64,000 nt of DNA, taken from contig JAOAQZ010000019.1 in the NCBI GenBank assembly GCA_025210795.1, forward strand, positions 124,001 through 188,000, read 5' to 3'. Of the stretch, positions 1-64,000 are shown piece by piece (the stretch's first letter is position 1; each line of letters begins with the position of its first letter). The notes under the pieces are model-generated. The model searched no databases. It had not been told where the DNA came from and was given only the letters and a program-made list of their open reading frames with translations. The position numbers were made by a program, and so were the translations under genes. The stretch is from Cohaesibacter sp. Its GTDB lineage: Bacteria; Pseudomonadota; Alphaproteobacteria; Rhizobiales; Cohaesibacteraceae.

Positions 1-508
1 CTGCCATAACAACAAAGACATTGGTTAAAGCCATAGCGGAGAGAATGGAATCAAAGGAGAAAATCAGGTTCATCGCCACAATCCAGGTGATGGCGCCTGC
101 AACTGATCGCGTGGCTTTGCCTGCAGCATGCCCTTCCAGATCATCAATGGCCAGCATATGCATGATTTCCTTCACCGCAGTATAGATGATGAAGGCACCA
201 CCGATGAGGGTGATGAAGGCATGGACATTCACCTCGCCTTCCACAACACCGGTCCAATGGACTTCGAAGAAAGGCGTCTGGAAATATTGAACAGCGGAGA
301 GGATAGCGAATAGCAGAACCAGACGCAGCAAAATTGCCAGTCCGATACCGATCTTGCGCACCATGGCTTGTTTGTCAGCTCGCACCCGTTTGGATTCGAT
401 GGAAATATAGAGAAGGTTATCAAAGCCCAGCACCGCTTGCAGGGCAGTAAGCATCAGAAATGTAAAGAGATTGTCGAGTGTGAGAAGCTCAGCCATAGCG
501 TCTTCCAT
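1..508 (-). CDS. TerC family integral membrane protein (3' end beyond window)
   Basis: Translation of the minus strand from an ATG at 508 gives MEDAMAELLTLDNLF, then hydrophobic segments with the two TerC signatures GFDNLLYI and FSFDSILSA, in which acidic residues sit inside membrane helices. TerC/Alx proteins are polytopic inner-membrane proteins linked to metal export, notably manganese, and tellurite resistance. About 169 residues are visible and the C-terminal part lies outside the window. A second in-frame ATG at 496 (MAELL) is an alternative start. The start region lies inside a perfect inverted repeat (492-529). The gene is downstream of, and co-directional with, the oxidoreductase at 568-2013. 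The family call is secure; the substrate is not known from sequence. Confidence 0.88.
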   Translation of the reverse strand, partial: MEDAMAELLTLDNLFTFLMLTALQAVLGFDNLLYISIESKRVRADKQAMVRKIGIGLAILLRLVLLFAILSAVQYFQTPFFEVHWTGVVEGEVNVHAFITLIGGAFIIYTAVKEIMHMLAIDDLEGHAAGKATRSVAGAITWIVAMNLIFSFDSILSAMALTNVFVVMA

Positions 509-529
509 GCTGTATGAAGACGCTATGGC
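492..529 (-). promoter_or_regulatory. Perfect inverted repeat covering the terC start codon
   Basis: Arms of 14 bases at 492-505 and 516-529 are exact reverse complements, separated by a 10-base loop. In the minus-strand transcript the ATG at 508 falls in the loop and the alternative ATG at 496 in the 3' arm, so folding would hide the translation start. This fits translational control or an attenuator-like element. I do not recognise the yybP-ykoY manganese riboswitch fold here. The structure is seen in the sequence; the function is inferred. Confidence 0.55.
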
Positions 530-567
530 GGATAGATCATATCCTTTGATCCTGCCCTTGGCGCCCT

Positions 568-2013
568 CTATCCAAAAATCTTGAAGAAGGAAATTGTGCG
601 CCGAATCATCGGTTTCTTCGGCAAGTCGCCATAATAGCTGATCGCTGCGCGGCGTCCAATCTCGGACAGGGTTGGATAGGGAGAAATATAGCCGGTAATG
701 GCTTTGACATTCATTTTCTGCGAGACGATCAACGACCACATATTGATCATTTCGCCTGCATTATGCCCCACAATAGAGGCCCCCAAAATGGTGCCTTTCT
801 TGTCTGTCACGATCTTGATCTGACCAGCGGTTTTGCGTTCGGCCTGGGCGCGATCATTCTCACCATAGGGCCAGCGCAGAACGCGGATCTTGCGATGCTT
901 TTTCTGGGCTTGCTCTTCGGTCATGCCCACATGAGCCATTTCCGGATCTGTATAGGTAACCCACGGAATGATATTGCGATTTTCGCGCGCTGACATATGG
1001 AACAGGACAGAGCGAATCACCAAACCGGCATGATAGCCTGCCACATGGGTGAATTGCAGGCCGCCCGTGACATCACCAATGGCAAAGACCTTGCGGTTGG
1101 TGGTTTTGAGCGTATCCTTGACCTTGATACCGCGTGCGTCATAGGCGATCTTGGCTTTTTCCAAGTCAAGCCCGTCGACATTGGGAGCGCGACCGGCGGC
1201 AACCATTAGATGGGTGGCCTCGACCACTTCCTCTTCCCCGTCTCCAGCATCAAGAATGATCCGCGCGCCATGCTTATGGGCTTCATCACCCTGTTCAACC
1301 CGCAGGATCTTGACGCCTTCGCGCAAGTTCACCCCGTCACGCCGCACCTGATCAATCACCACGGCGGTCATTTCCGGATCATCTTTTGCCAGGACGTTAA
1401 AGGCTTCAAGCACGGTTACTTCCGCGCCGAGCCGTTGCTGGGCTTGTGCCAATTCCATGCCGATGGGGCCGCCACCGATGATAACCAGCTTTTGCGGCTG
1501 TTCGGTGAGATCGAAAATCGTCTCATTGGTGAGATAGTCAACATCGGCCAAACCTTCGATGGGCAGTTTGGCAGCAGACGAGCCGGTGGAGATGACAAAA
1601 TAGCGGGCGCTGATTTCCGTCTTACCATCGGCGGTGACAACGGTTTTTGGATCCTTGAATTTGCCTGCCTGCTGGATAACCTGAACGCCCAGCCCTTCAA
1701 ATCGCTCGACCGAATCATTGGGCTCAATCGCTGCAATGACCGAATGGATGTGATCATGCACCGCCTGATAATTAACCTCGGGCTCACCTGCTGTAACACC
1801 AAACTTCACTGCATCACGGATCGACTGCACCTGCTTGCTGGCAGCAATCATCGCCTTTGAGGGAACACAGCCATAATTGAGGCAATCTCCGCCCATTTTG
1901 CCCTTTTCCAAAAGCACAACTTTTTCGCCGAAGGCAGCAGCGGCGGCTGCAACTGAAAGGCCGCCAGAGCCGGCGCCAATCACGCAAATATCTGCTTTAA
2001 TCTGTTCGGTCAT
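568..2013 (-). CDS. FAD-dependent pyridine nucleotide-disulfide oxidoreductase (mercuric reductase / dihydrolipoamide dehydrogenase-like)
   Basis: 481 aa. The N-terminal dinucleotide fold (ICVIGAGSGG) is followed by the redox-active disulfide GGDCLNYGCVPSKA (Cys44 and Cys49), a second NAD(P)-binding fold (VIIGGGPIGMELA), the FAD motif FAIGDVTGG, and a C-terminal dimerisation domain with HNAGEMI in place of the classical active-site HxHPT. It is therefore a flavin disulfide reductase but probably neither a true lipoamide dehydrogenase nor a standard MerA: there is no N-terminal HMA domain and no C-terminal vicinal Cys pair. It follows TVP38 and DUF547 genes on the same strand, so it may act on a membrane or periplasmic redox substrate. 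The fold is certain; the substrate is unknown. Confidence 0.85.
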   Translation of the reverse strand: MTEQIKADICVIGAGSGGLSVAAAAAAFGEKVVLLEKGKMGGDCLNYGCVPSKAMIAASKQVQSIRDAVKFGVTAGEPEVNYQAVHDHIHSVIAAIEPNDSVERFEGLGVQVIQQAGKFKDPKTVVTADGKTEISARYFVISTGSSAAKLPIEGLADVDYLTNETIFDLTEQPQKLVIIGGGPIGMELAQAQQRLGAEVTVLEAFNVLAKDDPEMTAVVIDQVRRDGVNLREGVKILRVEQGDEAHKHGARIILDAGDGEEEVVEATHLMVAAGRAPNVDGLDLEKAKIAYDARGIKVKDTLKTTNRKVFAIGDVTGGLQFTHVAGYHAGLVIRSVLFHMSARENRNIIPWVTYTDPEMAHVGMTEEQAQKKHRKIRVLRWPYGENDRAQAERKTAGQIKIVTDKKGTILGASIVGHNAGEMINMWSLIVSQKMNVKAITGYISPYPTLSEIGRRAAISYYGDLPKKPMIRRTISFFKIFG

Positions 2014-2114
2014 GATGCAATTTCCTTGTTTGGGCTATGGTCAGATCATGCCCATCTTTGAGATCATCTCAATTAGAATTGTGGGAAAATCCCCCAGGAT
2101 TTCCAGATTTGTGA

Positions 2115-2144
2115 GGCTCCGGCCCTTTTTGCGGGGCCAGAGCC
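2115..2144 (-). other. Hairpin between TVP38 gene and oxidoreductase gene
   Basis: Eleven-base arms at 2115-2125 and 2134-2144 pair with one mismatch just after the TVP38 stop codon. No clear U-run follows on the minus strand, so it may protect a 3' end or weakly attenuate transcription into the oxidoreductase gene rather than terminate it. Confidence 0.35.
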
Positions 2145-2150
2145 GCGCTT

Positions 2151-2972
2151 TTAGTTGCTAGCGGCCTTGCGCTTTTTCCATGCTTTGAGCACCGGCGGAA
2201 TGAGGGAGACCACTCCAAGGGCAACAAAAGCTGCAATCAATTCAGGCGTGATAATCGCCGAGGTATCAAGCGTGATGGCACAGTCAGGATTGGTGCTGCA
2301 TTCAGGGTTGGCCGCCCGCTGGGCCTCAATGATGCTATCCAGCCCCGAGCCGATAAAGGCAAAGGCAAAGGTGCCGGGGAGAATGCCGATGAGAGTGGCG
2401 AAGAAATAGGATTGCAGACGCACATTGAACAAAGCCGGTGCCAGATTGACCAGCCAGAACGGAAAGGCAGGGACAAGGCGCAGGAACAGAAGATAATTGA
2501 AAGCATCTTCCCGAAAGCCTTCGGCAAAGCGATCAATAAAACCTCCGGCCTTGGAGCGCAGAGCCTCGCCAAACGAGCTGCGGGCTGCAAGAAAAATCAA
2601 AGAGGCGCCAATGGTTGCCGAGAGAACGGTTGCGGCACCACCTACGGCCCAGCCAAACAGAAAACCACCACCAATTGTTAGAAAGGATGCGCCGGGGAAA
2701 GAGAGCGCGACAGCAGTAATATAGGCAAGGGCGAACCCGCCAACCATCAAGACATAATTCTCTTCAACATAGCCGCGCAGCACTTCGCGGTTTTTTACCA
2801 GCGATTCAAGGCTGAGATATTGATGCCAGCCTTGGGAGAAGCCGACAATCATCAAGCTTGCGATGATGGCCAGAGGGGCCCATTTCTTGGCAAGGGCCAA
2901 AGGCGAGGAAGTTTTCTCCATATCCGTTACGGCCTCCATGCTGTTGGTTACATTGGCGTGTTGTTTGTTCAT
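2151..2972 (-). CDS. TVP38/TMEM64 (SNARE-associated, DedA-superfamily) membrane protein
   Basis: 273 aa from the chosen ATG at 2972, which follows the upstream TGA by 4 bases and has GGTGA upstream; the frame stays open to 3011, but that would overlap the DUF547 gene more deeply. After a charged N-terminus there are about five to six hydrophobic segments, with the family core including GGGFLFGWAVGG and a later LRLVPAFPFWLVNLAPAL (re-entrant loop with the conserved Arg). The C-terminus is basic. DedA/TVP38 proteins are inner-membrane proteins implicated in lipid flipping or transport. Its place between DUF547 and a flavoprotein disulfide reductase suggests one functional unit, probably one operon. 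Confidence 0.87.
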   Translation of the reverse strand: MNKQHANVTNSMEAVTDMEKTSSPLALAKKWAPLAIIASLMIVGFSQGWHQYLSLESLVKNREVLRGYVEENYVLMVGGFALAYITAVALSFPGASFLTIGGGFLFGWAVGGAATVLSATIGASLIFLAARSSFGEALRSKAGGFIDRFAEGFREDAFNYLLFLRLVPAFPFWLVNLAPALFNVRLQSYFFATLIGILPGTFAFAFIGSGLDSIIEAQRAANPECSTNPDCAITLDTSAIITPELIAAFVALGVVSLIPPVLKAWKKRKAASN

Positions 2973-2976
2973 AGCT

Positions 2977-3879
2977 TCACCGGGCATCATTGAGCGACCA
3001 GTCATAAGCATAGCCCCTGATCGATTGTTGTTTGTTTAACGCTTGGGCAAGGGCAGGCTTTGCATATCGCTGCCAATGGCGAATCAGTTGCGCCTTTGAG
3101 CCGAAATCGCTGTCATACCAGTCATAAATCTTGGAGGCTTTTATGCCTGACTTGGTGGCAGCAACCCCGCGCGGATGATTGATATAGGCGCGCGCTGCGG
3201 CATCAAGCTGCGCATTGATCTTTTTGCCGCTATAGGCGGTCTTCATCAGGTTCGGGCAGCCGATTGAGGCGCAGTTAAAACCATAATGAAGACGCGGATC
3301 CTTCCAGGTTTTGCGGGCAATCTGATGTTCGACATCATCGAGGGAGAGTTTTTTGCCGCCCACGGTAAGAAGCTTCTTCTTCCACGGACCTGAGCCAAAG
3401 AAACCGCCACCAAGCTTGATATCGCGAATGGATTTGACCGGATAATGATCCAAGATCACATCCAGCGTCTTGGCATTATAAAGATTGATCCAGTAAGCCT
3501 TGGCCGCTTGGGAGGAAAGGCTTCTTACATTGACCTTTTGCATGCGATCCAAATAGGCCTCAAGAGCGCCTTTTTTGGCTTTAAGGGCTCTATATCTCAC
3601 CCGATTGACCCCATCGCTTCCCTTTACGACATAACTGGCAAGCAGATTGGAGAAATCGGAATGATCAAGACTGCCGGTCCCCTTGGGCGCAAAGGATGAG
3701 GCAAGGCTTTGCGCCCTTGCCTCTTGCGGCATCATAAAAAAGGCTAGCAATAAAAGAGCCAGCCCGGAACCGCTTGCTACGGCTTTGGCACGGCCTGTGC
3801 CCTCGTCAATTGTGGTTTGGCTTTCCAACATTGCGTGCCCCATATCCTTTGTTCTAACGCCTGTGCCTGTGTGCAGCAA
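2977..3879 (-). CDS. DUF547 domain-containing exported protein
   Basis: 300 aa in the longest form, which begins at TTG (3879); ATGs at residues 13 and 17 are plausible alternatives. The hydrophobic stretch LALLLLAFFMMPQEARAQS is a signal peptide with an ARA|Q-type cleavage site. The mature part shows DUF547 signatures: AYWINLYNAKTLDVIL, LSLDDVEHQIAR, DPRLHYGFNCASIGCPNL. The Cys in GFNCASIGCP and the conserved His suggest a papain-like or redox fold, but DUF547 activity is unestablished. First gene of the DUF547-TVP38-oxidoreductase cluster; its stop lies 4 bases before the TVP38 start. Confidence 0.85.
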   Translation of the reverse strand: MLHTGTGVRTKDMGHAMLESQTTIDEGTGRAKAVASGSGLALLLLAFFMMPQEARAQSLASSFAPKGTGSLDHSDFSNLLASYVVKGSDGVNRVRYRALKAKKGALEAYLDRMQKVNVRSLSSQAAKAYWINLYNAKTLDVILDHYPVKSIRDIKLGGGFFGSGPWKKKLLTVGGKKLSLDDVEHQIARKTWKDPRLHYGFNCASIGCPNLMKTAYSGKKINAQLDAAARAYINHPRGVAATKSGIKASKIYDWYDSDFGSKAQLIRHWQRYAKPALAQALNKQQSIRGYAYDWSLNDAR

Positions 3880-4301
3880 ACTGCGTGTTTCCTGCCTTGC
3901 ATGCCTTTCTATATAGCGGTAAAAATCGGCTTTGTGGGGCGTCTCACTGTCATTTGATTGCCGCTCAAGGGCGCCTCACGCATATGTGAGAGCCGGTAAT
4001 TTTCATCTCACCACGATGACAGCAGACGCGATCTTGCCGTGAAGATGAAATGGCTATTTTCAGCCCTTTTGGGTTAACTTGAGGGGATTTTAACCCTTGA
4101 TTAAGCAAAAGAGGGGGGATGGGGATAGAAATATCTTCAATTGTCGCGCTTTGCAGATTGACTCATCCGCCACATCTCCGTATAAGCCGAGCCAAGTGTA
4201 TCAGGATCGCTCGTAGCGTCTCTTTTAGGGGCGCTCTTTTTTACCGGTCTTGATGGGATTTGAAAAAATTCAAATAAGGGGCCGCGAAAGCGGAAAAGCC
4301 C
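3880..4301 (+). promoter_or_regulatory. Divergent intergenic region with rpmH leader
   Basis: This 422-base gap separates the minus-strand DUF547 gene from rpmH. At 4071-4096 there is an inverted repeat gggttaa/ttaaccc. At 4090-4104 TTAA-N7-TTAA resembles the CtrA box (TTAA-N7-TTAAC) of alphaproteobacteria. At 4215-4242 a 9-bp stem (two G-U pairs, 3-base loop) is followed by six T residues, which looks like an intrinsic terminator. At 4282-4293 ccgc-gaaa-gcgg forms a GNRA-capped mini-hairpin just before the rpmH ribosome-binding sequence (ggaaaa). No protein gene is convincing here. Confidence 0.5.
4215..4242 (+). terminator. Terminator-like hairpin upstream of rpmH
   Basis: Arms 4215-4223 and 4227-4235 form a 9-bp stem with two G-U pairs and a TTT loop, followed by CTTTTTT. 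The nearest upstream gene runs the other way, so the hairpin would either attenuate rpmH transcription about 60 bases before its ATG or end a short transcript started within the intergenic region. Confidence 0.5.
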
Positions 4302-4436
4302 ATGAAACGGACTTATCAGCCGAGCCGACTGGTGCGCAAGCGCCGCCACGGCTTCCGGTCACGCATGGCAACCAAGAATGGCCGTCAGGTCTTGGCACGC
4401 CGTCGGGCAAAAGGGCGCAAGCGCCTTTCAGCTTAA
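4302..4436 (+). CDS. rpmH: 50S ribosomal protein L34
   Basis: 44 aa, starting [20 protein letters not shown] and ending KGRKRLSA. Very basic and of standard L34 length; it is a component of the large ribosomal subunit. It begins the conserved rpmH-rnpA-yidC cluster. The ATG at 4302 has ggaaaa upstream. Its leader contains a terminator-like hairpin and a small GNRA hairpin (4215-4293) that could control the operon. Confidence 0.97.
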
Positions 4437-4448
4437 GACTATCACATC

Positions 4449-4486
4449 AACCGCCAGCCTTCTTTTTTCGGGTTCGGCGGTTTTTG
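4449..4486 (+). terminator. Hairpin with T-run between rpmH and rnpA
   Basis: aaccgcc (4449-4455) pairs with ggcggtt (4476-4482), followed by a run of T. The loop is long (20 bases), so it may be a partial terminator that makes rpmH mRNA more abundant than rnpA mRNA. Confidence 0.5.
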
Positions 4487-4635
4487 TGTGTCTGGGGCCT
4501 GCCGGTGCAGCTTTCTTTTGGCCGATTTTGCGATCAGGGGAAAGGCTTTGCGCCAGGATGAATTCAGGCACGTTACTGGTGAGATCGCCTCACCATAGCA
4601 AGGCCTGACAAGGCCCCCAATAAGCGAGCGAGATC

Positions 4636-5007
4636 ATGCTTCGTTTGAAAAAACGTGCTGAATTTTTAGCCGCGGCGAGAGGTGCACGCATCCCTCGCCG
4701 CGGTTTCGTACTTCAAGCCAAACGCCGACAGCCTGATGACGAGAAAGAGCCCCGGATCGGCTTTACCGTCACCAAGAAGGTTGGCAATGCTGTGGTTCGA
4801 AACCGAATCAAACGCCGCTTGCGAGAGCTGGCACGCCTGCATGGTGCGGATGTCATGGCAAAGGGCCATGATTATGTGCTTATCGGCCGGCGCGCTGCCT
4901 TGCATATGGAATTTGAGCGATTGAAAGACGATTTTTTTGGGGCGCTTGCGCAATCTCGCAAGAAAGCACACCAGACAAAACGCTCGGCTCAATCACGACA
5001 TGGTTGA
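4636..5007 (+). CDS. rnpA: Ribonuclease P protein component
   Basis: 123 aa. It binds the catalytic RNase P RNA and helps process the 5' ends of pre-tRNAs. The family signature is seen in RIGFTVTKKVGNAVVRNRIK followed by RRLRELAR, the RNR motif region that contacts RNA, with a basic N-terminus (MLRLKKRAEFLAAARGARIP). Length is typical. Located 199 bases after rpmH and 111 bases before yidC. I see no yidD gene between rnpA and yidC. Confidence 0.96.
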   Translation: MLRLKKRAEFLAAARGARIPRRGFVLQAKRRQPDDEKEPRIGFTVTKKVGNAVVRNRIKRRLRELARLHGADVMAKGHDYVLIGRRAALHMEFERLKDDFFGALAQSRKKAHQTKRSAQSRHG

Positions 5008-5118
5008 TCTGATATAGATTTTTACGCATGGTGCGACTGACTTATGCAAAGCGCATATTATATAGAGCCTATGCTTTTCGCCCCAGCGGGCGGTATGACA
5101 ACGGGATGAAGACAGCTG

Positions 5119-6933
5119 ATGGAAAATAATCGCAATTTCTTCCTTGCTATCGCACTATCCTTTTTAGTGCTTCTGGGTTGGCAATATTTTGTTGCCGGTC
5201 CACAAATGGCAAAAGAAAAGGCTCGTCAGGAACAGCTGGCAGCCGAGAATGCAGCAAAAACCGGCGCGGGGGGAAGCGCTTCTACCGTACCAACCCCAAG
5301 CGCGGGCAATGCCAGCGTTCCGGGCACTGCGACACCGGCCATTCCTGGCACCGAAGCTCCCCAGAGCAGCGAAGCCATTTTGGCCAAGACAGCACGCATT
5401 GCTATCGAGACACCAAAATTGTCCGGCTCCATTAACCTGACCGGCGCCCGTCTTGATGATCTGCATTTGCGCGACTATCACGAAGAGCTGTCCAAAGAGA
5501 GCCCGACCATCACCTTGCTGGCCCCCAGTGGCTCAAACAATGCCTATTATGCCGAATTTGGCTGGGTTGATGGCGCTGGCACCACCAAGCTGCCAACCGC
5601 CCAAACCGTCTGGTCCGCCAATGACGGTGCAAAGCTGACTTTGGAAACACCTCTTGTTCTGACATGGAACAATGGCGAAGGCCTCACTTTTACCCGCACC
5701 ATCTCGGTTGACAGCAATTATCTGTTCCGGGTGGAGCAAAAGGTCGAGAATGCTTCTGACGCCGCTGTCGCTCTTTATCCTTATGGTCTGGTCTCTCGCC
5801 ATGGCGAGCCGCAAACCTCCGGTCTTTATATCCTGCATGAAGGCCTGATTGGTGTTGCTGGTGAAGAGGGTCTTCATGAGGTAGATTACAGCGATATTGC
5901 TGAAGAGCGCCTCAATACCCCGCCAAAATCCAGTGAAGGCTGGATCGGTATTACCGATAAATATTGGGCAACCGCTCTTATTCCGCCACAAGGCCAGAGC
6001 TTCCAGCCAACTTTCCGCTATTCCGATAAAACAGGGAAAGCGGTCTTCCAGTCCGATTATCTGGGCGATGCCGTGGGCGTTGCTGCTGGCAGCACAATGA
6101 GCTACCAGACCAGCCTGTTTGCCGGTGCCAAGGAAGTTGCGGTTCTCTCAGCTGTTCAGGCCGAGACCAATGCCAAGAATTTTGATCTTCTGATCGACTG
6201 GGGCTGGTTCTACTTCATCACCAAGCCGATGTTTACCGCCATTGACTTCCTTTTTGATCTGGTTGGCAACTTTGGTGTTGCGATCCTGCTGATCACAGTT
6301 CTGGTCAAGTTGCTCTTCTTCCCACTGGCAAACAAGTCTTATGCTTCCATGTCGAAGATGAAGATGCTGCAGCCAAAAATGGAAGAGATCAAAAACAAGT
6401 TTGGCGATGACAAGCAGGCGCAGCAGAAAGCCATTATGGAGCTGTATCGCGATGAGAAGGTCAATCCGCTTGCGGGCTGTCTGCCTATTCTCATCCAGAT
6501 CCCGGTTTTCTTCTCGCTCTATAAAGTGCTGTTCATCACCATCGAAATGCGTCATGCGCCTTTCTTTGGCTGGATTCAGGATTTGTCCGCGCCGGATCCC
6601 ACCAACCTGTTCACCTTGTTTGGTCTGATCCCGTGGGATGCTCCAAGCTTCCTGATCCTCGGTATTTGGCCACTGATCATGGGCGTGACCATGTTCATCC
6701 AGATGAAGTTGAACCCGGCTCCGACAGATCCGACCCAGGCGATGATCTTCAACTGGATGCCTGTCATCTTCACCTTCATGCTGGCCACATTCCCGGCGGG
6801 TCTGGTGATCTATTGGGCATGGAACAACACCCTGTCGATCTTGCAGCAGGCTGCCATTATGAGAAAACATGGCGTGCCGATCGAGATCTTCAAAAATATC
6901 AAAGATACCTTCAAAAAGAAAACTGCATCCTAG
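5119..6933 (+). CDS. yidC: Membrane protein insertase YidC
   Basis: 604 aa. It inserts and folds inner-membrane proteins, alone or with SecYEG. Layout: N-terminal membrane anchor (FFLAIALSFLVLLGWQYF), an Ala/Pro/Thr-rich linker, a large periplasmic domain (about residues 70-360), then the 60KD_IMP insertase core with five hydrophobic segments. Core features include a membrane-embedded Arg-containing region (NPLAGCLPILIQIPVFFSLY) and a final FAGLVIYW-like segment (FPAGLVIYWAWNN). The C-terminus is short and basic. Length is normal for Gram-negative YidC. A strong terminator follows at 6961. Confidence 0.97.
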   Translation: MENNRNFFLAIALSFLVLLGWQYFVAGPQMAKEKARQEQLAAENAAKTGAGGSASTVPTPSAGNASVPGTATPAIPGTEAPQSSEAILAKTARIAIETPKLSGSINLTGARLDDLHLRDYHEELSKESPTITLLAPSGSNNAYYAEFGWVDGAGTTKLPTAQTVWSANDGAKLTLETPLVLTWNNGEGLTFTRTISVDSNYLFRVEQKVENASDAAVALYPYGLVSRHGEPQTSGLYILHEGLIGVAGEEGLHEVDYSDIAEERLNTPPKSSEGWIGITDKYWATALIPPQGQSFQPTFRYSDKTGKAVFQSDYLGDAVGVAAGSTMSYQTSLFAGAKEVAVLSAVQAETNAKNFDLLIDWGWFYFITKPMFTAIDFLFDLVGNFGVAILLITVLVKLLFFPLANKSYASMSKMKMLQPKMEEIKNKFGDDKQAQQKAIMELYRDEKVNPLAGCLPILIQIPVFFSLYKVLFITIEMRHAPFFGWIQDLSAPDPTNLFTLFGLIPWDAPSFLILGIWPLIMGVTMFIQMKLNPAPTDPTQAMIFNWMPVIFTFMLATFPAGLVIYWAWNNTLSILQQAAIMRKHGVPIEIFKNIKDTFKKKTAS

Positions 6934-6960
6934 GACTTTTCTTTAAGGATCGACGTCTAA

Positions 6961-6992
6961 AAGGCGGCTTGATTGTTCAAGCCGCCTTTTTT
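6961..6992 (+). terminator. Intrinsic terminator after yidC
   Basis: Perfect 12-base arms aaggcggcttga (6961-6972) and tcaagccgcctt (6977-6988) with a 4-base loop, followed by a T-run. It ends the rpmH-rnpA-yidC unit and separates it from the acetyltransferase gene. Confidence 0.9.
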
Positions 6993-7226
6993 GTTGCCTT
7001 TTTGCAGCATAGCAAGGGCAATCGGCGCTGATTTTTGCAAAGCATTTGGTCAGGCCCCCGTTCGGTGGTAGCGTTTGCTATCTTTTCTTCTCGCCAGGTC
7101 ACAAGGACAGGTTCGATGACCTACTGACCGAACTGCAAGCAATTCCCGATATCTTCTCGCGATCCTCAAGTTCGGGATCGGGACTGCTTATTTCTATGCC
7201 TTTTTCATTTAAAGCAGGTCAGTTTC

Positions 7227-7916
7227 ATGCCTTCTCACGATCTTTCATCAGGCCAGTTTGGCCCTGATCCTATGAGCCCGTTTCCAATTGCCGGCCACAG
7301 GCGCGTTGGTTTCCTCAAACCTTTGATCACAAGTCCGCTCATCCAAGTGGGAGACTATAGCTATTATGACGATCCGGACGGGCCGGAGCATTTCCAAGAG
7401 CGCAATGTGCTCTATCATTTTGATTTTATCGGAGATCGGCTCATTATCGGGAAATTTTGCGCCATCGCGACAGGTGCCCGTTTCATCATGAACGGGGCCA
7501 ATCATGATATGCGCGGCTTCAGCACCTATCCATTCGGTGTTATGGGTGGTGGCTGGCAGGACGGCTTTGATCTTGGCGGATATAAAGTGCAAAGCCGCGG
7601 CGACACCATTGTTGGCGATGATGTCTGGATTGGCCGGGGGGCAATCATCTTGCCCGGTGTTACCATCGGCTCTGGCGCTATTGTTGCAGCCGGTGCTGTG
7701 GTCAGTCGTGATGTACCAGCTTATGGCGTGGTTGCGGGCAATCCCGCAGAGCTTGTTCGCATGCGCTTTAGCGATGACATCATCGACCGCCTGATGGCGC
7801 TGAGCTGGTGGGACTGGCCGCCAGAGCTGATCGGCAAGCACCGATCTGCCATTCAGGGCGCCGATATTGAAGCACTGGAGAAAGCATCATACGAGCTTTC
7901 TAATCAGATTGATTAG
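7227..7916 (+). CDS. CatB/Vat-type hexapeptide-repeat O-acetyltransferase
   Basis: 229 aa. A left-handed beta-helix acyltransferase of the xenobiotic acetyltransferase type, which transfers acetyl from acetyl-CoA. Signs: [18 protein letters not shown], holding the NH catalytic-His motif of the CatB/VatD group, and hexapeptide repeats such as [20 protein letters not shown] and [16 protein letters not shown], then AGNPA. ATG 7227 has gcagg upstream; an in-frame ATG at 7272 (MSPFP) is possible. It lies between yidC and engB, genes often adjacent in this order, so it is probably a later insertion. Antibiotic resistance cannot be claimed: many homologues modify other small molecules. Confidence 0.86.
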
Positions 7917-8001
7917 ATAAATCTTGCAGGTGGGGCGTAATCCGGCTAACCAAAGCCAATATCTTACCTCCCATCTGCAAGCATCATACTGGATATCGTC
8001 C

Positions 8002-8718
8002 ATGACCGATCCGAACCAACCAGCATCCTCCCCCCGTAAAGAAGAGCAGGCAAGCCTTGCGGCCCTTGTGGGTGAGGCCGAGCTGGATCCGTCGCTGATT
8101 GAGCGTGGCCGCCTTCTTTTTGCGCAAGCTTGGGATTTTATGTGGGGCACAAAATTCTTTCATCAGCTTCCACCCATTGAAGGGGTCGAGATTGCCTTTG
8201 CCGGTCGCTCCAATGTGGGCAAAAGCTCCTTGCTCAATGCCATTACCGGCCGCAAGGCACTGGCTCGCACATCGAACACGCCGGGCCGTACCAAAGAGCT
8301 TAACTTCTTCCGCCCCGAGAAAGAGCCAACGCTGGTTATTTGTGATATGCCTGGCTATGGCTATGCGCGCGCTTCCAAAACGGAAGTTGCTGCATGGAAC
8401 GAGCTTATTCTTGACTATCTTAGGGGCCGCCCCAATCTGCGGCGGGTCTATGTTTTGGTCGATAGTCGCCATGGGCTGAAACCAACGGACCTTGAGGTGA
8501 TGAGCACTCTGGACAAGGCTGCGGTGAATTATCAGGTGGTGCTGACCAAGGTCGACAAGACCAAGCTTGCTGATCTGAAAAAAGTCATTGCCAAGGTTGA
8601 GTTGGGCCTTAAAAAACGGCCTGCCGCTCACCCGGAAGTTTTGCTGACGTCATCGGAGAAAAAGATTGGCATTGCCCGCCTGCGCGCAGAAATGCAGCTG
8701 CTGGCCGAGGGATTTTGA
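8002..8718 (+). CDS. engB: Ribosome biogenesis GTP-binding protein EngB/YihA/YsxC
   Basis: 238 aa from ATG 8002 (MTDPNQ); the frame is open upstream to 7924 but the extra residues are not family-like. It is a TRAFAC GTPase needed for 50S subunit assembly. G1 [14 protein letters not shown]2 threonine region [12 protein letters not shown]3 DMPGYGYA, G4 TKVD and G5 TSS are all present. The N-terminal extension of about 70 residues before the G domain is common in alphaproteobacteria. argB follows 113 bases downstream. Confidence 0.96.
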
Positions 8719-8831
8719 CGCAGCATATTATGCCGAAAATCAGATTCAATACCCTATATTGCGTTGCATCTCACCCTTAAGGGGTCTATAGAGCATAGTG
8801 ATATTTCCTTGTCCTTTGTTGAGTGAAGACC

Positions 8832-9731
8832 ATGTCCGACAGCGCCTTTCAAAAACCGCATAATCGCGCCAAAATTATCTCTGAAGCCCTGCCCTATATG
8901 CAGCGCTATGATGGTCAATCCGTTGTGGTGAAATATGGCGGCCATGCCATGGGCGAGGAAGCATTGTCGGAGGCCTTTGCCCGCGATATCGTTCTTTTGA
9001 AACAATCGGGGGTTAAACCCATTGTTGTGCATGGCGGGGGTCCGCAGATCAAATCCATGCTGGCCCGCCTTGGTATCGAAAGCGAGTTTAAAGGCGGTTT
9101 GCGCGTTACCGATGCCCGCACCGTGGAAGTGGTGGAAATGGTGCTGGCTGGCTCCATCAACAAATCCATCGTGCGCAATATCAATGCCGAAGGGGGCCGC
9201 GCTATTGGCCTTTGCGGCAAGGACGGCAATATGGTGATTGCCGAAAAGCTCAACCGCACCATTCGCGACCCTGACAGCATGATCGAGGAAGTGGTCGATC
9301 TGGGATTTGTTGGCGAGCCCAAGAAGGTCAACCGCACCGTCATCGACATGGTGGCAAAAGACGCTCTTATTCCGGTTATTGCGCCGGTTGCGCCCGGTGA
9401 AGATGGCCATACCTATAACATCAATGCCGACACCTTTGCTGGCGCGATTGCCGGCTCGGTCAGTGCCAAACGCCTATTATTCCTGACCGACGTGCCCGGA
9501 GTTCTTGATAAAGAAGGCAATCTGATCAAGGAGCTGACCATCAAGCAAGCCCATGCGCTGATTGCTGATGGCACCATTTCAGGCGGCATGATCCCCAAGG
9601 TTGAGACCTGCATTGATGCTCTTAACAAGGGGGTTGAAGGGGTCGTAATTCTCGATGGCAAAGTGCCCCATGCTGTGCTTTTGGAGCTGTTTACCGAAGG
9701 CGGCGCCGGAACGCTTATCAAGCATAACTAG
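8832..9731 (+). CDS. argB: Acetylglutamate kinase
   Basis: 299 aa from ATG 8832 (a GTG at 8823 in frame is an alternative). It catalyses the second step of arginine synthesis, phosphorylating N-acetylglutamate with ATP. Amino-acid kinase fold motifs: [10 protein letters not shown] (phosphate loop with Lys), VVHGGGPQI, the substrate-binding GLCGKDGN region, [10 protein letters not shown] and [12 protein letters not shown] terminator lies directly after it. The engB-argB order is common in Rhizobiales. Confidence 0.97.
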
Positions 9732-9755
9732 GCTTTATTACAAGACCAGACATTT

Positions 9756-9784
9756 AAAAGGCTGCTTTAGGGCAGCCTTTTTTG
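9756..9784 (+). terminator. Intrinsic terminator after argB
   Basis: Arms aaaaggctgc (9756-9765) and gcagcctttt (9772-9781) pair perfectly around a 6-base loop and run into a T tract. It also faces the convergent peroxidase gene; its A-rich left flank could serve the opposite strand. Confidence 0.88.
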
Positions 9785-9799
9785 TTTCATTACGCTTTA

Positions 9800-11119
9800 T
9801 CAAAAAGTGAGGCTTGGTGCCTCTCCTGACAGGCTTTTGAGGAAGGCTTCCAGATCTTCGATATCCTGACTGGTGAGCGCTTGATCACGCAGGATTGTCA
9901 GACGTCTCTGACTTTTCTTGCCACTTATAGCTACCGAAGAAATAGCCAAGTCATCAACCGGATCATCACTGATGATTTTGCCCAGTTGCGAGACCGCCAT
10001 AATCCGGATGGCTTCCTTTAGGTCCTTTACCGCTCCATTGTGAAAATAAGGACCTGTTTGTGCAATATTGCGCAGGCTTGGCACCCGCCAGACAGACGCT
10101 TTGCCTTCAACAAGCAGATCATATTTTTTGACATAGCTGTTGTCAGCAAATACCGGGAAGGAGCGATAGGCTCCGATATTTTTGATGCTTCCCGCAGCTG
10201 AGAATATTGGATCAATATGGCAGCTGCGGCATCCGACTTCCTGAAATAATGCCATGCCACGCAATTGTTGGGCGCTGAGAGCCGTATCATCGCCTGCGAT
10301 AAATCGATCATAAGGGGCATTGGGTGTGATAAGCAGCCGCTCATAAGACGCAATCGCTTTTGCAATCCTGTCGATAGTGATTGAGGCTTTTTGTCCAAAT
10401 GCCTTTTCAAACATTGGTGCATAATCGGGATTGGCTTTGACGCGCAACTCCACTGCCTCCCAGTCAGGCATTGCCATCTCTACCGGATTGATAAAGGGCT
10501 GTTTGGCCTGATGTTCCAAACTCGTTGCCCGCCCATCCCAAAAGAGCCGCGTCAGAAAAGCTGCATTAAAAACCGTTGGAGCACTCACGCTTCCCTTTTG
10601 GCCATCCACCCCGGTGGAGACCGGTGCATTGTCGTCCCCTCCCGTCTCCAGATTATGGCAGGACGCACAAGAGATCGTGTGATCAATGGAGAGATTTTTG
10701 TCAAAGAACAGTTTCTTGCCCAGTCTGGCTTTGGCCAGCTTTTGCGGATTGTCGGCCGGTGGTTTGACGGTTTGAGGCAGTGCCTGCCAGGTACTCCAAT
10801 TGCCTGATTTGGCCAGTTGGGATGGCAGGGTTATAATTCTTGCCAAGTCGGGTTGCGAGAATTCTGGCCCCTCTCTTTGTCTCTGCACCAATTTTGTTGG
10901 TGCCAGATCCGGTTTCGCAACATCCAGATAGAGAATCACTCCGGCCTTGATGGAGAGGGCAAAAACACCCAAACCCAGGCCAAAGGCCAGAAACAGTCGC
11001 CCCTGACCTCCCAATCTTACTCTTTGTGCCAGCTCCTTTGAGACAAGCGCAAGGGCTAGCATTCCCAGCCCGAGGGCCGAGAAGAGGATCATCATTATTT
11101 CTGTATTGGGGTCATCCAT
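9800..11119 (-). CDS. Membrane-anchored di-haem cytochrome c peroxidase (CcpA/MauG family)
   Basis: 439 aa from ATG 11119, preceded by gggagag; the frame is open to 11188 without a ribosome-binding site. Two N-terminal hydrophobic helices (about 8-27 and 42-65) are followed by a periplasmic domain with two c-type haem sites, CASCH (151-155) and CRSCH (297-301). Family sequences such as LGKKLFFD, SCASCHN, SAPTVFNAAF and LRNIAQTGPYFHNG support bacterial di-haem peroxidase, which reduces H2O2 with cytochrome electrons; MauG-type oxidases share the fold. Most family members carry a cleaved signal peptide, so the two membrane helices are notable. Transcribed after the truncated hemoglobin gene, 102 bases away, probably together. 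Confidence 0.88.
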   Translation of the reverse strand: MDDPNTEIMMILFSALGLGMLALALVSKELAQRVRLGGQGRLFLAFGLGLGVFALSIKAGVILYLDVAKPDLAPTKLVQRQREGPEFSQPDLARIITLPSQLAKSGNWSTWQALPQTVKPPADNPQKLAKARLGKKLFFDKNLSIDHTISCASCHNLETGGDDNAPVSTGVDGQKGSVSAPTVFNAAFLTRLFWDGRATSLEHQAKQPFINPVEMAMPDWEAVELRVKANPDYAPMFEKAFGQKASITIDRIAKAIASYERLLITPNAPYDRFIAGDDTALSAQQLRGMALFQEVGCRSCHIDPIFSAAGSIKNIGAYRSFPVFADNSYVKKYDLLVEGKASVWRVPSLRNIAQTGPYFHNGAVKDLKEAIRIMAVSQLGKIISDDPVDDLAISSVAISGKKSQRRLTILRDQALTSQDIEDLEAFLKSLSGEAPSLTF

Positions 11120-11221
11120 TGTCTCTCTCCCAAAGCTCAGGAAAGATGCCCTGCCAACCCTATAAGGAAGTGCGTCATGATCGGCCACGGGGAGAGGGCC
11201 GAAAGCTGGCAGGGCGCGGGT

Positions 11222-11698
11222 TTATTTCACTTCAACGATGTCTTTGCGGGTGCTTTCAAAGAATGCCAGCACATCAGCACGCTCTTTTTGCGGCACATTG
11301 AACTTATCGAGCGTGGCCTTGAGATGGGTGATCAGGCGATCCCAATCTTCTCCATCAATCCGCATACCCACATGTGCCAGCTTCATATCGCGGCCGGTAT
11401 AATAACGTGGGCCGCCAGCCTGATTGGCAATGAAATCAATGATTAGTTGCACCTCGCGGTCAATCCCGTCTTTGCCCCGATGTGCCCAGAAACGCCCCAT
11501 TTTCGGGTCAGCCATCAGGCGGGCTGCTACATCATGGGTGACGGCGGTGATGGCATCATAGCCACCAAGGCGCTCGTAAAGGGTTGGCTTTTCCGCTGCC
11601 ATACCAGCCGATGGCATGGCAAGGAGCGGCATTGCCAGACAGGCTGTCAGAGCAATGATTTTGAGAGGATTGGTCCGCGATACAGATTTGATCAACAT
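11222..11698 (-). CDS. Exported group I-like truncated hemoglobin
   Basis: 158 aa, ATG 11698 with ggag upstream. The N-terminus (basic residues, then IIALTACLAMPLLAMPSAGMA) is an export signal, probably cleaved near residue 34; an LTAC sequence ending at Cys20 is a weak lipobox alternative. The mature part matches truncated globins: LYERLGGYDAI, the CD1 aromatic in GRFWAHRG, and the proximal haem His109 in MKLAHVGM. The B10 tyrosine usual in group I proteins seems to be missing from THDVAARL. Such globins bind O2, NO or peroxide and are usually cytoplasmic; a signal sequence beside a periplasmic haem peroxidase suggests oxidant or NO chemistry outside the cytoplasm. Confidence 0.85.
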   Translation of the reverse strand: MLIKSVSRTNPLKIIALTACLAMPLLAMPSAGMAAEKPTLYERLGGYDAITAVTHDVAARLMADPKMGRFWAHRGKDGIDREVQLIIDFIANQAGGPRYYTGRDMKLAHVGMRIDGEDWDRLITHLKATLDKFNVPQKERADVLAFFESTRKDIVEVK

Positions 11699-11832
11699 TG
11701 ATCTACTCCAGTTTTGGCTGGCACCTCTTTTTCATGATGAGATGCCCGGTTTGGTCTTGCCAAAAAACTAGAGAAAAATGTATTATATTAGAAATTATAG
11801 TTTTGAATTTTATCTATAGAAAAAATAAATAA
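11699..11832. promoter_or_regulatory. AT-rich divergent promoter, hemoglobin/peroxidase versus lysR
   Basis: The 134-base region is strongly AT-rich. Minus-strand TATAAT (complement of 11794-11799) could be the -10 box for the hemoglobin gene. An interrupted repeat tatag-N13-ctata (11796-11818) and a palindrome tctataga (11813-11820) have the size of LysR-type binding sites. A LysR regulator commonly binds between itself and a divergent target. Confidence 0.45.
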
Positions 11833-12774
11833 ATGAAACTGCGCCAACTTCAATTTGTTAAAAGTGTTGCGGAAACCGGCTCCTTTTCCAAAGCGGCTGA
11901 GCAATGCTGCGCAACCCAGCCAACGCTCTCCAATGCCATTGCCCAGCTGGAAGAAGAGCTTGGCGGAAAGCTTTTTGATCGCACCACACGCAAGGTGGGG
12001 CTTACCGCCTTTGGCGCTCACATTCTTGGCCGCATTGAGGAGGTTCTGAGGGCCGAGCAGGACGTTTTGCAAGCTGCCAAAGCCTATCATGACCCCGATC
12101 ACAAATTGCTGCGTATTGGCTTTTCCCCGCTTGTTGATATGGGGCTTCTCAATCATATCTTGCAGCCATTTTGCCATAAATATCAGGATATTGAGTTTTT
12201 CTTTAAAGAATGCCTGCTTGATGACTTATCACAGCGCCTGCGCGATGACGTGATTGATATTGCCATCATTCCTGCCAGCATGCTTGAGACGGGATATGAA
12301 CATAGATCCTTCTACAAAGATCCGCTTTTCTATCTTGCAAAGGATGGCACTAAATTGCCTCAACCCGGCAGCTCTTTGAAGCTTGCCGATTTGCCCTCTG
12401 ATCCCGTCATTATGACCGGTGGGGGATGCGGTTTAAATGGCGCGCTGGAGCGTTTGTTTCAAAATGAGGGTGCAACGCTTACGCCTTATCGAGGGCAGGC
12501 AATGTCCTATCCGGTTATTGAAGAATGGGCAGATCTTGGTATTGGCGCGGGTATTTTGCCGCAAGCCAAACTGTCCCAATCACGAGGGATCACATATCCC
12601 TTGGCTTTGAAGGATGGATCAGAGGCTTCGTTTGAATTCAGCTGGGTCTGGCCGCACAATGCGAAGTTACGCCCGCATATTGCGCTCTTTACCGATTATA
12701 TCGAGACCATTGTTCCCTCACTCATTACAGGAAGCGATGGAATTGTGCCAATGCGGGCTTCACAGTCATCGTAA
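11833..12774 (+). CDS. LysR family transcriptional regulator
   Basis: 313 aa. N-terminal winged HTH (MKLRQLQFVKSVAETGSFSK, then QPTLSNAIAQLEEELGGKLF) and a C-terminal periplasmic-binding-like sensor domain from about residue 92. In the sensor domain Cys199 lies in TGGGCGLNGALERLF, the same place as the peroxidatic Cys of OxyR, but the resolving Cys is replaced by Leu208. A Cys in this region is not rare in LysR proteins, so redox sensing is only a possibility. Divergent from the hemoglobin/peroxidase pair, its probable target. The stop codon lies 2 bases from the end of convergent mutM. Confidence 0.88.
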   Translation: MKLRQLQFVKSVAETGSFSKAAEQCCATQPTLSNAIAQLEEELGGKLFDRTTRKVGLTAFGAHILGRIEEVLRAEQDVLQAAKAYHDPDHKLLRIGFSPLVDMGLLNHILQPFCHKYQDIEFFFKECLLDDLSQRLRDDVIDIAIIPASMLETGYEHRSFYKDPLFYLAKDGTKLPQPGSSLKLADLPSDPVIMTGGGCGLNGALERLFQNEGATLTPYRGQAMSYPVIEEWADLGIGAGILPQAKLSQSRGITYPLALKDGSEASFEFSWVWPHNAKLRPHIALFTDYIETIVPSLITGSDGIVPMRASQSS

Positions 12775-12776
12775 AG

Positions 12777-13664
12777 CTATGTCTGGCATTTGGGGCAAAA
12801 GAAGGTTGAACGTCCGGACTGGGTGATCCGCTCTATGCTCCCACTGCAGCCATCCTTGGTGCAGGGCTCCCCTTCCCTGTCATAGGTTTTAAAACGGTGC
12901 TGAAAATAGCCCAGACTGCCATCTGCCTTTGTGTGATCTTTAAGGGTTGAGCCTCCGGCCTTAATTGCCTCGGCAATGGTTGCGCGAATTTCTTCGGTCA
13001 GTCTTTTAAGCGCCGCTGTCGGTTTGCCGCTTTTGGTAACCAGATCACATGCTGGCTTTGCCGGATGCAGTCCGGCGCGGTGTAGGGCTTCACAGACATA
13101 GATATTTCCAAGGCCCGCAATGACGTGCTGATCCAGCAGGACCGACTTGAGCGGGGCTTTTCGCTTGACAAAGAGCGGAGCTAAGTAATCGGCGCTTAGG
13201 GCATTGCCCACCGGCTCCACCCCCAGCCGTGTAAAATAGGCGTGCTCGGGCAGCGTAGCGCGATCAAGCAGATCAAAAAAGCCAAAGCGGCGGGGATCGT
13301 TATAGAGAATCACTGCGCCGGATGAGAGAAACAGCGCCACATGATCATGCTGGGGCTTTTTCCCTCGCTCAAGATGAAAGGCCTCTTGGGCGATGAGGTG
13401 AGCATCCCCCGCTTCAACCACGCGAAAAGAGCCGGACATACCCAGATGCATAACAAGAACTGCGCCGTCATCAAGATCGGCCAGCAAATATTTGGAGCGG
13501 CGCGACAGGGCTGTAATCGTCCGCCCTTCAAGCTTCATGCCCAAATCTTTCGGGAAATCAAATCGCAGATTGGGCCGCCTGATCTCGGCTTTGGCAATGA
13601 GCTGCCCCTCCATGACCGGAGCAAGACCTGTGCGAACCGTTTCCACCTCGGGGAGTTCAGGCAT
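12777..13664 (-). CDS. mutM: Formamidopyrimidine-DNA glycosylase
   Basis: 295 aa from ATG 13664 (aaggatgg upstream); the frame is open to 13931 but the protein must start MPELPEVETVR because Pro2 is the catalytic nucleophile. It removes 8-oxoguanine and cleaves the abasic site. Other motifs: the catalytic Lys in LLADL/SKYLL region, the H2TH domain (LLDQHVIAGLGNIYVCEAL) and a C-terminal zinc finger with paired cysteines (CTKDGC and CPKC). Divergent from ubiE, a common arrangement in alphaproteobacteria. Confidence 0.96.
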   Translation of the reverse strand: MPELPEVETVRTGLAPVMEGQLIAKAEIRRPNLRFDFPKDLGMKLEGRTITALSRRSKYLLADLDDGAVLVMHLGMSGSFRVVEAGDAHLIAQEAFHLERGKKPQHDHVALFLSSGAVILYNDPRRFGFFDLLDRATLPEHAYFTRLGVEPVGNALSADYLAPLFVKRKAPLKSVLLDQHVIAGLGNIYVCEALHRAGLHPAKPACDLVTKSGKPTAALKRLTEEIRATIAEAIKAGGSTLKDHTKADGSLGYFQHRFKTYDREGEPCTKDGCSGSIERITQSGRSTFFCPKCQT

Positions 13665-13912
13665 GGATCCATCCTTTGCGCGGGATTGAAAGAGCCGCCA
13701 CGCTAGCAATCCCATCCCCTTTGAACAAGCGGGAAAATTGCAATCATACCGGTTGAGAAAAGCGCAGAACTGCGTCTCCATGACATGGATATTTCTCGTA
13801 ATATGGGCTATGGTCCGGCAAAATTTGCAAAAGAGGCTCCATCCTCCCTTTGCGGGTGTCCGGCACGGACCCACTCGCCTCTCTCTTTCCTTGGAGCTGC
13901 AGGAATACAAAT
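13665..13912. promoter_or_regulatory. Divergent region between mutM and ubiE
   Basis: A 248-base gap that should carry promoters for mutM (minus) and ubiE (plus). Open frames of both genes run into it but lack family similarity. I see no strong palindrome or hairpin. Confidence 0.4.
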
Positions 13913-14704
13913 ATGGCTGACGGTAACGCAAAACGAACCGAAGACGTAACAGAAATGGCCACCAGCTTCGGCTTTGAAGCGGTGCAGGAGGGGGACAAGC
14001 AGCCCCGCGTCAATGACGTCTTTCACAAAGTCGCAGATCGCTATGATTTGATGAATGATCTGATGTCCGGCGGCATGCACCGGCTCTGGAAAGATGCGTT
14101 TGTTGCCTGGCTTAATCCGCCCCAGCGCTCTGCCCAGCCTTTCAAACTGCTGGATGTTGCAGGCGGCACCGGAGATATCTCCTTTCGGGTGGTCGAGCGC
14201 TCAAAAGGGACGGCCCATTCCACGGTTTTTGACATCAATGGCTCCATGCTGGCTGTTGGCCGGGACCGTGCCAAGGAAAAAGGCCTTGATGGTCAGCTTG
14301 ATTTTGTGCAGGGCAATGCAGAAGATCTGCCCTTTGAAGATGGGATTTTTGATGCCTATACCATTGCTTACGGCATCCGCAATGTTCCGCGTATTGATAA
14401 GGCCTTGAGCGAAGCCCATCGGGTGCTAAAGCGCGGCGGGCGACTCATGGTGCTGGAATTTTCCAACGTGGAAATGCCGGTTCTTGACAAGGTTTATGAT
14501 CTGTTTTCCTTCCATGCCATTCCCAAAATTGGCGGGCTGGTGACGGGCGATGCTGACAGCTACAGCTATCTGGTGGAATCCATCCGGAAGTTCCCCAATC
14601 AGGCGCGCTTTAAAGCCATGATCGAACAGGCTGGCTTTCAGCAAGTCAGCTTCCGCAATCTGTCCGGCGGTATCTCTGCCATGCATTCTGGCTGGAAATT
14701 GTAA
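13913..14704 (+). CDS. ubiE: Demethylubiquinone/demethylmenaquinone C-methyltransferase
   Basis: 263 aa from ATG 13913 (aggaat upstream). SAM-dependent C-methylation in ubiquinone synthesis. Signatures: [20 protein letters not shown] near the N-terminus, the SAM motif [20 protein letters not shown] and a C-terminal [17 protein letters not shown]. Length is typical for proteobacterial UbiE. ubiB starts 2 bases after its stop, so both ubiquinone genes are likely translated from one message. Confidence 0.97.
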
Positions 14705-14706
14705 GC

Positions 14707-16293
14707 ATGATTGGCGTCTCATCGGCACTTTTTCGTCTGGCACGGGCCGGGTTTATTCTGGCGCGTGAAGGGGTTTTCTCCATCATAAAGCCGCCAGCAG
14801 ATCTGCCTGCTCCGGCTCTGCTGGCCCTGTCAATCGCTCGCCTGTTCGAGCGCTCCGGCCTGTCGCAAAAAAGCAAGGGTGAGCGCCTGAGCATTGCGCT
14901 TAATCGCCTTGGGCCCTCTTACATCAAGATGGGTCAGTTTCTGGCAACCCGCCCTGATGTGGTGGGGCCGGAGCTTGCGACCGCCCTCTCCAGCCTGCAG
15001 GACCGCGTGCCCGCCTTTGGCATGGAAGCTGCCCGCAAGGCCGTGGAAGAAGCCCTTGGCGCGCCGGTGGATGAATTGTTTACCGACTTTAGCGAGCCCA
15101 TTGCAGCAGCTTCCATTGCGCAAGTGCATAAGGCACGGTTTGTAACCGCAAGCGGTGAAAGCCATGAGGTTGCCGTAAAGGTTCTGCGGCCCAAAATTGC
15201 TGAAAGCTTTGGTCGCGATTTGAAGGGCTTTTACACCGCAGCCCGCCTGATTGAAAAAATCCACGCTCCGTCCCGGCGCCTTCGTCCCGTGGCTGTGGTC
15301 GATACGCTGGCCAAAAGCATCCGCCTCGAAATGGACTTCCGGCTGGAAGCCGCAGCCATGAGCGAAATGGCCGAGCATTGCGCCGAGGATAAAGACTTTC
15401 GCGTGCCGGACATCTATTGGGAGCGATCTGGCAAATCCGTTATGACCATGGAATGGATTGACGGCATCAAGCTTAATGACATGGAGGGGCTTAAAGCCTC
15501 GGGTCAGGACCTCAAGCAGCTCGGCTCAACGGTTATTCAAAGCTTTTTGCGCCATGCTCTGCGTGACGGTTTTTTTCATGCGGATATGCATCCGGGCAAC
15601 TTGTTCATGGATCATGAGGGGCGGCTGGTGGCCGTTGATTTTGGCATTATGGGGCGGATTGGCGCAACAGAGCGGCTCTTTTTGGCTGAAATTCTTTATG
15701 GATTCATTACGCGCAATTATCGCCGCGTGGCACAGGTGCATTTTGATGCCGGTTATGTGCCCGAAACCCAGGATGTGGACACCTTTGCGCAGGCGCTTCG
15801 CTCAATCGGTGAGCCCTTGCAGGGACGCACAGCGTCAGAAATTTCCATGGCCAATCTATTGGGCCAGCTTTTTGAATTTACCGAAGTGTTTGGCATGCAT
15901 ACCCAAACCCAGCTGATCCTGCTGCAAAAGACCATGGTTGTGGTCGAAGGCGTGGCACGCATGATGGATAATGAGCTGAATTTGTGGAACACATCCGAGC
16001 CAGTGGTCAAAGGCTGGATGGAAGACAATTTCGGCCCCGCTGCCAAGATCAAGGAAGCTGCGGGCGGCCTTGCATCGCTGGCACAACTCTCTGCCGGATT
16101 GCCCGAAATGGCAAAACGGGCTGAGCGTCTGTCTCTCAGCTTTGATACCATGGGCCGCAATGGTATGCGTCTTGATGCCGAAACGGTGGCGGCCATTGGC
16201 AAGGCAGAGGCAAGGGAAAGCCGCTCCGGGCGCGTGGCCCTTTGGGTGATTGCAGCCAGCCTGCTGGCCATTGCAGCCGCCTTATGGGCCTAG
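14707..16293 (+). CDS. ubiB: Ubiquinone biosynthesis protein UbiB (ABC1/ADCK-type atypical kinase)
   Basis: 528 aa. Needed for aerobic ubiquinone synthesis, probably as an ATPase that helps extract lipid intermediates. Motifs of the UbiB family: KxGQ-type LGPSYIKMGQFLATRPD, EPIAAASIAQVH (Ala-rich nucleotide loop), EMDFRLEAAAMSEM, the catalytic loop HADMHPGNLF and DFGIMG. Two hydrophobic C-terminal helices end the protein (about VALWVIAASLLAIAAALWA). Immediately follows ubiE, and coaBC follows after 26 bases. Confidence 0.96.
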   Translation: MIGVSSALFRLARAGFILAREGVFSIIKPPADLPAPALLALSIARLFERSGLSQKSKGERLSIALNRLGPSYIKMGQFLATRPDVVGPELATALSSLQDRVPAFGMEAARKAVEEALGAPVDELFTDFSEPIAAASIAQVHKARFVTASGESHEVAVKVLRPKIAESFGRDLKGFYTAARLIEKIHAPSRRLRPVAVVDTLAKSIRLEMDFRLEAAAMSEMAEHCAEDKDFRVPDIYWERSGKSVMTMEWIDGIKLNDMEGLKASGQDLKQLGSTVIQSFLRHALRDGFFHADMHPGNLFMDHEGRLVAVDFGIMGRIGATERLFLAEILYGFITRNYRRVAQVHFDAGYVPETQDVDTFAQALRSIGEPLQGRTASEISMANLLGQLFEFTEVFGMHTQTQLILLQKTMVVVEGVARMMDNELNLWNTSEPVVKGWMEDNFGPAAKIKEAAGGLASLAQLSAGLPEMAKRAERLSLSFDTMGRNGMRLDAETVAAIGKAEARESRSGRVALWVIAASLLAIAAALWA

Positions 16294-16319
16294 TCAGGCG
16301 GTTGTGAGGGGAGAAAGAC

Positions 16320-17549
16320 ATGCTGGCCAATAAACGGGTACTGCTTATTATTTCAGGCGGCATTGCGGCCTTTAAAGCCATTGATCTTATTCGCCTTCTT
16401 AAAAAAGAAGGGACCAGCGTCAAGGCTATTTTGACCCAATCAGCCACGCAATTCATCACGCCCCTTACCGTCTCGACCCTTTCAGGCGAGCCTGCGCTGA
16501 CCGAGCTGTTCGACCTAACGCGCGAAGCCGAGATCGGCCATATTGAACTGTCTCGCGATGCCGATCTTGTGGTTGTCGCGCCTGCAACGGCCAATCTGAT
16601 GGCCAAGATGGCTCACGGTCTTGCGGATGATCTGGCCAGCACCACCTTGCTTGCCACCGATAAACGCGTGCTGATTGCCCCGGCCATGAATGTGCGCATG
16701 TGGGAACATGCCGCCACCCAGCGCAATCTTGAGCTTCTCAAAGCCGATGGCCATGTGATTGTTGGCCCCGATTATGGCCTGATGGCCTGTAATGAAGAAG
16801 GCTTTGGCCGCCTGTCAGAGCCAGAAGATATTCTCAGCGCTATCAAAGACCATATCGAGACCGGCGCTCTGCCCCTTAACATACAGAAAGAGGGCCCCCT
16901 TGCGGGCAAGCATGTGCTGATTACCGCAGGTCCCACCCATGAGCCGATTGATCCGGTGCGTTACATCGCCAATCGCTCATCAGGCAAGCAAGGCTATGCC
17001 CTTGCCGCCGAAGCGGCCAAGGCAGGCGCCAAAGTCACTTTGGTCTCCGGCCCTGTTACCTTGCCTGTCCCCAATGGGGTGGATCGCATTTTGGTTGAAA
17101 CAGCCCAGGAAATGTTTGACGCCGTCACCCGCTCCTTGCCAGCCGATATTGCCATTATGGCCGCAGCGGTTGCTGACTGGAAGGTTGCCAATCAAGGGCA
17201 GGAGAAAATCAAAAAGACACCGGACGGTCGTCTCCCCAGCCTTGAATTTTCAGAAAATCCCGATATTGCCCAATATGTTGGCACGCATGACAATCTGCGT
17301 CCGCAACTGGTTGTCGGTTTTGCCGCCGAGACCACCAATGTGGAGCTTCATGCCAAGGGCAAGCTCGTTAAAAAGAATACCGACTGGATCGTCGCCAATG
17401 ACGTGTCGCCTGAGACGGGCATTATGGGCGGAGACCGTAACCAGATCAAAATCGTCTCAAAAGAGGGGATTGAGGCGTGGGATGATATGCCCAAAGAGGA
17501 TGTTGCCCGCAAATTGATCGAGCGCATTGCCTCTCATTTCGCCTCTTAA
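16320..17549 (+). CDS. coaBC: Bifunctional phosphopantothenoylcysteine decarboxylase / phosphopantothenate-cysteine ligase
   Basis: 409 aa. Two steps of coenzyme A synthesis. The N-terminal flavin CoaC domain (about 1-180) has ISGGIAAFKAIDLIR, IGHIELSRDADL with the active-site His, and APAMNVRMWEH; the C-terminal CoaB domain has ITAGPTHEPIDPVRYIANRS, AAVADW and the KK segment (IKKTPDGRLP). The length is that of the fused enzyme. Likely in an operon with ubiE-ubiB upstream and dut downstream; the coaBC-dut pairing is widespread in bacteria. Confidence 0.97.
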   Translation: MLANKRVLLIISGGIAAFKAIDLIRLLKKEGTSVKAILTQSATQFITPLTVSTLSGEPALTELFDLTREAEIGHIELSRDADLVVVAPATANLMAKMAHGLADDLASTTLLATDKRVLIAPAMNVRMWEHAATQRNLELLKADGHVIVGPDYGLMACNEEGFGRLSEPEDILSAIKDHIETGALPLNIQKEGPLAGKHVLITAGPTHEPIDPVRYIANRSSGKQGYALAAEAAKAGAKVTLVSGPVTLPVPNGVDRILVETAQEMFDAVTRSLPADIAIMAAAVADWKVANQGQEKIKKTPDGRLPSLEFSENPDIAQYVGTHDNLRPQLVVGFAAETTNVELHAKGKLVKKNTDWIVANDVSPETGIMGGDRNQIKIVSKEGIEAWDDMPKEDVARKLIERIASHFAS

Positions 17550-17603
17550 CATCTTTCCCGGCCCTGTCTTTCGCTCTTTTCTCCCTTTTGCAGGATGCAC
17601 ACC

Positions 17604-18056
17604 ATGTCCACTCTTTTTGTTCAGACCTTGCCCCATTTTGGCGATCTTGACTTGCCACGCTATGAAAGCGAACAAGCGGCTGGCATGGACCTGCGCGCCG
17701 CCAATGAGGAAGGCTCTGCTATTGTGCTTCAATCCAATGGCGGGCGGGCGCTTATTCCGACCGGCCTTGCCATTGCTCTTGAACCCGGATTTGAAGCCCA
17801 GATCCGCCCACGCTCCGGCCTTGCCTATAAGCATGGCGTTACAGTTCTCAACGCTCCGGGTACCATCGACAGCGATTATCGCGGCGAAGTGAAGGTTCTC
17901 CTCATCAATCATTCCGACGAGGATTTTGTGATTGAGCGGGGCATGCGCATTGCTCAAATGGTCATCGCGCCGGTCATCCAAATACCAATGGTCAAGATTG
18001 ATAGCCTGAGTGATACGGACCGGGGTGCCGGAGGCTTTGGCTCTACCGGTCATTAG
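17604..18056 (+). CDS. dut: Deoxyuridine 5'-triphosphate nucleotidohydrolase (dUTPase)
   Basis: 150 aa from ATG 17604, 8 bases after AGGA; ATG 17595 is in frame but overlaps the ribosome-binding sequence. Hydrolyses dUTP to dUMP, keeping uracil out of DNA and feeding thymidylate synthesis. All five trimeric-dUTPase motifs are visible: [42 protein letters not shown] and [10 protein letters not shown]. Confidence 0.97.
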
Positions 18057-18259
18057 GCCTCTTGCCCTCACTTATCTGTCACGAGCAGGCGACAAAAGAG
18101 AGACATGCACTAGAATAATTTTCTACGGCACTTGCCTCTATTTCATCTGTTTATGACAAAATGCCATAAACCACCTTGAATGCAGCGGTATTTTCTATTT
18201 TTCGCCTCAAGGTTGGAATGGCTTTTCTCGCAACAAGAGCAAAGACTTCCTACATTATT

Positions 18260-18277
18260 GTCAATCTGATTATTGAC
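18260..18277. promoter_or_regulatory. GTCAAT-N6-ATTGAC palindrome before cysK
   Basis: Perfect inverted hexamers separated by 6 bases, 17 bases before the cysK ATG and next to its ribosome-binding sequence (taagga). It has the symmetry of a dimeric repressor site. The regulator is unknown from this window. The rest of the 238-base gap 18057-18294 shows nothing else clear. Confidence 0.4.
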
Positions 18278-18294
18278 TTTGTAAGGATAGTTCC

Positions 18295-19263
18295 ATGGCT
18301 CATTCTCCCCTGCGCACCGAAGGTCGTGGCCGCATTTATGATTCCATCACCGACACCATTGGCAACACCCCACTGGTACGTCTTGATAAACTGGCAAAGG
18401 CCCATGGCGTAAAAGCCAATCTGTTGGCCAAGCTTGAGTTTTTCAATCCGCTGGCAAGCGTGAAAGACCGGATTGGCGTTGCCATGATTGACGCTATGGA
18501 AGCGGACGGCACAATCAGTGCAGGCAAAACCACCCTGATTGAGCCAACCTCCGGCAATACCGGTATCGCCCTTGCCTTTACCGCTGCTGCAAAAGGCTAT
18601 CGCCTTATTCTGGTCATGCCTGAAACCATGTCCATCGAACGGCGCAAGATGTTTGCCTTTCTGGGGGCCGAGCTTGAGCTGACCGAAGGTGCCAAAGGCA
18701 TGAAAGGCGCGATTGCACGGGCCGAAGAGCTGCTCTCAGAGATTGATGATGCGGTTATTCCCCAGCAATTCCAAAATCCGGCAAATCCGGCCATTCATGA
18801 AAACACAACCGCTAACGAGATCTGGAATGATACCGATGGCGGCATTGATGTTCTGATTTCCGGCATCGGGACCGGCGGAACCGTTACGGGTGTTGGCACA
18901 GCGCTTAAAGCCCGCAAATCTGATCTGCATGTCGTGGCGGTAGAGCCAACAGACAGCCCTGTTCTGTCTGGCGGTCAGCCCGGTCCACATAAAATTCAGG
19001 GCATTGGTGCAGGTTTTGTGCCCGATGTTCTCAATACCGAGGTTTATGACGAAGTTATCACCGTCGCCAACGAAGATGCCTTTGCCCATAGCCGCGAAAT
19101 GGCGCGGACAGAAGGCATTCCGGGCGGCATCTCCTCTGGTGCTGCGCTCAAAGCCGCCCTTGAAGTGGGCAAACGCGATGATATGGATGGCAAGACTATC
19201 GTTATCATTATTCCAAGCTTTGCCGAGCGCTATCTTTCAACTGCCCTGTTTGACGGCGTGTAA
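18295..19263 (+). CDS. cysK: Cysteine synthase A (O-acetylserine sulfhydrylase)
   Basis: 322 aa, PLP enzyme joining O-acetylserine and sulfide to make cysteine. The PLP lysine is in [11 protein letters not shown], the substrate loop is [13 protein letters not shown], the phosphate-binding glycine loop is [13 protein letters not shown], and SSGAAL is near the C-terminus. Length and motifs fit CysK rather than cystathionine beta-synthase. Single gene with its own palindromic leader and two hairpins downstream. Confidence 0.96.
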
Positions 19264-19293
19264 GTGCCCCTTCTCCCCACAAACTGCAGTTTA

Positions 19294-19345
19294 GGGGCCT
19301 TACGGCCCCAAACAGAGGTCAGGCCTTGTGCCTGACCTTTCTATT
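19294..19345 (+). terminator. Tandem hairpins after cysK
   Basis: First hairpin ggggcc/ggcccc (19294-19309); second, aggtcaggc (19316-19324) with gcctgacct (19330-19338), perfect 9-bp stem, 5-base loop, followed by ttctattt. The second is the likely intrinsic terminator. Confidence 0.75.
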
Positions 19346-19412
19346 TGTAGCCTTTGTTTTTTCATCATTGGCTGGCATAGTCGGGACATGATGCATTGAT
19401 TGAGGCCATATT

Positions 19413-20162
19413 ATGCTTTTGTTCCTAACCCATCCCATAAGGCAGCTCTGCCTGTCGGTTTTCCCCTGCCTTCTTCTCCCCCTCATGCTTGCCCCCGCCA
19501 TTGCTGGCGATATTGCTGAATTTCGCAGCCATGGTTTTTCGCAAGACGGGCGCTATTTTTCCTTTGAAGAGTTCGGGCGACAGGATGGGTCGGGCTTTGC
19601 CTATTCCAATATCTATATTCTGGATCTGAAGGAAGACAAATGGATGCCCGATTCGCCTGTTCGGGTGTTGATCCGGAATGAAAGCGGGCCGGTTCTCAAG
19701 GCGCGTTTTGACGCTTTAAGCAAAGCTGCTCCCTTGCTGCAGCGCTACAATATCACCAATAGTGGTGTTCTGATGGCTGCCTCTCCTATTAATGAGGCAG
19801 GCAACAAGCACGAACTGGCCTTTAAATCCTCCATCCCGCCCAGTGCAGGCGGTGAGACCAAGCCCTATATTCTCTATCTCTCCCAATATGATCTTCCCGA
19901 CAGATTTAACTGCTACGATAATGGCAAGGTCAAGGGATTTCGCCTTGATATGACTTTGGGCAAGGGCGGGATTGGTATGGAGCTTTATGAAGATCGCTCA
20001 ATACCAAAATCACGCAACTGTCCGCTTGGCTATCAATTGGTCAGTGTTTATGCCCCCGATCGCTTTAACAACCACCCTTATGCGGTGGCTTTGGTGGGTG
20101 TTTTCAGCCGCGGATTTGAGGGGCCTGACTTTCGCTATATTGCTGTCTCCCTTAAGTTTTAG
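19413..20162 (+). CDS. DUF2259-type exported protein
   Basis: 249 aa. Signal peptide LCLSVFPCLLLPLMLAPAIAGD with AxA-like cleavage. The mature protein begins FRSHGFSQDGRYFSFEEFG with QDGSGFAYSNIYILDL, the conserved start of DUF2259 proteins found mostly in Rhizobiales; a single Cys pair (FNCYDN and RNCPLG) could form a disulfide. Function unknown. It stands alone; no clear plus-strand terminator follows. Confidence 0.75.
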   Translation: MLLFLTHPIRQLCLSVFPCLLLPLMLAPAIAGDIAEFRSHGFSQDGRYFSFEEFGRQDGSGFAYSNIYILDLKEDKWMPDSPVRVLIRNESGPVLKARFDALSKAAPLLQRYNITNSGVLMAASPINEAGNKHELAFKSSIPPSAGGETKPYILYLSQYDLPDRFNCYDNGKVKGFRLDMTLGKGGIGMELYEDRSIPKSRNCPLGYQLVSVYAPDRFNNHPYAVALVGVFSRGFEGPDFRYIAVSLKF

Positions 20163-20212
20163 GCATATCCCACTTGATTGATTTGGTAATCAGGCGCAAA
20201 GAGTTGCACGAA

Positions 20213-20270
20213 ATAAAAAGCCGGACGGGAGCCATGTTTTTTGTTGCTCTCTCAAGATATGGTCCGGCTT
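20213..20270 (-). terminator. Orphan minus-strand terminator-like hairpin
   Basis: aagccggac (20218-20226) pairs with gtccggctt (20262-20270), with an inner stem gggagc/gctctc. Read on the minus strand the stem runs straight into TTTTT-A-TTT (20213-20219), the form of an intrinsic terminator, yet no minus-strand gene lies to its right. It could end an antisense or small RNA started within the moeB-like gene. On the plus strand no T-run follows. Confidence 0.45.
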
Positions 20271-20293
20271 GGGGCGAATGATGAGTAAAGACG

Positions 20294-21043
20294 ATGCTGG
20301 ATGATCAGGAACTGGAACGCTATGCCCGCCATATTCTGCTGCGTGATGTGGGGGGTCCGGGGCAGCAAAGGCTGAAAGCTGCAAAGGTTTTGGTAATCGG
20401 TGCCGGTGGCCTGGGCTCACCAGTTCTTGCCTATTTGGCAGCGGCCGGTGTGGGCCCGTTGGGCGTGGTGGATGAAGATCATGTCTCATTGTCCAATCTT
20501 CAGCGCCAGATCATTCATGACAGTGATGCCCTTGATGTGCCAAAGGTTGAGAGCGCCCAAAAGACCCTTGCCCGCATCAACCCCCATGTAAACGTGCAGC
20601 CCCATCTCTTCCGTCTTGATGAAGAGACGGGCCTTGATCTGATCCGCGGCTATGATCTGGTGGTCGATGGGTCCGACAATTTTGACACGCGCTATCTGGT
20701 GGCTGATTTGTGCGAGGAAGCGGGTATTCCACTGGTAACCGCAGCTGTTGGCCTGTTTGACGGATCAATTACCACACTCAAACCTTACGCGAGCAATGAA
20801 AAGGGCGAGCTTAACCCGCGCTATCGGGATCTTTTTCCCAAAAAACCGGAAGCGGGTGCCATTCCCTCTTGTGCCGAGGCTGGTGTTCTTGGGGCACTTA
20901 CCGGAGTTATAGGCTCCCTGCAAGCGGTTGAAGTGATCAAGGAGCTTGTCGGGCTGGGTGAAGGGCTTGTGGGGCGCTTGCTCCTTTATGATTCCCGTGC
21001 GGCGCGATTTGAGACCATCCGTTACAGGCGACGAAAGGGCTAA
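20294..21043 (+). CDS. HesA/MoeB/ThiF family adenylyltransferase
   Basis: 249 aa, the length of E. coli MoeB. ATP-binding Rossmann fold GAGGLGSPVLAYLAAAG, the Arg finger in LSNLQRQIIHD, DGSDNFDTRYL, and the catalytic-Cys region PSCAEAGVLG followed by TGVIGSLQAVEVIK. MoeB and ThiF adenylate the C-terminal glycine of MoaD or ThiS. The two CxxC pairs that bind structural zinc in E. coli MoeB are missing: the first site reads RYRDLFPKKP and the C-terminus (RAARFETIRYRRRKG) has no Cys. Molybdopterin synthase activation is likely but not certain. Confidence 0.85.
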   Translation: MLDDQELERYARHILLRDVGGPGQQRLKAAKVLVIGAGGLGSPVLAYLAAAGVGPLGVVDEDHVSLSNLQRQIIHDSDALDVPKVESAQKTLARINPHVNVQPHLFRLDEETGLDLIRGYDLVVDGSDNFDTRYLVADLCEEAGIPLVTAAVGLFDGSITTLKPYASNEKGELNPRYRDLFPKKPEAGAIPSCAEAGVLGALTGVIGSLQAVEVIKELVGLGEGLVGRLLLYDSRAARFETIRYRRRKG

Positions 21044-21090
21044 TCTTTTGGCTCTGTCGCCAGATTTTAAGTTTTGCCTTCATCTTAAGG

Positions 21091-21115
21091 AAAGCCCCGT
21101 CTCGGGGCTTTTTTA
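21091..21115 (+). terminator. Intrinsic terminator after the moeB-like gene
   Basis: Arms aaagccccg (21091-21099) and cggggcttt (21103-21111), 3-base loop, then a T-run. A strong single-gene terminator. Confidence 0.88.
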
Positions 21116-21197
21116 TTGGCCTAATTTTTGTGATCTCAAGCAAAGGTTTTGAAGAAGCTTTCCCCCTCCCCCCTTGCCAGAGCAGCAGATTTATTTT

Positions 21198-21219
21198 ATG
21201 AAACTGACATCAGTTTCAT
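21198..21219. promoter_or_regulatory. 22-bp palindromic operator upstream of tetR operon
   Basis: ATGAAACTGA and TCAGTTTCAT are exact reverse complements separated by 2 bases. Size and symmetry match TetR-family operators, and the site lies 61 bases before the chosen start of the TetR gene. It probably mediates autoregulation of the three-gene operon. Confidence 0.7.
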
Positions 21220-21280
21220 TTTTATGCCTGAATTAATTCCCCTTGATTTTGGCATTTCCCATCATTCGGGATCCATAGAG

Positions 21281-21937
21281 ATGATCTATTCTTACGCAAA
21301 GATCTTGGCGGCGACCCTTCAAAGCGAAGCGGAACAGCTTAAAAAGCGAGAGCGGACCCGCATGCGGCTGCTTATTGCCGGTTGCCAGCTTCTTGATGAG
21401 CAAAGCCTCAGCCTTTTGACCATTTCTCAGATCTGTAAGCGTGCTGATATTGCTCAGGGCACCTTCTATCTGCATTTCAATGATCGCCATCATTTTGTCA
21501 GCAAGCTTTTGGGCGGCTTCATTGCCTTTTTGCAGCAGCAAATGCGCCTTGAAGCCCAAAGCGGGGCCGAGGACGGCATCCGCGCCACCACCGCTGCCTA
21601 TGTCTGGCTGTTTGAGGCCAATCTGGGGCTGATGAAATGCCTTGTTCATCATCTCGAAGATTTTCCCGAAACGCGGCAGGCCTTTCTCACCCTTAACAAG
21701 GAATGGGCGGACAGGGTTGCCAGCAGCACCAAGCGCAAATGGGCGGCGGATGATATGCCCGCTCCCTTTGGCGATGACGAGCTCCTGCGCCGTGCCTATG
21801 CCCTTGGCGGATTGGTGGACCAGTATCTAACGGCCCTGTTGCTGCACCGCGACCCCGTTCTTGATGATTTGTCGAAAGACCGGAGCTGCGTCATTTCCTC
21901 TTTGAGCGATATCTGGAAACAAGGATTAAAGCTATGA
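21281..21937 (+). CDS. TetR/AcrR family transcriptional regulator
   Basis: 218 aa from ATG 21281 (MIYSYAKIL); the frame is open to 21149 but a start there would put the palindrome inside the gene, and no good ribosome-binding site supports it. N-terminal TetR HTH: RTRMRLLIAGCQLLDEQSLS, then ISQICKRADIAQGTFYLHFN. The C-terminal ligand domain is helical and not assignable. Its stop overlaps the next ATG (ATGA), so it is co-translated with the CoA ligase, whose substrate or product CoA ester may be the inducer. Confidence 0.87.
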   Translation: MIYSYAKILAATLQSEAEQLKKRERTRMRLLIAGCQLLDEQSLSLLTISQICKRADIAQGTFYLHFNDRHHFVSKLLGGFIAFLQQQMRLEAQSGAEDGIRATTAAYVWLFEANLGLMKCLVHHLEDFPETRQAFLTLNKEWADRVASSTKRKWAADDMPAPFGDDELLRRAYALGGLVDQYLTALLLHRDPVLDDLSKDRSCVISSLSDIWKQGLKL

Positions 21938-23256
21938 CCTTGCTTGAGACTGCCGAATATCTATCCGGGCCAGACCTCTTTGCTTTTCAGCAAACAGCAT
22001 GGGAGACCCAAAGCGCCTATGTCTCAGATAGGTCCCCTTTTTATCAGCGACTTTGGCGAGGAAAAGCCGCGCCCAAAGATCTGCGTGCCCTTGAGGATTT
22101 GCCTTTCTCGGACAAAGCACAATTACGGCTCTCGCAGGCCGAGCATGGCCCTTTTGGCGATTATCTGGCGGCAGACCCTTCGGTGGTTAATCGTCTTCAT
22201 CGCACTTCAGGCACCACGGGGCAGGCCATGAATCTGGCGCTGTCGCGCCGGGACAGCACAATCACTGCCATTGTGGGCGGGCGCAGCCATCGGGCTTCGG
22301 GTCTTACCAAAGATCACAAAGTGGCTCACTGCCTTAATTACCAAATGTGGATGGGGGGCGTTACGGACCATCTGACCTTGGAAGAGACCGGCGCCATGGT
22401 CGTGCCTTTCGGGGTTGGAGGAACAGAGCTTCTTATTCGCACCATTCTGGAAGTAGGCATTGATGCCATTTCCTGCACACCCTCTTATCCTGCGGTTCTT
22501 GAGCGGGTGATTGCGGATAAATTTCCCGATCTAGCGCCTAAGGATCTTGGCCTGAAGCTTGGCCTTTTTGGCGGCGAGGCTGGCCTTGATGATCCCGCTT
22601 TTCGCACCCGATTGAAAGATGTTTGGGGATTTGAGCCGCGCAATGCCAATTTTGGTGTCTCGGATGTTTTCTCCAATTTTGCCAGCCAGTGCGCCCATGA
22701 TACGCGGCTGCATTTTCTGGGGCATGATGTTCTTTATCCCGAACTGATCGAGCCGGAAAGCGGACAAAATCTGCCCATGGAAGCTGGCCAGCATGGCGAA
22801 CTGGTGCTCACCCATTTGATCAAGGAGTGTCAGCCCCTTGTTCGCTTCCGCACCGGCGACATTATCGCTATCGACGAGACCGAGCCTTGCAGTTGCGGCA
22901 GAACGGGCATGAGATTTCGGGTCATCGGCCGCTCGGATGATATGGTCGTGGTGCGGGGATTGAATGTCTTTCCCACCCAGATTGCGGCGGTGCTGGGGTC
23001 GCTTGAGACTCTCTCAGGTGATTATCGCATCATTTTAGATGATCATCCCCCTTATGATTATCTGCCCGTCTCGGCCGAGCTTGCCAAAAATCAGCCACCG
23101 ACCGACAGCATGGACAAAGAGATTGAATTTCTTATCAAAAAACGCCTTGGCGTGACGGCGCGGGTTACTCTTGTGCCCCACGGCACCTTTCCCATTACTG
23201 AAGGTAAAACCCGTCGGGTGATCCGCAATGCAACAACAGGAGCCGGCCATGTCTGA
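21934..23256 (+). CDS. Phenylacetate-CoA ligase (PaaK)-like AMP-forming acyl-CoA ligase
   Basis: 440 aa, the length of PaaK proteins. Activates a carboxylic acid to its CoA thioester with ATP. Motifs: the P-loop LHRTSGTTGQAMNL, acyl-pocket region IDAISCTPSYPAVLERV, GGEAGLDDPAFRTRL, GELVLTHL, VRFRTGDI, a CSCGRTGMRFRVIGRSDD metal/hinge region and C-terminal TEGKTRRVIR with the catalytic Lys. Substrate specificity cannot be read; no paaABCDE genes are nearby, so phenylacetate is not implied. Overlaps tetR by 4 bases and the hydratase gene by 8. Confidence 0.86.
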   Translation: MTLLETAEYLSGPDLFAFQQTAWETQSAYVSDRSPFYQRLWRGKAAPKDLRALEDLPFSDKAQLRLSQAEHGPFGDYLAADPSVVNRLHRTSGTTGQAMNLALSRRDSTITAIVGGRSHRASGLTKDHKVAHCLNYQMWMGGVTDHLTLEETGAMVVPFGVGGTELLIRTILEVGIDAISCTPSYPAVLERVIADKFPDLAPKDLGLKLGLFGGEAGLDDPAFRTRLKDVWGFEPRNANFGVSDVFSNFASQCAHDTRLHFLGHDVLYPELIEPESGQNLPMEAGQHGELVLTHLIKECQPLVRFRTGDIIAIDETEPCSCGRTGMRFRVIGRSDDMVVVRGLNVFPTQIAAVLGSLETLSGDYRIILDDHPPYDYLPVSAELAKNQPPTDSMDKEIEFLIKKRLGVTARVTLVPHGTFPITEGKTRRVIRNATTGAGHV

Positions 23257-24010
23257 GTTTCACTATTCCACCGTTACCAGTAGCATCGTCGCTGACGGGG
23301 TGCGCCGCATCGCTCTGAACCGGCCAGAAGTGCTCAACGCCATGAATCCGGCCTTGATTGAGGATCTGGCGCTCGCCTTTGAAGATGCCAACAGCGACAA
23401 CGAGAGCCGGGCGCTTATCCTTACCGGTGCTGGCCGCGCCTTTTGCGCCGGAGATGACCGCAAGGCCCATAGCCACCCAGAAAGCGAGCAAGAGGCACGA
23501 CGCCTCACCCTTGCCATTCAGCGGGTCACGCGGGCGCTCTCGCTTGGCGAAAAACCCGTTGTCGGGGCCATTAACGGTTGGGCCGTTGGGGGCGGATTTG
23601 AATGGGCGATTAATTGCGATTTCCCCATTTGGGGCGAAAGTGCCAAGGGCTTCTTCCCTGAAGTCTCGCTCAATCTGTTTGTGACAGGTGGGGTAACATC
23701 CTTGTTGCCCGCCTTGGTGGGGCTTAACAAAGCACGCGAAATGCTCTTTTTGGGCGAGCGCTATACAGCAGAGCAATTGTTCGATATGGGCGTTGCCTGG
23801 CGGGTTGTAAAAGATGATACCCTGCAGGACGAAGCCCTGAACGTTGCCCAGCGCCTTGCCGATCTTCCCCCCTTATCTGTGCGTGCCATGAAGCGGGTGC
23901 TCAATCAGACGGCCTTTACCAATCTTTCCCAAGCCATGGATTGGGAAACCGAGGCGACAATTGCAGGCTTTATGGATCCTGAGACCACAAAGCGGCTGTC
24001 AGATTTCTAA
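23249..24010 (+). CDS. Enoyl-CoA hydratase/isomerase family protein
   Basis: 253 aa from ATG 23249 with AGGAG 5 bases upstream; the frame opens at 23228. Crotonase fold: RPEVLNAMNPALI, oxyanion-hole AGRAFCAGDD, NGWAVGGGFEWAINCDF and the second catalytic-acid region FFPEVSLNLFVTGG. It probably acts on the CoA ester made by the preceding ligase (hydration, isomerisation or ring hydrolysis). Last gene of the tetR operon, followed by a terminator. Confidence 0.88.
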   Translation: MSEFHYSTVTSSIVADGVRRIALNRPEVLNAMNPALIEDLALAFEDANSDNESRALILTGAGRAFCAGDDRKAHSHPESEQEARRLTLAIQRVTRALSLGEKPVVGAINGWAVGGGFEWAINCDFPIWGESAKGFFPEVSLNLFVTGGVTSLLPALVGLNKAREMLFLGERYTAEQLFDMGVAWRVVKDDTLQDEALNVAQRLADLPPLSVRAMKRVLNQTAFTNLSQAMDWETEATIAGFMDPETTKRLSDF

Positions 24011-24055
24011 CGGGCATTGATTTCGGGATTGAGAGACAACCCATTCACCATTAAA

Positions 24056-24090
24056 AAACCCGGCCTTGTAAATTCAGGCCGGGTTTCTTT
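24056..24090. terminator. Bidirectional terminator between convergent genes
   Basis: aaacccggcc (24056-24065) and ggccgggttt (24077-24086) form a perfect 10-bp stem with an 11-base loop. T-rich sequence follows on the plus strand, and the A-rich left flank gives U residues on the minus strand, so it can serve both the hydratase operon and the dehydrogenase gene. Confidence 0.82.
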
Positions 24091-24111
24091 AATTCAGCAA
24101 GAAGCAAGCTC

Positions 24112-25098
24112 TTACAACATGGACGGCAGAACGCGATCCGGCGGGCGGTGCCCGTCCATGAAGGTCTTGATATTGATGATGACTTTCTCGCCCATATCTG
24201 AGCGCCCTTCAATGGTGGCAGAGCCCATATGAGGGATCAGCACAACGCGATTGGACTGAGCCAGCTTTGGATTGACCGCAGGCTCATGCTCAAACACATC
24301 AAGGCCAGCACCGGCAATCTCTTCATTGATGATCATGCGGGCAAGAGCATTTTCATCAATCACTTCGCCGCGGGCGGTGTTGACGATATAGGCATCGGGG
24401 CGAATCAGTTTCAGGCGGCGGGCTGAGAGCAGATGATAGGTGCCCGGCGTATGGGGGCAATGGATGGAAATAACATCCATGCGCGCCAGCATCTGGTCAA
24501 GGCTTTCCCAATAGGTTGCTTCCAGCTCTCCCTCAATGGAGGACGAAAGGCGGCGACGGTTGTGATAATGCACCTGCATGCCAAAGGCTTTGGCGCGGCG
24601 GGCAACAGCCTGTCCGATGCGGCCCATACCAATGATGCCAAGGCGCTTGCCCCAGATACGATTGCCCAGCATCCAGGTTGGCGACCAGCCTTTCCAGCCA
24701 GCTGTTTCCATAACCGAAATGCCTTCCATCAGGCGACGTGGCACGGCCAGAATCAGGGCCATGGCCATGTCGGCTGTGTCTTCGGTGAGCACACCCGGGG
24801 TATTGGTTACGGTGATACCGCGCTTGTTGGCGGTTGCCACATCAATGTTATCAACACCATTGCCAAAATTGGCAATCAGCTTTAGCCGGTCACCTGCCTG
24901 AGAGATCACAGCCGAATCAATCCGGTCCGTCACGGTGGGGACCAGCACATCGGCTGTTTTCATCGCTTCGACCAACTCAGCCTGATTCATCGGCTTGTCT
25001 TCAACGTTCAAACGTGTATCAAAGAGTTCCCGCATACGGGTTTCCACACTATCGGGAAGCTTGCGGGTGACAACAACTGTCGGCTTGTTTTTCGCCAT
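24112..25098 (-). CDS. D-isomer-specific 2-hydroxyacid dehydrogenase (glyoxylate/hydroxypyruvate reductase-like)
   Basis: 328 aa. NAD(P)-linked reduction of 2-oxo acids. Rossmann motif GMGRIGQAVARRAKAFG, substrate-binding NFGNGVDNIDV, catalytic Arg in VNTARGEVID, Glu in FEHEPAVN and His in LIPHMGSAT. It resembles the GyaR/GhrB glyoxylate reductase branch. Monocistronic by context, divergent from the SH3 protein gene. Confidence 0.88.
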   Translation of the reverse strand: MAKNKPTVVVTRKLPDSVETRMRELFDTRLNVEDKPMNQAELVEAMKTADVLVPTVTDRIDSAVISQAGDRLKLIANFGNGVDNIDVATANKRGITVTNTPGVLTEDTADMAMALILAVPRRLMEGISVMETAGWKGWSPTWMLGNRIWGKRLGIIGMGRIGQAVARRAKAFGMQVHYHNRRRLSSSIEGELEATYWESLDQMLARMDVISIHCPHTPGTYHLLSARRLKLIRPDAYIVNTARGEVIDENALARMIINEEIAGAGLDVFEHEPAVNPKLAQSNRVVLIPHMGSATIEGRSDMGEKVIINIKTFMDGHRPPDRVLPSML

Positions 25099-25420
25099 AG
25101 GTTCGCCCTAATCATGCCTCAAATGATGGAACTCCACCCCTCGGCCAGGGAATTGAGGCTTGACGCTTTCCCAATCCGATTTTAAAGGGCAGGGCTTGAT
25201 CACTTGATCAGCTCTGTTCTTCTGCCGGGCACATAGCTGCGCCGCTTTTCTATCTCTAGCAAATGCTGGAGCGAAAGGTAAGGTCTGATTGGCTTGTTCC
25301 TTGGTCAAAGGTGCCGCAGGCGTGCAAAACACAATGCTGACGAGAATCAGTGCTGAAATTAAGTGATGATTTAAGGGTTTGGGCTAAGCTCCAGACAAGC
25401 GACAGAACATAAAGAAGCAA
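25099..25420. promoter_or_regulatory. Divergent intergenic region
   Basis: 322 bases between the dehydrogenase (minus) and the SH3 protein gene (plus). Short frames on both strands lack family similarity. I see an AT-rich patch near 25355-25380 that may hold the plus-strand promoter, and no clear palindrome. Confidence 0.4.
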
Positions 25421-25972
25421 ATGGCAAAAACAGGTTTTCATATGGTCAAACCCCTTATGGTGGTTTTGGGGCTCAGCCTTTTCGGGCTTTTGGCTGTGGG
25501 GCAGTTTGCCATGGCACAGGGCACCAGTATCGGGCCATCCGGCTATAAGGTGCCTCGTTTTGTCAGCCTCAAATCTGATCGGGTCAATGTACGCGGCGGC
25601 CCGACCACCGACCATAAGGTGAAGTGGATTTTCCGCCGGGCCGGTCTTCCTGTTGAGATTATTCAGGAATTTGAAAACTGGCGCCGCATTCGCGATTCCG
25701 AAGGCGAAGAGGGCTGGGTCTATCATTCCCTTCTCTCCGGTCGGCGCACAGCCCTGATCAGCCCATGGCAAAATGCAGGCACCATCGTGCCGCTTAGCAA
25801 AACAGCTGAAAGCGATGCCGCTCTTGCGCTTAATGCGCAGGTCAATGTGCTGGTTGATATCAAGCAATGCACCAAAGAAAACTGGTGCGAGGTCAGCGCG
25901 CAGGGGCAAAGCGGCTGGATCCGTGCCAATCTGCTGTGGGGCGTCTATCCCGATGAGGTCATCGAAGAATAG
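25421..25972 (+). CDS. Exported bacterial SH3 domain protein
   Basis: 183 aa. Signal peptide (MVKPLMVVLGLSLFGLLAVG, cleavage near FAMAQG; a second in-frame ATG at residue 8 is possible). The mature protein contains two SH3b-like repeats: RFVSLKSDRVNVRGGPTTDH with WRRIRDSEGEEGWVYHSLL, and a second one ending WCEVSAQGQSGWIRANLLWG. Such domains bind peptidoglycan or proteins in the periplasm. Common near 2-hydroxyacid dehydrogenase and irr in Rhizobiales as far as I recall; function unknown. Confidence 0.83.
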   Translation: MAKTGFHMVKPLMVVLGLSLFGLLAVGQFAMAQGTSIGPSGYKVPRFVSLKSDRVNVRGGPTTDHKVKWIFRRAGLPVEIIQEFENWRRIRDSEGEEGWVYHSLLSGRRTALISPWQNAGTIVPLSKTAESDAALALNAQVNVLVDIKQCTKENWCEVSAQGQSGWIRANLLWGVYPDEVIEE

Positions 25973-26179
25973 CCCTCATGGCTTCTTTGAGTGCCCTTCT
26001 TCGAGCTTTTGCAGCCTCACGCTTCGCGCAGCATTTATCCCAAAAACCGGCAACCCAAAGCGCAGATACGCCTTTGGAGCATCCGTCACATATCTTACTG
26101 TCAAATTATTTGATTGCTGCGCACTAGAGACTTGTCAGCACAATGAGGCCAAAGCAGCCTGACTTTGCGGGCGGCCTAC

Positions 26180-26608
26180 TTAGTTTTGCTTGCGGCGCAG
26201 GCGCACCACAACATCCACCCGTGTGATTTCCATGCCTTCCGGCACTTCGGGCAAGCTGTCAACGCTCATGCCGCCGGGAATATCAACCACACGATTGTCT
26301 TCTTCATAGAAGAAATGATGGTGATCGGAGGTATTGGTATCAAAATAGGCTTTTGTGCCTTCCACCGCCACTTCGCGCAACAGGCCAGCCTGAGTGAACT
26401 GGTGCAGCGTGTTATAGATGGTCGCCAGCGATACGGAGACATTGACCTTTTCGGCTTCCTGCTGGAGCAATTCCGCAGAAACATGCCGATCCCCTTTAGC
26501 GAACAGCAATTCAGCCAGTGACAATCTCTGCCGGGTTGGGCGCAGGCCCGCATCCACCAGCAAATCACGCGCTGAACGTCGATCAAAGGTTTTTGGCATT
26601 GTTGTCAT
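26180..26608 (-). CDS. irr: Iron response regulator Irr (Fur superfamily)
   Basis: 142 aa from ATG 26608 (ggag upstream); the frame stays open to 26920 without family similarity. Winged HTH with GLRPTRQRLSLAELLF and VSVSLATIYNTLHQF, then the haem/iron HHH motif (SDHHHFFYEEDN, residues 96-98), the mark of Irr rather than Fur. The N-terminal GCP haem motif of Bradyrhizobium Irr is absent, as in most Rhizobiales. Irr represses iron-consuming functions and activates iron uptake when iron is low. Divergent from fabA-fabB-fabI, a conserved neighbourhood in the order. Confidence 0.93.
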   Translation of the reverse strand: MTTMPKTFDRRSARDLLVDAGLRPTRQRLSLAELLFAKGDRHVSAELLQQEAEKVNVSVSLATIYNTLHQFTQAGLLREVAVEGTKAYFDTNTSDHHHFFYEEDNRVVDIPGGMSVDSLPEVPEGMEITRVDVVVRLRRKQN

Positions 26609-27164
26609 ACAGGCTAATCTCCAGCTCGTTGGCCCATTTGTCCCATCATTATGGGTGATATAAAGGTTTTTTGCAAATTCAGCAAGTATTACTACGAAGG
26701 CAACTTGTCGTTGGCCCATATCCCTTGGCCTATGCGCAGAATTACTTATTATCTCTGATCTTTTCTTTGGCATCGCCCTCTCACAACAGTGAGGTAAGGT
26801 GATAGGGAGGCACTCTTCACAGAGCGTTTGCGCCCAATGCCCGCAGGCATTATGAACCCTTCTCCTCCCCTTGCGGGAACATATTAGAAATGAAAGACAA
26901 GTAGCGTTTTGAGCTGCCAATCACCATTATTGAGGAAAAGCTGTGAGTGTGCAGTTTTTCCAATGGCAAGCCTAGGCTCGGGGCAAAGAACAGGCTATAA
27001 GCAAGGTGACTCTATCATCGTGATTGAAGGCGGAGCGCATTCGCCATTGATCGATGCTGACAAATCGGGCGGGAGCCGCCAATTTGGTCGCATGAATAAT
27101 CTAAAGGTGCTTGTTTTGTTACTTCCAACAGCCTGCACCCGCCTAATATGAGAATGGACACCAT
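26609..27164. promoter_or_regulatory. Long divergent region between irr and fabA
   Basis: 556 bases without a convincing gene. A 12-base direct repeat TCGTTGGCCCAT occurs at 26626-26637 and 26708-26719 on the irr side. A small inverted repeat aatgcc-cgca-ggcatt lies near 26837-26852. An open frame 26909-27151 has no recognisable features. I do not see a clear Irr ICE box. Confidence 0.45.
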
Positions 27165-27674
27165 ATGGAACAGCGCCAATCCAGCTTTACTTATGAAGAA
27201 ATTCTAACCTGCTCTCGCGGAGAGATGTTCGGCCCAGGCAATCCGCAGCTGCCTCTGCCGCCCATGCTGATGCTGGATCGGATCACCGAAGTCTCTGAAG
27301 ATGGCGGCGAAAATGGCAAAGGCCATATCCGGGCTGAATATGACATCAATCCAGATCGCTGGTTCTTCCCGTGCCACTTTGCCGGTGATCCCGTAATGCC
27401 CGGCTGTCTTGGTTTGGACGCCCTTTGGCAAATGACCGGTTTCTACCTTGGCTGGCTGGGCCTTGAAGGCAAGGGCCGCGCCATTTCCGTTGGTGAAATC
27501 CGTTTTGCAGGTCAGATCACACCAGAGACCAAGCTGGTTGAATTTGGCGTTGATTTCAAACGCGTTATGAAAGGCCGCCTCAATCTTGGTATTGGCGATG
27601 GCTGGGTCAAGGCTGATGGTGAGACAGTCTTTACCGCAAAAGATCTGCGTGTTGGTTTGTTCAAAGACCAATAA
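27165..27674 (+). CDS. fabA: 3-hydroxydecanoyl-ACP dehydratase/isomerase FabA
   Basis: 169 aa. Makes the cis-3 double bond at the C10 stage of the anaerobic unsaturated fatty acid pathway. Hot-dog fold with [16 protein letters not shown], the catalytic His in [20 protein letters not shown] and the Asp a few residues later ([14 protein letters not shown]). Typical length. Followed at 166 bases by fabB, its pathway partner, in the same direction. Confidence 0.97.
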
Positions 27675-27840
27675 GCAACAAAATAGTGGCAGTCTTGCAG
27701 AATGCTCCCATATGCAAGCAAATGCTTTCTTGATGTAAAGACAGCTGCCTTCATATTGATGCCGTTTTTGCATGTGCTTTGTGAAGGCCCGCCTGACTGC
27801 CAGGCAATGAAGAGCCCCGAGATTGATAGTGAGGCCTAAT

Positions 27841-29061
27841 ATGAGACGTGTTGTCATTTCCGGTTTGGGTATTGTTTCCTCTATTGGTAACGATGCAGAT
27901 CAGGTCACCGCATCCCTGCGTGATGCAAAATCCGGCATTTCCTTTGCACAGGATTTTGCCGACCATGGCTTCCGCTGCCAGGTTTGGGGCGCGCCAGATA
28001 TCGATACAACCGATCTGGTTGATCGCCGCGCCAAGCGCTTCCTGTCCCAAGGTGGGGAATGGAACCATGTGGCCATGAAGCAAGCCATTGCTGATGCAGG
28101 CCTTGAGCAGAGCGACATCACCAATGAGCGCACCGGCATCGTCATGGGGTCTGGTGGTCCATCCACCCAGACCGTTGTCAACGCTGCTGACATCACCCGC
28201 AAAAATGGCTCGCCCAAGCGCATTGGCCCCTTTGCGGTGCCAAAGGCTATGTCTTCTACCGCGTCTGCAACTCTTGCGACCTGGTTCAAGATTCATGGCG
28301 TGAACTATTCCATCTCATCCGCTTGCTCCACATCCGCCCATTGTATCGGCAATGCCTATGAACTGATCCAGATGGGCAAGCAGGATATCGTCTTTGCTGG
28401 CGGTCATGAGGATCTTGACTGGTCCATGTCCAACCTGTTTGACGCTATGGGTGCCATGTCCTCCAAATATAATGACAGCCCGGAAACCGCGTCACGCGCC
28501 TATGACATTTCGCGCGATGGCTTTGTGATTGCTGGTGGTGCTGGCGTTCTGGTTGTTGAAGAGCTTGAGCATGCCAAGGCACGCGGCGCGAAAATCTATG
28601 CCGAGATTGTTGGCTATGGTGCCACCTCTGATGGCTATGACATGGTTGCCCCATCCGGCGAAGGCGCTGTGCGCTGCATGAAGCAGGCGATGGCAACCGT
28701 TGATGGCTCTGTTGACTATATCAACTGCCACGGCACCTCCACTCCGGTTGGTGACAAGCAGGAAATCGGCGCCATTCGCGAAGTCTTTGGCGATACCATG
28801 CCGCACATCGCATCCACTAAATCCCTGACCGGCCACTCCCTTGGCGCTGCTGGTGTTCAGGAATCCATCTATTCTCTGCTGATGTTGCAAGCCGGCTTTA
28901 TTGGCGAATCAGCTCACATCACCGAGCTGGATCCTGAATTTGATGGTGTGCCAATTGTGCGCGAACGCATTGACAATGCCAAGATTGATACCGTTCTCTC
29001 CAACTCCTTTGGATTTGGTGGCACCAATGCGACACTGATTTTCCAGCGCTATAACGGCTAA
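27841..29061 (+). CDS. fabB: 3-oxoacyl-ACP synthase I FabB
   Basis: 406 aa from ATG 27841 (gaggcc upstream); an earlier in-frame start at 27823 lacks support. Elongates unsaturated acyl-ACP. Catalytic triad Cys in [12 protein letters not shown], His in [11 protein letters not shown] and His in [11 protein letters not shown]; Lys in ASTKSL. KAS-I rather than KAS-II is supported by its pairing with fabA. fabI starts 14 bases downstream. Confidence 0.97.
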
Positions 29062-29075
29062 GGGGCAGGCACAGA

Positions 29076-29882
29076 ATGACCGGACTTATGCAAGGCAAGC
29101 GCGGCCTCATTATGGGCGTTGCGAACAGCCATTCCATTGCCTGGGGTATTGCCAAGACACTGGCTGATCAAGGGGCTGAACTGGCCTTTACCTATCAGGG
29201 TGAAGCTTTGGGCAAGCGGGTGAAACCGCTTGCTGAAAGCGTCAATTCCAATTTGGTGATGCCGTGTGATGTGGAAGACCTTGACTCTGTCGATGCTGTC
29301 TTTGACAGCCTGAAGGAAAAATGGGGCAAGATCGACTTTCTCGTTCATGCCATCGGTTTTTCTGACAAAAATGAGCTGAAAGGGCGCTATGCGGACACCA
29401 CACGGGAGAATTTCACCCGTACCATGGTGATTTCTTGCTTCTCCTTTACCGAGGTGGCCAAACGGGCAGCTGATATGATGAATGAGGGTGGCTCCATGAT
29501 CACTCTCACTTATGCTGGCTCCATCCGGGTGATGCCAAATTACAATGTGATGGGTGTTGCCAAGGCTGCTCTGGAAAGCTCTGTGCGCTATCTGGCGACG
29601 GACTTTGGTCAGGATAGCATTCGCGTGAATGCAATCTCTGCCGGACCTGTACGCACCCTTGCCGGGGCTGGCATTGCCGATGCCCGCCAGATGTTCAATT
29701 ATCAGCGGGATAATAGCCCTTTGCGCAAGTCCACCACCATCGAAGATGTGGGCGGAACAGCACTTTACCTGCTGTCGGATCTGTCTTCGTCAGTCACTGG
29801 TGAGACCCATTATGTGGATGCAGGCTATAATACGGTGTCTATGCCCAGCCTTGATACCCTGTCCTATTTGGACAAGCGGTAA
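29076..29882 (+). CDS. fabI: Enoyl-ACP reductase FabI
   Basis: 268 aa. NADH-dependent last step of fatty acid elongation; the target of triclosan-type inhibitors. Short-chain dehydrogenase fold with GLIMGVANSHSIAWGIAK at the N-terminus and the Tyr-x6-Lys active site in NYNVMGVAKAALE. SAGPVRTLAGAGI is typical of FabI. Closes the fabA-fabB-fabI operon, followed by a strong terminator. Confidence 0.96.
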   Translation: MTGLMQGKRGLIMGVANSHSIAWGIAKTLADQGAELAFTYQGEALGKRVKPLAESVNSNLVMPCDVEDLDSVDAVFDSLKEKWGKIDFLVHAIGFSDKNELKGRYADTTRENFTRTMVISCFSFTEVAKRAADMMNEGGSMITLTYAGSIRVMPNYNVMGVAKAALESSVRYLATDFGQDSIRVNAISAGPVRTLAGAGIADARQMFNYQRDNSPLRKSTTIEDVGGTALYLLSDLSSSVTGETHYVDAGYNTVSMPSLDTLSYLDKR

Positions 29883-29907
29883 GGTGCCGTAATCCTTTTA
29901 TTAATCA

Positions 29908-29933
29908 AGGGGAGCGAAAGCTCCCCTTTTTGA
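29908..29933 (+). terminator. Intrinsic terminator after fabI
   Basis: aaggggagc (29908-29916), GAAA tetraloop, gctcccctt (29921-29929), then T residues. GNRA-capped perfect stem. Confidence 0.9.
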
Positions 29934-30047
29934 TTCATCCCTTTGAAAATAAAGCTTTATTAACTACATCCATTAGGAGCACCTTTATTTCCCTCTATCT
30001 ATATTGGCAGGTATTGATAAAAACGCTCATACCCGGAAAGACACAGG

Positions 30048-31571
30048 ATGTCGGTACTTCCAGCCAAAAAAGGTAGACCTAAAAAGCAACTCTATGCCTT
30101 GAGCGGGCTGATGGCTGGCAATTTCTGTTATGCGCTCTTTATTTTCTGGCTGACCCCTGAAGACAGCCAACTGACCACCTTCATTCAGATGGCGCTGATT
30201 GCGCTTACCTCCGCATTGGCCTTCATGGTCTTCTATCGTTATAACAAGCGCGAAATGGAGATGAAGAAGGTCGTCGAAGATCTCTCTGCCAATGATAAAC
30301 TGACAGGCCTGCCGAATCGGGCCAAATTTTCGCAAGTGCTGCATGATCAAATTGGCACTGGTGCAAACCACAATCCTTTTGCCTTGATGCTGCTTGATAT
30401 CGACCGCTTTAAAGAGCTTAATACGATTTTGGGCTATAAAGCCGCTGATAAGCTGTTGCTGGAATTTGGGGCACGCCTTACCAACTATTGCCAAAACAAA
30501 AACAATTGCGCGCGTCTTTCAGGCAACGAATTTGCGGTGATTGTGCCCTATGATGGTTCTGGGCCCGACCTTGAGACACAGATGCACCGACTGTTTGCCT
30601 CTCTCTACAAGCCCTATATCTGTGACGACAAGGCCGTTGACATCACCATGAGTGGTGGCATTGCCCTTTTTCCGGACGATGACCTGGCAGCCAACCAATT
30701 GGCAAAGGATGCTGAGCTTGCATTGCTTCGGGCCAAAGCACAGGGCCATAATACGATTTTCTGTTATGAAGAAACAGCTGATGAGAAAATCCATGAATTT
30801 CAGCTGCTCTCTCATGACATGGATCGCGCTTTGCGTGAAGGTGAGTTCAAACTCTTCTTCCAGCCGCAATTCAGCTTTGACTCAGGTGATCAAATTGGCT
30901 TTGAAGCGCTTATTCGCTGGGAACATCCTGAGAAGGGCCTGGTCTCCCCTGCTGATTTCATTCCTCTTGCGGAAAAGAATGGCATGATCGTGCCTATTTC
31001 CGAGTTTGTTTTGATGGAAGCCTGCAAAACTGCCGCAACTTGGGTTAATCCCTTGCGCGTTGGTGTCAATCTATCACCCGTTCAGTTCCAGCAGATTGAT
31101 GTGGCGGAGCTGACCGAGCGGGCGTTGAGAGAAACCGGCCTTGCACCAGACCGTCTTGAGCTTGAGGTTACTGAAAGCCTGTTCATCAATATCTCGGACG
31201 GGACAGCGGACATGCTGCGCCGTATTCAGATTCTTGGTGTCTCCATTGCCCTTGATGATTTTGGCACCGGCTATTCAAGCCTGAATTATCTCAACAATTT
31301 CCCCTTCAACAAGCTGAAAATCGATCGCAGCTTTGTTAAGGATCTGGCCTTCGACAATGGTGCCATGGCTATTATTTCAGCCGTGATTGGCATGGCCAAG
31401 AGCCTTGAGATGCGCATCACAGCAGAAGGCATCGACAATCCGGAAGTCATGGAAATTTTGAAGATTGCTGGCTGTCACGAGGCTCAGGGCTTTCTTTTGG
31501 GCAAACCGCGCGATATTCGTGAAGTGCCCGGCATTGAAATGGATGCGCCACAGAAGGCACTCACGGCCTGA
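30048..31571 (+). CDS. Membrane GGDEF-EAL protein, probable c-di-GMP phosphodiesterase
   Basis: 507 aa. Two hydrophobic N-terminal segments (about 18-36 and 47-64), a GGDEF domain (about 80-245) and an EAL domain (about 255-500). The cyclase signature is SGNEF (158-162) in place of GGDEF, so synthesis of c-di-GMP is probably lost, leaving a GTP-binding or structural role. The EAL domain has its catalytic set: Glu286 in EAL, Asn341 (NLSPVQ), Glu373, Asp403/Asp404 in DDFGTG, Lys424, Glu460 and Gln480, so it should hydrolyse c-di-GMP. A 14-bp palindrome (29948-29961) lies in the upstream region. Confidence 0.9.
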   Translation: MSVLPAKKGRPKKQLYALSGLMAGNFCYALFIFWLTPEDSQLTTFIQMALIALTSALAFMVFYRYNKREMEMKKVVEDLSANDKLTGLPNRAKFSQVLHDQIGTGANHNPFALMLLDIDRFKELNTILGYKAADKLLLEFGARLTNYCQNKNNCARLSGNEFAVIVPYDGSGPDLETQMHRLFASLYKPYICDDKAVDITMSGGIALFPDDDLAANQLAKDAELALLRAKAQGHNTIFCYEETADEKIHEFQLLSHDMDRALREGEFKLFFQPQFSFDSGDQIGFEALIRWEHPEKGLVSPADFIPLAEKNGMIVPISEFVLMEACKTAATWVNPLRVGVNLSPVQFQQIDVAELTERALRETGLAPDRLELEVTESLFINISDGTADMLRRIQILGVSIALDDFGTGYSSLNYLNNFPFNKLKIDRSFVKDLAFDNGAMAIISAVIGMAKSLEMRITAEGIDNPEVMEILKIAGCHEAQGFLLGKPRDIREVPGIEMDAPQKALTA

Positions 31572-31610
31572 TAGAAGCGCGCTCCGTCTTTTTAAGGAAA
31601 GCAAACCAAC

Positions 31611-31648
31611 AAAAAGACCCTGCCACAAGGCTATCTCGTGGTAGGGTC
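31611..31648 (-). terminator. Intrinsic terminator after pnp
   Basis: On the minus strand GACCCTACCAC pairs with GTGGCAGGGTC (31616-31648, one mismatch) and is followed by TTTTT (31615-31611). It closes the pnp transcript and lies just after the convergent GGDEF-EAL gene. Confidence 0.82.
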
Positions 31649-31706
31649 CTAATCTTACGCAATGCTGATCTCTTTGAGTGCTGTTTCACTCAATGAGAGC
31701 GACGCA

Positions 31707-33836
31707 TTAGTCGTCTTTTTTCTCTTCGCGAGGAATTTCCTCACCGGTTTCCTGATTGACCACTTTCATGGACAGGCGAACCTTGCCGCGCTCATCAAAG
31801 CCCAGCAATTTCACAAAGACGCTATCGCCCTCTTTCACCACATCGGTCACCTTGTTGGTGCGCTGTGGTGTCAGCTGGGAGATGTGAACCAGGCCGTCAC
31901 GAGCACCAAAGAAGTTGACGAAAGCGCCAAAATCTACGGTTTTCACGACCTTGCCTTTATAGATCACGCCTACTTCAGGCTCGGCTGCGATGGATTTGAT
32001 CCAGTTAACGGCTGCGGTAATGGCTGCACCGTCAGAAGAGGCAACCTTGATTGTGCCGTCGTCGGCAATATCAATCTTGGCACCGGTTTTCTCAACGATT
32101 TCGCGGATAACCTTACCACCAGAGCCGATCACTTCACGGATCTTGTCGGTCGGAATCTTCATGGTTTCGATGCGCGGTGCATGTTCACCAACTTCAGGGC
32201 GGGCTTCAGACAAGGCGTTGCTCATTTCATCAAGAATGTGCAAACGACCACCTTTGGCCTGCTCCAGAGCGGTTTTCATGATCTCTTCGGTGATGCCATC
32301 AATTTTGATGTCCATCTGCAAAGAGGTGATGCCTTCAGACGTACCAGCCACTTTAAAGTCCATGTCACCCAGATGATCTTCATCACCCAGAATATCGGAC
32401 AGAACAGCAAACTTGTCGCCTTCCTTGATCAGGCCCATAGCAATACCGGCTACAGGTGATTTAAGAGGCACGCCTGCATCCATCAGGGACAGGGAGGTGC
32501 CGCAAACGGTTGCCATGGAAGAAGAACCGTTGGATTCGGTTACTTCAGAGACAACACGCAAGGTGTAAGGGAAGTCATGATGGGCAGGCAGAACCGGGCG
32601 AACAGCGCGCCAGGCCAGTTTGCCATGACCGATTTCGCGGCGACCAGTAAAGCCTACGCGTCCAGCTTCACCAACGGAATATGGAGGGAAGTTGTAATGC
32701 AGCAGGAAGGTTTCCTTGTAGGTGCCTTCCAGAGCATCAACAAACTGCTCATCATCGCCGGTGCCCAGTGTTGCAACTACCATAGCCTGCGTTTCACCGC
32801 GGGTGAAGAGAGCAGAACCGTGGGTGCGTGGCAGAGAGCCAACTTCGGATTTGATCTGGCGAACGGTTGACAGATCACGGCCATCGATACGAGTGCCGGT
32901 TTCGATGATCTGACCACGAACGATGCCAGCTTCAACCTTTTTAAAGACGTCACCAACCAGTGACTGGGCTGGAGCTTCTTCATTTTCGTCGTCGCACAGA
33001 GCCTCAACAACCTTGGCCTTTACCACATCAATGGCATCGCGGCGCTCGGTTTTGGAGGTGATTTTGTAAGCATCAGCCAGCTCGGAGCCAACAATCTCGG
33101 TAACTTTGGCTTTGAGCTCGGAATTGTCAGGAGTAACAAATTCGCGTGGCTCTTTCGCTGCTTTTTCAGCAAGGCGGATGATCGCGTCAATCACAGGCTG
33201 GAAGCCTTTGTGACCGAACATCACAGCATCAAGCATGGTTTGCTCAGAGAGGTTCTGTGCTTCTGATTCCACCATGAGAACGGCATCAGCAGTACCGGCA
33301 ACAACCAGATCCAGCTTGCTCTCTTCCATCTGGTCAACAGCAGGGTTCAGAACAAACTCGTCATTGATCAGACCAACACGTGCGCCACCAATCGGGCCCA
33401 TGAAAGGAACGCCAGACAGGGTCAGGGCAGCAGAGGTTGCTACCATGGCCAATACGTCCGGGTCATTTTCCATGTCATGGCTCATCACGGTGATGATGAC
33501 TTGGGTTTCGCACTTATAGCCTTCAACAAATAGCGGGCGGATCGGGCGGTCAATCAGGCGGGAAACCAGTGTTTCCTTCTCGCTTGGGCGACCTTCGCGT
33601 TTGAAATAGCCGCCAGGGATTTTACCAGCAGCATAGGCTTTTTCCTGGTAATTGACGGTCAGAGGGAAGAAATCGAGGCCGGGCTTTGGCTGTTTGGCAG
33701 ACACAACAGTTGCCAGAACAGTGGTGCCGCCAAGAGATGCCAGAACAGCACCATCGGCCTGACGGGCAATTTTGCCTGTCTCAAGAGACAGCGTCTGGCC
33801 GCCCCATTCAATTTCTTCACGTTGAATATCGAACAT
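31707..33836 (-). CDS. pnp: Polyribonucleotide nucleotidyltransferase (PNPase)
   Basis: 709 aa, phosphorolytic 3'-5' exoribonuclease of the degradosome. Two RNase PH-like cores (first from [14 protein letters not shown], second with [15 protein letters not shown] and [14 protein letters not shown]), then a KH domain ([16 protein letters not shown]) and an S1 domain ([20 protein letters not shown]). RNA is its substrate and it matters for mRNA decay and sRNA stability. Ribosome-binding AAAGGA precedes the ATG. It follows rpsO across a terminator and a gap of nearly 300 bases. Confidence 0.98.
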
Positions 33837-34085
33837 TCAAATGTCCTTTCATAGATGCCCCCAATTCACATACGGTCGGGGCATGTTTGGCATAGTCGCC
33901 ACGGGCAAGACAACGAGCAGCTTTAATGTGGCCCCCACACTAAAACCGCTGGCAATCCTGCCTGTGACTTGAGTTCAGCTGGCCCCATGCCGGCTGGCCT
34001 CTTTCTTTTTCAGCTTTTGCTAAAATGAGCAAAAGATCGGCCTGTCTTTAGGATGTGCAATGACATCAGAGAGACAGGCAAAATG

Positions 34086-34118
34086 AAAACGCGGCGATCA
34101 GAAAGACCACCGCGTTTT
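34086..34118 (-). terminator. Terminator between rpsO and pnp
   Basis: AAAACGCGG pairs with CCGCGTTTT (34110-34118 and 34086-34094), with a T-rich stretch after it on the minus strand. The remaining gap (33837-34085) probably holds the pnp promoter and leader; I see no gene there. Confidence 0.7.
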
Positions 34119-34128
34119 GATTTGGAGC

Positions 34129-34398
34129 TTAGCGACGCAGGCCAAGACGCTTGATCAGATCCTGGTAGCGGGCTTCTTCTTTGGCTTTAACATAGTCAAG
34201 AAGCTTACGACGCTGGGAAACCAGTTTCAGCAGACCACGGCGTGAGTGATTGTCTTTCTTGTGAGACTTGAAGTGCTCGGTCAGATTGGCAATACGCTCG
34301 GAAAGAACAGCGACCTGTACCTCTGGGGAACCGGTATCACCTTCTTTGGTGCCATATTCTTTGATCAGCTCGAGTTTGCGTTCAGCAGTAATCGACAT
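34129..34398 (-). CDS. rpsO: 30S ribosomal protein S15
   Basis: 89 aa, starting [16 protein letters not shown], with AAGGAG upstream; the frame is open to 34524 but overlaps truB. S15 binds 16S rRNA and nucleates the central domain. Conserved [16 protein letters not shown] and [20 protein letters not shown] are seen. The ATG lies 10 bases after the truB stop, so it may be co-transcribed with truB as well as from its own promoter. Confidence 0.98.
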
Positions 34399-34408
34399 CG
34401 GGATCTCC

Positions 34409-35440
34409 TTAATTGTTTGGCTGAGGCGTGGACAGATCCACGGATCCCTCAGGCAGATTAAACACGCGCCTTGGGCAGAGTTCTCCGGCAACGATCTCGC
34501 AAATGGCCACGGGTTTCCCCGCATTCATGGCAACAGCAAAATCGCCGACAGGAGCATCCTGTCCACGTAACAAAACCGATTGACCTCGGCGTAATCTTGC
34601 TACGGCATTCCTGTTTATGGCCAGAGCCGGGATGTCGTCCAGCGCGGTTTCAACAGGAAGCAAAGCAGTTGCGAGCCCGGGCTCGCCGGGCGCACTATGG
34701 CTCAAGTCTTCAAGACTTTCCAGTGAAATCATCATATCTTCACTAAATGGTCCTGAAAGGAGCCGACGCAGGCCAACCACATGGCCTCGCGTTCCTAAAT
34801 GCCGCCCAATATCGCGCGCCAAAGAGCGCACATAGGTGCCTTTGGAGCATTCGGCGACAAAAATAGCAGTATCCTCATCAGGGCAGCTGATAAGGTTTAG
34901 TTCATGCACGGTGATGGGGCGGGCAGCCAGTTTGACCTCTTCGCCGTCGCGGGCCAGATCATAGGCGCGCTCACCATTGACTTTGATGGCAGAAAAAGCA
35001 GGAGGAACCTGCATGATGGTGCCAGTAAAGTCCGCAAGACTGTCTTCGATTTCCTCACGACTTGGACGATGGGCCGAGCTGTCAATAAGCTCCCCTTCGG
35101 CATCATCCGTATCGGTCTCTTCGCCCCAGCGCACAACAAACTCATAGAGTTTGCGGCCATCCATCACATAGGACACGGTTTTGGTTGCCTCGCCAATGGC
35201 AATGGGCAGGCAGCCTGTCGCCAGCGGATCCAGCGTTCCGGCATGGCCTGCCTTCTTGACATTGAAAATGCGCTTGATCGCCCCAACCGCTTGGGTCGAG
35301 GTCATTTCAAGCGGCTTATCCAGCGCAACCCAGCCATGCACATCAGTGCGGCGCTTGGCACGGAATTGCTGCTTTTTTTGTTTTTTCGGCTTGGCGACCG
35401 GTTGGTCCTGCTCGGCCTTGGCGGCATCGTTCTCAGACAT
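34409..35440 (-). CDS. truB: tRNA pseudouridine55 synthase TruB
   Basis: 343 aa. Makes pseudouridine 55 in the T loop of tRNAs. After a Lys-rich N-terminal extension (to about residue 30), the catalytic domain shows [18 protein letters not shown], then [15 protein letters not shown] with catalytic Asp, and [16 protein letters not shown]-terminal PUA-like region follows. Sits between rbfA (8-base gap) and rpsO (10-base gap) in the nusA-infB operon. Confidence 0.97.
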
Positions 35441-35448
35441 GATCAGCC

Positions 35449-35877
35449 CTATTCGTCTTCTTTTGCCTGATCGTCACCGGCTTTAAGATCCTGCATGACC
35501 TTTGGCGAGCTCAGCAGCGCATCAATGCGGGAGGCTTCATCAAAGGTTTCGTCATACCGAAAGCGCAGCTCGGGAGTATGCTTCATGCCAAGATCACGCC
35601 CAAGACGGCCACGCAGATATTTTTTGTGCCGGTTGAGCGCCTCAACAATGTCTTTTTCAAGACCGGGCACACCAAGGGGCATCACATAGGCTGTCGCCAA
35701 TTTCAAATCTGGCGTCATGCGTACTTCAGGGATGGAGACAACATGATTTTGCAGCAAATCGTCCTGCACTTCGCCCCGTGAGAGGCATTCGGCCAGAGAT
35801 TTGCGCACCAGTTCGCCCACGCGCAACTGGCGCTGGGACGGCATACCCTTGCCGCCCTTACGAGAACTACGGGTCAT
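35449..35877 (-). CDS. rbfA: Ribosome-binding factor A
   Basis: 142 aa from ATG 35877 (AGGA upstream; an earlier ATG at 35898 lacks a good site). A small KH-like protein that binds 30S precursors and helps 16S rRNA maturation at low temperature. Conserved sequences include [30 protein letters not shown] and [17 protein letters not shown] charged C-terminal tail follows. Located between infB and truB as in most bacteria. Confidence 0.95.
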
Positions 35878-35983
35878 CGTAATAGTCCTATAAACCAAGG
35901 CAGCGGCCGGGATTGGACCGACCGCCGCACATTATTTTGCCCCCACTAAAGACGGGGCTATCAAGATATTGCGAGAAATTGTC

Positions 35984-38962
35984 CTAAAGCGTACGGGCAA
36001 TTTCTTCTACGCGGAAGCACTCAATCTGATCGCCGACGCGAATATCTTCATATTTTTCAAAGGCCATACCACATTCCTGACCAACCACCACTTCTTTCAC
36101 TTCATCCTTGAAGCGCTTGAGGGTGGAGAGTTTGCCAGTGTGGATCACCACATTGTCACGCAGCAAGCGCACGCCAGTGCCACGCTCCACAGTGCCTTCG
36201 GTCACGCGGCAACCGGCAACCTTGCCGACTTTGGTGATGTTGAAGACTTCCAGAATTTCGGCGTAACCGATAAAGGTTTCGCGAACTTCCGGGCTAAGCA
36301 TGCCGGACATGCCTGCTTTCACATCATCGGTCAGATCATAGATGATGTTGTAATAGCGAATTTCAACGCCTTTTTGCTCGGCTGCAAGCTTTGCCTGCTG
36401 GTTGGCACGAACGTTAAAGGCAATGATCGGAGCGCCAGAGGCTTCAGCCAAGGTCACATCGGATTCGGTCACCCCACCCACACCGGAATGCAGGATCTGA
36501 GCAGAGACTTCCTCGTTTCCGATCTTGTCCAGAGCACCGATGATCGCCTCAACAGAGCCTTTCACATCGCCCTTGATAACCAGCGGGAAGGACTTGGAAT
36601 CAGACGCTTTGAGGTTGCTGAGCATTTGCTCCAAAGATCCGCGGTTGGCTTTCGCCGCAGCCAGATCCTTGTTCTTGCGAATGCGGTATTCAGTAATCTC
36701 ACGGGCGCGGCCTTCGGTTTCAACCACAGCCACCATGTCACCGGCATCCGGTGCAGACTGGAAGCCGAGAATTTCAACCGGCTTGGATGGCTCAGCGCTA
36801 TCCACTTTCTTGCCATGATCATCAACCAGAGCACGGACCTTACCCCATTGCTCGCCAGCAACAACGATATCGCCGACATTGAGTGTACCGCCCTGAACCA
36901 GAACAGTTGCCACAGGACCACGGCCCTTATCAAGCTTGGCTTCAACTACGATACCGTCCGCTTCGCGATCCGGGTTGGCACGCAGCTCAAGAAGTTCGGT
37001 TTGCATCAGGATTGCTTCAAGCAAGCCATCAAGATTTTGCTGTTTGAGAGCAGAAACCTCGACCTCGAGCACTTCACCGCCCATACTTTCCACAAAGACT
37101 TCGTGCTGAAGCAATTCATTGCGAACGCGGGACGGGTCAGCTGCTGGCAGATCCATCTTGTTGACCGCAACAATGATCGGCACTTCAGCGGCGCGCGCAT
37201 GGTTGATGGCTTCGATGGTTTGCGGCATCACGCCGTCATCGGCTGCTACAACAAGCACCACGATATCGGTTGATTTGGCACCACGAGCACGCATTTCGGT
37301 AAAGGCGGCGTGGCCCGGTGTATCGATGAAGGTGATTTTCTCACCATGCTGTTCAACCTGATAGGCACCGATATGCTGGGTAATGCCGCCAGCTTCGCCC
37401 TTGACTACATTGGCCTGACGAATGGCATCGAGCAAAGATGTCTTACCATGGTCAACATGGCCCATGATGGTGACAACAGGAGGACGCTTTTCAAGCAATT
37501 CTGCCGCATCTTCCTTGTTGAACAGACCTTCTTCAACATCCGCTTCAGACACACGCTTTACGGTATGGCCCAGTTCTTCGGCCACCAATTGGGCGGTATC
37601 AGCATCCAGAATATCAACGGTTTTGACCATCTGGCCCTGTTTCATCAAGATCTTGATCACGTCAACCGCACGTTCTGTCATACGCTGCGCCAATTCCTGA
37701 ACCGTAATCGTTTCAGGAATGACCACTTCGCGGAAGACCTTTTCACGCGGAGCTTCCTGGCCACCTTTTTGCTGCTTCGCACGGCGGCGGCGCATGGAGG
37801 CAAGTGAACGCTGGCGCTCATTCTCATTCAGAGCGTTGGACAGGGTCAGCTTGCCGCGACGACGATCCTCGGTCCGCGGTTTTGCAGGCTGATTGGATCG
37901 ATTATCATCAGGACGTGTGCGTTTAGGCGCAGGCTTGAGTGTTTTTGCACCCGGCTTGCCTTCGGCATTGAGGTCTGGTGCTGGGGCCACGAAGCCGCCA
38001 CCTGGACGACCTGCACCGCCTGGGCGACCACCACCTGCCGGACGACCACCTGGGCGATCACCACCGGGACGGCCTGGACCACCGGGACGACCGCCACCTG
38101 CCGGACGACCACCTGGGCGATCACCACCCGGACGACCGGGGCCACCGGGACGGCCACCAGCACGATCGCCGCCTGGACGACCACCGCGATCACCGCCGGG
38201 ACGATCTCCAGAGCGAGGTGGACGGCCACCACGATCTCCACCGGGACGATCACCGCGTGGGGCACGATCACCGGAGCGAGGACCGCGATCATTGCGATCT
38301 CCCCGTTCCTGACGCTGTGCCGGACGCGCTTCGGTCTTTTGTTTCTCTGCAGCAGCATCCTGCTTTGCTTTTTCAGCAGCAGCGGCAGCCTTGGCTTCTT
38401 CAGCCTTTTTGGCTTCCAGTGCGGCTTGTGCTGCGCGGGCTTCTTCTTCCTTGCGGCGGGCTTCAGCCTCGACTTTACGCTTGGCTTCAAGCTCGATGCG
38501 GCGTGCTTCGTCTTCTTTCTTCTTGATTTCCATCTCGCGAGCGCGAACTTTAGCAGCTTCGAGCGCTTGCAAGCGTTTGGCATTTTCAGAAGATGTCAGA
38601 TTGCGCTGACCAGTCGCAGATGCCTGATTGTTGTTGCCACCGCGTCCGCGCTGACCTTGGCGCTGGTTACGGCCACCTTGGGTATTGCCACCCTTGCCGC
38701 CACCAGCATTGCCACCACCAGATGCAGGACGATTGCCCGAAGGTTTGGACGCACCCCCTTCTGATGCAGGCTGACGGGCAGCTGCAGGCTTGCCTTCATT
38801 TGGATTGGTGAAACGGCGCTTGCGCTTTTCAACAACAACCGCCTTTGAGCGGCCATGCGAGAAGCTTTGGCGCACAGTACCCTGACCAACATTTTTACCC
38901 AGAGACAGCGTCTTCTTCTCTGATTGGCCATCGGTGTTGTCGTTGTTGTTTTCGTCACTCAT
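35984..38962 (-). CDS. infB: Translation initiation factor IF-2
   Basis: 992 aa, a GTPase that places initiator tRNA on the 30S subunit. The long N-terminal half has a KEEEARA-type charged coiled coil (about 120-210) and a Gly/Arg/Pro/Asp repeat region (about 220-340), then the IF2_N motif. The G domain has [27 protein letters not shown] and NKMD, followed by domains II-IV. The 5' end overlaps the ylxR stop by 4 bases (ATGA). The repeat region is unusually long for the family; see the repeat entry. Confidence 0.98.
37996..38160 (-). repeat. 63-bp tandem repeat in infB coding for an RGG/RPGG-rich tract
   Basis: A 63-base unit beginning at 38031 recurs at 38094 with few changes, and a partial copy flanks it. 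It encodes 21-residue units of the form [20 protein letters not shown], nearly identical, inside the disordered N-terminal region. Array length could vary between strains. Confidence 0.85.
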
Positions 38963-39642
38963 TTGCGGTCGTTACCCTCGATTGCCTCTGCGGAGGCTTT
39001 GTCAGATGCCGGCGAGCCGGACCATCTGTCTGATAATTCGCTATCCTGGCTAACAAATGCCTCTAGCATTTGCGCCTGCGTGATAAAGCTTTTGCTGGCA
39101 GACCCTGCCGTCAAAGCTGCATGTACTACATTTCCCTGCCCCAAGGCTGTGCTTAATGCATCGGCGCTGAACAACCGGATCACCGGGATCCTATGATCGC
39201 TGCCAAATCTGCGTCGCACGGCCTGAGCCAGCTTTTTTTGCCCGTCTTGCGCAGCATCTGCTGCATGTAATAATCCCAATAGGGTGCTTTGTGCAATGGC
39301 TGCTTCCACCTTTGCAAAGCCAGTTATGATTTGTCCCGCTTTTCTTGTCATACTCAGAGACGATAAAACGCTACGTTTTAACTGCTCCTCGACAAGGTCG
39401 GGCAAATCTTCACATCCGGAAATCCTGCTTTTGAAACCGCGCGCAAACAGGCCCTTGCGAACGGCTTGTTGCAAAATTTCCTTTTGAGCTGTTACCCAAA
39501 CACCACGCCCGGGTAACCGCATTTTCAAATCAGGCACCACTGTGCCATCCGGGGCCAGAACAAATCTGATCATTTCGGCCTTGGATAAGCTTTGCCGCGT
39601 TACAAGGCATTGGCGCTCTGTCTCATCGCTCTTGCGCGGCAC
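38959..39642 (-). CDS. YlxR (DUF448) / L7Ae-like RNA-binding fusion protein
   Basis: 227 aa with a GTG start at 39642 (GAGAGGA upstream). N-terminal YlxR domain ([27 protein letters not shown]) joined to an L7Ae-like domain (about 85-185, [20 protein letters not shown]). YlxR proteins bind nucleic acid and are linked to RNase P and transcription control; the fusion with an L7Ae domain is usual in Rhizobiales. Lies between nusA (102-base gap) and infB (ATGA overlap). Confidence 0.9.
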
Positions 39643-39744
39643 GGTTTATCCTCTCTTAGCCGAATTTGTCAAACTTTGTCGTTGATCTAACCGCAAGTTC
39701 CTTCATTTTCCTGCGGCTACATCCTTCTAGCTTGGGCTTGAAAC

Positions 39745-41421
39745 TCAGCCCTCTCCCTGATCCTGCTCATCCTCTTGAGGCAGATCGGAAATCTCGGTGC
39801 CTTCCAGCCCTTCTTCCCCGTCTTCTGCTTCCAGAGTTTCATATTCAGCCGCTTCTTCTTCGCTCAAAAGCTCTGAAGGGTCGATCCAGCCTGCTGCAAC
39901 ACGGGTCAGCATGATGATATCTTCTGCTTCCTGACGGGAGATATCAAAATCTGACAGGCAACCTTTGAAGCGCTTGACCTCATTGCCCTGACGCTCGGTC
40001 CAGCCAACCAGATCATCGGTTGCGCAACCGGCCAGATCTTCAATGGTCTTGATATCGTCTTTACCCAGAGCCACCAGCATGCCCATAGTCAGGCCGGAAA
40101 TTTCCAGAAGATCATCAGAAACGCCAAGAGCCAGACGCTCTTCGTTCAGTTTCTGGGCCTGGGCTTCGAGATAATCATTGGCACGGGCCTGAATTTCAGC
40201 GGCGGTGTCTTCATCAAAGCCTTCGATATCGGAGACTTCGGCAGCATCCACATAGGCCACTTCCTCGATAGAGGCGAAGCCTTCGGAGGCCAAGAGCTGC
40301 GCTACAATATCATCAACATCCAGAGCCTGCATGAACAATTCGGCACGTTCGTTGAATTCTTTCTGACGGCGCTCGGATTCTTCCTCTTCCGTCATGATGT
40401 CGATATCCCAACCGGTCAGCTGGGACGCAAGGCGCACATTCTGGCCGCGACGACCGATTGCCAGAGACAATTGATCATTGGGGACAACCACTTCGATGCG
40501 CTCGGCATCTTCATCAAGCACCACTTTGGCCACTTCTGCGGGCTGCAGCGCATTAACGATAAAGGTTGCCGGATCTTCAGACCACGGAATGATATCAATT
40601 TTCTCGCCCTGCAGCTCATTGACCACAGCCTGAACGCGGGAGCCACGCATACCCACACAGGCACCAACCGGATCAATGGAGCTATCGGATGAGATAACGG
40701 CGATCTTGGCGCGGGAACCGGGATCACGAGCAACGGACTTGATGGTGATAATACCATCATAAATTTCAGGCACTTCTGAGGCAAACAATTTGGCCATGAA
40801 TTGCGGATGGGTCCGCGAGAGGAAAATCTGCGGCCCACGCTGTTCGCGGCGTACATCAAAAATGATGGCGCGGATGCGATCACCGGGACGGAAGGCTTCG
40901 CGCGCAATCAGCTCGTCACGGCGCACAATCGCTTCGCTGCCGCCAAGATCGACGGTGACATTGCCATATTCAACCCGCTTGACCTGACCATTGATCACTT
41001 CCATCAGGCGGTCTTTAAACTCATCATATTGATGATCGCGCTCGGCTTCGCGCACTTTCTGGACAATCACCTGCTTGGCAGACTGGGCGGAGATACGGCC
41101 AAATTCCAATGGCGGCAGCAAATCGGAGATCACATCACCGATTTCGGCGTCCGGCTGCTTCTCCTTGGCATCGACCAAAGCGATCTGGGTGGCGTAATCC
41201 TCAACCACATCAACCACTTCCATCAAGCGCTCAAGGCGGGTTTCACCGGTGCGCGGATTGATAGAAGCCTTGATCTCGGTCTCCTGACCATAGCGAGAAC
41301 GCGCAGCTTTCTGGATGGCGTCTTCCATGGCTCCAATCACGATCATTCGATCGATTGACTTTTCGCGGGCCACGGCATCTGCAATTTGCAAAAGTTCAAG
41401 ACGGTTTGCACTGATTGCCAT
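39745..41421 (-). CDS. nusA: Transcription termination/antitermination factor NusA
   Basis: 558 aa. Binds RNA polymerase and controls pausing, termination and antitermination. N-terminal polymerase-binding domain (to about 130), S1 domain with VKRVEYGNVTVDLG, two KH domains (RGSRVQAVVNELQGEKIDII; IGRRGQNVRLASQLTGW), then two C-terminal acidic repeats and a Glu-rich tail. The alphaproteobacterial form carries this acidic C-terminal extension. Starts 12 bases after rimP. Confidence 0.97.
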   Translation of the reverse strand: MAISANRLELLQIADAVAREKSIDRMIVIGAMEDAIQKAARSRYGQETEIKASINPRTGETRLERLMEVVDVVEDYATQIALVDAKEKQPDAEIGDVISDLLPPLEFGRISAQSAKQVIVQKVREAERDHQYDEFKDRLMEVINGQVKRVEYGNVTVDLGGSEAIVRRDELIAREAFRPGDRIRAIIFDVRREQRGPQIFLSRTHPQFMAKLFASEVPEIYDGIITIKSVARDPGSRAKIAVISSDSSIDPVGACVGMRGSRVQAVVNELQGEKIDIIPWSEDPATFIVNALQPAEVAKVVLDEDAERIEVVVPNDQLSLAIGRRGQNVRLASQLTGWDIDIMTEEEESERRQKEFNERAELFMQALDVDDIVAQLLASEGFASIEEVAYVDAAEVSDIEGFDEDTAAEIQARANDYLEAQAQKLNEERLALGVSDDLLEISGLTMGMLVALGKDDIKTIEDLAGCATDDLVGWTERQGNEVKRFKGCLSDFDISRQEAEDIIMLTRVAAGWIDPSELLSEEEAAEYETLEAEDGEEGLEGTEISDLPQEDEQDQGEG

Positions 41422-41433
41422 CGTCAGGGTCTC

Positions 41434-42027
41434 CTATTTATCCTGATCTGTCTCAAGGCTTGGAGCCTCGTCAGCATTATTCCTTGATTGCGCTTTCAGC
41501 GCCAGATCCATCAAAACATCATTCATGACAAGTTTTGATTCCGACAGATCTGTGAGAGGAAGCCGAACAATTGAGGGCTGGTCGGCAGGTGCATCTGGCA
41601 GGGCCAGTAGCAACTCATCTCCCTCAACCGCTTCAATCATACCACGGAACCGGCGGCGCCCATCAATGCCGACAGACAGTTCCAGTTTGATTTCATGACC
41701 GATCCAGGCCGTAAAATCCCTCTTGCGCACCAAAGGTCTATCAATCCCGGGGGATGACACTTCCAGATGATATTCGCGATCAACCGGATCCTCCACATCC
41801 AACACGGGAGAAACAGCACGGGAGATGCTCTCGCATCCCTCAATATTCATCGAACCATCGGGGCGCTCAGCCATGATCTGGACCGTGCAGCCGTTGGTTC
41901 CTGTAATACGGACGCGCACCAGATCAAAGCCGAGGTCATCGATTACCGGCTCAACAATTTGAGCCACTCGTGCCTCAAGGCCTTTTTCACTGACCAAACG
42001 CGTCTCTTTTTGACTGCCTTCTGTCAT
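41434..42027 (-). CDS. rimP: Ribosome maturation factor RimP
   Basis: 197 aa from ATG 42027 (MTEGSQKE); in-frame ATGs at 42045 and 42039 are possible. Needed for 30S subunit maturation. Signatures: GFDLVRVRITGTNGCTVQIM, EGCESISRAVSPVLDVEDPV, YHLEVSSPGIDRPLV and an SH3-like C-terminal part. First gene of the rimP-nusA-ylxR-infB-rbfA-truB transcription unit; the 208-base gap before it includes its promoter. Confidence 0.95.
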   Translation of the reverse strand: MTEGSQKETRLVSEKGLEARVAQIVEPVIDDLGFDLVRVRITGTNGCTVQIMAERPDGSMNIEGCESISRAVSPVLDVEDPVDREYHLEVSSPGIDRPLVRKRDFTAWIGHEIKLELSVGIDGRRRFRGMIEAVEGDELLLALPDAPADQPSIVRLPLTDLSESKLVMNDVLMDLALKAQSRNNADEAPSLETDQDK

Positions 42028-42211
42028 TGGCAAGTCCATCTCCATTGCTTTGGAAGGGGTGCCTTATCCTTCCCAACAGGCGCTTACAGAATAAAAAAGA
42101 GCGGGTCCGGTTTGGCCCACTCTAAACTGTTCGCCTAGATTTTGTCCGCTCTATACACCACTTTACCCTCAGAATGCAAGTAAAGATTAGATTTGGCGCA
42201 ATCCAGCGGGT

Positions 42212-42233
42212 AAGGCAGCCCTGTGGCTGCCTT
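42212..42233 (-). terminator. Hairpin at the end of trmB
   Basis: aaggcagcc/ggctgcctt perfect 9-bp stem, 4-base loop, directly after the trmB stop. The T-run is weak, so termination efficiency is uncertain. Confidence 0.5.
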
Positions 42234-42235
42234 AA

Positions 42236-42994
42236 TCAGAGCTTTATTTTTCCAGCCAATCTTTCAAATGTCAGATATTTGGGCGTGCGCCCTTCGCGAA
42301 AGGCCTTGGCTTCATAGCGGGTGCGGCGCCAATCCGGATAAGGCTGCGCCCGCTCTTCATCGCTTGCGCCAAGCTCTTTAAACAAAGGCTGCTTTGCCAC
42401 ATGCTCCAAAGTCCATTCAACATAGCTTTCAATGTCAGAGGCGAAGCGGAAATGGCCGCCGGGTTTGAGTACGCGCAAGATGCGCCCCAGATTATGATCG
42501 GAGACAAAACGGCGCTTCCAATGGCGTTTTTTGTGCCAGGGATCGGGATAGAGCAAGAAGAGCCTGTCGATTGATGCTTCTGGCAACCAGTCAAGAATAT
42601 GGGCCGCATCTTCATTATAAAGACGGATTGTCTCGATCTCATCCGCTGCAATTTGGTCAACCGCCTTGGAAATGCCATTGATGAAAGGCTCACAGCCAAT
42701 CATCCCAATCTGGGGATTTTCTTGCGCCTGATGCACCATATGCTCGGCACCGCCAAAGCCGATTTCAAGCCAAATGGCCTTGGGGCTATGGGAGAAGAGG
42801 CCAGCCGCTTCTGTAATCGGCTGAGAGGGGTCCAAAAGCAATTTGGGCAGCAGCTCATCCATCAATTTTTGCTGATTGGGGCTAAGGGGCTTGCCTTTGC
42901 GGCGACCAAAGAAGGCGGATGGCTTGTCCTTGGTTGGTTTGACATATCCATCTTGCTGCTCTTTGGGCAATTGGGATGATGTTGGCTCACTCAT
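42236..42994 (-). CDS. trmB: tRNA (guanine-N7)-methyltransferase TrmB
   Basis: 252 aa. Methylates G46 of tRNAs. SAM fold with IWLEIGFGGAEHMVHQA, then FLLYPDPWHKKRHWKRR (catalytic/RNA contact) and LKPGGHFRFASD. A C-terminal TKYE-like motif (RYEAKAFREGRTPKYL) matches the family. Separated from metK by the terminator at 43057-43090 and ends with a hairpin. Confidence 0.96.
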   Translation of the reverse strand: MSEPTSSQLPKEQQDGYVKPTKDKPSAFFGRRKGKPLSPNQQKLMDELLPKLLLDPSQPITEAAGLFSHSPKAIWLEIGFGGAEHMVHQAQENPQIGMIGCEPFINGISKAVDQIAADEIETIRLYNEDAAHILDWLPEASIDRLFLLYPDPWHKKRHWKRRFVSDHNLGRILRVLKPGGHFRFASDIESYVEWTLEHVAKQPLFKELGASDEERAQPYPDWRRTRYEAKAFREGRTPKYLTFERLAGKIKL

Positions 42995-43056
42995 GTCTCA
43001 CCATTTCATAAAAGCAAAAGTCCGGCCGCGATGCCGCTTAACACCAGATTGACAGC

Positions 43057-43090
43057 AAAAGGCACCCTTTCTTGCAAAAGGGTGCCTTTT
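43057..43090 (-). terminator. Intrinsic terminator after metK
   Basis: Perfect 14-bp stem (43057-43070 with 43077-43090), loop cttgca. On the minus strand it follows metK and ends in TTTT. It splits metK from trmB. Confidence 0.85.
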
Positions 43091-43112
43091 ATAAAGTCTT
43101 ACTCGCTCGATC

Positions 43113-44285
43113 TTAGGCCAGTTCGGCGATGATCTTGTCGACCAGATCGGTTTTTTCCCAAGAGAAACCACCATCTTCTGCAGGTTTGCGGCCAAAATGG
43201 CCATAGGCTGCTGTGCGCTCATAGATCGGGCGGTTCAAATTGAGATGCGTACGAATGCCGCGTGGCGTCAGGCTCATGCAATTCCACAAGGCTTTCTCAA
43301 GCTGGGAATCACGCACCTTACCTGTGCCATAGCTGTCAACATAAAGAGACAGCGGCTCGGATACGCCAATGGCATAGGCGAGCTGAATGGAGCAGCGATC
43401 TGCAAGACCGGCGGCAACGATATTTTTAGCAAGGTAACGCGCAGCATAGGCAGCTGAGCGGTCAACCTTGGTTGGATCTTTACCGGAGAATGCGCCACCA
43501 CCGTGAGGCGCGGCACCACCATAGGTATCCACGATGATTTTGCGACCTGTAAGGCCAGCATCCCCGTCTGGTCCGCCAATAACGAACTTGCCGGTTGGAT
43601 TGACATGCCAGATTGTCTGATCTGTCAGCCAGCCTTCAGGCAGGGCCCGCTCAATATAGGGAGCGACAATTGCGCGAATATCCGCAGAGCTCAGGCTTTC
43701 ATCCAGATGCTGGGTTGAAAGGACAAGGGAGGTGACTTCAACCGGCTTGCCTTCCACATAGCGCAGGGTCAGCTGGCTCTTGGCATCTGGCCCAAGCTTT
43801 GGCTCGCTGCCATTATGGCGTGCTTCGGCCAACAGACGGAGAATTTTGTGAGCGTAGAAGATTGGGGCAGGCATCAGATCGGGGGTTTCATTGACCGCAT
43901 AGCCAAACATAATGCCCTGATCGCCAGCCCCTTCATCCTTGCCTTCGGCTTCATCAACGCCTTGGGCGATGTCAACTGACTGTTCGTGGACATGGACATC
44001 AATATTGGCATTTTGCCAATGGAAGCCATCCTGCTCATAACCAATTTCGCGAATAACGCGGCGCGCTGTGTCTTCCATGACAGCGGCATTGATGCTTGCA
44101 GGGCCCCTTACTTCACCAGCCAGCGTCACCTGATTGGTCGTGGCCATTGTTTCAACAGCACAGCGCGAATATGGATCCTGTTTCAAGAATTCGTCGACGA
44201 TTGCGTCAGAAATTCTATCGCAAATCTTGTCTGGGTGACCTTCAGAAACAGATTCACTAGTGAAGAGATATTCTTTTCGAGCCAT
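43113..44285 (-). CDS. metK: S-adenosylmethionine synthetase
   Basis: 390 aa from ATG 44285 ([20 protein letters not shown]); the frame is open to 44327 but would run into the leader hairpin. Makes SAM from methionine and ATP. Motifs: [15 protein letters not shown] (ATP, His), [12 protein letters not shown], and the phosphate loop [19 protein letters not shown]. No good Shine-Dalgarno is seen, which agrees with structure-controlled initiation. Preceded by a structured leader (44286-44406) and followed by a terminator. Confidence 0.97.
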
Positions 44286-44406
44286 TGAAGGGGCACTTTC
44301 CGCTGAAAATGTTTTTGCAATTACCAAGAGGCGTTCGCCACCTCTTGGTTTAGTTAGTGCTAAAAAGACGAAAATCAGCGGTACGTCAAGATGAAGAAAG
44401 GTGAAA
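44286..44406 (-). promoter_or_regulatory. Structured metK leader, candidate cis-regulatory RNA
   Basis: In the minus-strand transcript CCGCTGA (complement of 44375-44381) can pair with TCAGCGG (44300-44306), 7 bp, enclosing a perfect 9-bp hairpin ACCAAGAGG/CCTCTTGGT (44323-44349). The outer pairing ends 14 bases before the metK ATG. This nested fold is what one expects of a riboswitch or attenuator. I cannot match it to SAM-I, SAM-II or SAM/SAH by eye. The structure is seen in the sequence; control by SAM is inferred from gene context. Confidence 0.55.
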
Positions 44407-44820
44407 TCAGCTTTCTTCAGCCTCGCCAGCCAGAGAACGGACTAAATCCACAAGTTTGCGGCGGACCTTTGCATCCTTAATCTGAACGAAAGCCCGGTTG
44501 AGCTGTAGTCCTTCTGACGATGACAAGAAGTCGATAACAAAATTCTCCGACTTCGATTCACTCATTCCGGACGCTTCTTGTGGCGAACCCGGAGCATCTT
44601 CAAAGAAGAAAGCGACAGGAACTTCCAGAACAGTTGCAATATGCTGCAATCGGCTGGCACCAATTCTGTTGGTTCCTTTTTCGTATTTCTGGATTTGCTG
44701 GAATGTAATACCCAAATGCTCTCCCAGCTTTTCTTGACTCATAGAGAGCATCATGCGGCGAAGCCTGACCCGGCTGCCAACATGAATGTCGATGGGATTT
44801 GGTGCTTTTTTACTGGCCAT
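44407..44820 (-). CDS. XRE-family HTH regulator, PraR-like
   Basis: 137 aa from ATG 44820 ([17 protein letters not shown]; longer starts at 44832/44844 are less likely). [26 protein letters not shown], then [20 protein letters not shown], followed by a short C-terminal helical region. The N-terminus and HTH match the rhizobial PraR/SinR-like group, which represses quorum-sensing and surface genes. Sits between lnt and metK in the same order as in other Rhizobiales. Confidence 0.88.
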
Positions 44821-45015
44821 TTTGGCTCTCATTGTCTGCGGCAATCTGTTCTTAAGACAGAGTTCAATTTGCCATCTCGTTTGTCAAATGAGGCTCCGCA
44901 ACCTCTTGATATAGACCTTCAGTCTCAAAATTATTGTTTTTAAGTCGTCGGGGACAGGTCTTTAGCAATAGTGCCGTGTGACATAAGGTCATGTCAATTC
45001 TTCCCCCTATGCCTC

Positions 45016-46641
45016 CTAGACTTTTCTGCGCAAAAAAATCGTAATGAAGATTAAAAATGTCCAAATGGTCGTGAAAATACTATTACCAAGCATGGCATAC
45101 AGAGTATCTGCCCTTTTTACCGGGAGTGAATGCTGAATTATTCCATCGCTGAGAAGCGGAATTTGTGCCTCAATGCGTCCGTAAGAATCAATAATTGCAG
45201 AAATTCCGGTATTCGCAACACGAATTACCGGAAGGCCAAATTCCACAGCCCGCATTCTTGCAATATGCAAATGCTGAACGGGGCCAATTGTCTCTCCAAA
45301 CCAGGCATCATTGGTGACCGTAACAATCCAATCCGGCCGATGGGAAAAGCGGGCAACTTCTCTCGAAAAGGCAATTTCATAGCAAATAAGCGGCAAAATG
45401 CTGCCAAAGCGTTCCGTCTCAAAAATTGTACGGACCTGGCCCTCTTCAAATCCGCCCTTAAGACGTGTCAGCTGCTCCAGCCCCAATGCTTCAAGAAAGG
45501 ACTGAAAGGGTAGATATTCACCGAACGGGACCAGATGGTTCTTGTCATAAGAACCTTCAATCGTTCCGTCTTTTCCCAGCCAATAGACAGAATTATAGAC
45601 CCGCTCAGTGCCATTTTGGTCGACCTCCCGGCGCAAAGCACCCGTGATCAACTGGCTTTGGGCGGGAAGGCTGCGCGAGATGGCTGCAAGGGCTGCAGGC
45701 TGCTCAAACAAGTAAAAGGGAATGGCAGATTCTGGCCAGATGACCAGATCTACATCCTCTTTTGAAGCTTGAGGGCCCGTTTGCGAGGTCATGGCAAGCA
45801 GGCGATTGAAGATCCAAGATCTGTTCTCCAGCTTCCACTTTTCTTTTTGCGCAATATTGGGCTGAATGATCCGAATAACCGGTGCTTTTTGAGCTGCTTG
45901 GTCTGTTTGGGCTTGGGCGACAGAATTAACTTCAGGCGCTGCTCCGTAGATGATCCAGCTCCCGTAGAGGAGCTGCGCGATAAAAAGCGTAAGGATGGCA
46001 TAGGAGAAATGGCGGGCTGCGCGCGCGACCTCCCAGCGGCTGATCCAGATGATGGGGAGGAGAAATAACAAAAGCGCAAATAGCGTCATCAAATCCAACC
46101 CGCCCAGAGCCAGTGCCTGCATCGTTAGGCTATTGGAGGCAAGGGCTGAACCAAATCCGCCCCATGGCAGACCGGTAAAGAGAATGCCTCGCAGCCATTC
46201 GGCAGCAGATAAAGCTAAAGCAAGCCAAAGGATTCGTGTCCAATGATCTGACCATAATCGCGCAAGGATTGCACAGGCGGCGCCCCAGAACAGGGCAAGA
46301 CCGGCAGGCAGGACTAAAATGGCCAATGGCATGGCCCAGGCAAATTTCTCTGCTTCTACCAGAAAGGCTGCGCCAAGCCAGAAAAAGGTGAGAAGAAAAA
46401 AGCCAAAACCAAAGGCCCAGCCCGTTGCAAACATTCTTTTGGCTGCAATGCGTCCACTCTGGCCCAAAGCTGCCGAATCCAATAGAGCAATCAGAACTGG
46501 CAGGCAGATCCAAAGAACAGGAAACAGCCCTAAGGGCACTTGGCCAAGGCTTGCCACTGCTCCGGCTAACCACGCAAAGCCAATGCGTTTCCAGCCATCG
46601 AGAAGAACCAGAGAAGAATAAAACCGAACCAAAATTGCCAT
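45016..46641 (-). CDS. lnt: Apolipoprotein N-acyltransferase
   Basis: 541 aa. Adds the third acyl chain to lipoproteins at the periplasmic face of the inner membrane. About six N-terminal membrane helices, a nitrilase-like periplasmic domain with Glu in VIWPESAIPF, Lys in SYDKNHLVPFGEYLP and the catalytic Cys in ILPLICYEIAF, and a C-terminal helix. Follows corC and precedes the PraR-like gene, a common alphaproteobacterial order. Confidence 0.96.
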   Translation of the reverse strand: MAILVRFYSSLVLLDGWKRIGFAWLAGAVASLGQVPLGLFPVLWICLPVLIALLDSAALGQSGRIAAKRMFATGWAFGFGFFLLTFFWLGAAFLVEAEKFAWAMPLAILVLPAGLALFWGAACAILARLWSDHWTRILWLALALSAAEWLRGILFTGLPWGGFGSALASNSLTMQALALGGLDLMTLFALLLFLLPIIWISRWEVARAARHFSYAILTLFIAQLLYGSWIIYGAAPEVNSVAQAQTDQAAQKAPVIRIIQPNIAQKEKWKLENRSWIFNRLLAMTSQTGPQASKEDVDLVIWPESAIPFYLFEQPAALAAISRSLPAQSQLITGALRREVDQNGTERVYNSVYWLGKDGTIEGSYDKNHLVPFGEYLPFQSFLEALGLEQLTRLKGGFEEGQVRTIFETERFGSILPLICYEIAFSREVARFSHRPDWIVTVTNDAWFGETIGPVQHLHIARMRAVEFGLPVIRVANTGISAIIDSYGRIEAQIPLLSDGIIQHSLPVKRADTLYAMLGNSIFTTIWTFLIFITIFLRRKV

Positions 46642-46743
46642 TTAAAACCTGCGAATCACGATGGCGCACTGCCTACGTCCAAGGAATCGGGATTTCATCA
46701 CAAGGTCAAGCATCTGCAAGAGCCACGGGCTCTTCCTGCACAT

Positions 46744-47886
46744 TTATGCGTCTTTTCCAGCCTCATGCTCCAAAGAGCTATCGGTAAGGTCACCCTCAAC
46801 TCCCTTTGGCAACTTGGACGCGCTGCCGCCGGCGCGCTTGGGGGCTTTTCTGGTTGGCTTGAGACGGATTTTCACCCGTTTGATCCGCCGAGGATCTGCG
46901 TCCATCACCTCAAACTCCAAGCCGTCAGAGATGGCAACCAGCTCACCGCGTACAGGAATGCGGCCGATATGGGTAAAGATCAGCCCGCCGATGGTATCGA
47001 CATCTTCCAGTTCCTCATTGGATGAAAGATTGAAACCAATAGCTTCAGAAACCTCTTCCAAATCCGCTTTTGCATCAGCGATAAACAGATTTGGGCCAGC
47101 CTCGGCAATAGCCAGTTGTTCCTCGTCATCATGCTCATCTTCAATGTCACCAATGACGGTTTCGACAACATCTTCCAAAGAAACCAGCCCGTCGGTGCCG
47201 CCATATTCATCAATCACCAGAGCCATCTGGGTCCGAGCGGCACGCATTTTGGCCATCAGATCGGTTGCAGGCATGGACGGGGGAACAAACAATATGTCTC
47301 GAATGACTTCCAGCTCTTTGAGCGGGCGCTGCAAATCGATATTGCTCATGGTTTTGGGCGCATTGCCAAGCTGGTGTTCCAGCCCTTCTATTGCGTCTTC
47401 ATCGCACGGGCGAGCGGCCTCCCCATTGAGCAGATCCTCACTTGAGATACAGCCTTCCGAGGTCATCAGGCCAACCACATCCTTGATGTGAACCATACCA
47501 ACCGGATCATCCAGTGTTTCGCGATAGACCGGCAAGCGCGAATGGCCAACTTCCTGATAAATTGCCAGCAAGGCACCCAAGGAGATGTCATCTTCCACCG
47601 CATCAATGTCGGCGCGGGGGATCATCACGTCATCAACGCGCATTTCCCGCAGCGCCAGAATATTGCGCAGCATGGCTTTTTCATCCGCAGAGAAAGTTTC
47701 ATCCCCTCCCTCATCATCCGCCAGAGCACCTTCCATCTGGGTGCGCAGGGATTTTGTTGTCAGCCGGGCTGCGATGCCATTCACAAGACGATGCAGCCAC
47801 CCTCCGGCTTCAGTGTCTTGTACAAGCTCTTTCCCGTTATCTCTCGGGCTTGGTTCCAGCGGGGCTGGACTATCGGGGTCGTTCAT
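46744..47886 (-). CDS. corC: CorC/HlyC-type CBS domain protein
   Basis: 380 aa. Cytoplasmic two-CBS module (about 75-210; MIPRADIDAVEDD, GHSRLPVYRETLDDPVGMVH, MALVIDEYGGTDGLVSLED) followed by the CorC_HlyC FAD-binding-fold domain (EFEVMDADPRRIKRVKI). It lacks the N-terminal DUF21 membrane part of larger hemolysin-family exporters. Members affect Mg/Co transport; the HlyC hemolysin label is not supported for function. Between ybeY and lnt as usual. Confidence 0.9.
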   Translation of the reverse strand: MNDPDSPAPLEPSPRDNGKELVQDTEAGGWLHRLVNGIAARLTTKSLRTQMEGALADDEGGDETFSADEKAMLRNILALREMRVDDVMIPRADIDAVEDDISLGALLAIYQEVGHSRLPVYRETLDDPVGMVHIKDVVGLMTSEGCISSEDLLNGEAARPCDEDAIEGLEHQLGNAPKTMSNIDLQRPLKELEVIRDILFVPPSMPATDLMAKMRAARTQMALVIDEYGGTDGLVSLEDVVETVIGDIEDEHDDEEQLAIAEAGPNLFIADAKADLEEVSEAIGFNLSSNEELEDVDTIGGLIFTHIGRIPVRGELVAISDGLEFEVMDADPRRIKRVKIRLKPTRKAPKRAGGSASKLPKGVEGDLTDSSLEHEAGKDA

Positions 47887-47963
47887 TCGTTTTTGGTGGC
47901 AAGCCTTGCGGCTGGCCGCTCCTTTTCAGGGCAATCATTTATGGCGACGATCTTGGTCACCCA

Positions 47964-48491
47964 TCATTCAGGCATTTGGACAGGATCACTTCCTGCATAA
48001 GGATTATCGATTCCGATTTGGGCGAGAATGGCAACTTCCACAGATTCCATCTTCTCTGCTTCATCCCATTCAATATGATCATACCCTGCCAAATGTAAAA
48101 AACCATGAATACACAGATGGGTAAGATGCGCCATGAATGCAATGCCCAAATCTTTCGCTTCTCGCTCAACCGTCTCATAGGCAAAAATTACATCCCCCAG
48201 CAGGGGGCCTAGAGGATCTGCCTCTTCATCAATGGGAAAAGACAGGACATTGGTTGCCTTATCCTTGCCCCGATGGGCGGCATTTAGTGCCTTTACCTGT
48301 GCATCATCGGTAAAAACCAGAGAGATTTCCGAACCATCCAAAATGGCAATGGTCTCGATCGTCTCGATATAATGCTGGGCCTGATCAAGAGCTTTGGCAA
48401 GGCTCTCTTCAAGCTCTGTATGCGCATTCCAGCGCGGATCCTCTATCAGAAAATCCTTCTCCAGCGGCACCAGTCCATCGAGCTTGCTCAT
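47964..48491 (-). CDS. ybeY: Endoribonuclease YbeY
   Basis: 175 aa. Zinc-dependent RNase that acts in 16S rRNA 3' maturation and ribosome quality control. The metal site HGFLHLAGYDHIEWDEA (H-x3-H-x5-H) is intact. Its ATG overlaps the phoH stop (ATGA at 48488-48491), so the two are translationally coupled, as expected for interacting YbeY/YbeZ proteins. Confidence 0.96.
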   Translation of the reverse strand: MSKLDGLVPLEKDFLIEDPRWNAHTELEESLAKALDQAQHYIETIETIAILDGSEISLVFTDDAQVKALNAAHRGKDKATNVLSFPIDEEADPLGPLLGDVIFAYETVEREAKDLGIAFMAHLTHLCIHGFLHLAGYDHIEWDEAEKMESVEVAILAQIGIDNPYAGSDPVQMPE

Positions 48492-49699
48492 TCATCTTCG
48501 TCCTGAACGGGCAATGGAGCAGAAGGAGACAGATCCTTTGTGTCGCCTTCCAGATCTTCCAATGCCTTTTTTTCCAGCGCCTGACGGATGCGGGCTTTGC
48601 GCCGTGCTTCCTCATCATAGGCATTGACGATCCGCATCACCAATTCGTGGCGCACCACGTCTTCTGCCGTAAAACCAACCCGCACAATGGAGGGGATTGA
48701 CCCTAGAAGATCCATGGCCTCCACCAGACCGGATTTTTCCCCGCGAGGCAAATCGATCTGGGACGGATCACCGGTAATAATCATCTTGGAATTCTCACCA
48801 AGGCGGGTGAGGAACATCTTCATTTGCATGGAGGTGGTATTCTGGGCTTCATCCAAAATAACCACTGCATTGGACAGGGTCCGCCCACGCATGAAGGCAA
48901 GCGGGGCAATTTCGATGACTTTTGCCTCGATCTCACGCTCCACCTTGTCCGGCGGCATCATATCATACAGCGCGTCATAGAGAGGCCGCAGGTAAGGGTC
49001 GACCTTTTCTTTCATATCACCGGGCAAGAAGCCCAGACGCTCACCCGCTTCAACAGCAGGCCGCGAGAGGATGATCCGATCAACCACACCGCGCTCGAGA
49101 AGTGAGGCTGCATAGGCAACCGCCAGATAGGTTTTGCCCGTTCCGGCCGGACCGGTGCCAAAGACCAGATCAGCACGATCCATGGCACGAATATAAGCAT
49201 CTTGCGTTGCTGTGCGGGCAATCAGCTTCTTCTTGCGGGTTGCGATCTGGGCAAAATTCAGCTTACCGCCCTTGCCATCACCTTGGGCATCGGGAGAGAT
49301 TTGCGGCAATTCCAGCTGCTCGTCCGCTGCCTGAGCCATGCGGATGGCCCCGTCAACATCGGCCTGTTCCACGCTTTCCCCGTCACGCAGGCGATAATAG
49401 AGAGAATCAAGTGCCTGTTTGGCCTGATCGCACAGATCGGCAGGCCCTTTGATGGTGACCCGATTGCCCCGTGCAATGGCTTCAACACCAAGCTTCTGCT
49501 CGATGCGGGCCAAATGCTGGTCATATTGACCAAACAGATCGCTCGCTAACCGGTTGTCATCGTAAGATAAAACTATATGGCCCATATCGGAGGCTGCCTT
49601 GAGAGCTTTGGATGCCCGGCTTTTTTTCAAATCAGCTTTGGTGGATCCCTGAGATGATTTGCTTGAGTTTTTGCTCTTGTCGCGAGGCTGATCGCTCAA
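48488..49699 (-). CDS. phoH: PhoH family ATPase (YbeZ)
   Basis: 403 aa. N-terminal extension rich in Lys/Ser, then a KH-like segment, and the PhoH ATPase domain with Walker [19 protein letters not shown], Walker [12 protein letters not shown] and [10 protein letters not shown]. It works with YbeY in RNA metabolism. The start overlaps the miaB stop by 4 bases. Confidence 0.94.
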
Positions 49700-51108
49700 G
49701 TGTTTATCCCTTCTCGGTGAGATATCTTTGATCTATCCATTGTAGAATGACCGCCGGTAATTGTCCCAAACAAACTGTTGGTGCCGATATTATCGATATG
49801 GACTGTGACAATTTCACCAATCATCTCTTCAGGTGCCTGCACATGCACAGCTTGCAGCCAAGGAGATTTGCCAACCAGCTGACCTTCATCGCGGCCTTTG
49901 CGCTCCAAAAGGAGGGTCATGGTGGTGCCGACCTTGGAGGCGTTGAAATCGGTTTGCTGCTGGTTGAGAAGCTCTTGCAGGCGGTAAAGACGCTCGGATT
50001 TGACCTCTTCAGCAACCTGATCGGGATTGTCCGCAGCTGGTGTTCCCGGACGGGGGGAATATTTAAAGCTATAGGCGGAGGCATAGGTCACCTCGCGCAC
50101 GATGCGCATGGTTTGCTCAAAATCCTCGTCTGTTTCACCGGGGAAGCCAACGATAAAATCACCTGAAAGGGCAATATCGGGCCTTGCATCGCGGATCACA
50201 TCAATCAGGCGGACATAATCATCATAACTATGCTGGCGGTTCATGGCCTTGAGAATCTTGTCAGAGCCAGACTGCACCGGCAAATGCAGATAGGGCATAA
50301 GGCTATCAAGGTCGCGGTGAGCGGCCAGCAATTCCTCATCCATGTCGCGCGGATGGGATGTGGTATAGCGCAGGCGATCAAGACCGGGAATTTCAGCAAG
50401 GCGGAACAAAAGCTTGCCAAGGCCCCAATCTTTGCCGTCGGCCCCTTCCCCGTGATAGCCGTTTACATTCTGGCCAAGCAGGGTGATATCGCGCACGCCA
50501 GCATCAGCAAGGCGTTCGGCTTCGGCAATAATCTGATGGGCAGGGCGGGAGGCTTCCGCGCCACGCGTATAGGGCACAACGCAGAAGGTGCAGAATTTAT
50601 CGCAGCCTTCCTGCACGGTCAGGAACGAGCTGACACCACGTTTGCGGGTGACTTCTTTTTTGGCTTTGGGCAGATTGGCAAATTTGTCTTCAACGGGGAA
50701 ATCCGTCTCTACCACGCGCGATCCGTTATGAGCCCGGTCCAGAAGCTCTGGCAGGCGATGATAGGATTGTGGGCCAAAGACCATATCGACCACCGGGGCG
50801 CGGCGCATGATTTCCTCGCCTTCTGCCTGCGCGACACAGCCAGCAACGCCGATGGTCATTTCCCCATCGCCCTTTTCCTTTTTGGCGTCACGCATTTTGC
50901 GAATACGGCCCAACTCGGAATAAACTTTCTCTGCAGCTTTTTCGCGAATATGGCATGTATTGAGAATAACCAGATCCGCTTCTTCCATCTCTTGCGTCGG
51001 CGCATAGCCCTTTGTTGCCAATGCATCGGCCATGCGGTCCGAATCATAGACATTCATCTGGCAGCCATAGGTCTTGACGAAGACTTTCTTGTCTTTTGGA
51101 TTGGTCAT
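49696..51108 (-). CDS. miaB: tRNA-2-methylthio-N6-isopentenyladenosine37 methylthiotransferase MiaB
   Basis: 470 aa. Adds the methylthio group to i6A37 of tRNAs reading UNN codons. N-terminal UPF0004 domain with [27 protein letters not shown] and GCVAQ (second cluster Cys), radical [18 protein letters not shown], and a C-terminal TRAM domain. Length fits MiaB rather than RimO. Confidence 0.96.
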
Positions 51109-51294
51109 ATCTGGTCACGCCCGGAAAATTGCTGATCGTCATTTGCAAGGCTCATGCCTGCCTTGCTCTGTGCCATAGAGCCAAAGGAGGGCCAAAGGAC
51201 TCCTGTGGCGGAATAGCGCGCAGCTTTACCCCTTTTTGCCCCTTTTGCAAAGCGCAAAAAACGCAAAAATGATGGCAAGGCCTTAACGTCCCCC

Positions 51295-52275
51295 TTACCC
51301 GCGCCCCATAAGGGCCTGCTGGTTAAGCAAGCGCACCTGATCTTCTGCCTGTTTAGCGATCTGTTTGCGATCGGCCTTGGCGTCAAAGGCAATAGGTTCG
51401 CCATAAGCCAGTTCCGCATCCACGGCCCCTTCTTTAAGAAGCGCCCAAAGATGGGGCAGCAGATCCATATCCCCATACCAGGCAGCCAGCGGACGATGCT
51501 GCCGGCCCATCGGCATACCATGAAGGCCCGTATAGGCAATCGAGAGAGGCTGAACCCACACTTTCTGCTCTTGATTGCTTCCCTCTTTCCCCGCAATTGC
51601 CGTTTTGGCCGCACCAATGAGGGCGGAGCGGAACGGCAAAACCCGATTGCCGTCTGAAGACGTTCCTTCCGGGAAAAGCACAATGGCATCACCTGAGGCA
51701 AGGCGCTCAGCAATTTCCCGCGTTGCCTGTCCGGTCTCGGAGCGGCGGGTTCGATTGACAAAGATCGTGCGCTGTAATTTGGCAAGAAGACCAAAGAGAG
51801 GCCAGGAGGCCACTTCAGATTTTGCAATAAAGGACAGAGGCTCGGTTCTTCCCAGAACCACAATATCAAGCCAGGAGATATGATTGGCGGTGATCAGAAC
51901 CGCTCCGCCATCGCGCACGCAAGCGCCCTTAACAGATACCCGCACCCCTAACGCCTTGCAGCCGATACGGTGAAAAAGAACCGGGATCCAGCGCGCTGAG
52001 GGCAGTTTGAGGGTAACCGATAGCCACTGAAGCGGCAAACCAACAAGTACGGCCAGAATAATGACACAGGCGGCCAGAGCCGCCCGGTAGGGTGCAAGAT
52101 CAATGCTGCGATTGGTTGCGGCCAATTGGGGGGGAGCGGTTTTGTCCACGTCTTGGCCCTGCCCTTTGTCAGGCTCTGCTATATCGGCAGAAGAGGACAT
52201 TGGGGCAGGCGCTAAATCAGGGGCAGGCATATGCGAAGGGGATTTTGCTTTCACGCTCTTGCTCCAAAATACCAT
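51295..52275 (-). CDS. plsC: 1-acyl-sn-glycerol-3-phosphate acyltransferase (PlsC family)
   Basis: 326 aa. Acylates lysophosphatidate or a related lysolipid. An N-terminal hydrophobic helix (about 67-85) precedes the acyltransferase motifs: NHISWLDIVVLG (H-x4-D), FVNRTRRSE, FPEGTSSDGNRVLPFRSAL, and a later P-motif. Family membership is solid; in Rhizobiales OlsA (ornithine lipid) is similar, so the acceptor is not certain. 20 bases after the fur-like gene. Confidence 0.88.
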   Translation of the reverse strand: MVFWSKSVKAKSPSHMPAPDLAPAPMSSSADIAEPDKGQGQDVDKTAPPQLAATNRSIDLAPYRAALAACVIILAVLVGLPLQWLSVTLKLPSARWIPVLFHRIGCKALGVRVSVKGACVRDGGAVLITANHISWLDIVVLGRTEPLSFIAKSEVASWPLFGLLAKLQRTIFVNRTRRSETGQATREIAERLASGDAIVLFPEGTSSDGNRVLPFRSALIGAAKTAIAGKEGSNQEQKVWVQPLSIAYTGLHGMPMGRQHRPLAAWYGDMDLLPHLWALLKEGAVDAELAYGEPIAFDAKADRKQIAKQAEDQVRLLNQQALMGRG

Positions 52276-52295
52276 CCGCCCCTTGGAAGAGAGGC

Positions 52296-52730
52296 TTATT
52301 CGCCCTCACTCTCGTCCAGCGGGACGCCATATAGCTCTAGCCGATGGTCAACAAGCTTAAAGCCAAGGCGGCGGGCCACTTCCACCTGCAGACGCTCGAT
52401 TTCTTCATCGCGAAATTCAATCACCTTGCCTGAGCGCAAATCAATCAGATGATCGTGGTGTTCTTCCGAGATAGTTTCATAACGGGATCTGCCATCGCGA
52501 AATTCGTGGCGTTCGATAATGCCAGCATCTTCGAAAAGTTTGACAGTACGATAAACGGTCGAAATAGAAATGCCGCTATCGATTTTGGAGGCCCGACTAT
52601 AAAGCTCTTCCACATCGGGGTGATCGATGGCTGCATCCAGAACCCGGGCGATGACGCGGCGCTGCTCGGTCATGCGCATTCCGGCATTGGTGCATAAATC
52701 TTCGATGGCGGTCTTTTTAATGATTGTCAT
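52296..52730 (-). CDS. fur: Fur-family metal regulator (Mur/Fur of Rhizobiales)
   Basis: 144 aa. Winged HTH (GMRMTEQRRVIARVLDAAID, then GISISTVYRTVKLFEDAGII) and metal site EEHHDHLIDLRSGKVIEF. In Rhizobiales this Fur orthologue usually senses manganese and is named Mur. It lies between rimI and plsC/miaB as in related genomes. The second Fur-superfamily gene in the window, distinct from irr. Confidence 0.93.
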   Translation of the reverse strand: MTIIKKTAIEDLCTNAGMRMTEQRRVIARVLDAAIDHPDVEELYSRASKIDSGISISTVYRTVKLFEDAGIIERHEFRDGRSRYETISEEHHDHLIDLRSGKVIEFRDEEIERLQVEVARRLGFKLVDHRLELYGVPLDESEGE

Positions 52731-52766
52731 CGTTTTGATTGCCTTTGCTGCCCTTTGGCCTTCTCG

Positions 52767-53315
52767 TCACCCCAAATTGATTTGCATAATCCACGCGGTC
52801 GAGGCTTTTTCCTTACCGCTGGCATAATAGCCCTTACGCTCACCAACTTTTTCGAATCCCAATTTTTGATAGAGCAATAGCGCAGGTTGATTGGTCTCGT
52901 CCACCTCCAGAAACAATTTGGCAAGACGATCTGCATAGAGCTGGCGCATCACTTCATGCATCAATTGCTCCCCTGCGCCGGATTTCCTTTGCCCCGGATC
53001 AACAGCAATAGTCAGGATTTCCGCCTCATCCAGAACCGCGCGAACCAGCACAAAGCCGATAATCTGGTCTTTCATAATCAAATTTGAGCGGCGAATCACA
53101 TAGCAGCTCACCTTGTCATCACCCAAAAGCGCCTGAAACTCGCTGGCGGACCATGCGCGCGAAAATGATTTTTTGTGAATATCTGCAAGGAATGGCACAT
53201 CGGCAAGCTGCGCTTGCGTGATATGCGCTGTGCTTTTAAGCGGGAAGATCACCCAATCCTCTCCCTTGATCGCTTCTGGATCACATCGCGCTGGCAAAAG
53301 TGCGGCTGTGATCAT
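52767..53315 (-). CDS. rimI: Ribosomal protein S18 alanine N-acetyltransferase RimI-like
   Basis: 182 aa. GNAT fold with the acetyl-CoA motif VDPGQRKSGAGEQLMHEVMR and EVDETNQPALLLYQKLGF. Next to tsaB, as in many genomes, which supports RimI. A longer than usual N-terminal part (about 30 residues) precedes the core. Confidence 0.9.
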   Translation of the reverse strand: MITAALLPARCDPEAIKGEDWVIFPLKSTAHITQAQLADVPFLADIHKKSFSRAWSASEFQALLGDDKVSCYVIRRSNLIMKDQIIGFVLVRAVLDEAEILTIAVDPGQRKSGAGEQLMHEVMRQLYADRLAKLFLEVDETNQPALLLYQKLGFEKVGERKGYYASGKEKASTAWIMQINLG

Positions 53316-53403
53316 TCTTACCTTCTACGCTGCCCCGCTTGCCTGCACAATCACATAAGCTGAGGGGCTGGCATCTTCATCCCACCTCACAGTGATATAA
53401 AGA

Positions 53404-54141
53404 TCAGGCGCGCGCAATGGCTTTTCCCACTTGCGGCTTGGCATCAGGCCCGCGCAGATAAAGGGGTGTGGGTATCTTGTCATCAAATGGGGTGGTGAGA
53501 GCCCATCTGGCCATAGCCTTGATATCAGCTGCCCGAACTTCCATCACCGTATAATCACTGCTTGGACCGCCCTGCTCTTTTACTGCCTTCAGTACATGAG
53601 GGACGCCAGACCCGATAAGGCATAGAGGTGCTTTAAAATCAGAATGCGCCACCAGCTCAGCCGCTGATAGAGCCTTGGGCTCGCTGTCCAAGCACGCATT
53701 AAAGAATTGGGCGTAAATCTGGCCACGCCGGGCATCAATGGCAGAGAGAACCGGGCCTTTGGACCCTTGCGCCCTTGCAGTAAGCTCCAAGGCTTTCAGG
53801 CTTGAAAGCCCTTTAATGGGGCAATCAAGAGCCAGCGCTAAAGCACGCGCAGTTGCCAGCCCCACCCGCAGGCCGGTAAAGCTGCCCGGTCCGATAGTGA
53901 CTGCGATATGGGTGATATCTGCATAGTCGCACTTGGCCTCAGCCAAAAGCGCGGAAAGCTCGGACATCAAAACTTCTGCATGACCGCGAGACATGATCTG
54001 ACTGCGGGAGAAGATGTTTGCTGGTGCGCCGGTCTCGTCCGAAATTGCCAAAGCAACCGAGCAGGCTTCGAGCGCTGTATCAATCACCAGACAGCTTCTT
54101 GGCTCGTGGTTTCCGGCATCGGGGCTTTGCTGTGCGGTCAT
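53404..54141 (-). CDS. tsaB: tRNA threonylcarbamoyladenosine biosynthesis protein TsaB
   Basis: 245 aa. Non-catalytic ASKHA partner of TsaD in making t6A37 on tRNAs. N-terminal LVIDTALEACSVALAI, and VTIGPGSFTGLRVGLATARAL are characteristic. C-terminal region is variable. First gene of the tsaB-rimI-fur unit; a strong terminator separates it from nfu upstream. Confidence 0.95.
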   Translation of the reverse strand: MTAQQSPDAGNHEPRSCLVIDTALEACSVALAISDETGAPANIFSRSQIMSRGHAEVLMSELSALLAEAKCDYADITHIAVTIGPGSFTGLRVGLATARALALALDCPIKGLSSLKALELTARAQGSKGPVLSAIDARRGQIYAQFFNACLDSEPKALSAAELVAHSDFKAPLCLIGSGVPHVLKAVKEQGGPSSDYTVMEVRAADIKAMARWALTTPFDDKIPTPLYLRGPDAKPQVGKAIARA

Positions 54142-54192
54142 ATCAGGCTTCCTGCTTTTGATTGTTTAACAGAATGTGCCAACTTGATAGGC

Positions 54193-54234
54193 AAAAGGGC
54201 CCGCATCCTGGCTTTAAGATGCGCGGCCCCTTTA
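54193..54234 (-). terminator. Intrinsic terminator after the nfu gene
   Basis: A long hairpin (54197-54230; gggcc-cgcatc against gatgcg-c-ggcccc) is followed on the minus strand by TTTT (complement of 54193-54196). Confidence 0.8.
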
Positions 54235-54255
54235 TTCTTTTCATAGTTCGGTCTT

Positions 54256-54813
54256 TTACTGAACGGCCCGAACTTCCTGTACATCTGGCAGGAAATGGCG
54301 AAGCAAATTCTCGATGCCGTGCTTAAGGGTCGCTGTGGAAGACGGGCAACCAGCGCAGGCGCCGCGCATTTGCAGGTAAACCACACCGTCACGGAAACCG
54401 TGGAAGGTGATATCACCGCCATCCTGTGCCACAGCCGGACGGACCCGTGTTTCAAGCAACTCCTTGATGGTTGCAACGGTATCTGCATCCGCTTCGTCGA
54501 AATCTTCACCAGATGCACCAGCGCTCTCTTCTACCTTCATGATAGGCGCGCCAGACATGAAATGCTCCATGATGGCACCTAGAATAGCTGGCTTGATATG
54601 CTGCCATTCTGCCTCACCTTTGGTGATAGAGACAAAATCAAAGCCGAAAAAGACACCTTCTACCCCGTCGATGGAGAAGAGCTTTTGGGCCAGAGGAGAC
54701 ACTTCGGCGTCCTGAGATGAGCGGAAGTCGCGTGTTCCATCCTCAAGAACGACCTTGCCTGGCAGAAATTTCAAAGTAGCCGGATTGGGCGTTGCTTCGG
54801 TCTGAATAAACAT
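54256..54813 (-). CDS. NifU family Fe-S scaffold/carrier protein (Nfu)
   Basis: 185 aa from ATG 54813 with AAGGA upstream; the frame is open to 54930 without similarity. N-terminal Nfu_N domain (MFIQTEATPNPATLKFLPG) and C-terminal NifU domain with the cluster-binding CxxC in MRGACAGCPSSTATLKHGIE. It carries and transfers 4Fe-4S clusters, probably for respiratory and biosynthetic enzymes. Single gene with its own terminator. Confidence 0.95.
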   Translation of the reverse strand: MFIQTEATPNPATLKFLPGKVVLEDGTRDFRSSQDAEVSPLAQKLFSIDGVEGVFFGFDFVSITKGEAEWQHIKPAILGAIMEHFMSGAPIMKVEESAGASGEDFDEADADTVATIKELLETRVRPAVAQDGGDITFHGFRDGVVYLQMRGACAGCPSSTATLKHGIENLLRHFLPDVQEVRAVQ

Positions 54814-54969
54814 GTCCGTTCCTTCATTCTTTTTGCATTGCGCAACAACATACATAGAGGGACTTGCATGGTGCGCAGAGATAGCTGGTCTGACTAGAGA
54901 CATACGCTTTTTGACGCAAGTTTCAAGCAAGAACGTTTCGCAACTGGCTTTCTCTTTGAAAACAATGTC

Positions 54970-55467
54970 TTAAGCGACTGCTTCAATATCCTCATCGGAC
55001 AAGTCGCCGGGCACGATTGTCACGGGAATGGAAAAAGCCCCATTTGCGTGGTTGGCAATGGAGGAAACCAGAGGACCGGGACCATCGCCCGATCCGGCAG
55101 CCGCTGCCAGCACAAGGATGGCAATATCCTCATCTTCTCCGATCAGGGCATTGATTTCTTCAGCCACGCCCCCTTCACGGATCACACTTTCCGAGGTGAT
55201 GGATGCGATAGAGCGCACCCGTTCGTCAAAGCGGGCCAATGTTTCTTCGGCCGCTTCGCGCGCTTCGGCTTTCATGATTTCCTCAACACCCAGCCAGTGC
55301 TGAAACTGGCCCGGCTCAATCACCACCAACATGGTCAGAGCACCGCCGGTGCGGGCGGCCCGGCGGGCCGCATAAATGACGGCGCGGTCGCATTCACTTG
55401 TCTCGTCGATCACAACGAGGAACTTGCGGCGATGGCCTTCTTCATGACTTTTGCGTTTTGTAACCAT
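54970..55467 (-). CDS. Universal stress protein (UspA family)
   Basis: 165 aa. Begins with a basic segment, then FLVVIDETSECDRAVIYAARRA, and a C-terminal region with IAILVLAAAAGSGDGPGPLVS and SIPVTIVPGDL. The ATP-binding G2xG9G(S/T) pattern is only partly visible. Often found before trpS/murJ in this order; stress role inferred from family. Confidence 0.85.
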   Translation of the reverse strand: MVTKRKSHEEGHRRKFLVVIDETSECDRAVIYAARRAARTGGALTMLVVIEPGQFQHWLGVEEIMKAEAREAAEETLARFDERVRSIASITSESVIREGGVAEEINALIGEDEDIAILVLAAAAGSGDGPGPLVSSIANHANGAFSIPVTIVPGDLSDEDIEAVA

Positions 55468-55537
55468 GGTTCAAACCTGCCATGAAGTGGGGAAAGGGGC
55501 AAGAGAGGAGCGCTCTCAAGCCCTCAACAAAATGAAA

Positions 55538-55580
55538 GATCCCCTCAAAAGGGCAGTTTCCTTACCCTTTTGAGAGGATC
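55538..55580 (-). terminator. Terminator-like inverted repeat after trpS
   Basis: Sixteen-base arms (55538-55553 and 55565-55580) pair with a single mismatch. On the minus strand CTTTCATTTTG follows, a moderate U-rich tail. Confidence 0.7.
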
Positions 55581-55619
55581 CATATGTGTATGGCCAAGGC
55601 CAGATCTTTGCTTGATCAC

Positions 55620-56699
55620 TCAGGCTTTGCGGATAAAACCGACAATATCCTTGACCTGATCAAAAATTGGCTCTGCGATGGCAGAGGCTTTTTCGGCCCC
55701 CTCACACAGGATCTGGTCAATATGGCTCTTGTCATCCATCAAGCGGCGCATTTCGCCAGTGATGGGAGAGAGCTTGTCCAAAGAAAGCTCGATCAGAGCT
55801 GGCTTGAATTTGGAGAATTCAGAGCCGCCAAATTCTGACAGAACATTCTCCTTATCCATGCCTGAAAGAGCGGCATAAATGCCAACAAGGTTGGAAGCTT
55901 CAGGGCGTCCATCCAATCCATCCAGCTCGCTTGGTAGAGCTTCGGGATCGGTCTTGGCCTTGCGAATTTTCAGCGCAATGGTGTCGGCATCGTCGGTCAA
56001 GTTAATCCGCGCCTTATCGGACGCATCAGACGAGGACATCTTTTTTGACCCGTCGCGCAAGGACATAACGCGCGGTGCAGGACCACCAATCAGCGGCTCT
56101 GGCTGCGGGAAGAAGACCTTTTCAGGATCCGTTGTTTCATCGCGATCAAGATTGTCTGTGCCGTAACCCAGCTCGGCAATCCGGTCCGCAAAATCGATAT
56201 TGAATTTTTGCGCTGTATCGCGCGCCAGTTCCAGATGCTGCTTCTGGTCTTCCCCGACCGGAACATGGGTGGCCTTATAGGCCAGAATGTCGGCGGACAT
56301 CAGGTTGGGATAGACAAAGAGGCCGGTTGAGACATTTTCGCGATTTTTCCCGGCTTTATCTTTGAACTGGGTCATGCGGTTGAGCCAACCCATGCGCGCG
56401 ATGCAATTGAAAATCCAGCCCAGTTCGGCATGCACCGGCACCTGGCTCTGGTTAAACACAATATGCTTGGCAGGATCGATCCCGGCAGCAAGAAAACCGG
56501 CGGTTACTTCGCGGGTGCGCTGCTCAAGCCCTTGCGGGTCTTGCCAGACCGTGATGGCATGCATGTCGACAACGCAGAAGACACAGTTAAAGTCCTGTTG
56601 CAGATCAACAAACTTGGTAATCGCACCAAGATAGTTGCCCAGATGCAGATTGCCTGATGGCTGGATGCCAGAAAATACGCGCGGCTCAAAATTGGCCAT
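55620..56699 (-). CDS. trpS: Tryptophanyl-tRNA synthetase
   Basis: 359 aa, class I synthetase charging tRNA-Trp. Motifs: [18 protein letters not shown] (HIGH variant HLGN), [10 protein letters not shown] (KMSKS variant), and [13 protein letters not shown]. Length is typical. The start ATG 56699 follows murJ by 117 bases. Confidence 0.97.
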
Positions 56700-56816
56700 A
56701 ATAGTCCTCGAAATGTTGCCCAGGTGGGTGGAAGCACAAGGGGGAGGGTTACAAACAGCTAGGGTTATCGGCTAAGTCACCCGCGCTTGCAAGGGAAAAG
56801 ACGGCTGTGGTTTTGC

Positions 56817-58379
56817 TTAAGAGCGGCGGCGGCGGATACGGGCTGTAATCTCTGACAGGCGGATGGCCCCTGTCCCCAGTGCAGCTAGCAAGAAAAGGCC
56901 AATCCCAGCGCCCACCAGCAAGGCCAAACCGCTTGCCGAGACCACAAGAGCACCCGAGGCAATCATGGTGCCAAGCTGAAGGTTAAGCCAATAGAGCCCG
57001 CCGCCCATGATAAGGGAGGCAAGGAAAAAGAGGCCAAGGCGCCGCACGAGTAAGGTATCGGCTTCAAAATGCCCCCGTCTCCACAATGTCACCCCAAGCA
57101 AAAGTGCATTTACCCAGCCCGCCAGCGTGGTGGCAATGGCGATGCCCACATGCTCAAAAGCGGGGAAAAGCAGCAAGGAGCCAGCCACATTGATGACCAT
57201 GGCAACAGCGGCAAACTTCATGGGGGTTTTGGTGTCTTGCCGCGCAAAAAAGCCCGGAGACAAAACCTTGTTGAGCACGAAAGACGGAAGGCCAAAGGCA
57301 AAGGCGGCAAGCGCCAAGGCTGTCATCTGCGTATCAGCTTCATCAAACTGCCCGCGCTCGAACAAAACCTTGATGATGGGGGCCGGGATGATTGCCAGCG
57401 CGACCGCAGCTGGCAGGGTGAGGAACATGGAAAATTCCATTGCCCTGTTTTGAGCAGAAAAGACCGCTTTTGCGTCGCCTGATCGTACCTTTTTGGTCAA
57501 ATCGGGCAGAAGAACCACGCCGATAGCAATGCCGACCACGCCAAGGGGCAATTGATAGATCCGGTCTGCATAATAGAGATAGGAGACGGCCCCTGCCTGA
57601 AAAGACGCAATGATGGTGCCGATCATGATGTTGAGTTGGGTGACTCCCCCTGCAACAATGCCGGGGATGCCCAGCTTGATCAGCTTTTTTGTGGCTTCAG
57701 TTCGGCGCGGGCGCTTTAATGAGATGGGAAACCGGGCCTTTTTGATCGCCCAGATCAAGGCCGCCAATTGCACAAAACCGGCAACAAACACCCCCCAAGC
57801 GAGAAAATGCCCTGCCATATCGCTGTTGGCAACGCCAGACAGCAAAATGAGAAACAGGGTAGAGATCAGCACGATATTGAGCAAAACAGGCGCAAAGGCG
57901 GCAGCTGCGAACTTGCCCAGCGAATTAAGAATACCCGACAGAAAGGCAATTACTGACATGCATAAAAGATAGGGGAAGGTAATTCGGGTGAGCGTCACGG
58001 CAAGATCAAATTTTGCCCCATCTTGCGCAAAGCCCGGCGCGAGCAAATGAATGAGCCATGGCATGGCAAGCTCAGCTACAGCGATGAAAAGCAGCAGAAC
58101 AAACAAGAGCCCTGCGAGAATTTCCTCGGCAATCTTGCGGGCTCCGCTTTCGCCTTCATCTTGCAAAGAGCCTGCAAAAATGGGCACGAATGCTGAATTG
58201 AACGCCCCTTCGGCAAAGAGCCTGCGAAACAGATTGGGCAGCCGGAAGGCAACGAAAAAGGCGTCGGCAATGGGGCCTGTTCCCACACTTGCAGCCATCA
58301 GAATATCGCGCACAAAGCCCAGCACCCGGCTGGCAAGGGTTGCAACCCCGACTGTGGCAAAATTCTTGAACATGGACAT
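56817..58379 (-). CDS. murJ: Lipid II flippase MurJ
   Basis: 520 aa from ATG 58379 (MSMFKNFATVG); ATG 58373 is an alternative, and the frame is open to 58418. Polytopic membrane protein with about 14 helices that flips lipid II for peptidoglycan synthesis. Starts with TLASRVLGFVRDILMAASVG and FRLPNLFRRLFAEGAFNSAF, both hallmarks of the MviN/MurJ family. Gene order glnD-murJ-trpS is common in Rhizobiales. Confidence 0.96.
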   Translation of the reverse strand: MSMFKNFATVGVATLASRVLGFVRDILMAASVGTGPIADAFFVAFRLPNLFRRLFAEGAFNSAFVPIFAGSLQDEGESGARKIAEEILAGLLFVLLLFIAVAELAMPWLIHLLAPGFAQDGAKFDLAVTLTRITFPYLLCMSVIAFLSGILNSLGKFAAAAFAPVLLNIVLISTLFLILLSGVANSDMAGHFLAWGVFVAGFVQLAALIWAIKKARFPISLKRPRRTEATKKLIKLGIPGIVAGGVTQLNIMIGTIIASFQAGAVSYLYYADRIYQLPLGVVGIAIGVVLLPDLTKKVRSGDAKAVFSAQNRAMEFSMFLTLPAAVALAIIPAPIIKVLFERGQFDEADTQMTALALAAFAFGLPSFVLNKVLSPGFFARQDTKTPMKFAAVAMVINVAGSLLLFPAFEHVGIAIATTLAGWVNALLLGVTLWRRGHFEADTLLVRRLGLFFLASLIMGGGLYWLNLQLGTMIASGALVVSASGLALLVGAGIGLFLLAALGTGAIRLSEITARIRRRRS

Positions 58380-58555
58380 GGCCGGGCACTTTCTTAAGCT
58401 ATTGCGCTTTTTTTGCATTCCCGTCTCTCATCTCCCGTTTTCGGGGCCTAAAAGGACGGGCAATTGGTCTTGTATAGTCTATACTCTTGTGACTGTTACT
58501 TTTTCCTGATCATCTTTTGCTCTTTGTCGCAAAATGCCACTCTCATCCCTTCCCC

Positions 58556-61345
58556 TTAACGAGACTTGGATTCCGTGCCCGGCTTTTTGCCTTTCAGCGC
58601 TGCCAGTAATTCCTTTTCGATGGTCTGTTTGCGATCCAGATTGGTGATTTTTGCACCTGTAAGATCGGTCACATAGAAACTGTCGACCACTCGTTCCCCA
58701 TAGGTGATGATATGGGCTGATGCGATATCAAGATTAAGAGCAGAGAGAGTGCGCGTCAGGTCAGACAGAAGGCCGGAGCGATCAAGGCCGGAGACTTCAA
58801 TCACCGAGGCCTGATTGGACAATTCGTTATTGACGGTGACTTTTGGCGTGCGGCGGAAGGCTTTATAGCGCTTTTTGTGGCCTTCCTTTTGCGCAACAAG
58901 TGAAGGCAGGCGGGTTTCGCCTTTCAGCACTTGGGTGAGCAGATCGACAATGCGATTGGCGCGGCGGCGCTCGTCTTGGTCTTCATCAAATTCGCGCGAG
59001 ATGAAAATGGTATCAAGCGCCCGCCCGTCTGTGGTGGTGAAAATAAGCGCATCCATAATATTAGCGCCCGCCGCCGAGCAAGCCCCCGCAATCATGGAAA
59101 GAAGACGCGGATGGTCTGGAGCCAGAATTGTGATCTGGGTGATGGCCTCAAATTCCAGCGTCTTGATCGCCACAGCAATGGATTGCTTCTTTTTGTCAGC
59201 CGAGCGGATCAGCTCTGCATGTTCAAGAGCACTGTCCATATCTGTACGCAGCCAATAGGCGGGGTAATGCAGCTTGAGATAGGCTGAAATCTCCTTTTCA
59301 CTCCATCCTTCGAGTTTTGCAACAAACTGCTCTTTCATATGGGCAAGGCGGGCATCGCGTGAGGTTTTGGAATGCCCGCCGGTCAAGATCGGCTCCGCTT
59401 CATAATAAAGCGTGCGCAACAGCTGGCCTTTCCAGCCATTCCACACGTCGGGGCCAACCGCTTTAATGTCGCATACCGTTAGAATGAGCAGCATTTTCAT
59501 CTGCTCCATGGTTTGCACCGCATGGCAAAAATCCAAAATGGTTTTGCGATCGGCCAGATCCCGGCTTTGGGAGACCGTACTCATGGTCAGATGCTCTTGG
59601 ACAAGCCAAGCGACCTGCTCTGTTTGCTCGCGCGTGAGGCCAAAGCGGGGACAGAGCCCGCGCGCCACTTTAGCCCCTGCAATGGAGTGATCTTCTGGTC
59701 GGCCCTTGGCAATATCATGAAGGAAAACCGCCATATAGAGCACCACACGGTCGTCGAGCTTGGAAATAAGCTCATGCGAAAGCGGATGCTCCTCCCCCAG
59801 ATTGCGCTTTTCAATCTCGGACAGGATGCCAACCGAGCGCAGCAAATGCTCATCCACGGTGAAATGGTGATACATATTGAACTGCATCATGGCGACAATC
59901 TTGCCAAATTCCGGCACGAAGCGCCCCAGAACGCCAGCTTCGTTCATCCGCCGCAGAATACTTTCGGGATCACGGCGGGAGGTGAGAATCCGCACAAACA
60001 GACGATTGGCCTCAGGGTCTTTGCGCAAGCTGCGATTGATCAGCCGCAAGGAGCGGCGCATCAATTGCAAGGAATCGGGGTGAAAGGTGAGATTTTCCTT
60101 ATCCGCTATTGCAAAGATACGAATGAGGTTGACCGGATCACGCTTAAACACCTCGTCATCGCGGACGGAAAGACGGCCATGCTCGATGACAAAGTCCTCT
60201 TGCCCGCGAATTTTGCGGCGGCGGCGAAAAGGAATAGCGGAGAAAAAGCGATTGATTCCCGGAGCCTGACGGCCAAAATCCTCCTCAAGAGCGGAACAGA
60301 AAATCCGGGTCAGATCCCCTACTTCCTTGGCCACCAGAAAATAATGCTTCATGAAGCGCTCAACCGCCCTTTGCCCAGGACGGTTAGAATAGCCCATTCT
60401 ATCCGCAAGCTCGCGCTGCAAATCAAAACTTAAGCGCTCTTCTGCGCGGCGAGTGAGGAAATGCAAATGACAGCGCACGGTCCATAGAAAATCATTGGTT
60501 TTTTTAAAGCGATTATATTCGGCTTGGGTGAAAACTTCCGCGTTGATCAGTTCCTTACCCTTTCGCACCCGATAAACATATTGCCCGATCCAGAACAGGG
60601 TATGAAGATCGCGCAGGCCCCCTTTGCCTTCCTTGATATTGGGCTCGACCATATAGCGGCTATTGCCCTGCTGGGTGTGGCGTGCATCGCGCTCGGCCAA
60701 TTTGGCGGTGACAAATTCGGTGCCGGTATCCTGCATCACCTCTTTGTCATAGCGCTCGATCAGGCCATCAAACAGCTCCTGCTCGCCACAAATCTGGCGC
60801 GCTTCCAGCAGAGCTGTGCGGATGGTCATGTCCGTTTTGGACAGGCGGATACAATCATCGAGCGTCCGGGTGGCGTGCCCCACCTTCTGGCCCAGATCCC
60901 ACAACATATAGAGGATATATTCAACAAGGCTCTCGCCCCACGCCGTTTGCTTGTAAGGCAGCAGGAAGAGAAGATCGATATCGGACTGGGGCCCCAATGT
61001 CGCCCGGCCATAACCACCAACCGCAACCACGGCCATTTTCTCCGAATCGGACGGATTTTCAACGCGGTAGACATGCTCTGTTGCAAAACCGAAGATGAGT
61101 CGGATCAGCTCATCTTCAAGGTAAGATAGACGAATCGCGCAAAGGATGCCGCTGCCATCTTCAAACAGCAGCTGTTCTGCTCGCTCCCGCCCCGCTTTTA
61201 GACAGCTTTTTAGCAGCGAAAGCACTTGCCCGCGCAGTTTGAAATCCTCTGCGCTGCCATCATGATTGGCGACAAGATCATTAAGCTGAGATCGAATCGC
61301 ATCAGAATCAATCAGGCCATCCTTATGGGGAGCAATCATCTTCAT
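58556..61345 (-). CDS. glnD: PII uridylyltransferase / uridylyl-removing enzyme GlnD
   Basis: 929 aa. Nitrogen sensor that modifies and demodifies PII proteins in response to glutamine. Nucleotidyltransferase domain with VAVGGYGRATLGPQSDIDLL, HD domain with MAVFLHDIAKGRPEDHSIAG, and two C-terminal ACT domains (about 735-800 and 845-910), the latter holding VSGLDRSGLLSDLTRTL. All functional regions are present. Starts 32 bases after mutS. Confidence 0.96.
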   Translation of the reverse strand: MKMIAPHKDGLIDSDAIRSQLNDLVANHDGSAEDFKLRGQVLSLLKSCLKAGRERAEQLLFEDGSGILCAIRLSYLEDELIRLIFGFATEHVYRVENPSDSEKMAVVAVGGYGRATLGPQSDIDLLFLLPYKQTAWGESLVEYILYMLWDLGQKVGHATRTLDDCIRLSKTDMTIRTALLEARQICGEQELFDGLIERYDKEVMQDTGTEFVTAKLAERDARHTQQGNSRYMVEPNIKEGKGGLRDLHTLFWIGQYVYRVRKGKELINAEVFTQAEYNRFKKTNDFLWTVRCHLHFLTRRAEERLSFDLQRELADRMGYSNRPGQRAVERFMKHYFLVAKEVGDLTRIFCSALEEDFGRQAPGINRFFSAIPFRRRRKIRGQEDFVIEHGRLSVRDDEVFKRDPVNLIRIFAIADKENLTFHPDSLQLMRRSLRLINRSLRKDPEANRLFVRILTSRRDPESILRRMNEAGVLGRFVPEFGKIVAMMQFNMYHHFTVDEHLLRSVGILSEIEKRNLGEEHPLSHELISKLDDRVVLYMAVFLHDIAKGRPEDHSIAGAKVARGLCPRFGLTREQTEQVAWLVQEHLTMSTVSQSRDLADRKTILDFCHAVQTMEQMKMLLILTVCDIKAVGPDVWNGWKGQLLRTLYYEAEPILTGGHSKTSRDARLAHMKEQFVAKLEGWSEKEISAYLKLHYPAYWLRTDMDSALEHAELIRSADKKKQSIAVAIKTLEFEAITQITILAPDHPRLLSMIAGACSAAGANIMDALIFTTTDGRALDTIFISREFDEDQDERRRANRIVDLLTQVLKGETRLPSLVAQKEGHKKRYKAFRRTPKVTVNNELSNQASVIEVSGLDRSGLLSDLTRTLSALNLDIASAHIITYGERVVDSFYVTDLTGAKITNLDRKQTIEKELLAALKGKKPGTESKSR

Positions 61346-61377
61346 GTCTTGTGCCTTTCTTCTCGCTTTTGCAAAAG

Positions 61378-64000
61378 CTAAAGCATTGCCTTGAGAGAAT
61401 AGAGAATGTCGTGGGCCTGACGCGGGCTTAAGTCATCGGGATTGATATTGGCAAGTGCCTCTCTTACCTCGTCATTGGTCGGCTCCTGAGCCTCTGGCGC
61501 GGCAGCCGCCGCGACGACCGAGAAGAGCGGCAGATCGTCAATCATGGTGACCGCGCTTGATTGCCGGTCACCCTCTTCAAGATGTTCCAGCACCGCCTTG
61601 GCTCGCTCAACCACTGCAAGCGGCAAACCCGCCAGCTTGGCCACCTGAATACCATAAGAGCGATCAGCCGCTCCGGGCACGATTTCGTGCAGGAAGACAA
61701 CATCGCCTTTCCATTCCTTGACCTTGACCGTTGCATTGGTCAGGCGCGCCAGCTTTTCATGCAAAACGGTCAATTCATGATAATGGGTGGCAAAGAGAGC
61801 CCGCGAGCGGTTTACCTCGTGCAAATTTTCAATGGTGGCCCATGCAATGGACAAACCATCAAAGGTCGCCGTTCCGCGCCCGATCTCATCCAGAATGACC
61901 AAAGAGCGCTCGCCAGCCTGATTAAGGATGGCAGCGGTCTCGACCATTTCCACCATAAAGGTCGAGCGGCCACGCGCCAGATCATCCGCTGCGCCAACGC
62001 GCGAAAAGAGCCGGTCTATCAAGCCGATATGCGCGCTTTTGGCCGGAACATAAGACCCCATTTGCGCCATAATGGCGATAAGCGCATTTTGGCGCAAAAA
62101 GGTCGATTTACCGGCCATATTGGGGCCGGTCATCAACCAGATATTACCATGATTTTGCCCCTCTTGGGGACCTAGTGCGCAATCATTGGCAACAAAGGGC
62201 TCGCTTCCCTCCTGCGCCAGCGCATGTTCCACCACCGGATGGCGCCCGCGCTCAATGGAAAAAGCAAGGCTGTTATCCATAACAGGGCGGCAATAGCCGC
62301 GATCTTGCGCAAGAGCGGCAAGGGAGGCCGATACATCAAAGACCGCAAAGGCATGGGACGCCGCCTTGATGGCAGAACTGGCCGCAAGGATTTGCCCGGC
62401 AAGATGGGAGAATATTTCCAGCTCAATCGCCATTGCCTTGCTGCCAGCCGATGCGATTTTTGCCTCAAGATCTGCCAAAGTGGTGGTGGTAAAGCGCACA
62501 GCATTGGCAAGGGTCTGGCGATGAATGAAGGTTTCGTTCAACGGCACCGACATTAGTTTCTCGGCATTGTTGGCCGTAACCTCGACGAAATAACCCAGCA
62601 CATTGTTATGCTTGACTTTAAGGCTCTTAACGCCGGTCATGTCGGCATAATCGGCCTGAAGTGAGGCAATCACCCGGCGGCTTTCATCACGCAAGGATCG
62701 CAACTCATCAAGGCTTGGGTCATAACCCTTGCGCACAAAGCCGCCATCACGGGCCAAAAGCGGGACTTCCTCATCCAGTGCTGCGGCCAGGAGCGATCCC
62801 AGATCATCAGGCAGGGCAAACAGGGCTTCATAGGCTCGTCGCAATTCTGCAGGCAATTGATCGGGGCCGGTGCTTTGGCCAAAGCGGGCAAGCAAGCTGA
62901 GACTTGCGGCAAAACCAGAACGAATAGCCACCATATCGCGGGGGCCGCCACGCTCAAGCGACAGGCGCGAAAGGGAGCGCAGCATATCGGGCACGGCTTT
63001 GAGATGCTCTTCAAGATCAAGCCGCAGGCTCATCTGATCAATGAACCAGCCGACCGAATCCTGCCGCTCGACAATTTCGTCAAGATTGGCAAGCGGTGAG
63101 GCAAGACGGGCGGCCAAAAGACGGGAGCCAGCCCCTGTCATCGTCTGGTCAATGGTCGCCAGAAGTGAGCCTTTTTTCTCCCCTGCCAAGGTGCGTACCA
63201 GTTCCAGATTGGCGCGGGTTGCAGCATCAATTGACATGCTGCGGGCGGATAGTTCGCGCACAGGAGGACTTAGAGGAGGGCGGGCACCCAACTGGGTTTT
63301 CTCGACATAGGCGAGGACTGCACTTGCTGCCATCAGCTCCACCCGTTCAAACTGGCCAAAGCCATCCAGAGTGGAGACCTTGAAATAGTCCGAGAGGCGA
63401 GAGGCTGCCGTTGCCCCGTCAAAGAAGGCGCGCGGGACAGGCGAGAGAGAGGCACGCACTTCCTCACCCAATGCGCGAATATCCTCATCTTGCAGCATCG
63501 TATCCGCCAGAATGATTTCACGCGGATCAAGACGAGCCAATTCTGCATTAAGGCGAAGCTGGGAGACCATCTGAACGCCAAATTCCCCGGTTGAAAGCTC
63601 CAGCCAGGAAAGGCCATAGCGGGCTTCCTCCCCCTCCCCGCCGGGCTGGCGAGCGATGGAAGCGAGATAATTGGAGCTTGCCGCATCCAGCAATGTGTCT
63701 TCGGTAAGGGTGCCTGGAGTAACCAGACGCACCACATCACGGCGCACCACGGCCTTGGATCCCCGCTTCTTGGCCTCTGCCGGATCTTCCGTCTGTTCAC
63801 AAACCGCTACCTTAAAGCCCAAGGCAATCAAGCGGTCGAGATATCCATCGGCGGAATGGACCGGCACACCGCACATGGGAATATCTTCCCCCAGATGTTT
63901 GCCCCGTTTGGTGAGCGTAATGCCCAAAGCCTGAGCTGCATGGACAGCATCTTCGAAAAAGAGTTCGTAAAAATCGCCCATACGATAGAAAAGCAGACTA
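61378..64000 (-). CDS. mutS: DNA mismatch repair protein MutS (5' end beyond window)
   Basis: 873 residues are visible; the frame continues past the window edge (SLLFYR before [12 protein letters not shown]), so the N-terminus including the usual mismatch-wedge start is cut, and the ATG at 63981 is not the real start. Domains: mismatch-binding, connector, core/clamp, and ATPase with [28 protein letters not shown] and [18 protein letters not shown]. It recognises mispairs and recruits MutL. Confidence 0.97.

Follow-up and report, generated by a model that had tools for sequence, protein, structure and literature searches.

Research on truncated hemoglobins (trHbs) has mostly dealt with them in the cytoplasm, and it is rarely known which physiological partners they work with. 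Cable bacteria are described as having trHb domains fused to periplasmic multihaem cytochromes (PMC11976967), and dioxygenation of NO by globins is said to require a high stabilisation of O2 (PMC4720485). Among the peroxidases, YhjA of E. coli is reported to be membrane-bound and to face the periplasm, to work without reductive activation and to be controlled by OxyR and FNR (PMC10301912; PMC8115020); it is credited with a single helix and with an additional, third haem at the N-terminus (PMC10301912). Here we analyzed 64,000 nucleotides of a Cohaesibacter-like genome, which will be referred to as the window, in which positions 9800–12774 carry the genes for a trHb, a di-haem peroxidase and a divergently oriented LysR-type regulator. 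No title or opening of an abstract among the open-access matches listed describes this set, which is therefore called undescribed. We propose, at what we consider an even chance, that it represents a jointly regulated module for the reduction of peroxide in the periplasm, in which the globin is the haem partner.

Results and Discussion

Coordinates, Pfam domains and hydropathy agreed with the preliminary description, which had placed a two-helix di-haem peroxidase next to the trHb and a LysR gene in divergent orientation (Table 1). The start of the peroxidase was set at the ATG shared with L017, the corresponding locus of Cohaesibacter gelatinilyticus, the list of open reading frames giving GTG 11188 instead. 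The consensus scan listed no terminator-like hairpin on the − strand between the trHb and peroxidase genes. Consensus matching also yielded 9 promoter-like sites in the window, with 2.7 expected. Base composition was considered as a sign of transfer and set aside: the G+C content of the locus (0.50–0.52) barely differs from that of its flanks (0.50–0.57) and is thus uninformative on transfer.

Table 1: Predicted features of the trHb-peroxidase-LysR locus (positions in the window).
Feature	Position	Strand	Remarks
Di-haem cytochrome c peroxidase with two predicted N-terminal membrane helices	9800–11119	−	439 aa; CCP_MauG
Predicted helices with intervening basic loop	10931–11098	−	Hydropathy
Predicted transmembrane helix 1	about 11039–11098	−	Residues ~8–27; hydropathy
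Predicted transmembrane helix 2	about 10931–10996	−	Residues ~42–63; hydropathy
Lys58, in helix 2	10946–10948	−	15/15 aligned
Haem motif 1, CASCH	10655–10669	−	Residues 151–155; Cys/Cys/His in 15/15
Haem motif 2, CRSCH	10217–10231	−	Residues 297–301; Cys/Cys/His in 15/15
Met374	9998–10000	−	15/15; aligned with Met of IMGNAQLG in P. aeruginosa CCP
Terminator-like hairpins downstream of peroxidase	9756–9823 overall (9809–9823; 9756–9781)	−; +	Consensus matches only
Group I trHb with predicted Sec signal	11222–11698	−	158 aa; PF01152
Predicted Sec signal	11594–11698	−	Residues 1–35; by-eye reading and hydropathy
Ala58 at B10	11525–11527	−	Tyr at B10 in 0/84 aligned trHbs
Distal Glu82 at E7	11453–11455	−	Glu in 83/84 aligned trHbs
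Ile86 at E11	11441–11443	−	I, V or L in 84/84 aligned trHbs
Proximal haem ligand His109 (F8)	11372–11374	−	84/84 aligned trHbs, L021 left out
Predicted LysR operator, ATTATAGTTTTGAAT core, T-N11-A type	11785–11816	+	LysR/trHb intergenic region; weight matrix
LysR-type regulator	11833–12774	+	313 aa; PF00126 and PF03466
Cys127	12211–12213	+	18/18 aligned; 19/19 with L046
Cys199 in GGGCGLN	12427–12429	+	18/18 aligned; 19/19 with L046

To collect related loci, an alignment of 16 trHbs, picked from 120 listed for their signal-like N-termini, was used as query, and the best 80 of 343 loci were combined with four from the genomes of relatives to give a sample of 84 (L022 and L019 are one contig and were counted once). 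According to the reading of N-termini, 19 of these 84 loci encode an exported trHb. In the fetched stretches of this sample (best 80 of 343 plus four), 18 of the 19 exported-trHb loci contained a LysR gene scoring above 200 bits and 15 a peroxidase exceeding 250 bits, compared to none of the other 65 in either case; counted among these 65 are the export-like L021, L050 and L076, as well as five loci whose LysR genes are of another kind (51–59 bits). Applying to the same best 80 of 343 plus four a mechanical hydropathy rule, drawn up after the loci had been seen, gave 18/22 versus 0/62 for LysR (Fisher p 8e-15) and 15/22 versus 0/62 for the peroxidase (p 1e-11), p values that are inflated by kinship among the genomes. 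L021 and L050, the latter probably with a wrong start, also pass this rule as export-like. Linkage, the absence of which the preliminary description had named as refuting its proposal, is therefore strong. It persists where genes are rearranged or partly unlinked, the operator-like element being kept in these cases.

The three genes recur together in distantly related bacteria, and their order varies. The trHb-peroxidase arrangement with divergent LysR occurs in the window, L030 and L069, a LysR-trHb arrangement with divergent peroxidase for example in L024 and L049, and in L027 the trHb is set apart, so that a frozen gene order does not explain the linkage. The four exported-trHb loci without a full peroxidase have one on another contig (L023) or elsewhere, broken by a contig edge (L028, L032); L026 carries the trHb and a peroxidase remnant, with no LysR in the stretch and another di-haem gene (150 bits) about 5 kb off. 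L076, which falls inside the exported clade, has neither LysR nor peroxidase in its 8.9-kb locus, and a search of the genome, a MAG whose completeness is not stated, detected no peroxidase at E 1e-60. Of the 61 relatives, four (G000, G011, G031, G033) combine LysR and a full-length peroxidase with a trHb of the exported clade; a fifth (G046) has a two-helix peroxidase without trHb or LysR. Weaker LysR matches were observed in G019 and, as a second one, in G011. Such a patchy distribution, 4/61, would fit genes that are merely adjacent and are transferred horizontally as a set with no joint function, an explanation we find barely credible given the several gene orders and the retention of the element at unlinked copies.

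Some relatives of the components occur in other company. Relatives of the LysR gene are found without trHb in L103 (G243), beside an exported isochorismatase-like gene, and in L104; a close relative of the peroxidase lies beside an exported isochorismatase-like gene and a Crp-type regulator in L195. The pairings in L103 and L195 suggest that the globin is replaceable. In three related loci a regulator of the Crp/Fnr type takes the place of LysR. A cluster of HbpS-like genes is present in 7 of the 19 exported-trHb loci (Pfam checked for two), a family that in Streptomyces has been linked to haem and peroxide stress.

The intergenic region between LysR and trHb contains an element of the T-N11-A type, the form of a LysR box. 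A weight matrix built from 13 loci, the window not among them, scored 15.9 at this site, the best value in the 64 kb, compared to 1.5 for the next non-overlapping site and 9.9 in one shuffle of the window. The element ranks among the weaker ones (up to 45.6 in other loci), and the single-shuffle maximum reached 15.5 in the AT-rich locus L026. Matrix matches were found ahead of LysR/trHb and at separate trHb promoters, and in G454 the peroxidase on another contig is preceded by such an element with 1 mismatch. A pattern search of the window's own genome beyond this site gave only two more matches, each with 3 mismatches; the 0-mismatch match in the window is not independent, as the pattern was drawn up with the window in view. 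Taken from sequence comparison, a single regulon comprising LysR, trHb and peroxidase is well supported.

The LysR gene product comprises HTH_1 and LysR_substrate domains and has a predicted fold of the LysR type, whose top structural matches include BenM and OxyR. OxyR (4x6g) was also the best PDB profile match (at an E limit of 1e-15; none at 1e-30) and thus the closest solved LysR protein by profile. Both cysteines listed in Table 1 are invariant in the alignment of 18 rows, L046 being left out and read separately. Like OxyR, the regulator has an invariant Cys in the same loop and a T-N11-A element, but this Cys199 is offset by one residue, the second OxyR Cys is unmatched (we take the OxyR pair to be C199/C208) and there is an additional invariant Cys127. 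Assignment to OxyR itself was ruled out by the position of the cysteine and by the NCBIfam OxyR model (80.9 bits, cut-off 329), and the equation of the two Cys199 residues was dropped because the alignment places them one residue apart.

The peroxidase matched CCP_MauG with 198.8 bits, and its best PDB match was P. aeruginosa CCP 1eb7 (E 3e-61, about 300 residues aligned), whose catalytic Glu, Gln, Trp and Met are kept. Glu214, Gln204, Trp194 and Met374 are present in all 15 rows of the alignment, from which L049 was left out; in the L049 enzyme, F replaces the second Cys of haem motif 2. The counterpart of Met374 in the P. aeruginosa enzyme is presumably a haem ligand. The window protein thus has the two CxxCH motifs, the catalytic Glu and the second-haem Met of a di-haem CCP, but Val (I or V in other linked rows) replaces the His of classical CCPs, which in the oxidised form of these enzymes ligates the peroxidatic haem and underlies reductive activation. 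Differing from 1eb7 in this substitution and in its two-helix anchor, the window enzyme is predicted to work without reductive activation.

In these respects it resembles E. coli YhjA/Ccp, as a presumably membrane-anchored, periplasmic CCP-family enzyme that is predicted to be independent of reductive activation and to be under LysR-type control, with Crp/Fnr-type neighbours in related loci. Unlike YhjA, it has two predicted helices, two haem motifs and, as proposed partner, an exported globin; the third N-terminal c-type haem of quinol peroxidases (YhjA, QPO, PerC) is absent, its 439 residues containing two CxxCH motifs. Of the periplasmic peroxide or NO defence suggested earlier for these genes, the peroxide role fits the catalytic residues of the peroxidase and this likeness. 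The relay also suggested there, in which the globin would supply the peroxidase, is hypothetical, as is sensing of NO or oxygen by the globin.

Membership in the MauG or MbnH families was rejected, since the best NCBIfam matches, MbnH (192 bits, cut-off 363) and MauG (176 bits, cut-off 444), lie far under the cut-offs, PDB scores place cytochrome c peroxidases about 100 bits above MauG and the CCP Met is present. The rank of these two models, together with the presence of Trp71 and Trp119 in 20/20 exported globins, might suggest that the globin is the substrate of a MauG- or MbnH-like di-haem enzyme, or a haem carrier. This we regard as very improbable, as the scores and the retained Met argue against such an enzyme and both Trp residues occur in nearly all cytosolic kin (63/64 and 64/64, respectively), which lack the neighbouring enzyme.

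The trHb matched Bac_globin PF01152 with 49.5 bits (cut-off 21). Group I trHbs were the best PDB sequence matches as well as the structural matches of its AF2 model (mean pLDDT 79.4; closest 8ugz, TM 0.91 by target length, 1.5 Å), and the 2-over-2 globin fold and proximal His F8 of this group are present. By eye and by hydropathy, a hydrophobic stretch with an Ala-rich end was recognised ahead of the globin domain, with cleavage likely after residue 35, and in the tree the protein falls in the exported clade (support 100/99). The proposal of a group I-like trHb with an export signal is borne out as a prediction by these data. Export as a hallmark of the module was discarded, since other alphaproteobacterial trHbs look exported without a peroxidase or a module-type LysR: in 385 alphaproteobacterial genomes, nine of the ten weakest trHb matches (L111–L116, L118–L120; L117 is ambiguous) are lipoprotein-like or signal-like at the N-terminus, and neither partner was found in the short flanks of these nine.

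Residue positions were set by alignment to T. pyriformis trHb and their conservation was read from 84 aligned trHbs, L021 being left out; the helix letters B10, E7, E11 and F8 are those we assume to apply. The window trHb shares fold, proximal His and GG motifs with the group I trHbs of M. tuberculosis (HbN), T. pyriformis and Shewanella benthica, but differs in the export signal, the Glu at E7 and the nonpolar residues at B10 and E11, and from the T. pyriformis protein also in a three-residue CD insertion. In the alignment of 84, exported and cytosolic globins differ at the positions of Lys132, Ala72 and Ile90. TyrB10 is reported to be present in 80% of cases among group I trHbs, and the PheB9-TyrB10 pair is described as common, not strictly defining. 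This pair is absent here, B10 being V, A, F, M, L or I and B9 V, L or I in 84/84 sequences. A pocket with Glu at E7 and without TyrB10 argues against an O2-stabilising NO-dioxygenase pocket of the HbN type.

These residues bear on the other half of the earlier suggestion, NO defence. In the version considered here, NO (or peroxynitrite) would be removed at the membrane by the exported globin, for which the di-haem protein would serve mainly as re-reductant, peroxide reduction being secondary. An open, Tyr-less pocket should readily bind NO. Moreover, among the cytosolic kin of the globin, L033 has the haem d1 gene NirJ in its vicinity and L083 a NorB-type gene (clusters in 6/65 loci each, the members of the NorB-type one unchecked one by one), and the more distant L020 lies beside cytochrome P460; the NirJ and NorB-type neighbours point to NO rather than peroxide. 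However, neither cluster is among the 25 listed for exported-trHb loci (at least three loci each), the peroxidase keeps its catalytic residues, and the pocket should not provide the high O2 stabilisation that dioxygenation is said to require (PMC4720485). We therefore consider NO defence unlikely.

The distal residues also predict a weak hold on O2, from which fast autoxidation would follow. This would suit a split periplasmic oxidase, in which peroxide formed from O2 by the globin would be turned into water by the peroxidase at the expense of quinol, scavenging O2 for a life at low oxygen. The cable-bacterium fusions, proposed as an alternative terminal oxidase (PMC11976967), offer a parallel; they likewise combine a periplasmic trHb (predicted here) with c-type haems, but as a fused multihaem cytochrome and not as a peroxidase operon. 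A peroxide-producing globin would be risky, and no globin-peroxidase fusion is among the matches listed (120 homologs of each), which makes this explanation quite improbable.

The peroxide-reducing module proposed above builds on what is evident at the sequence level: the linkage, the shared operator-like element, the peroxidase's catalytic residues and the invariant cysteines of LysR. In such a module, LysR would sense an oxidant via Cys127 and Cys199 and switch on the globin, predicted to be exported, and the di-haem peroxidase, predicted to be membrane-anchored, with both proteins facing the periplasm. The peroxidase would reduce peroxide there, fed by the quinol pool or by a cytochrome c and with no need of reductive activation. 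The chemistry of the globin we infer: it would be a ferric haem protein next to the peroxidase, reactive with peroxide or NO and re-reduced by the electron source that feeds the peroxidase, and not an O2 store.

Conclusion

A broader form, which we hold to be decidedly unlikely, is a periplasmic split sink for O2 and peroxide, in which the exported globin, with its peroxidase-like Glu pocket, would react with O2, NO or peroxide and the quinol-fed two-helix di-haem enzyme would carry the reaction through to water, both being controlled by a LysR of their own that senses thiol oxidation and has a single operator in the genome. If true, the exchanges of globin for an exported isochorismatase-like hydrolase and of LysR for a Crp-type regulator would point to periplasmic redox systems of a modular class that has so far gone unrecognised. 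On comparative evidence, partner enzyme, compartment, regulator and operator are proposed together for an exported globin, whose function thereby becomes directly testable, and the range of membrane-anchored peroxidases would be widened past the three-haem quinol peroxidases.

Organization and conservation of the module

The nearest named relative of the window genome is Cohaesibacter gelatinilyticus, with 89% identity between the truncated hemoglobins (trHbs). The trHb and peroxidase genes are separated by ~100 bp; since no terminator-like hairpin was listed between them on the minus strand and such hairpins are located 3′ of the peroxidase gene, a common two-gene transcript is plausible from the sequence. 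Two extra di-haem peroxidase/MauG-type genes are present beyond the window in the same genome (see table).

Positions of the module genes, the operator-like element and features of related loci
Feature	Position	Strand	Remark
trHb	11222-11698	minus	158 aa
Di-haem peroxidase	9800-11119	minus	439 aa; start ATG same as in C. gelatinilyticus (L017)
LysR gene	11833-12774		divergent from trHb and peroxidase
Element, window copy	11785-11816
Extra peroxidase/MauG-type genes	G000:C42:271855-272703; G000:C41:197740-198792
Hydrolase, peroxidase and regulator	L195:3233-6080		Motiliproteus
Crp-type regulator	L195:5433-6080
Crp-type regulator	L194:3140-3892
Crp-type regulator	L076:571-1239
Hydrolase and LysR	L103:1513-3302
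Cytochrome P460 and globin	L020:6874-7926
Variant peroxidase	L049:4244-5551		Candidatus Thiodiazotropha endolucinida
Element-like site L138	G011:C5:138179-138205
Element-like sites L141, L147	G454:C73, 32261 and 32669

Conserved adjacency of the three genes, for which the preliminary description had proposed a genome search, was clearly observed on examining 84 trHb loci (the best 80 of 343 from one scan of named genomes plus four earlier loci). On reading, 19 loci were judged to encode an exported trHb; a LysR above 200 bits was present in 18 of these versus 0 of the 65 others, and a peroxidase above 250 bits in 15 versus 0. The 19 include four lacking a full peroxidase: for L023, another contig carries one preceded by the element, for L028 and L032 a peroxidase lies elsewhere, cut by contig edges, and L026 retains only a remnant. 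The trHb gene is followed by the peroxidase, with LysR divergent, in the window, L017, L018, L022, L030, L045, L046 and L069; LysR is followed by trHb, with the peroxidase divergent, in L024, L029, L034, L043, L049, L058 and L061; trHb stands apart in L027 and L028. The exported trHbs form one clade (support 100/99, on 119 columns and with bootstrap not settled), which also includes the long-branched L076 with an export-like N-terminus and no module.

Searching 61 relatives for LysR (E <1e-140), full-length peroxidase and exported-clade trHb yielded all three in the window genome, the C. gelatinilyticus-like G011, G031 and G033, and a full peroxidase without the other two in G046. A search of 385 alphaproteobacterial genomes detected the peroxidase at full length in the window genome only, with eight others matching just its soluble part (best E 8e-90); LysR gave 2e-149 in the window genome, 3e-112 in G243 and 3e-82 in G074, and the best trHb (2e-76, window genome) was followed by five cytosolic-looking ones (5e-60 to 5e-49). 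A second alphaproteobacterial trHb group (L111-L116, L118-L120) has lipoprotein-like or signal-like N-termini with neither peroxidase nor module-type LysR in the flanking sequence, at most 1.5 kb long; predicted trHb export extends beyond the module.

A conserved operator-like element

Upstream regions contain a conserved stretch near AGAAATTCTATTTATGAATNNNATTTA. A matrix was built on 13 sites upstream of LysR, those of the window and L017 being excluded; its seed consensus had been read by eye from all loci. The best match of this matrix in the 64 kb was the window copy with a score of 15.9, compared to 1.5 for the next non-overlapping place and a maximum of 9.9 in one mononucleotide shuffle of the window. 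Eleven trHb genes not divergent from LysR scored 31.9 to 8.1; eight, of which four are close kin and two more kin of each other, exceeded 15.5, the highest single-shuffle maximum, and L024, L026 and L032 fell below it. L027 has separate elements at LysR, at the peroxidase and at the trHb gene >2 kb away. A pattern search over 14 module genomes (≤3 mismatches) detected 27 sites versus 4 with the reversed pattern, and 16 of the 19 sites with 0-2 mismatches were located at module genes, one of them at the G454 peroxidase, which is unlinked (L145/L152). The remaining three are L138, L141 and L147. L138 (2 mismatches) is not linked to the three module genes and lies near a short-chain dehydrogenase-like gene. 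L141 and L147 (1 and 2 mismatches) are ~400 bp apart, and no trHb, LysR or peroxidase was recognised in the surrounding 3-kb stretches; they are possibly a module remnant.

Predicted properties of the three proteins

The globin had been described as group I-like with a signal peptide. Consistent with this, it scores as Bac_globin, its predicted structure (mean pLDDT 79) resembles group I trHbs with a TM of 0.91, and both visual inspection and hydropathy indicate a signal-like N-terminus. Alignment to the T. pyriformis trHb places Ala58, Glu82, Ile86 and His109 at what we take to be B10, E7, E11 and F8. The alignment of relatives covered 20 exported and 64 other trHbs, without the distant row L021: Glu occupies E7 in 83 of the 84, E11 holds I, V or L and F8 holds His in every one, and Tyr never occurs at B10. 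A survey of 1107 trHbs links TyrB10 (80% of cases) with O2 stabilisation, so weak retention of O2 is predicted for the pocket of the window globin. A precedent for a peroxide-reactive globin is a trHb of another group in Roseobacter denitrificans, for which peroxidase activity is reported.

The closest solved relatives of the peroxidase are bacterial cytochrome c peroxidases (CCPs). The two anchoring helices described previously are also predicted here, and with the basic loop between them they point to a catalytic domain in the periplasm. Helix 2 carries Lys58, which is invariant among linked enzymes and perhaps at a quinol site. Glu214, Gln204, Trp194 and Met374 are unchanged in all 15 linked peroxidases. 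The His of the P. aeruginosa CCP loop SVGHGWQKG, presumably the ligand displaced on reductive activation, is Val in the window enzyme and I or V in the other linked rows; the window enzyme should therefore be active in the oxidised state, as is reported for YhjA (PMC10301912). The L049 peroxidase has CILFH at the place of the second CxxCH elsewhere, either haem motif loss or a sequence error.

The regulator has a LysR fold. OxyR is its top PDB profile match, but the OxyR Cys aligns one residue after Cys199 of the regulator. Cys127 and Cys199 are kept in 19 of 19 module LysRs. Both are present in the LysR relative of L103, beside another exported protein, and one in that of L104.

Apparently replaceable partners and possible function

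In L195, an exported isochorismatase-like gene precedes a close peroxidase relative (one hydrophobic stretch seen), beside a Crp-type regulator; in L103 such an exported hydrolase adjoins a module-type LysR. Similar Crp-type regulators adjoin a peroxidase in L194 and an exported trHb in L076, and those of L076, L194 and L195 have a common Cys (CILALNC-like). Globin and regulator thus seem replaceable around the peroxidase. HbpS-like genes occur in 7 of 19 exported-trHb loci (two of them checked).

A peroxide role is argued for mainly by the parallel with YhjA, described in PMC10301912 and PMC8115020 as periplasm-facing, membrane-bound, quinol-dependent and controlled by OxyR and FNR; the module peroxidase would likewise be under a LysR-type regulator, with relatives beside a Crp-type regulator. 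Most likely, the globin would act as a ferric haem meeting peroxide or NO and be re-reduced from the same electron chain as the peroxidase. A split oxidase formed by globin and peroxidase is a live alternative. So is NO removal, as some cytosolic globin kin lie near NirJ and a NorB-type gene and, in L020, a cytochrome P460 gene directly precedes a more distant cytosolic relative.

Public records name the module's genes singly, and no description of the three-gene set was found in the open-access literature, judged by title or abstract start among the matches listed. All protein families of the module are already known, and we file it as a variant of membrane peroxidase systems.
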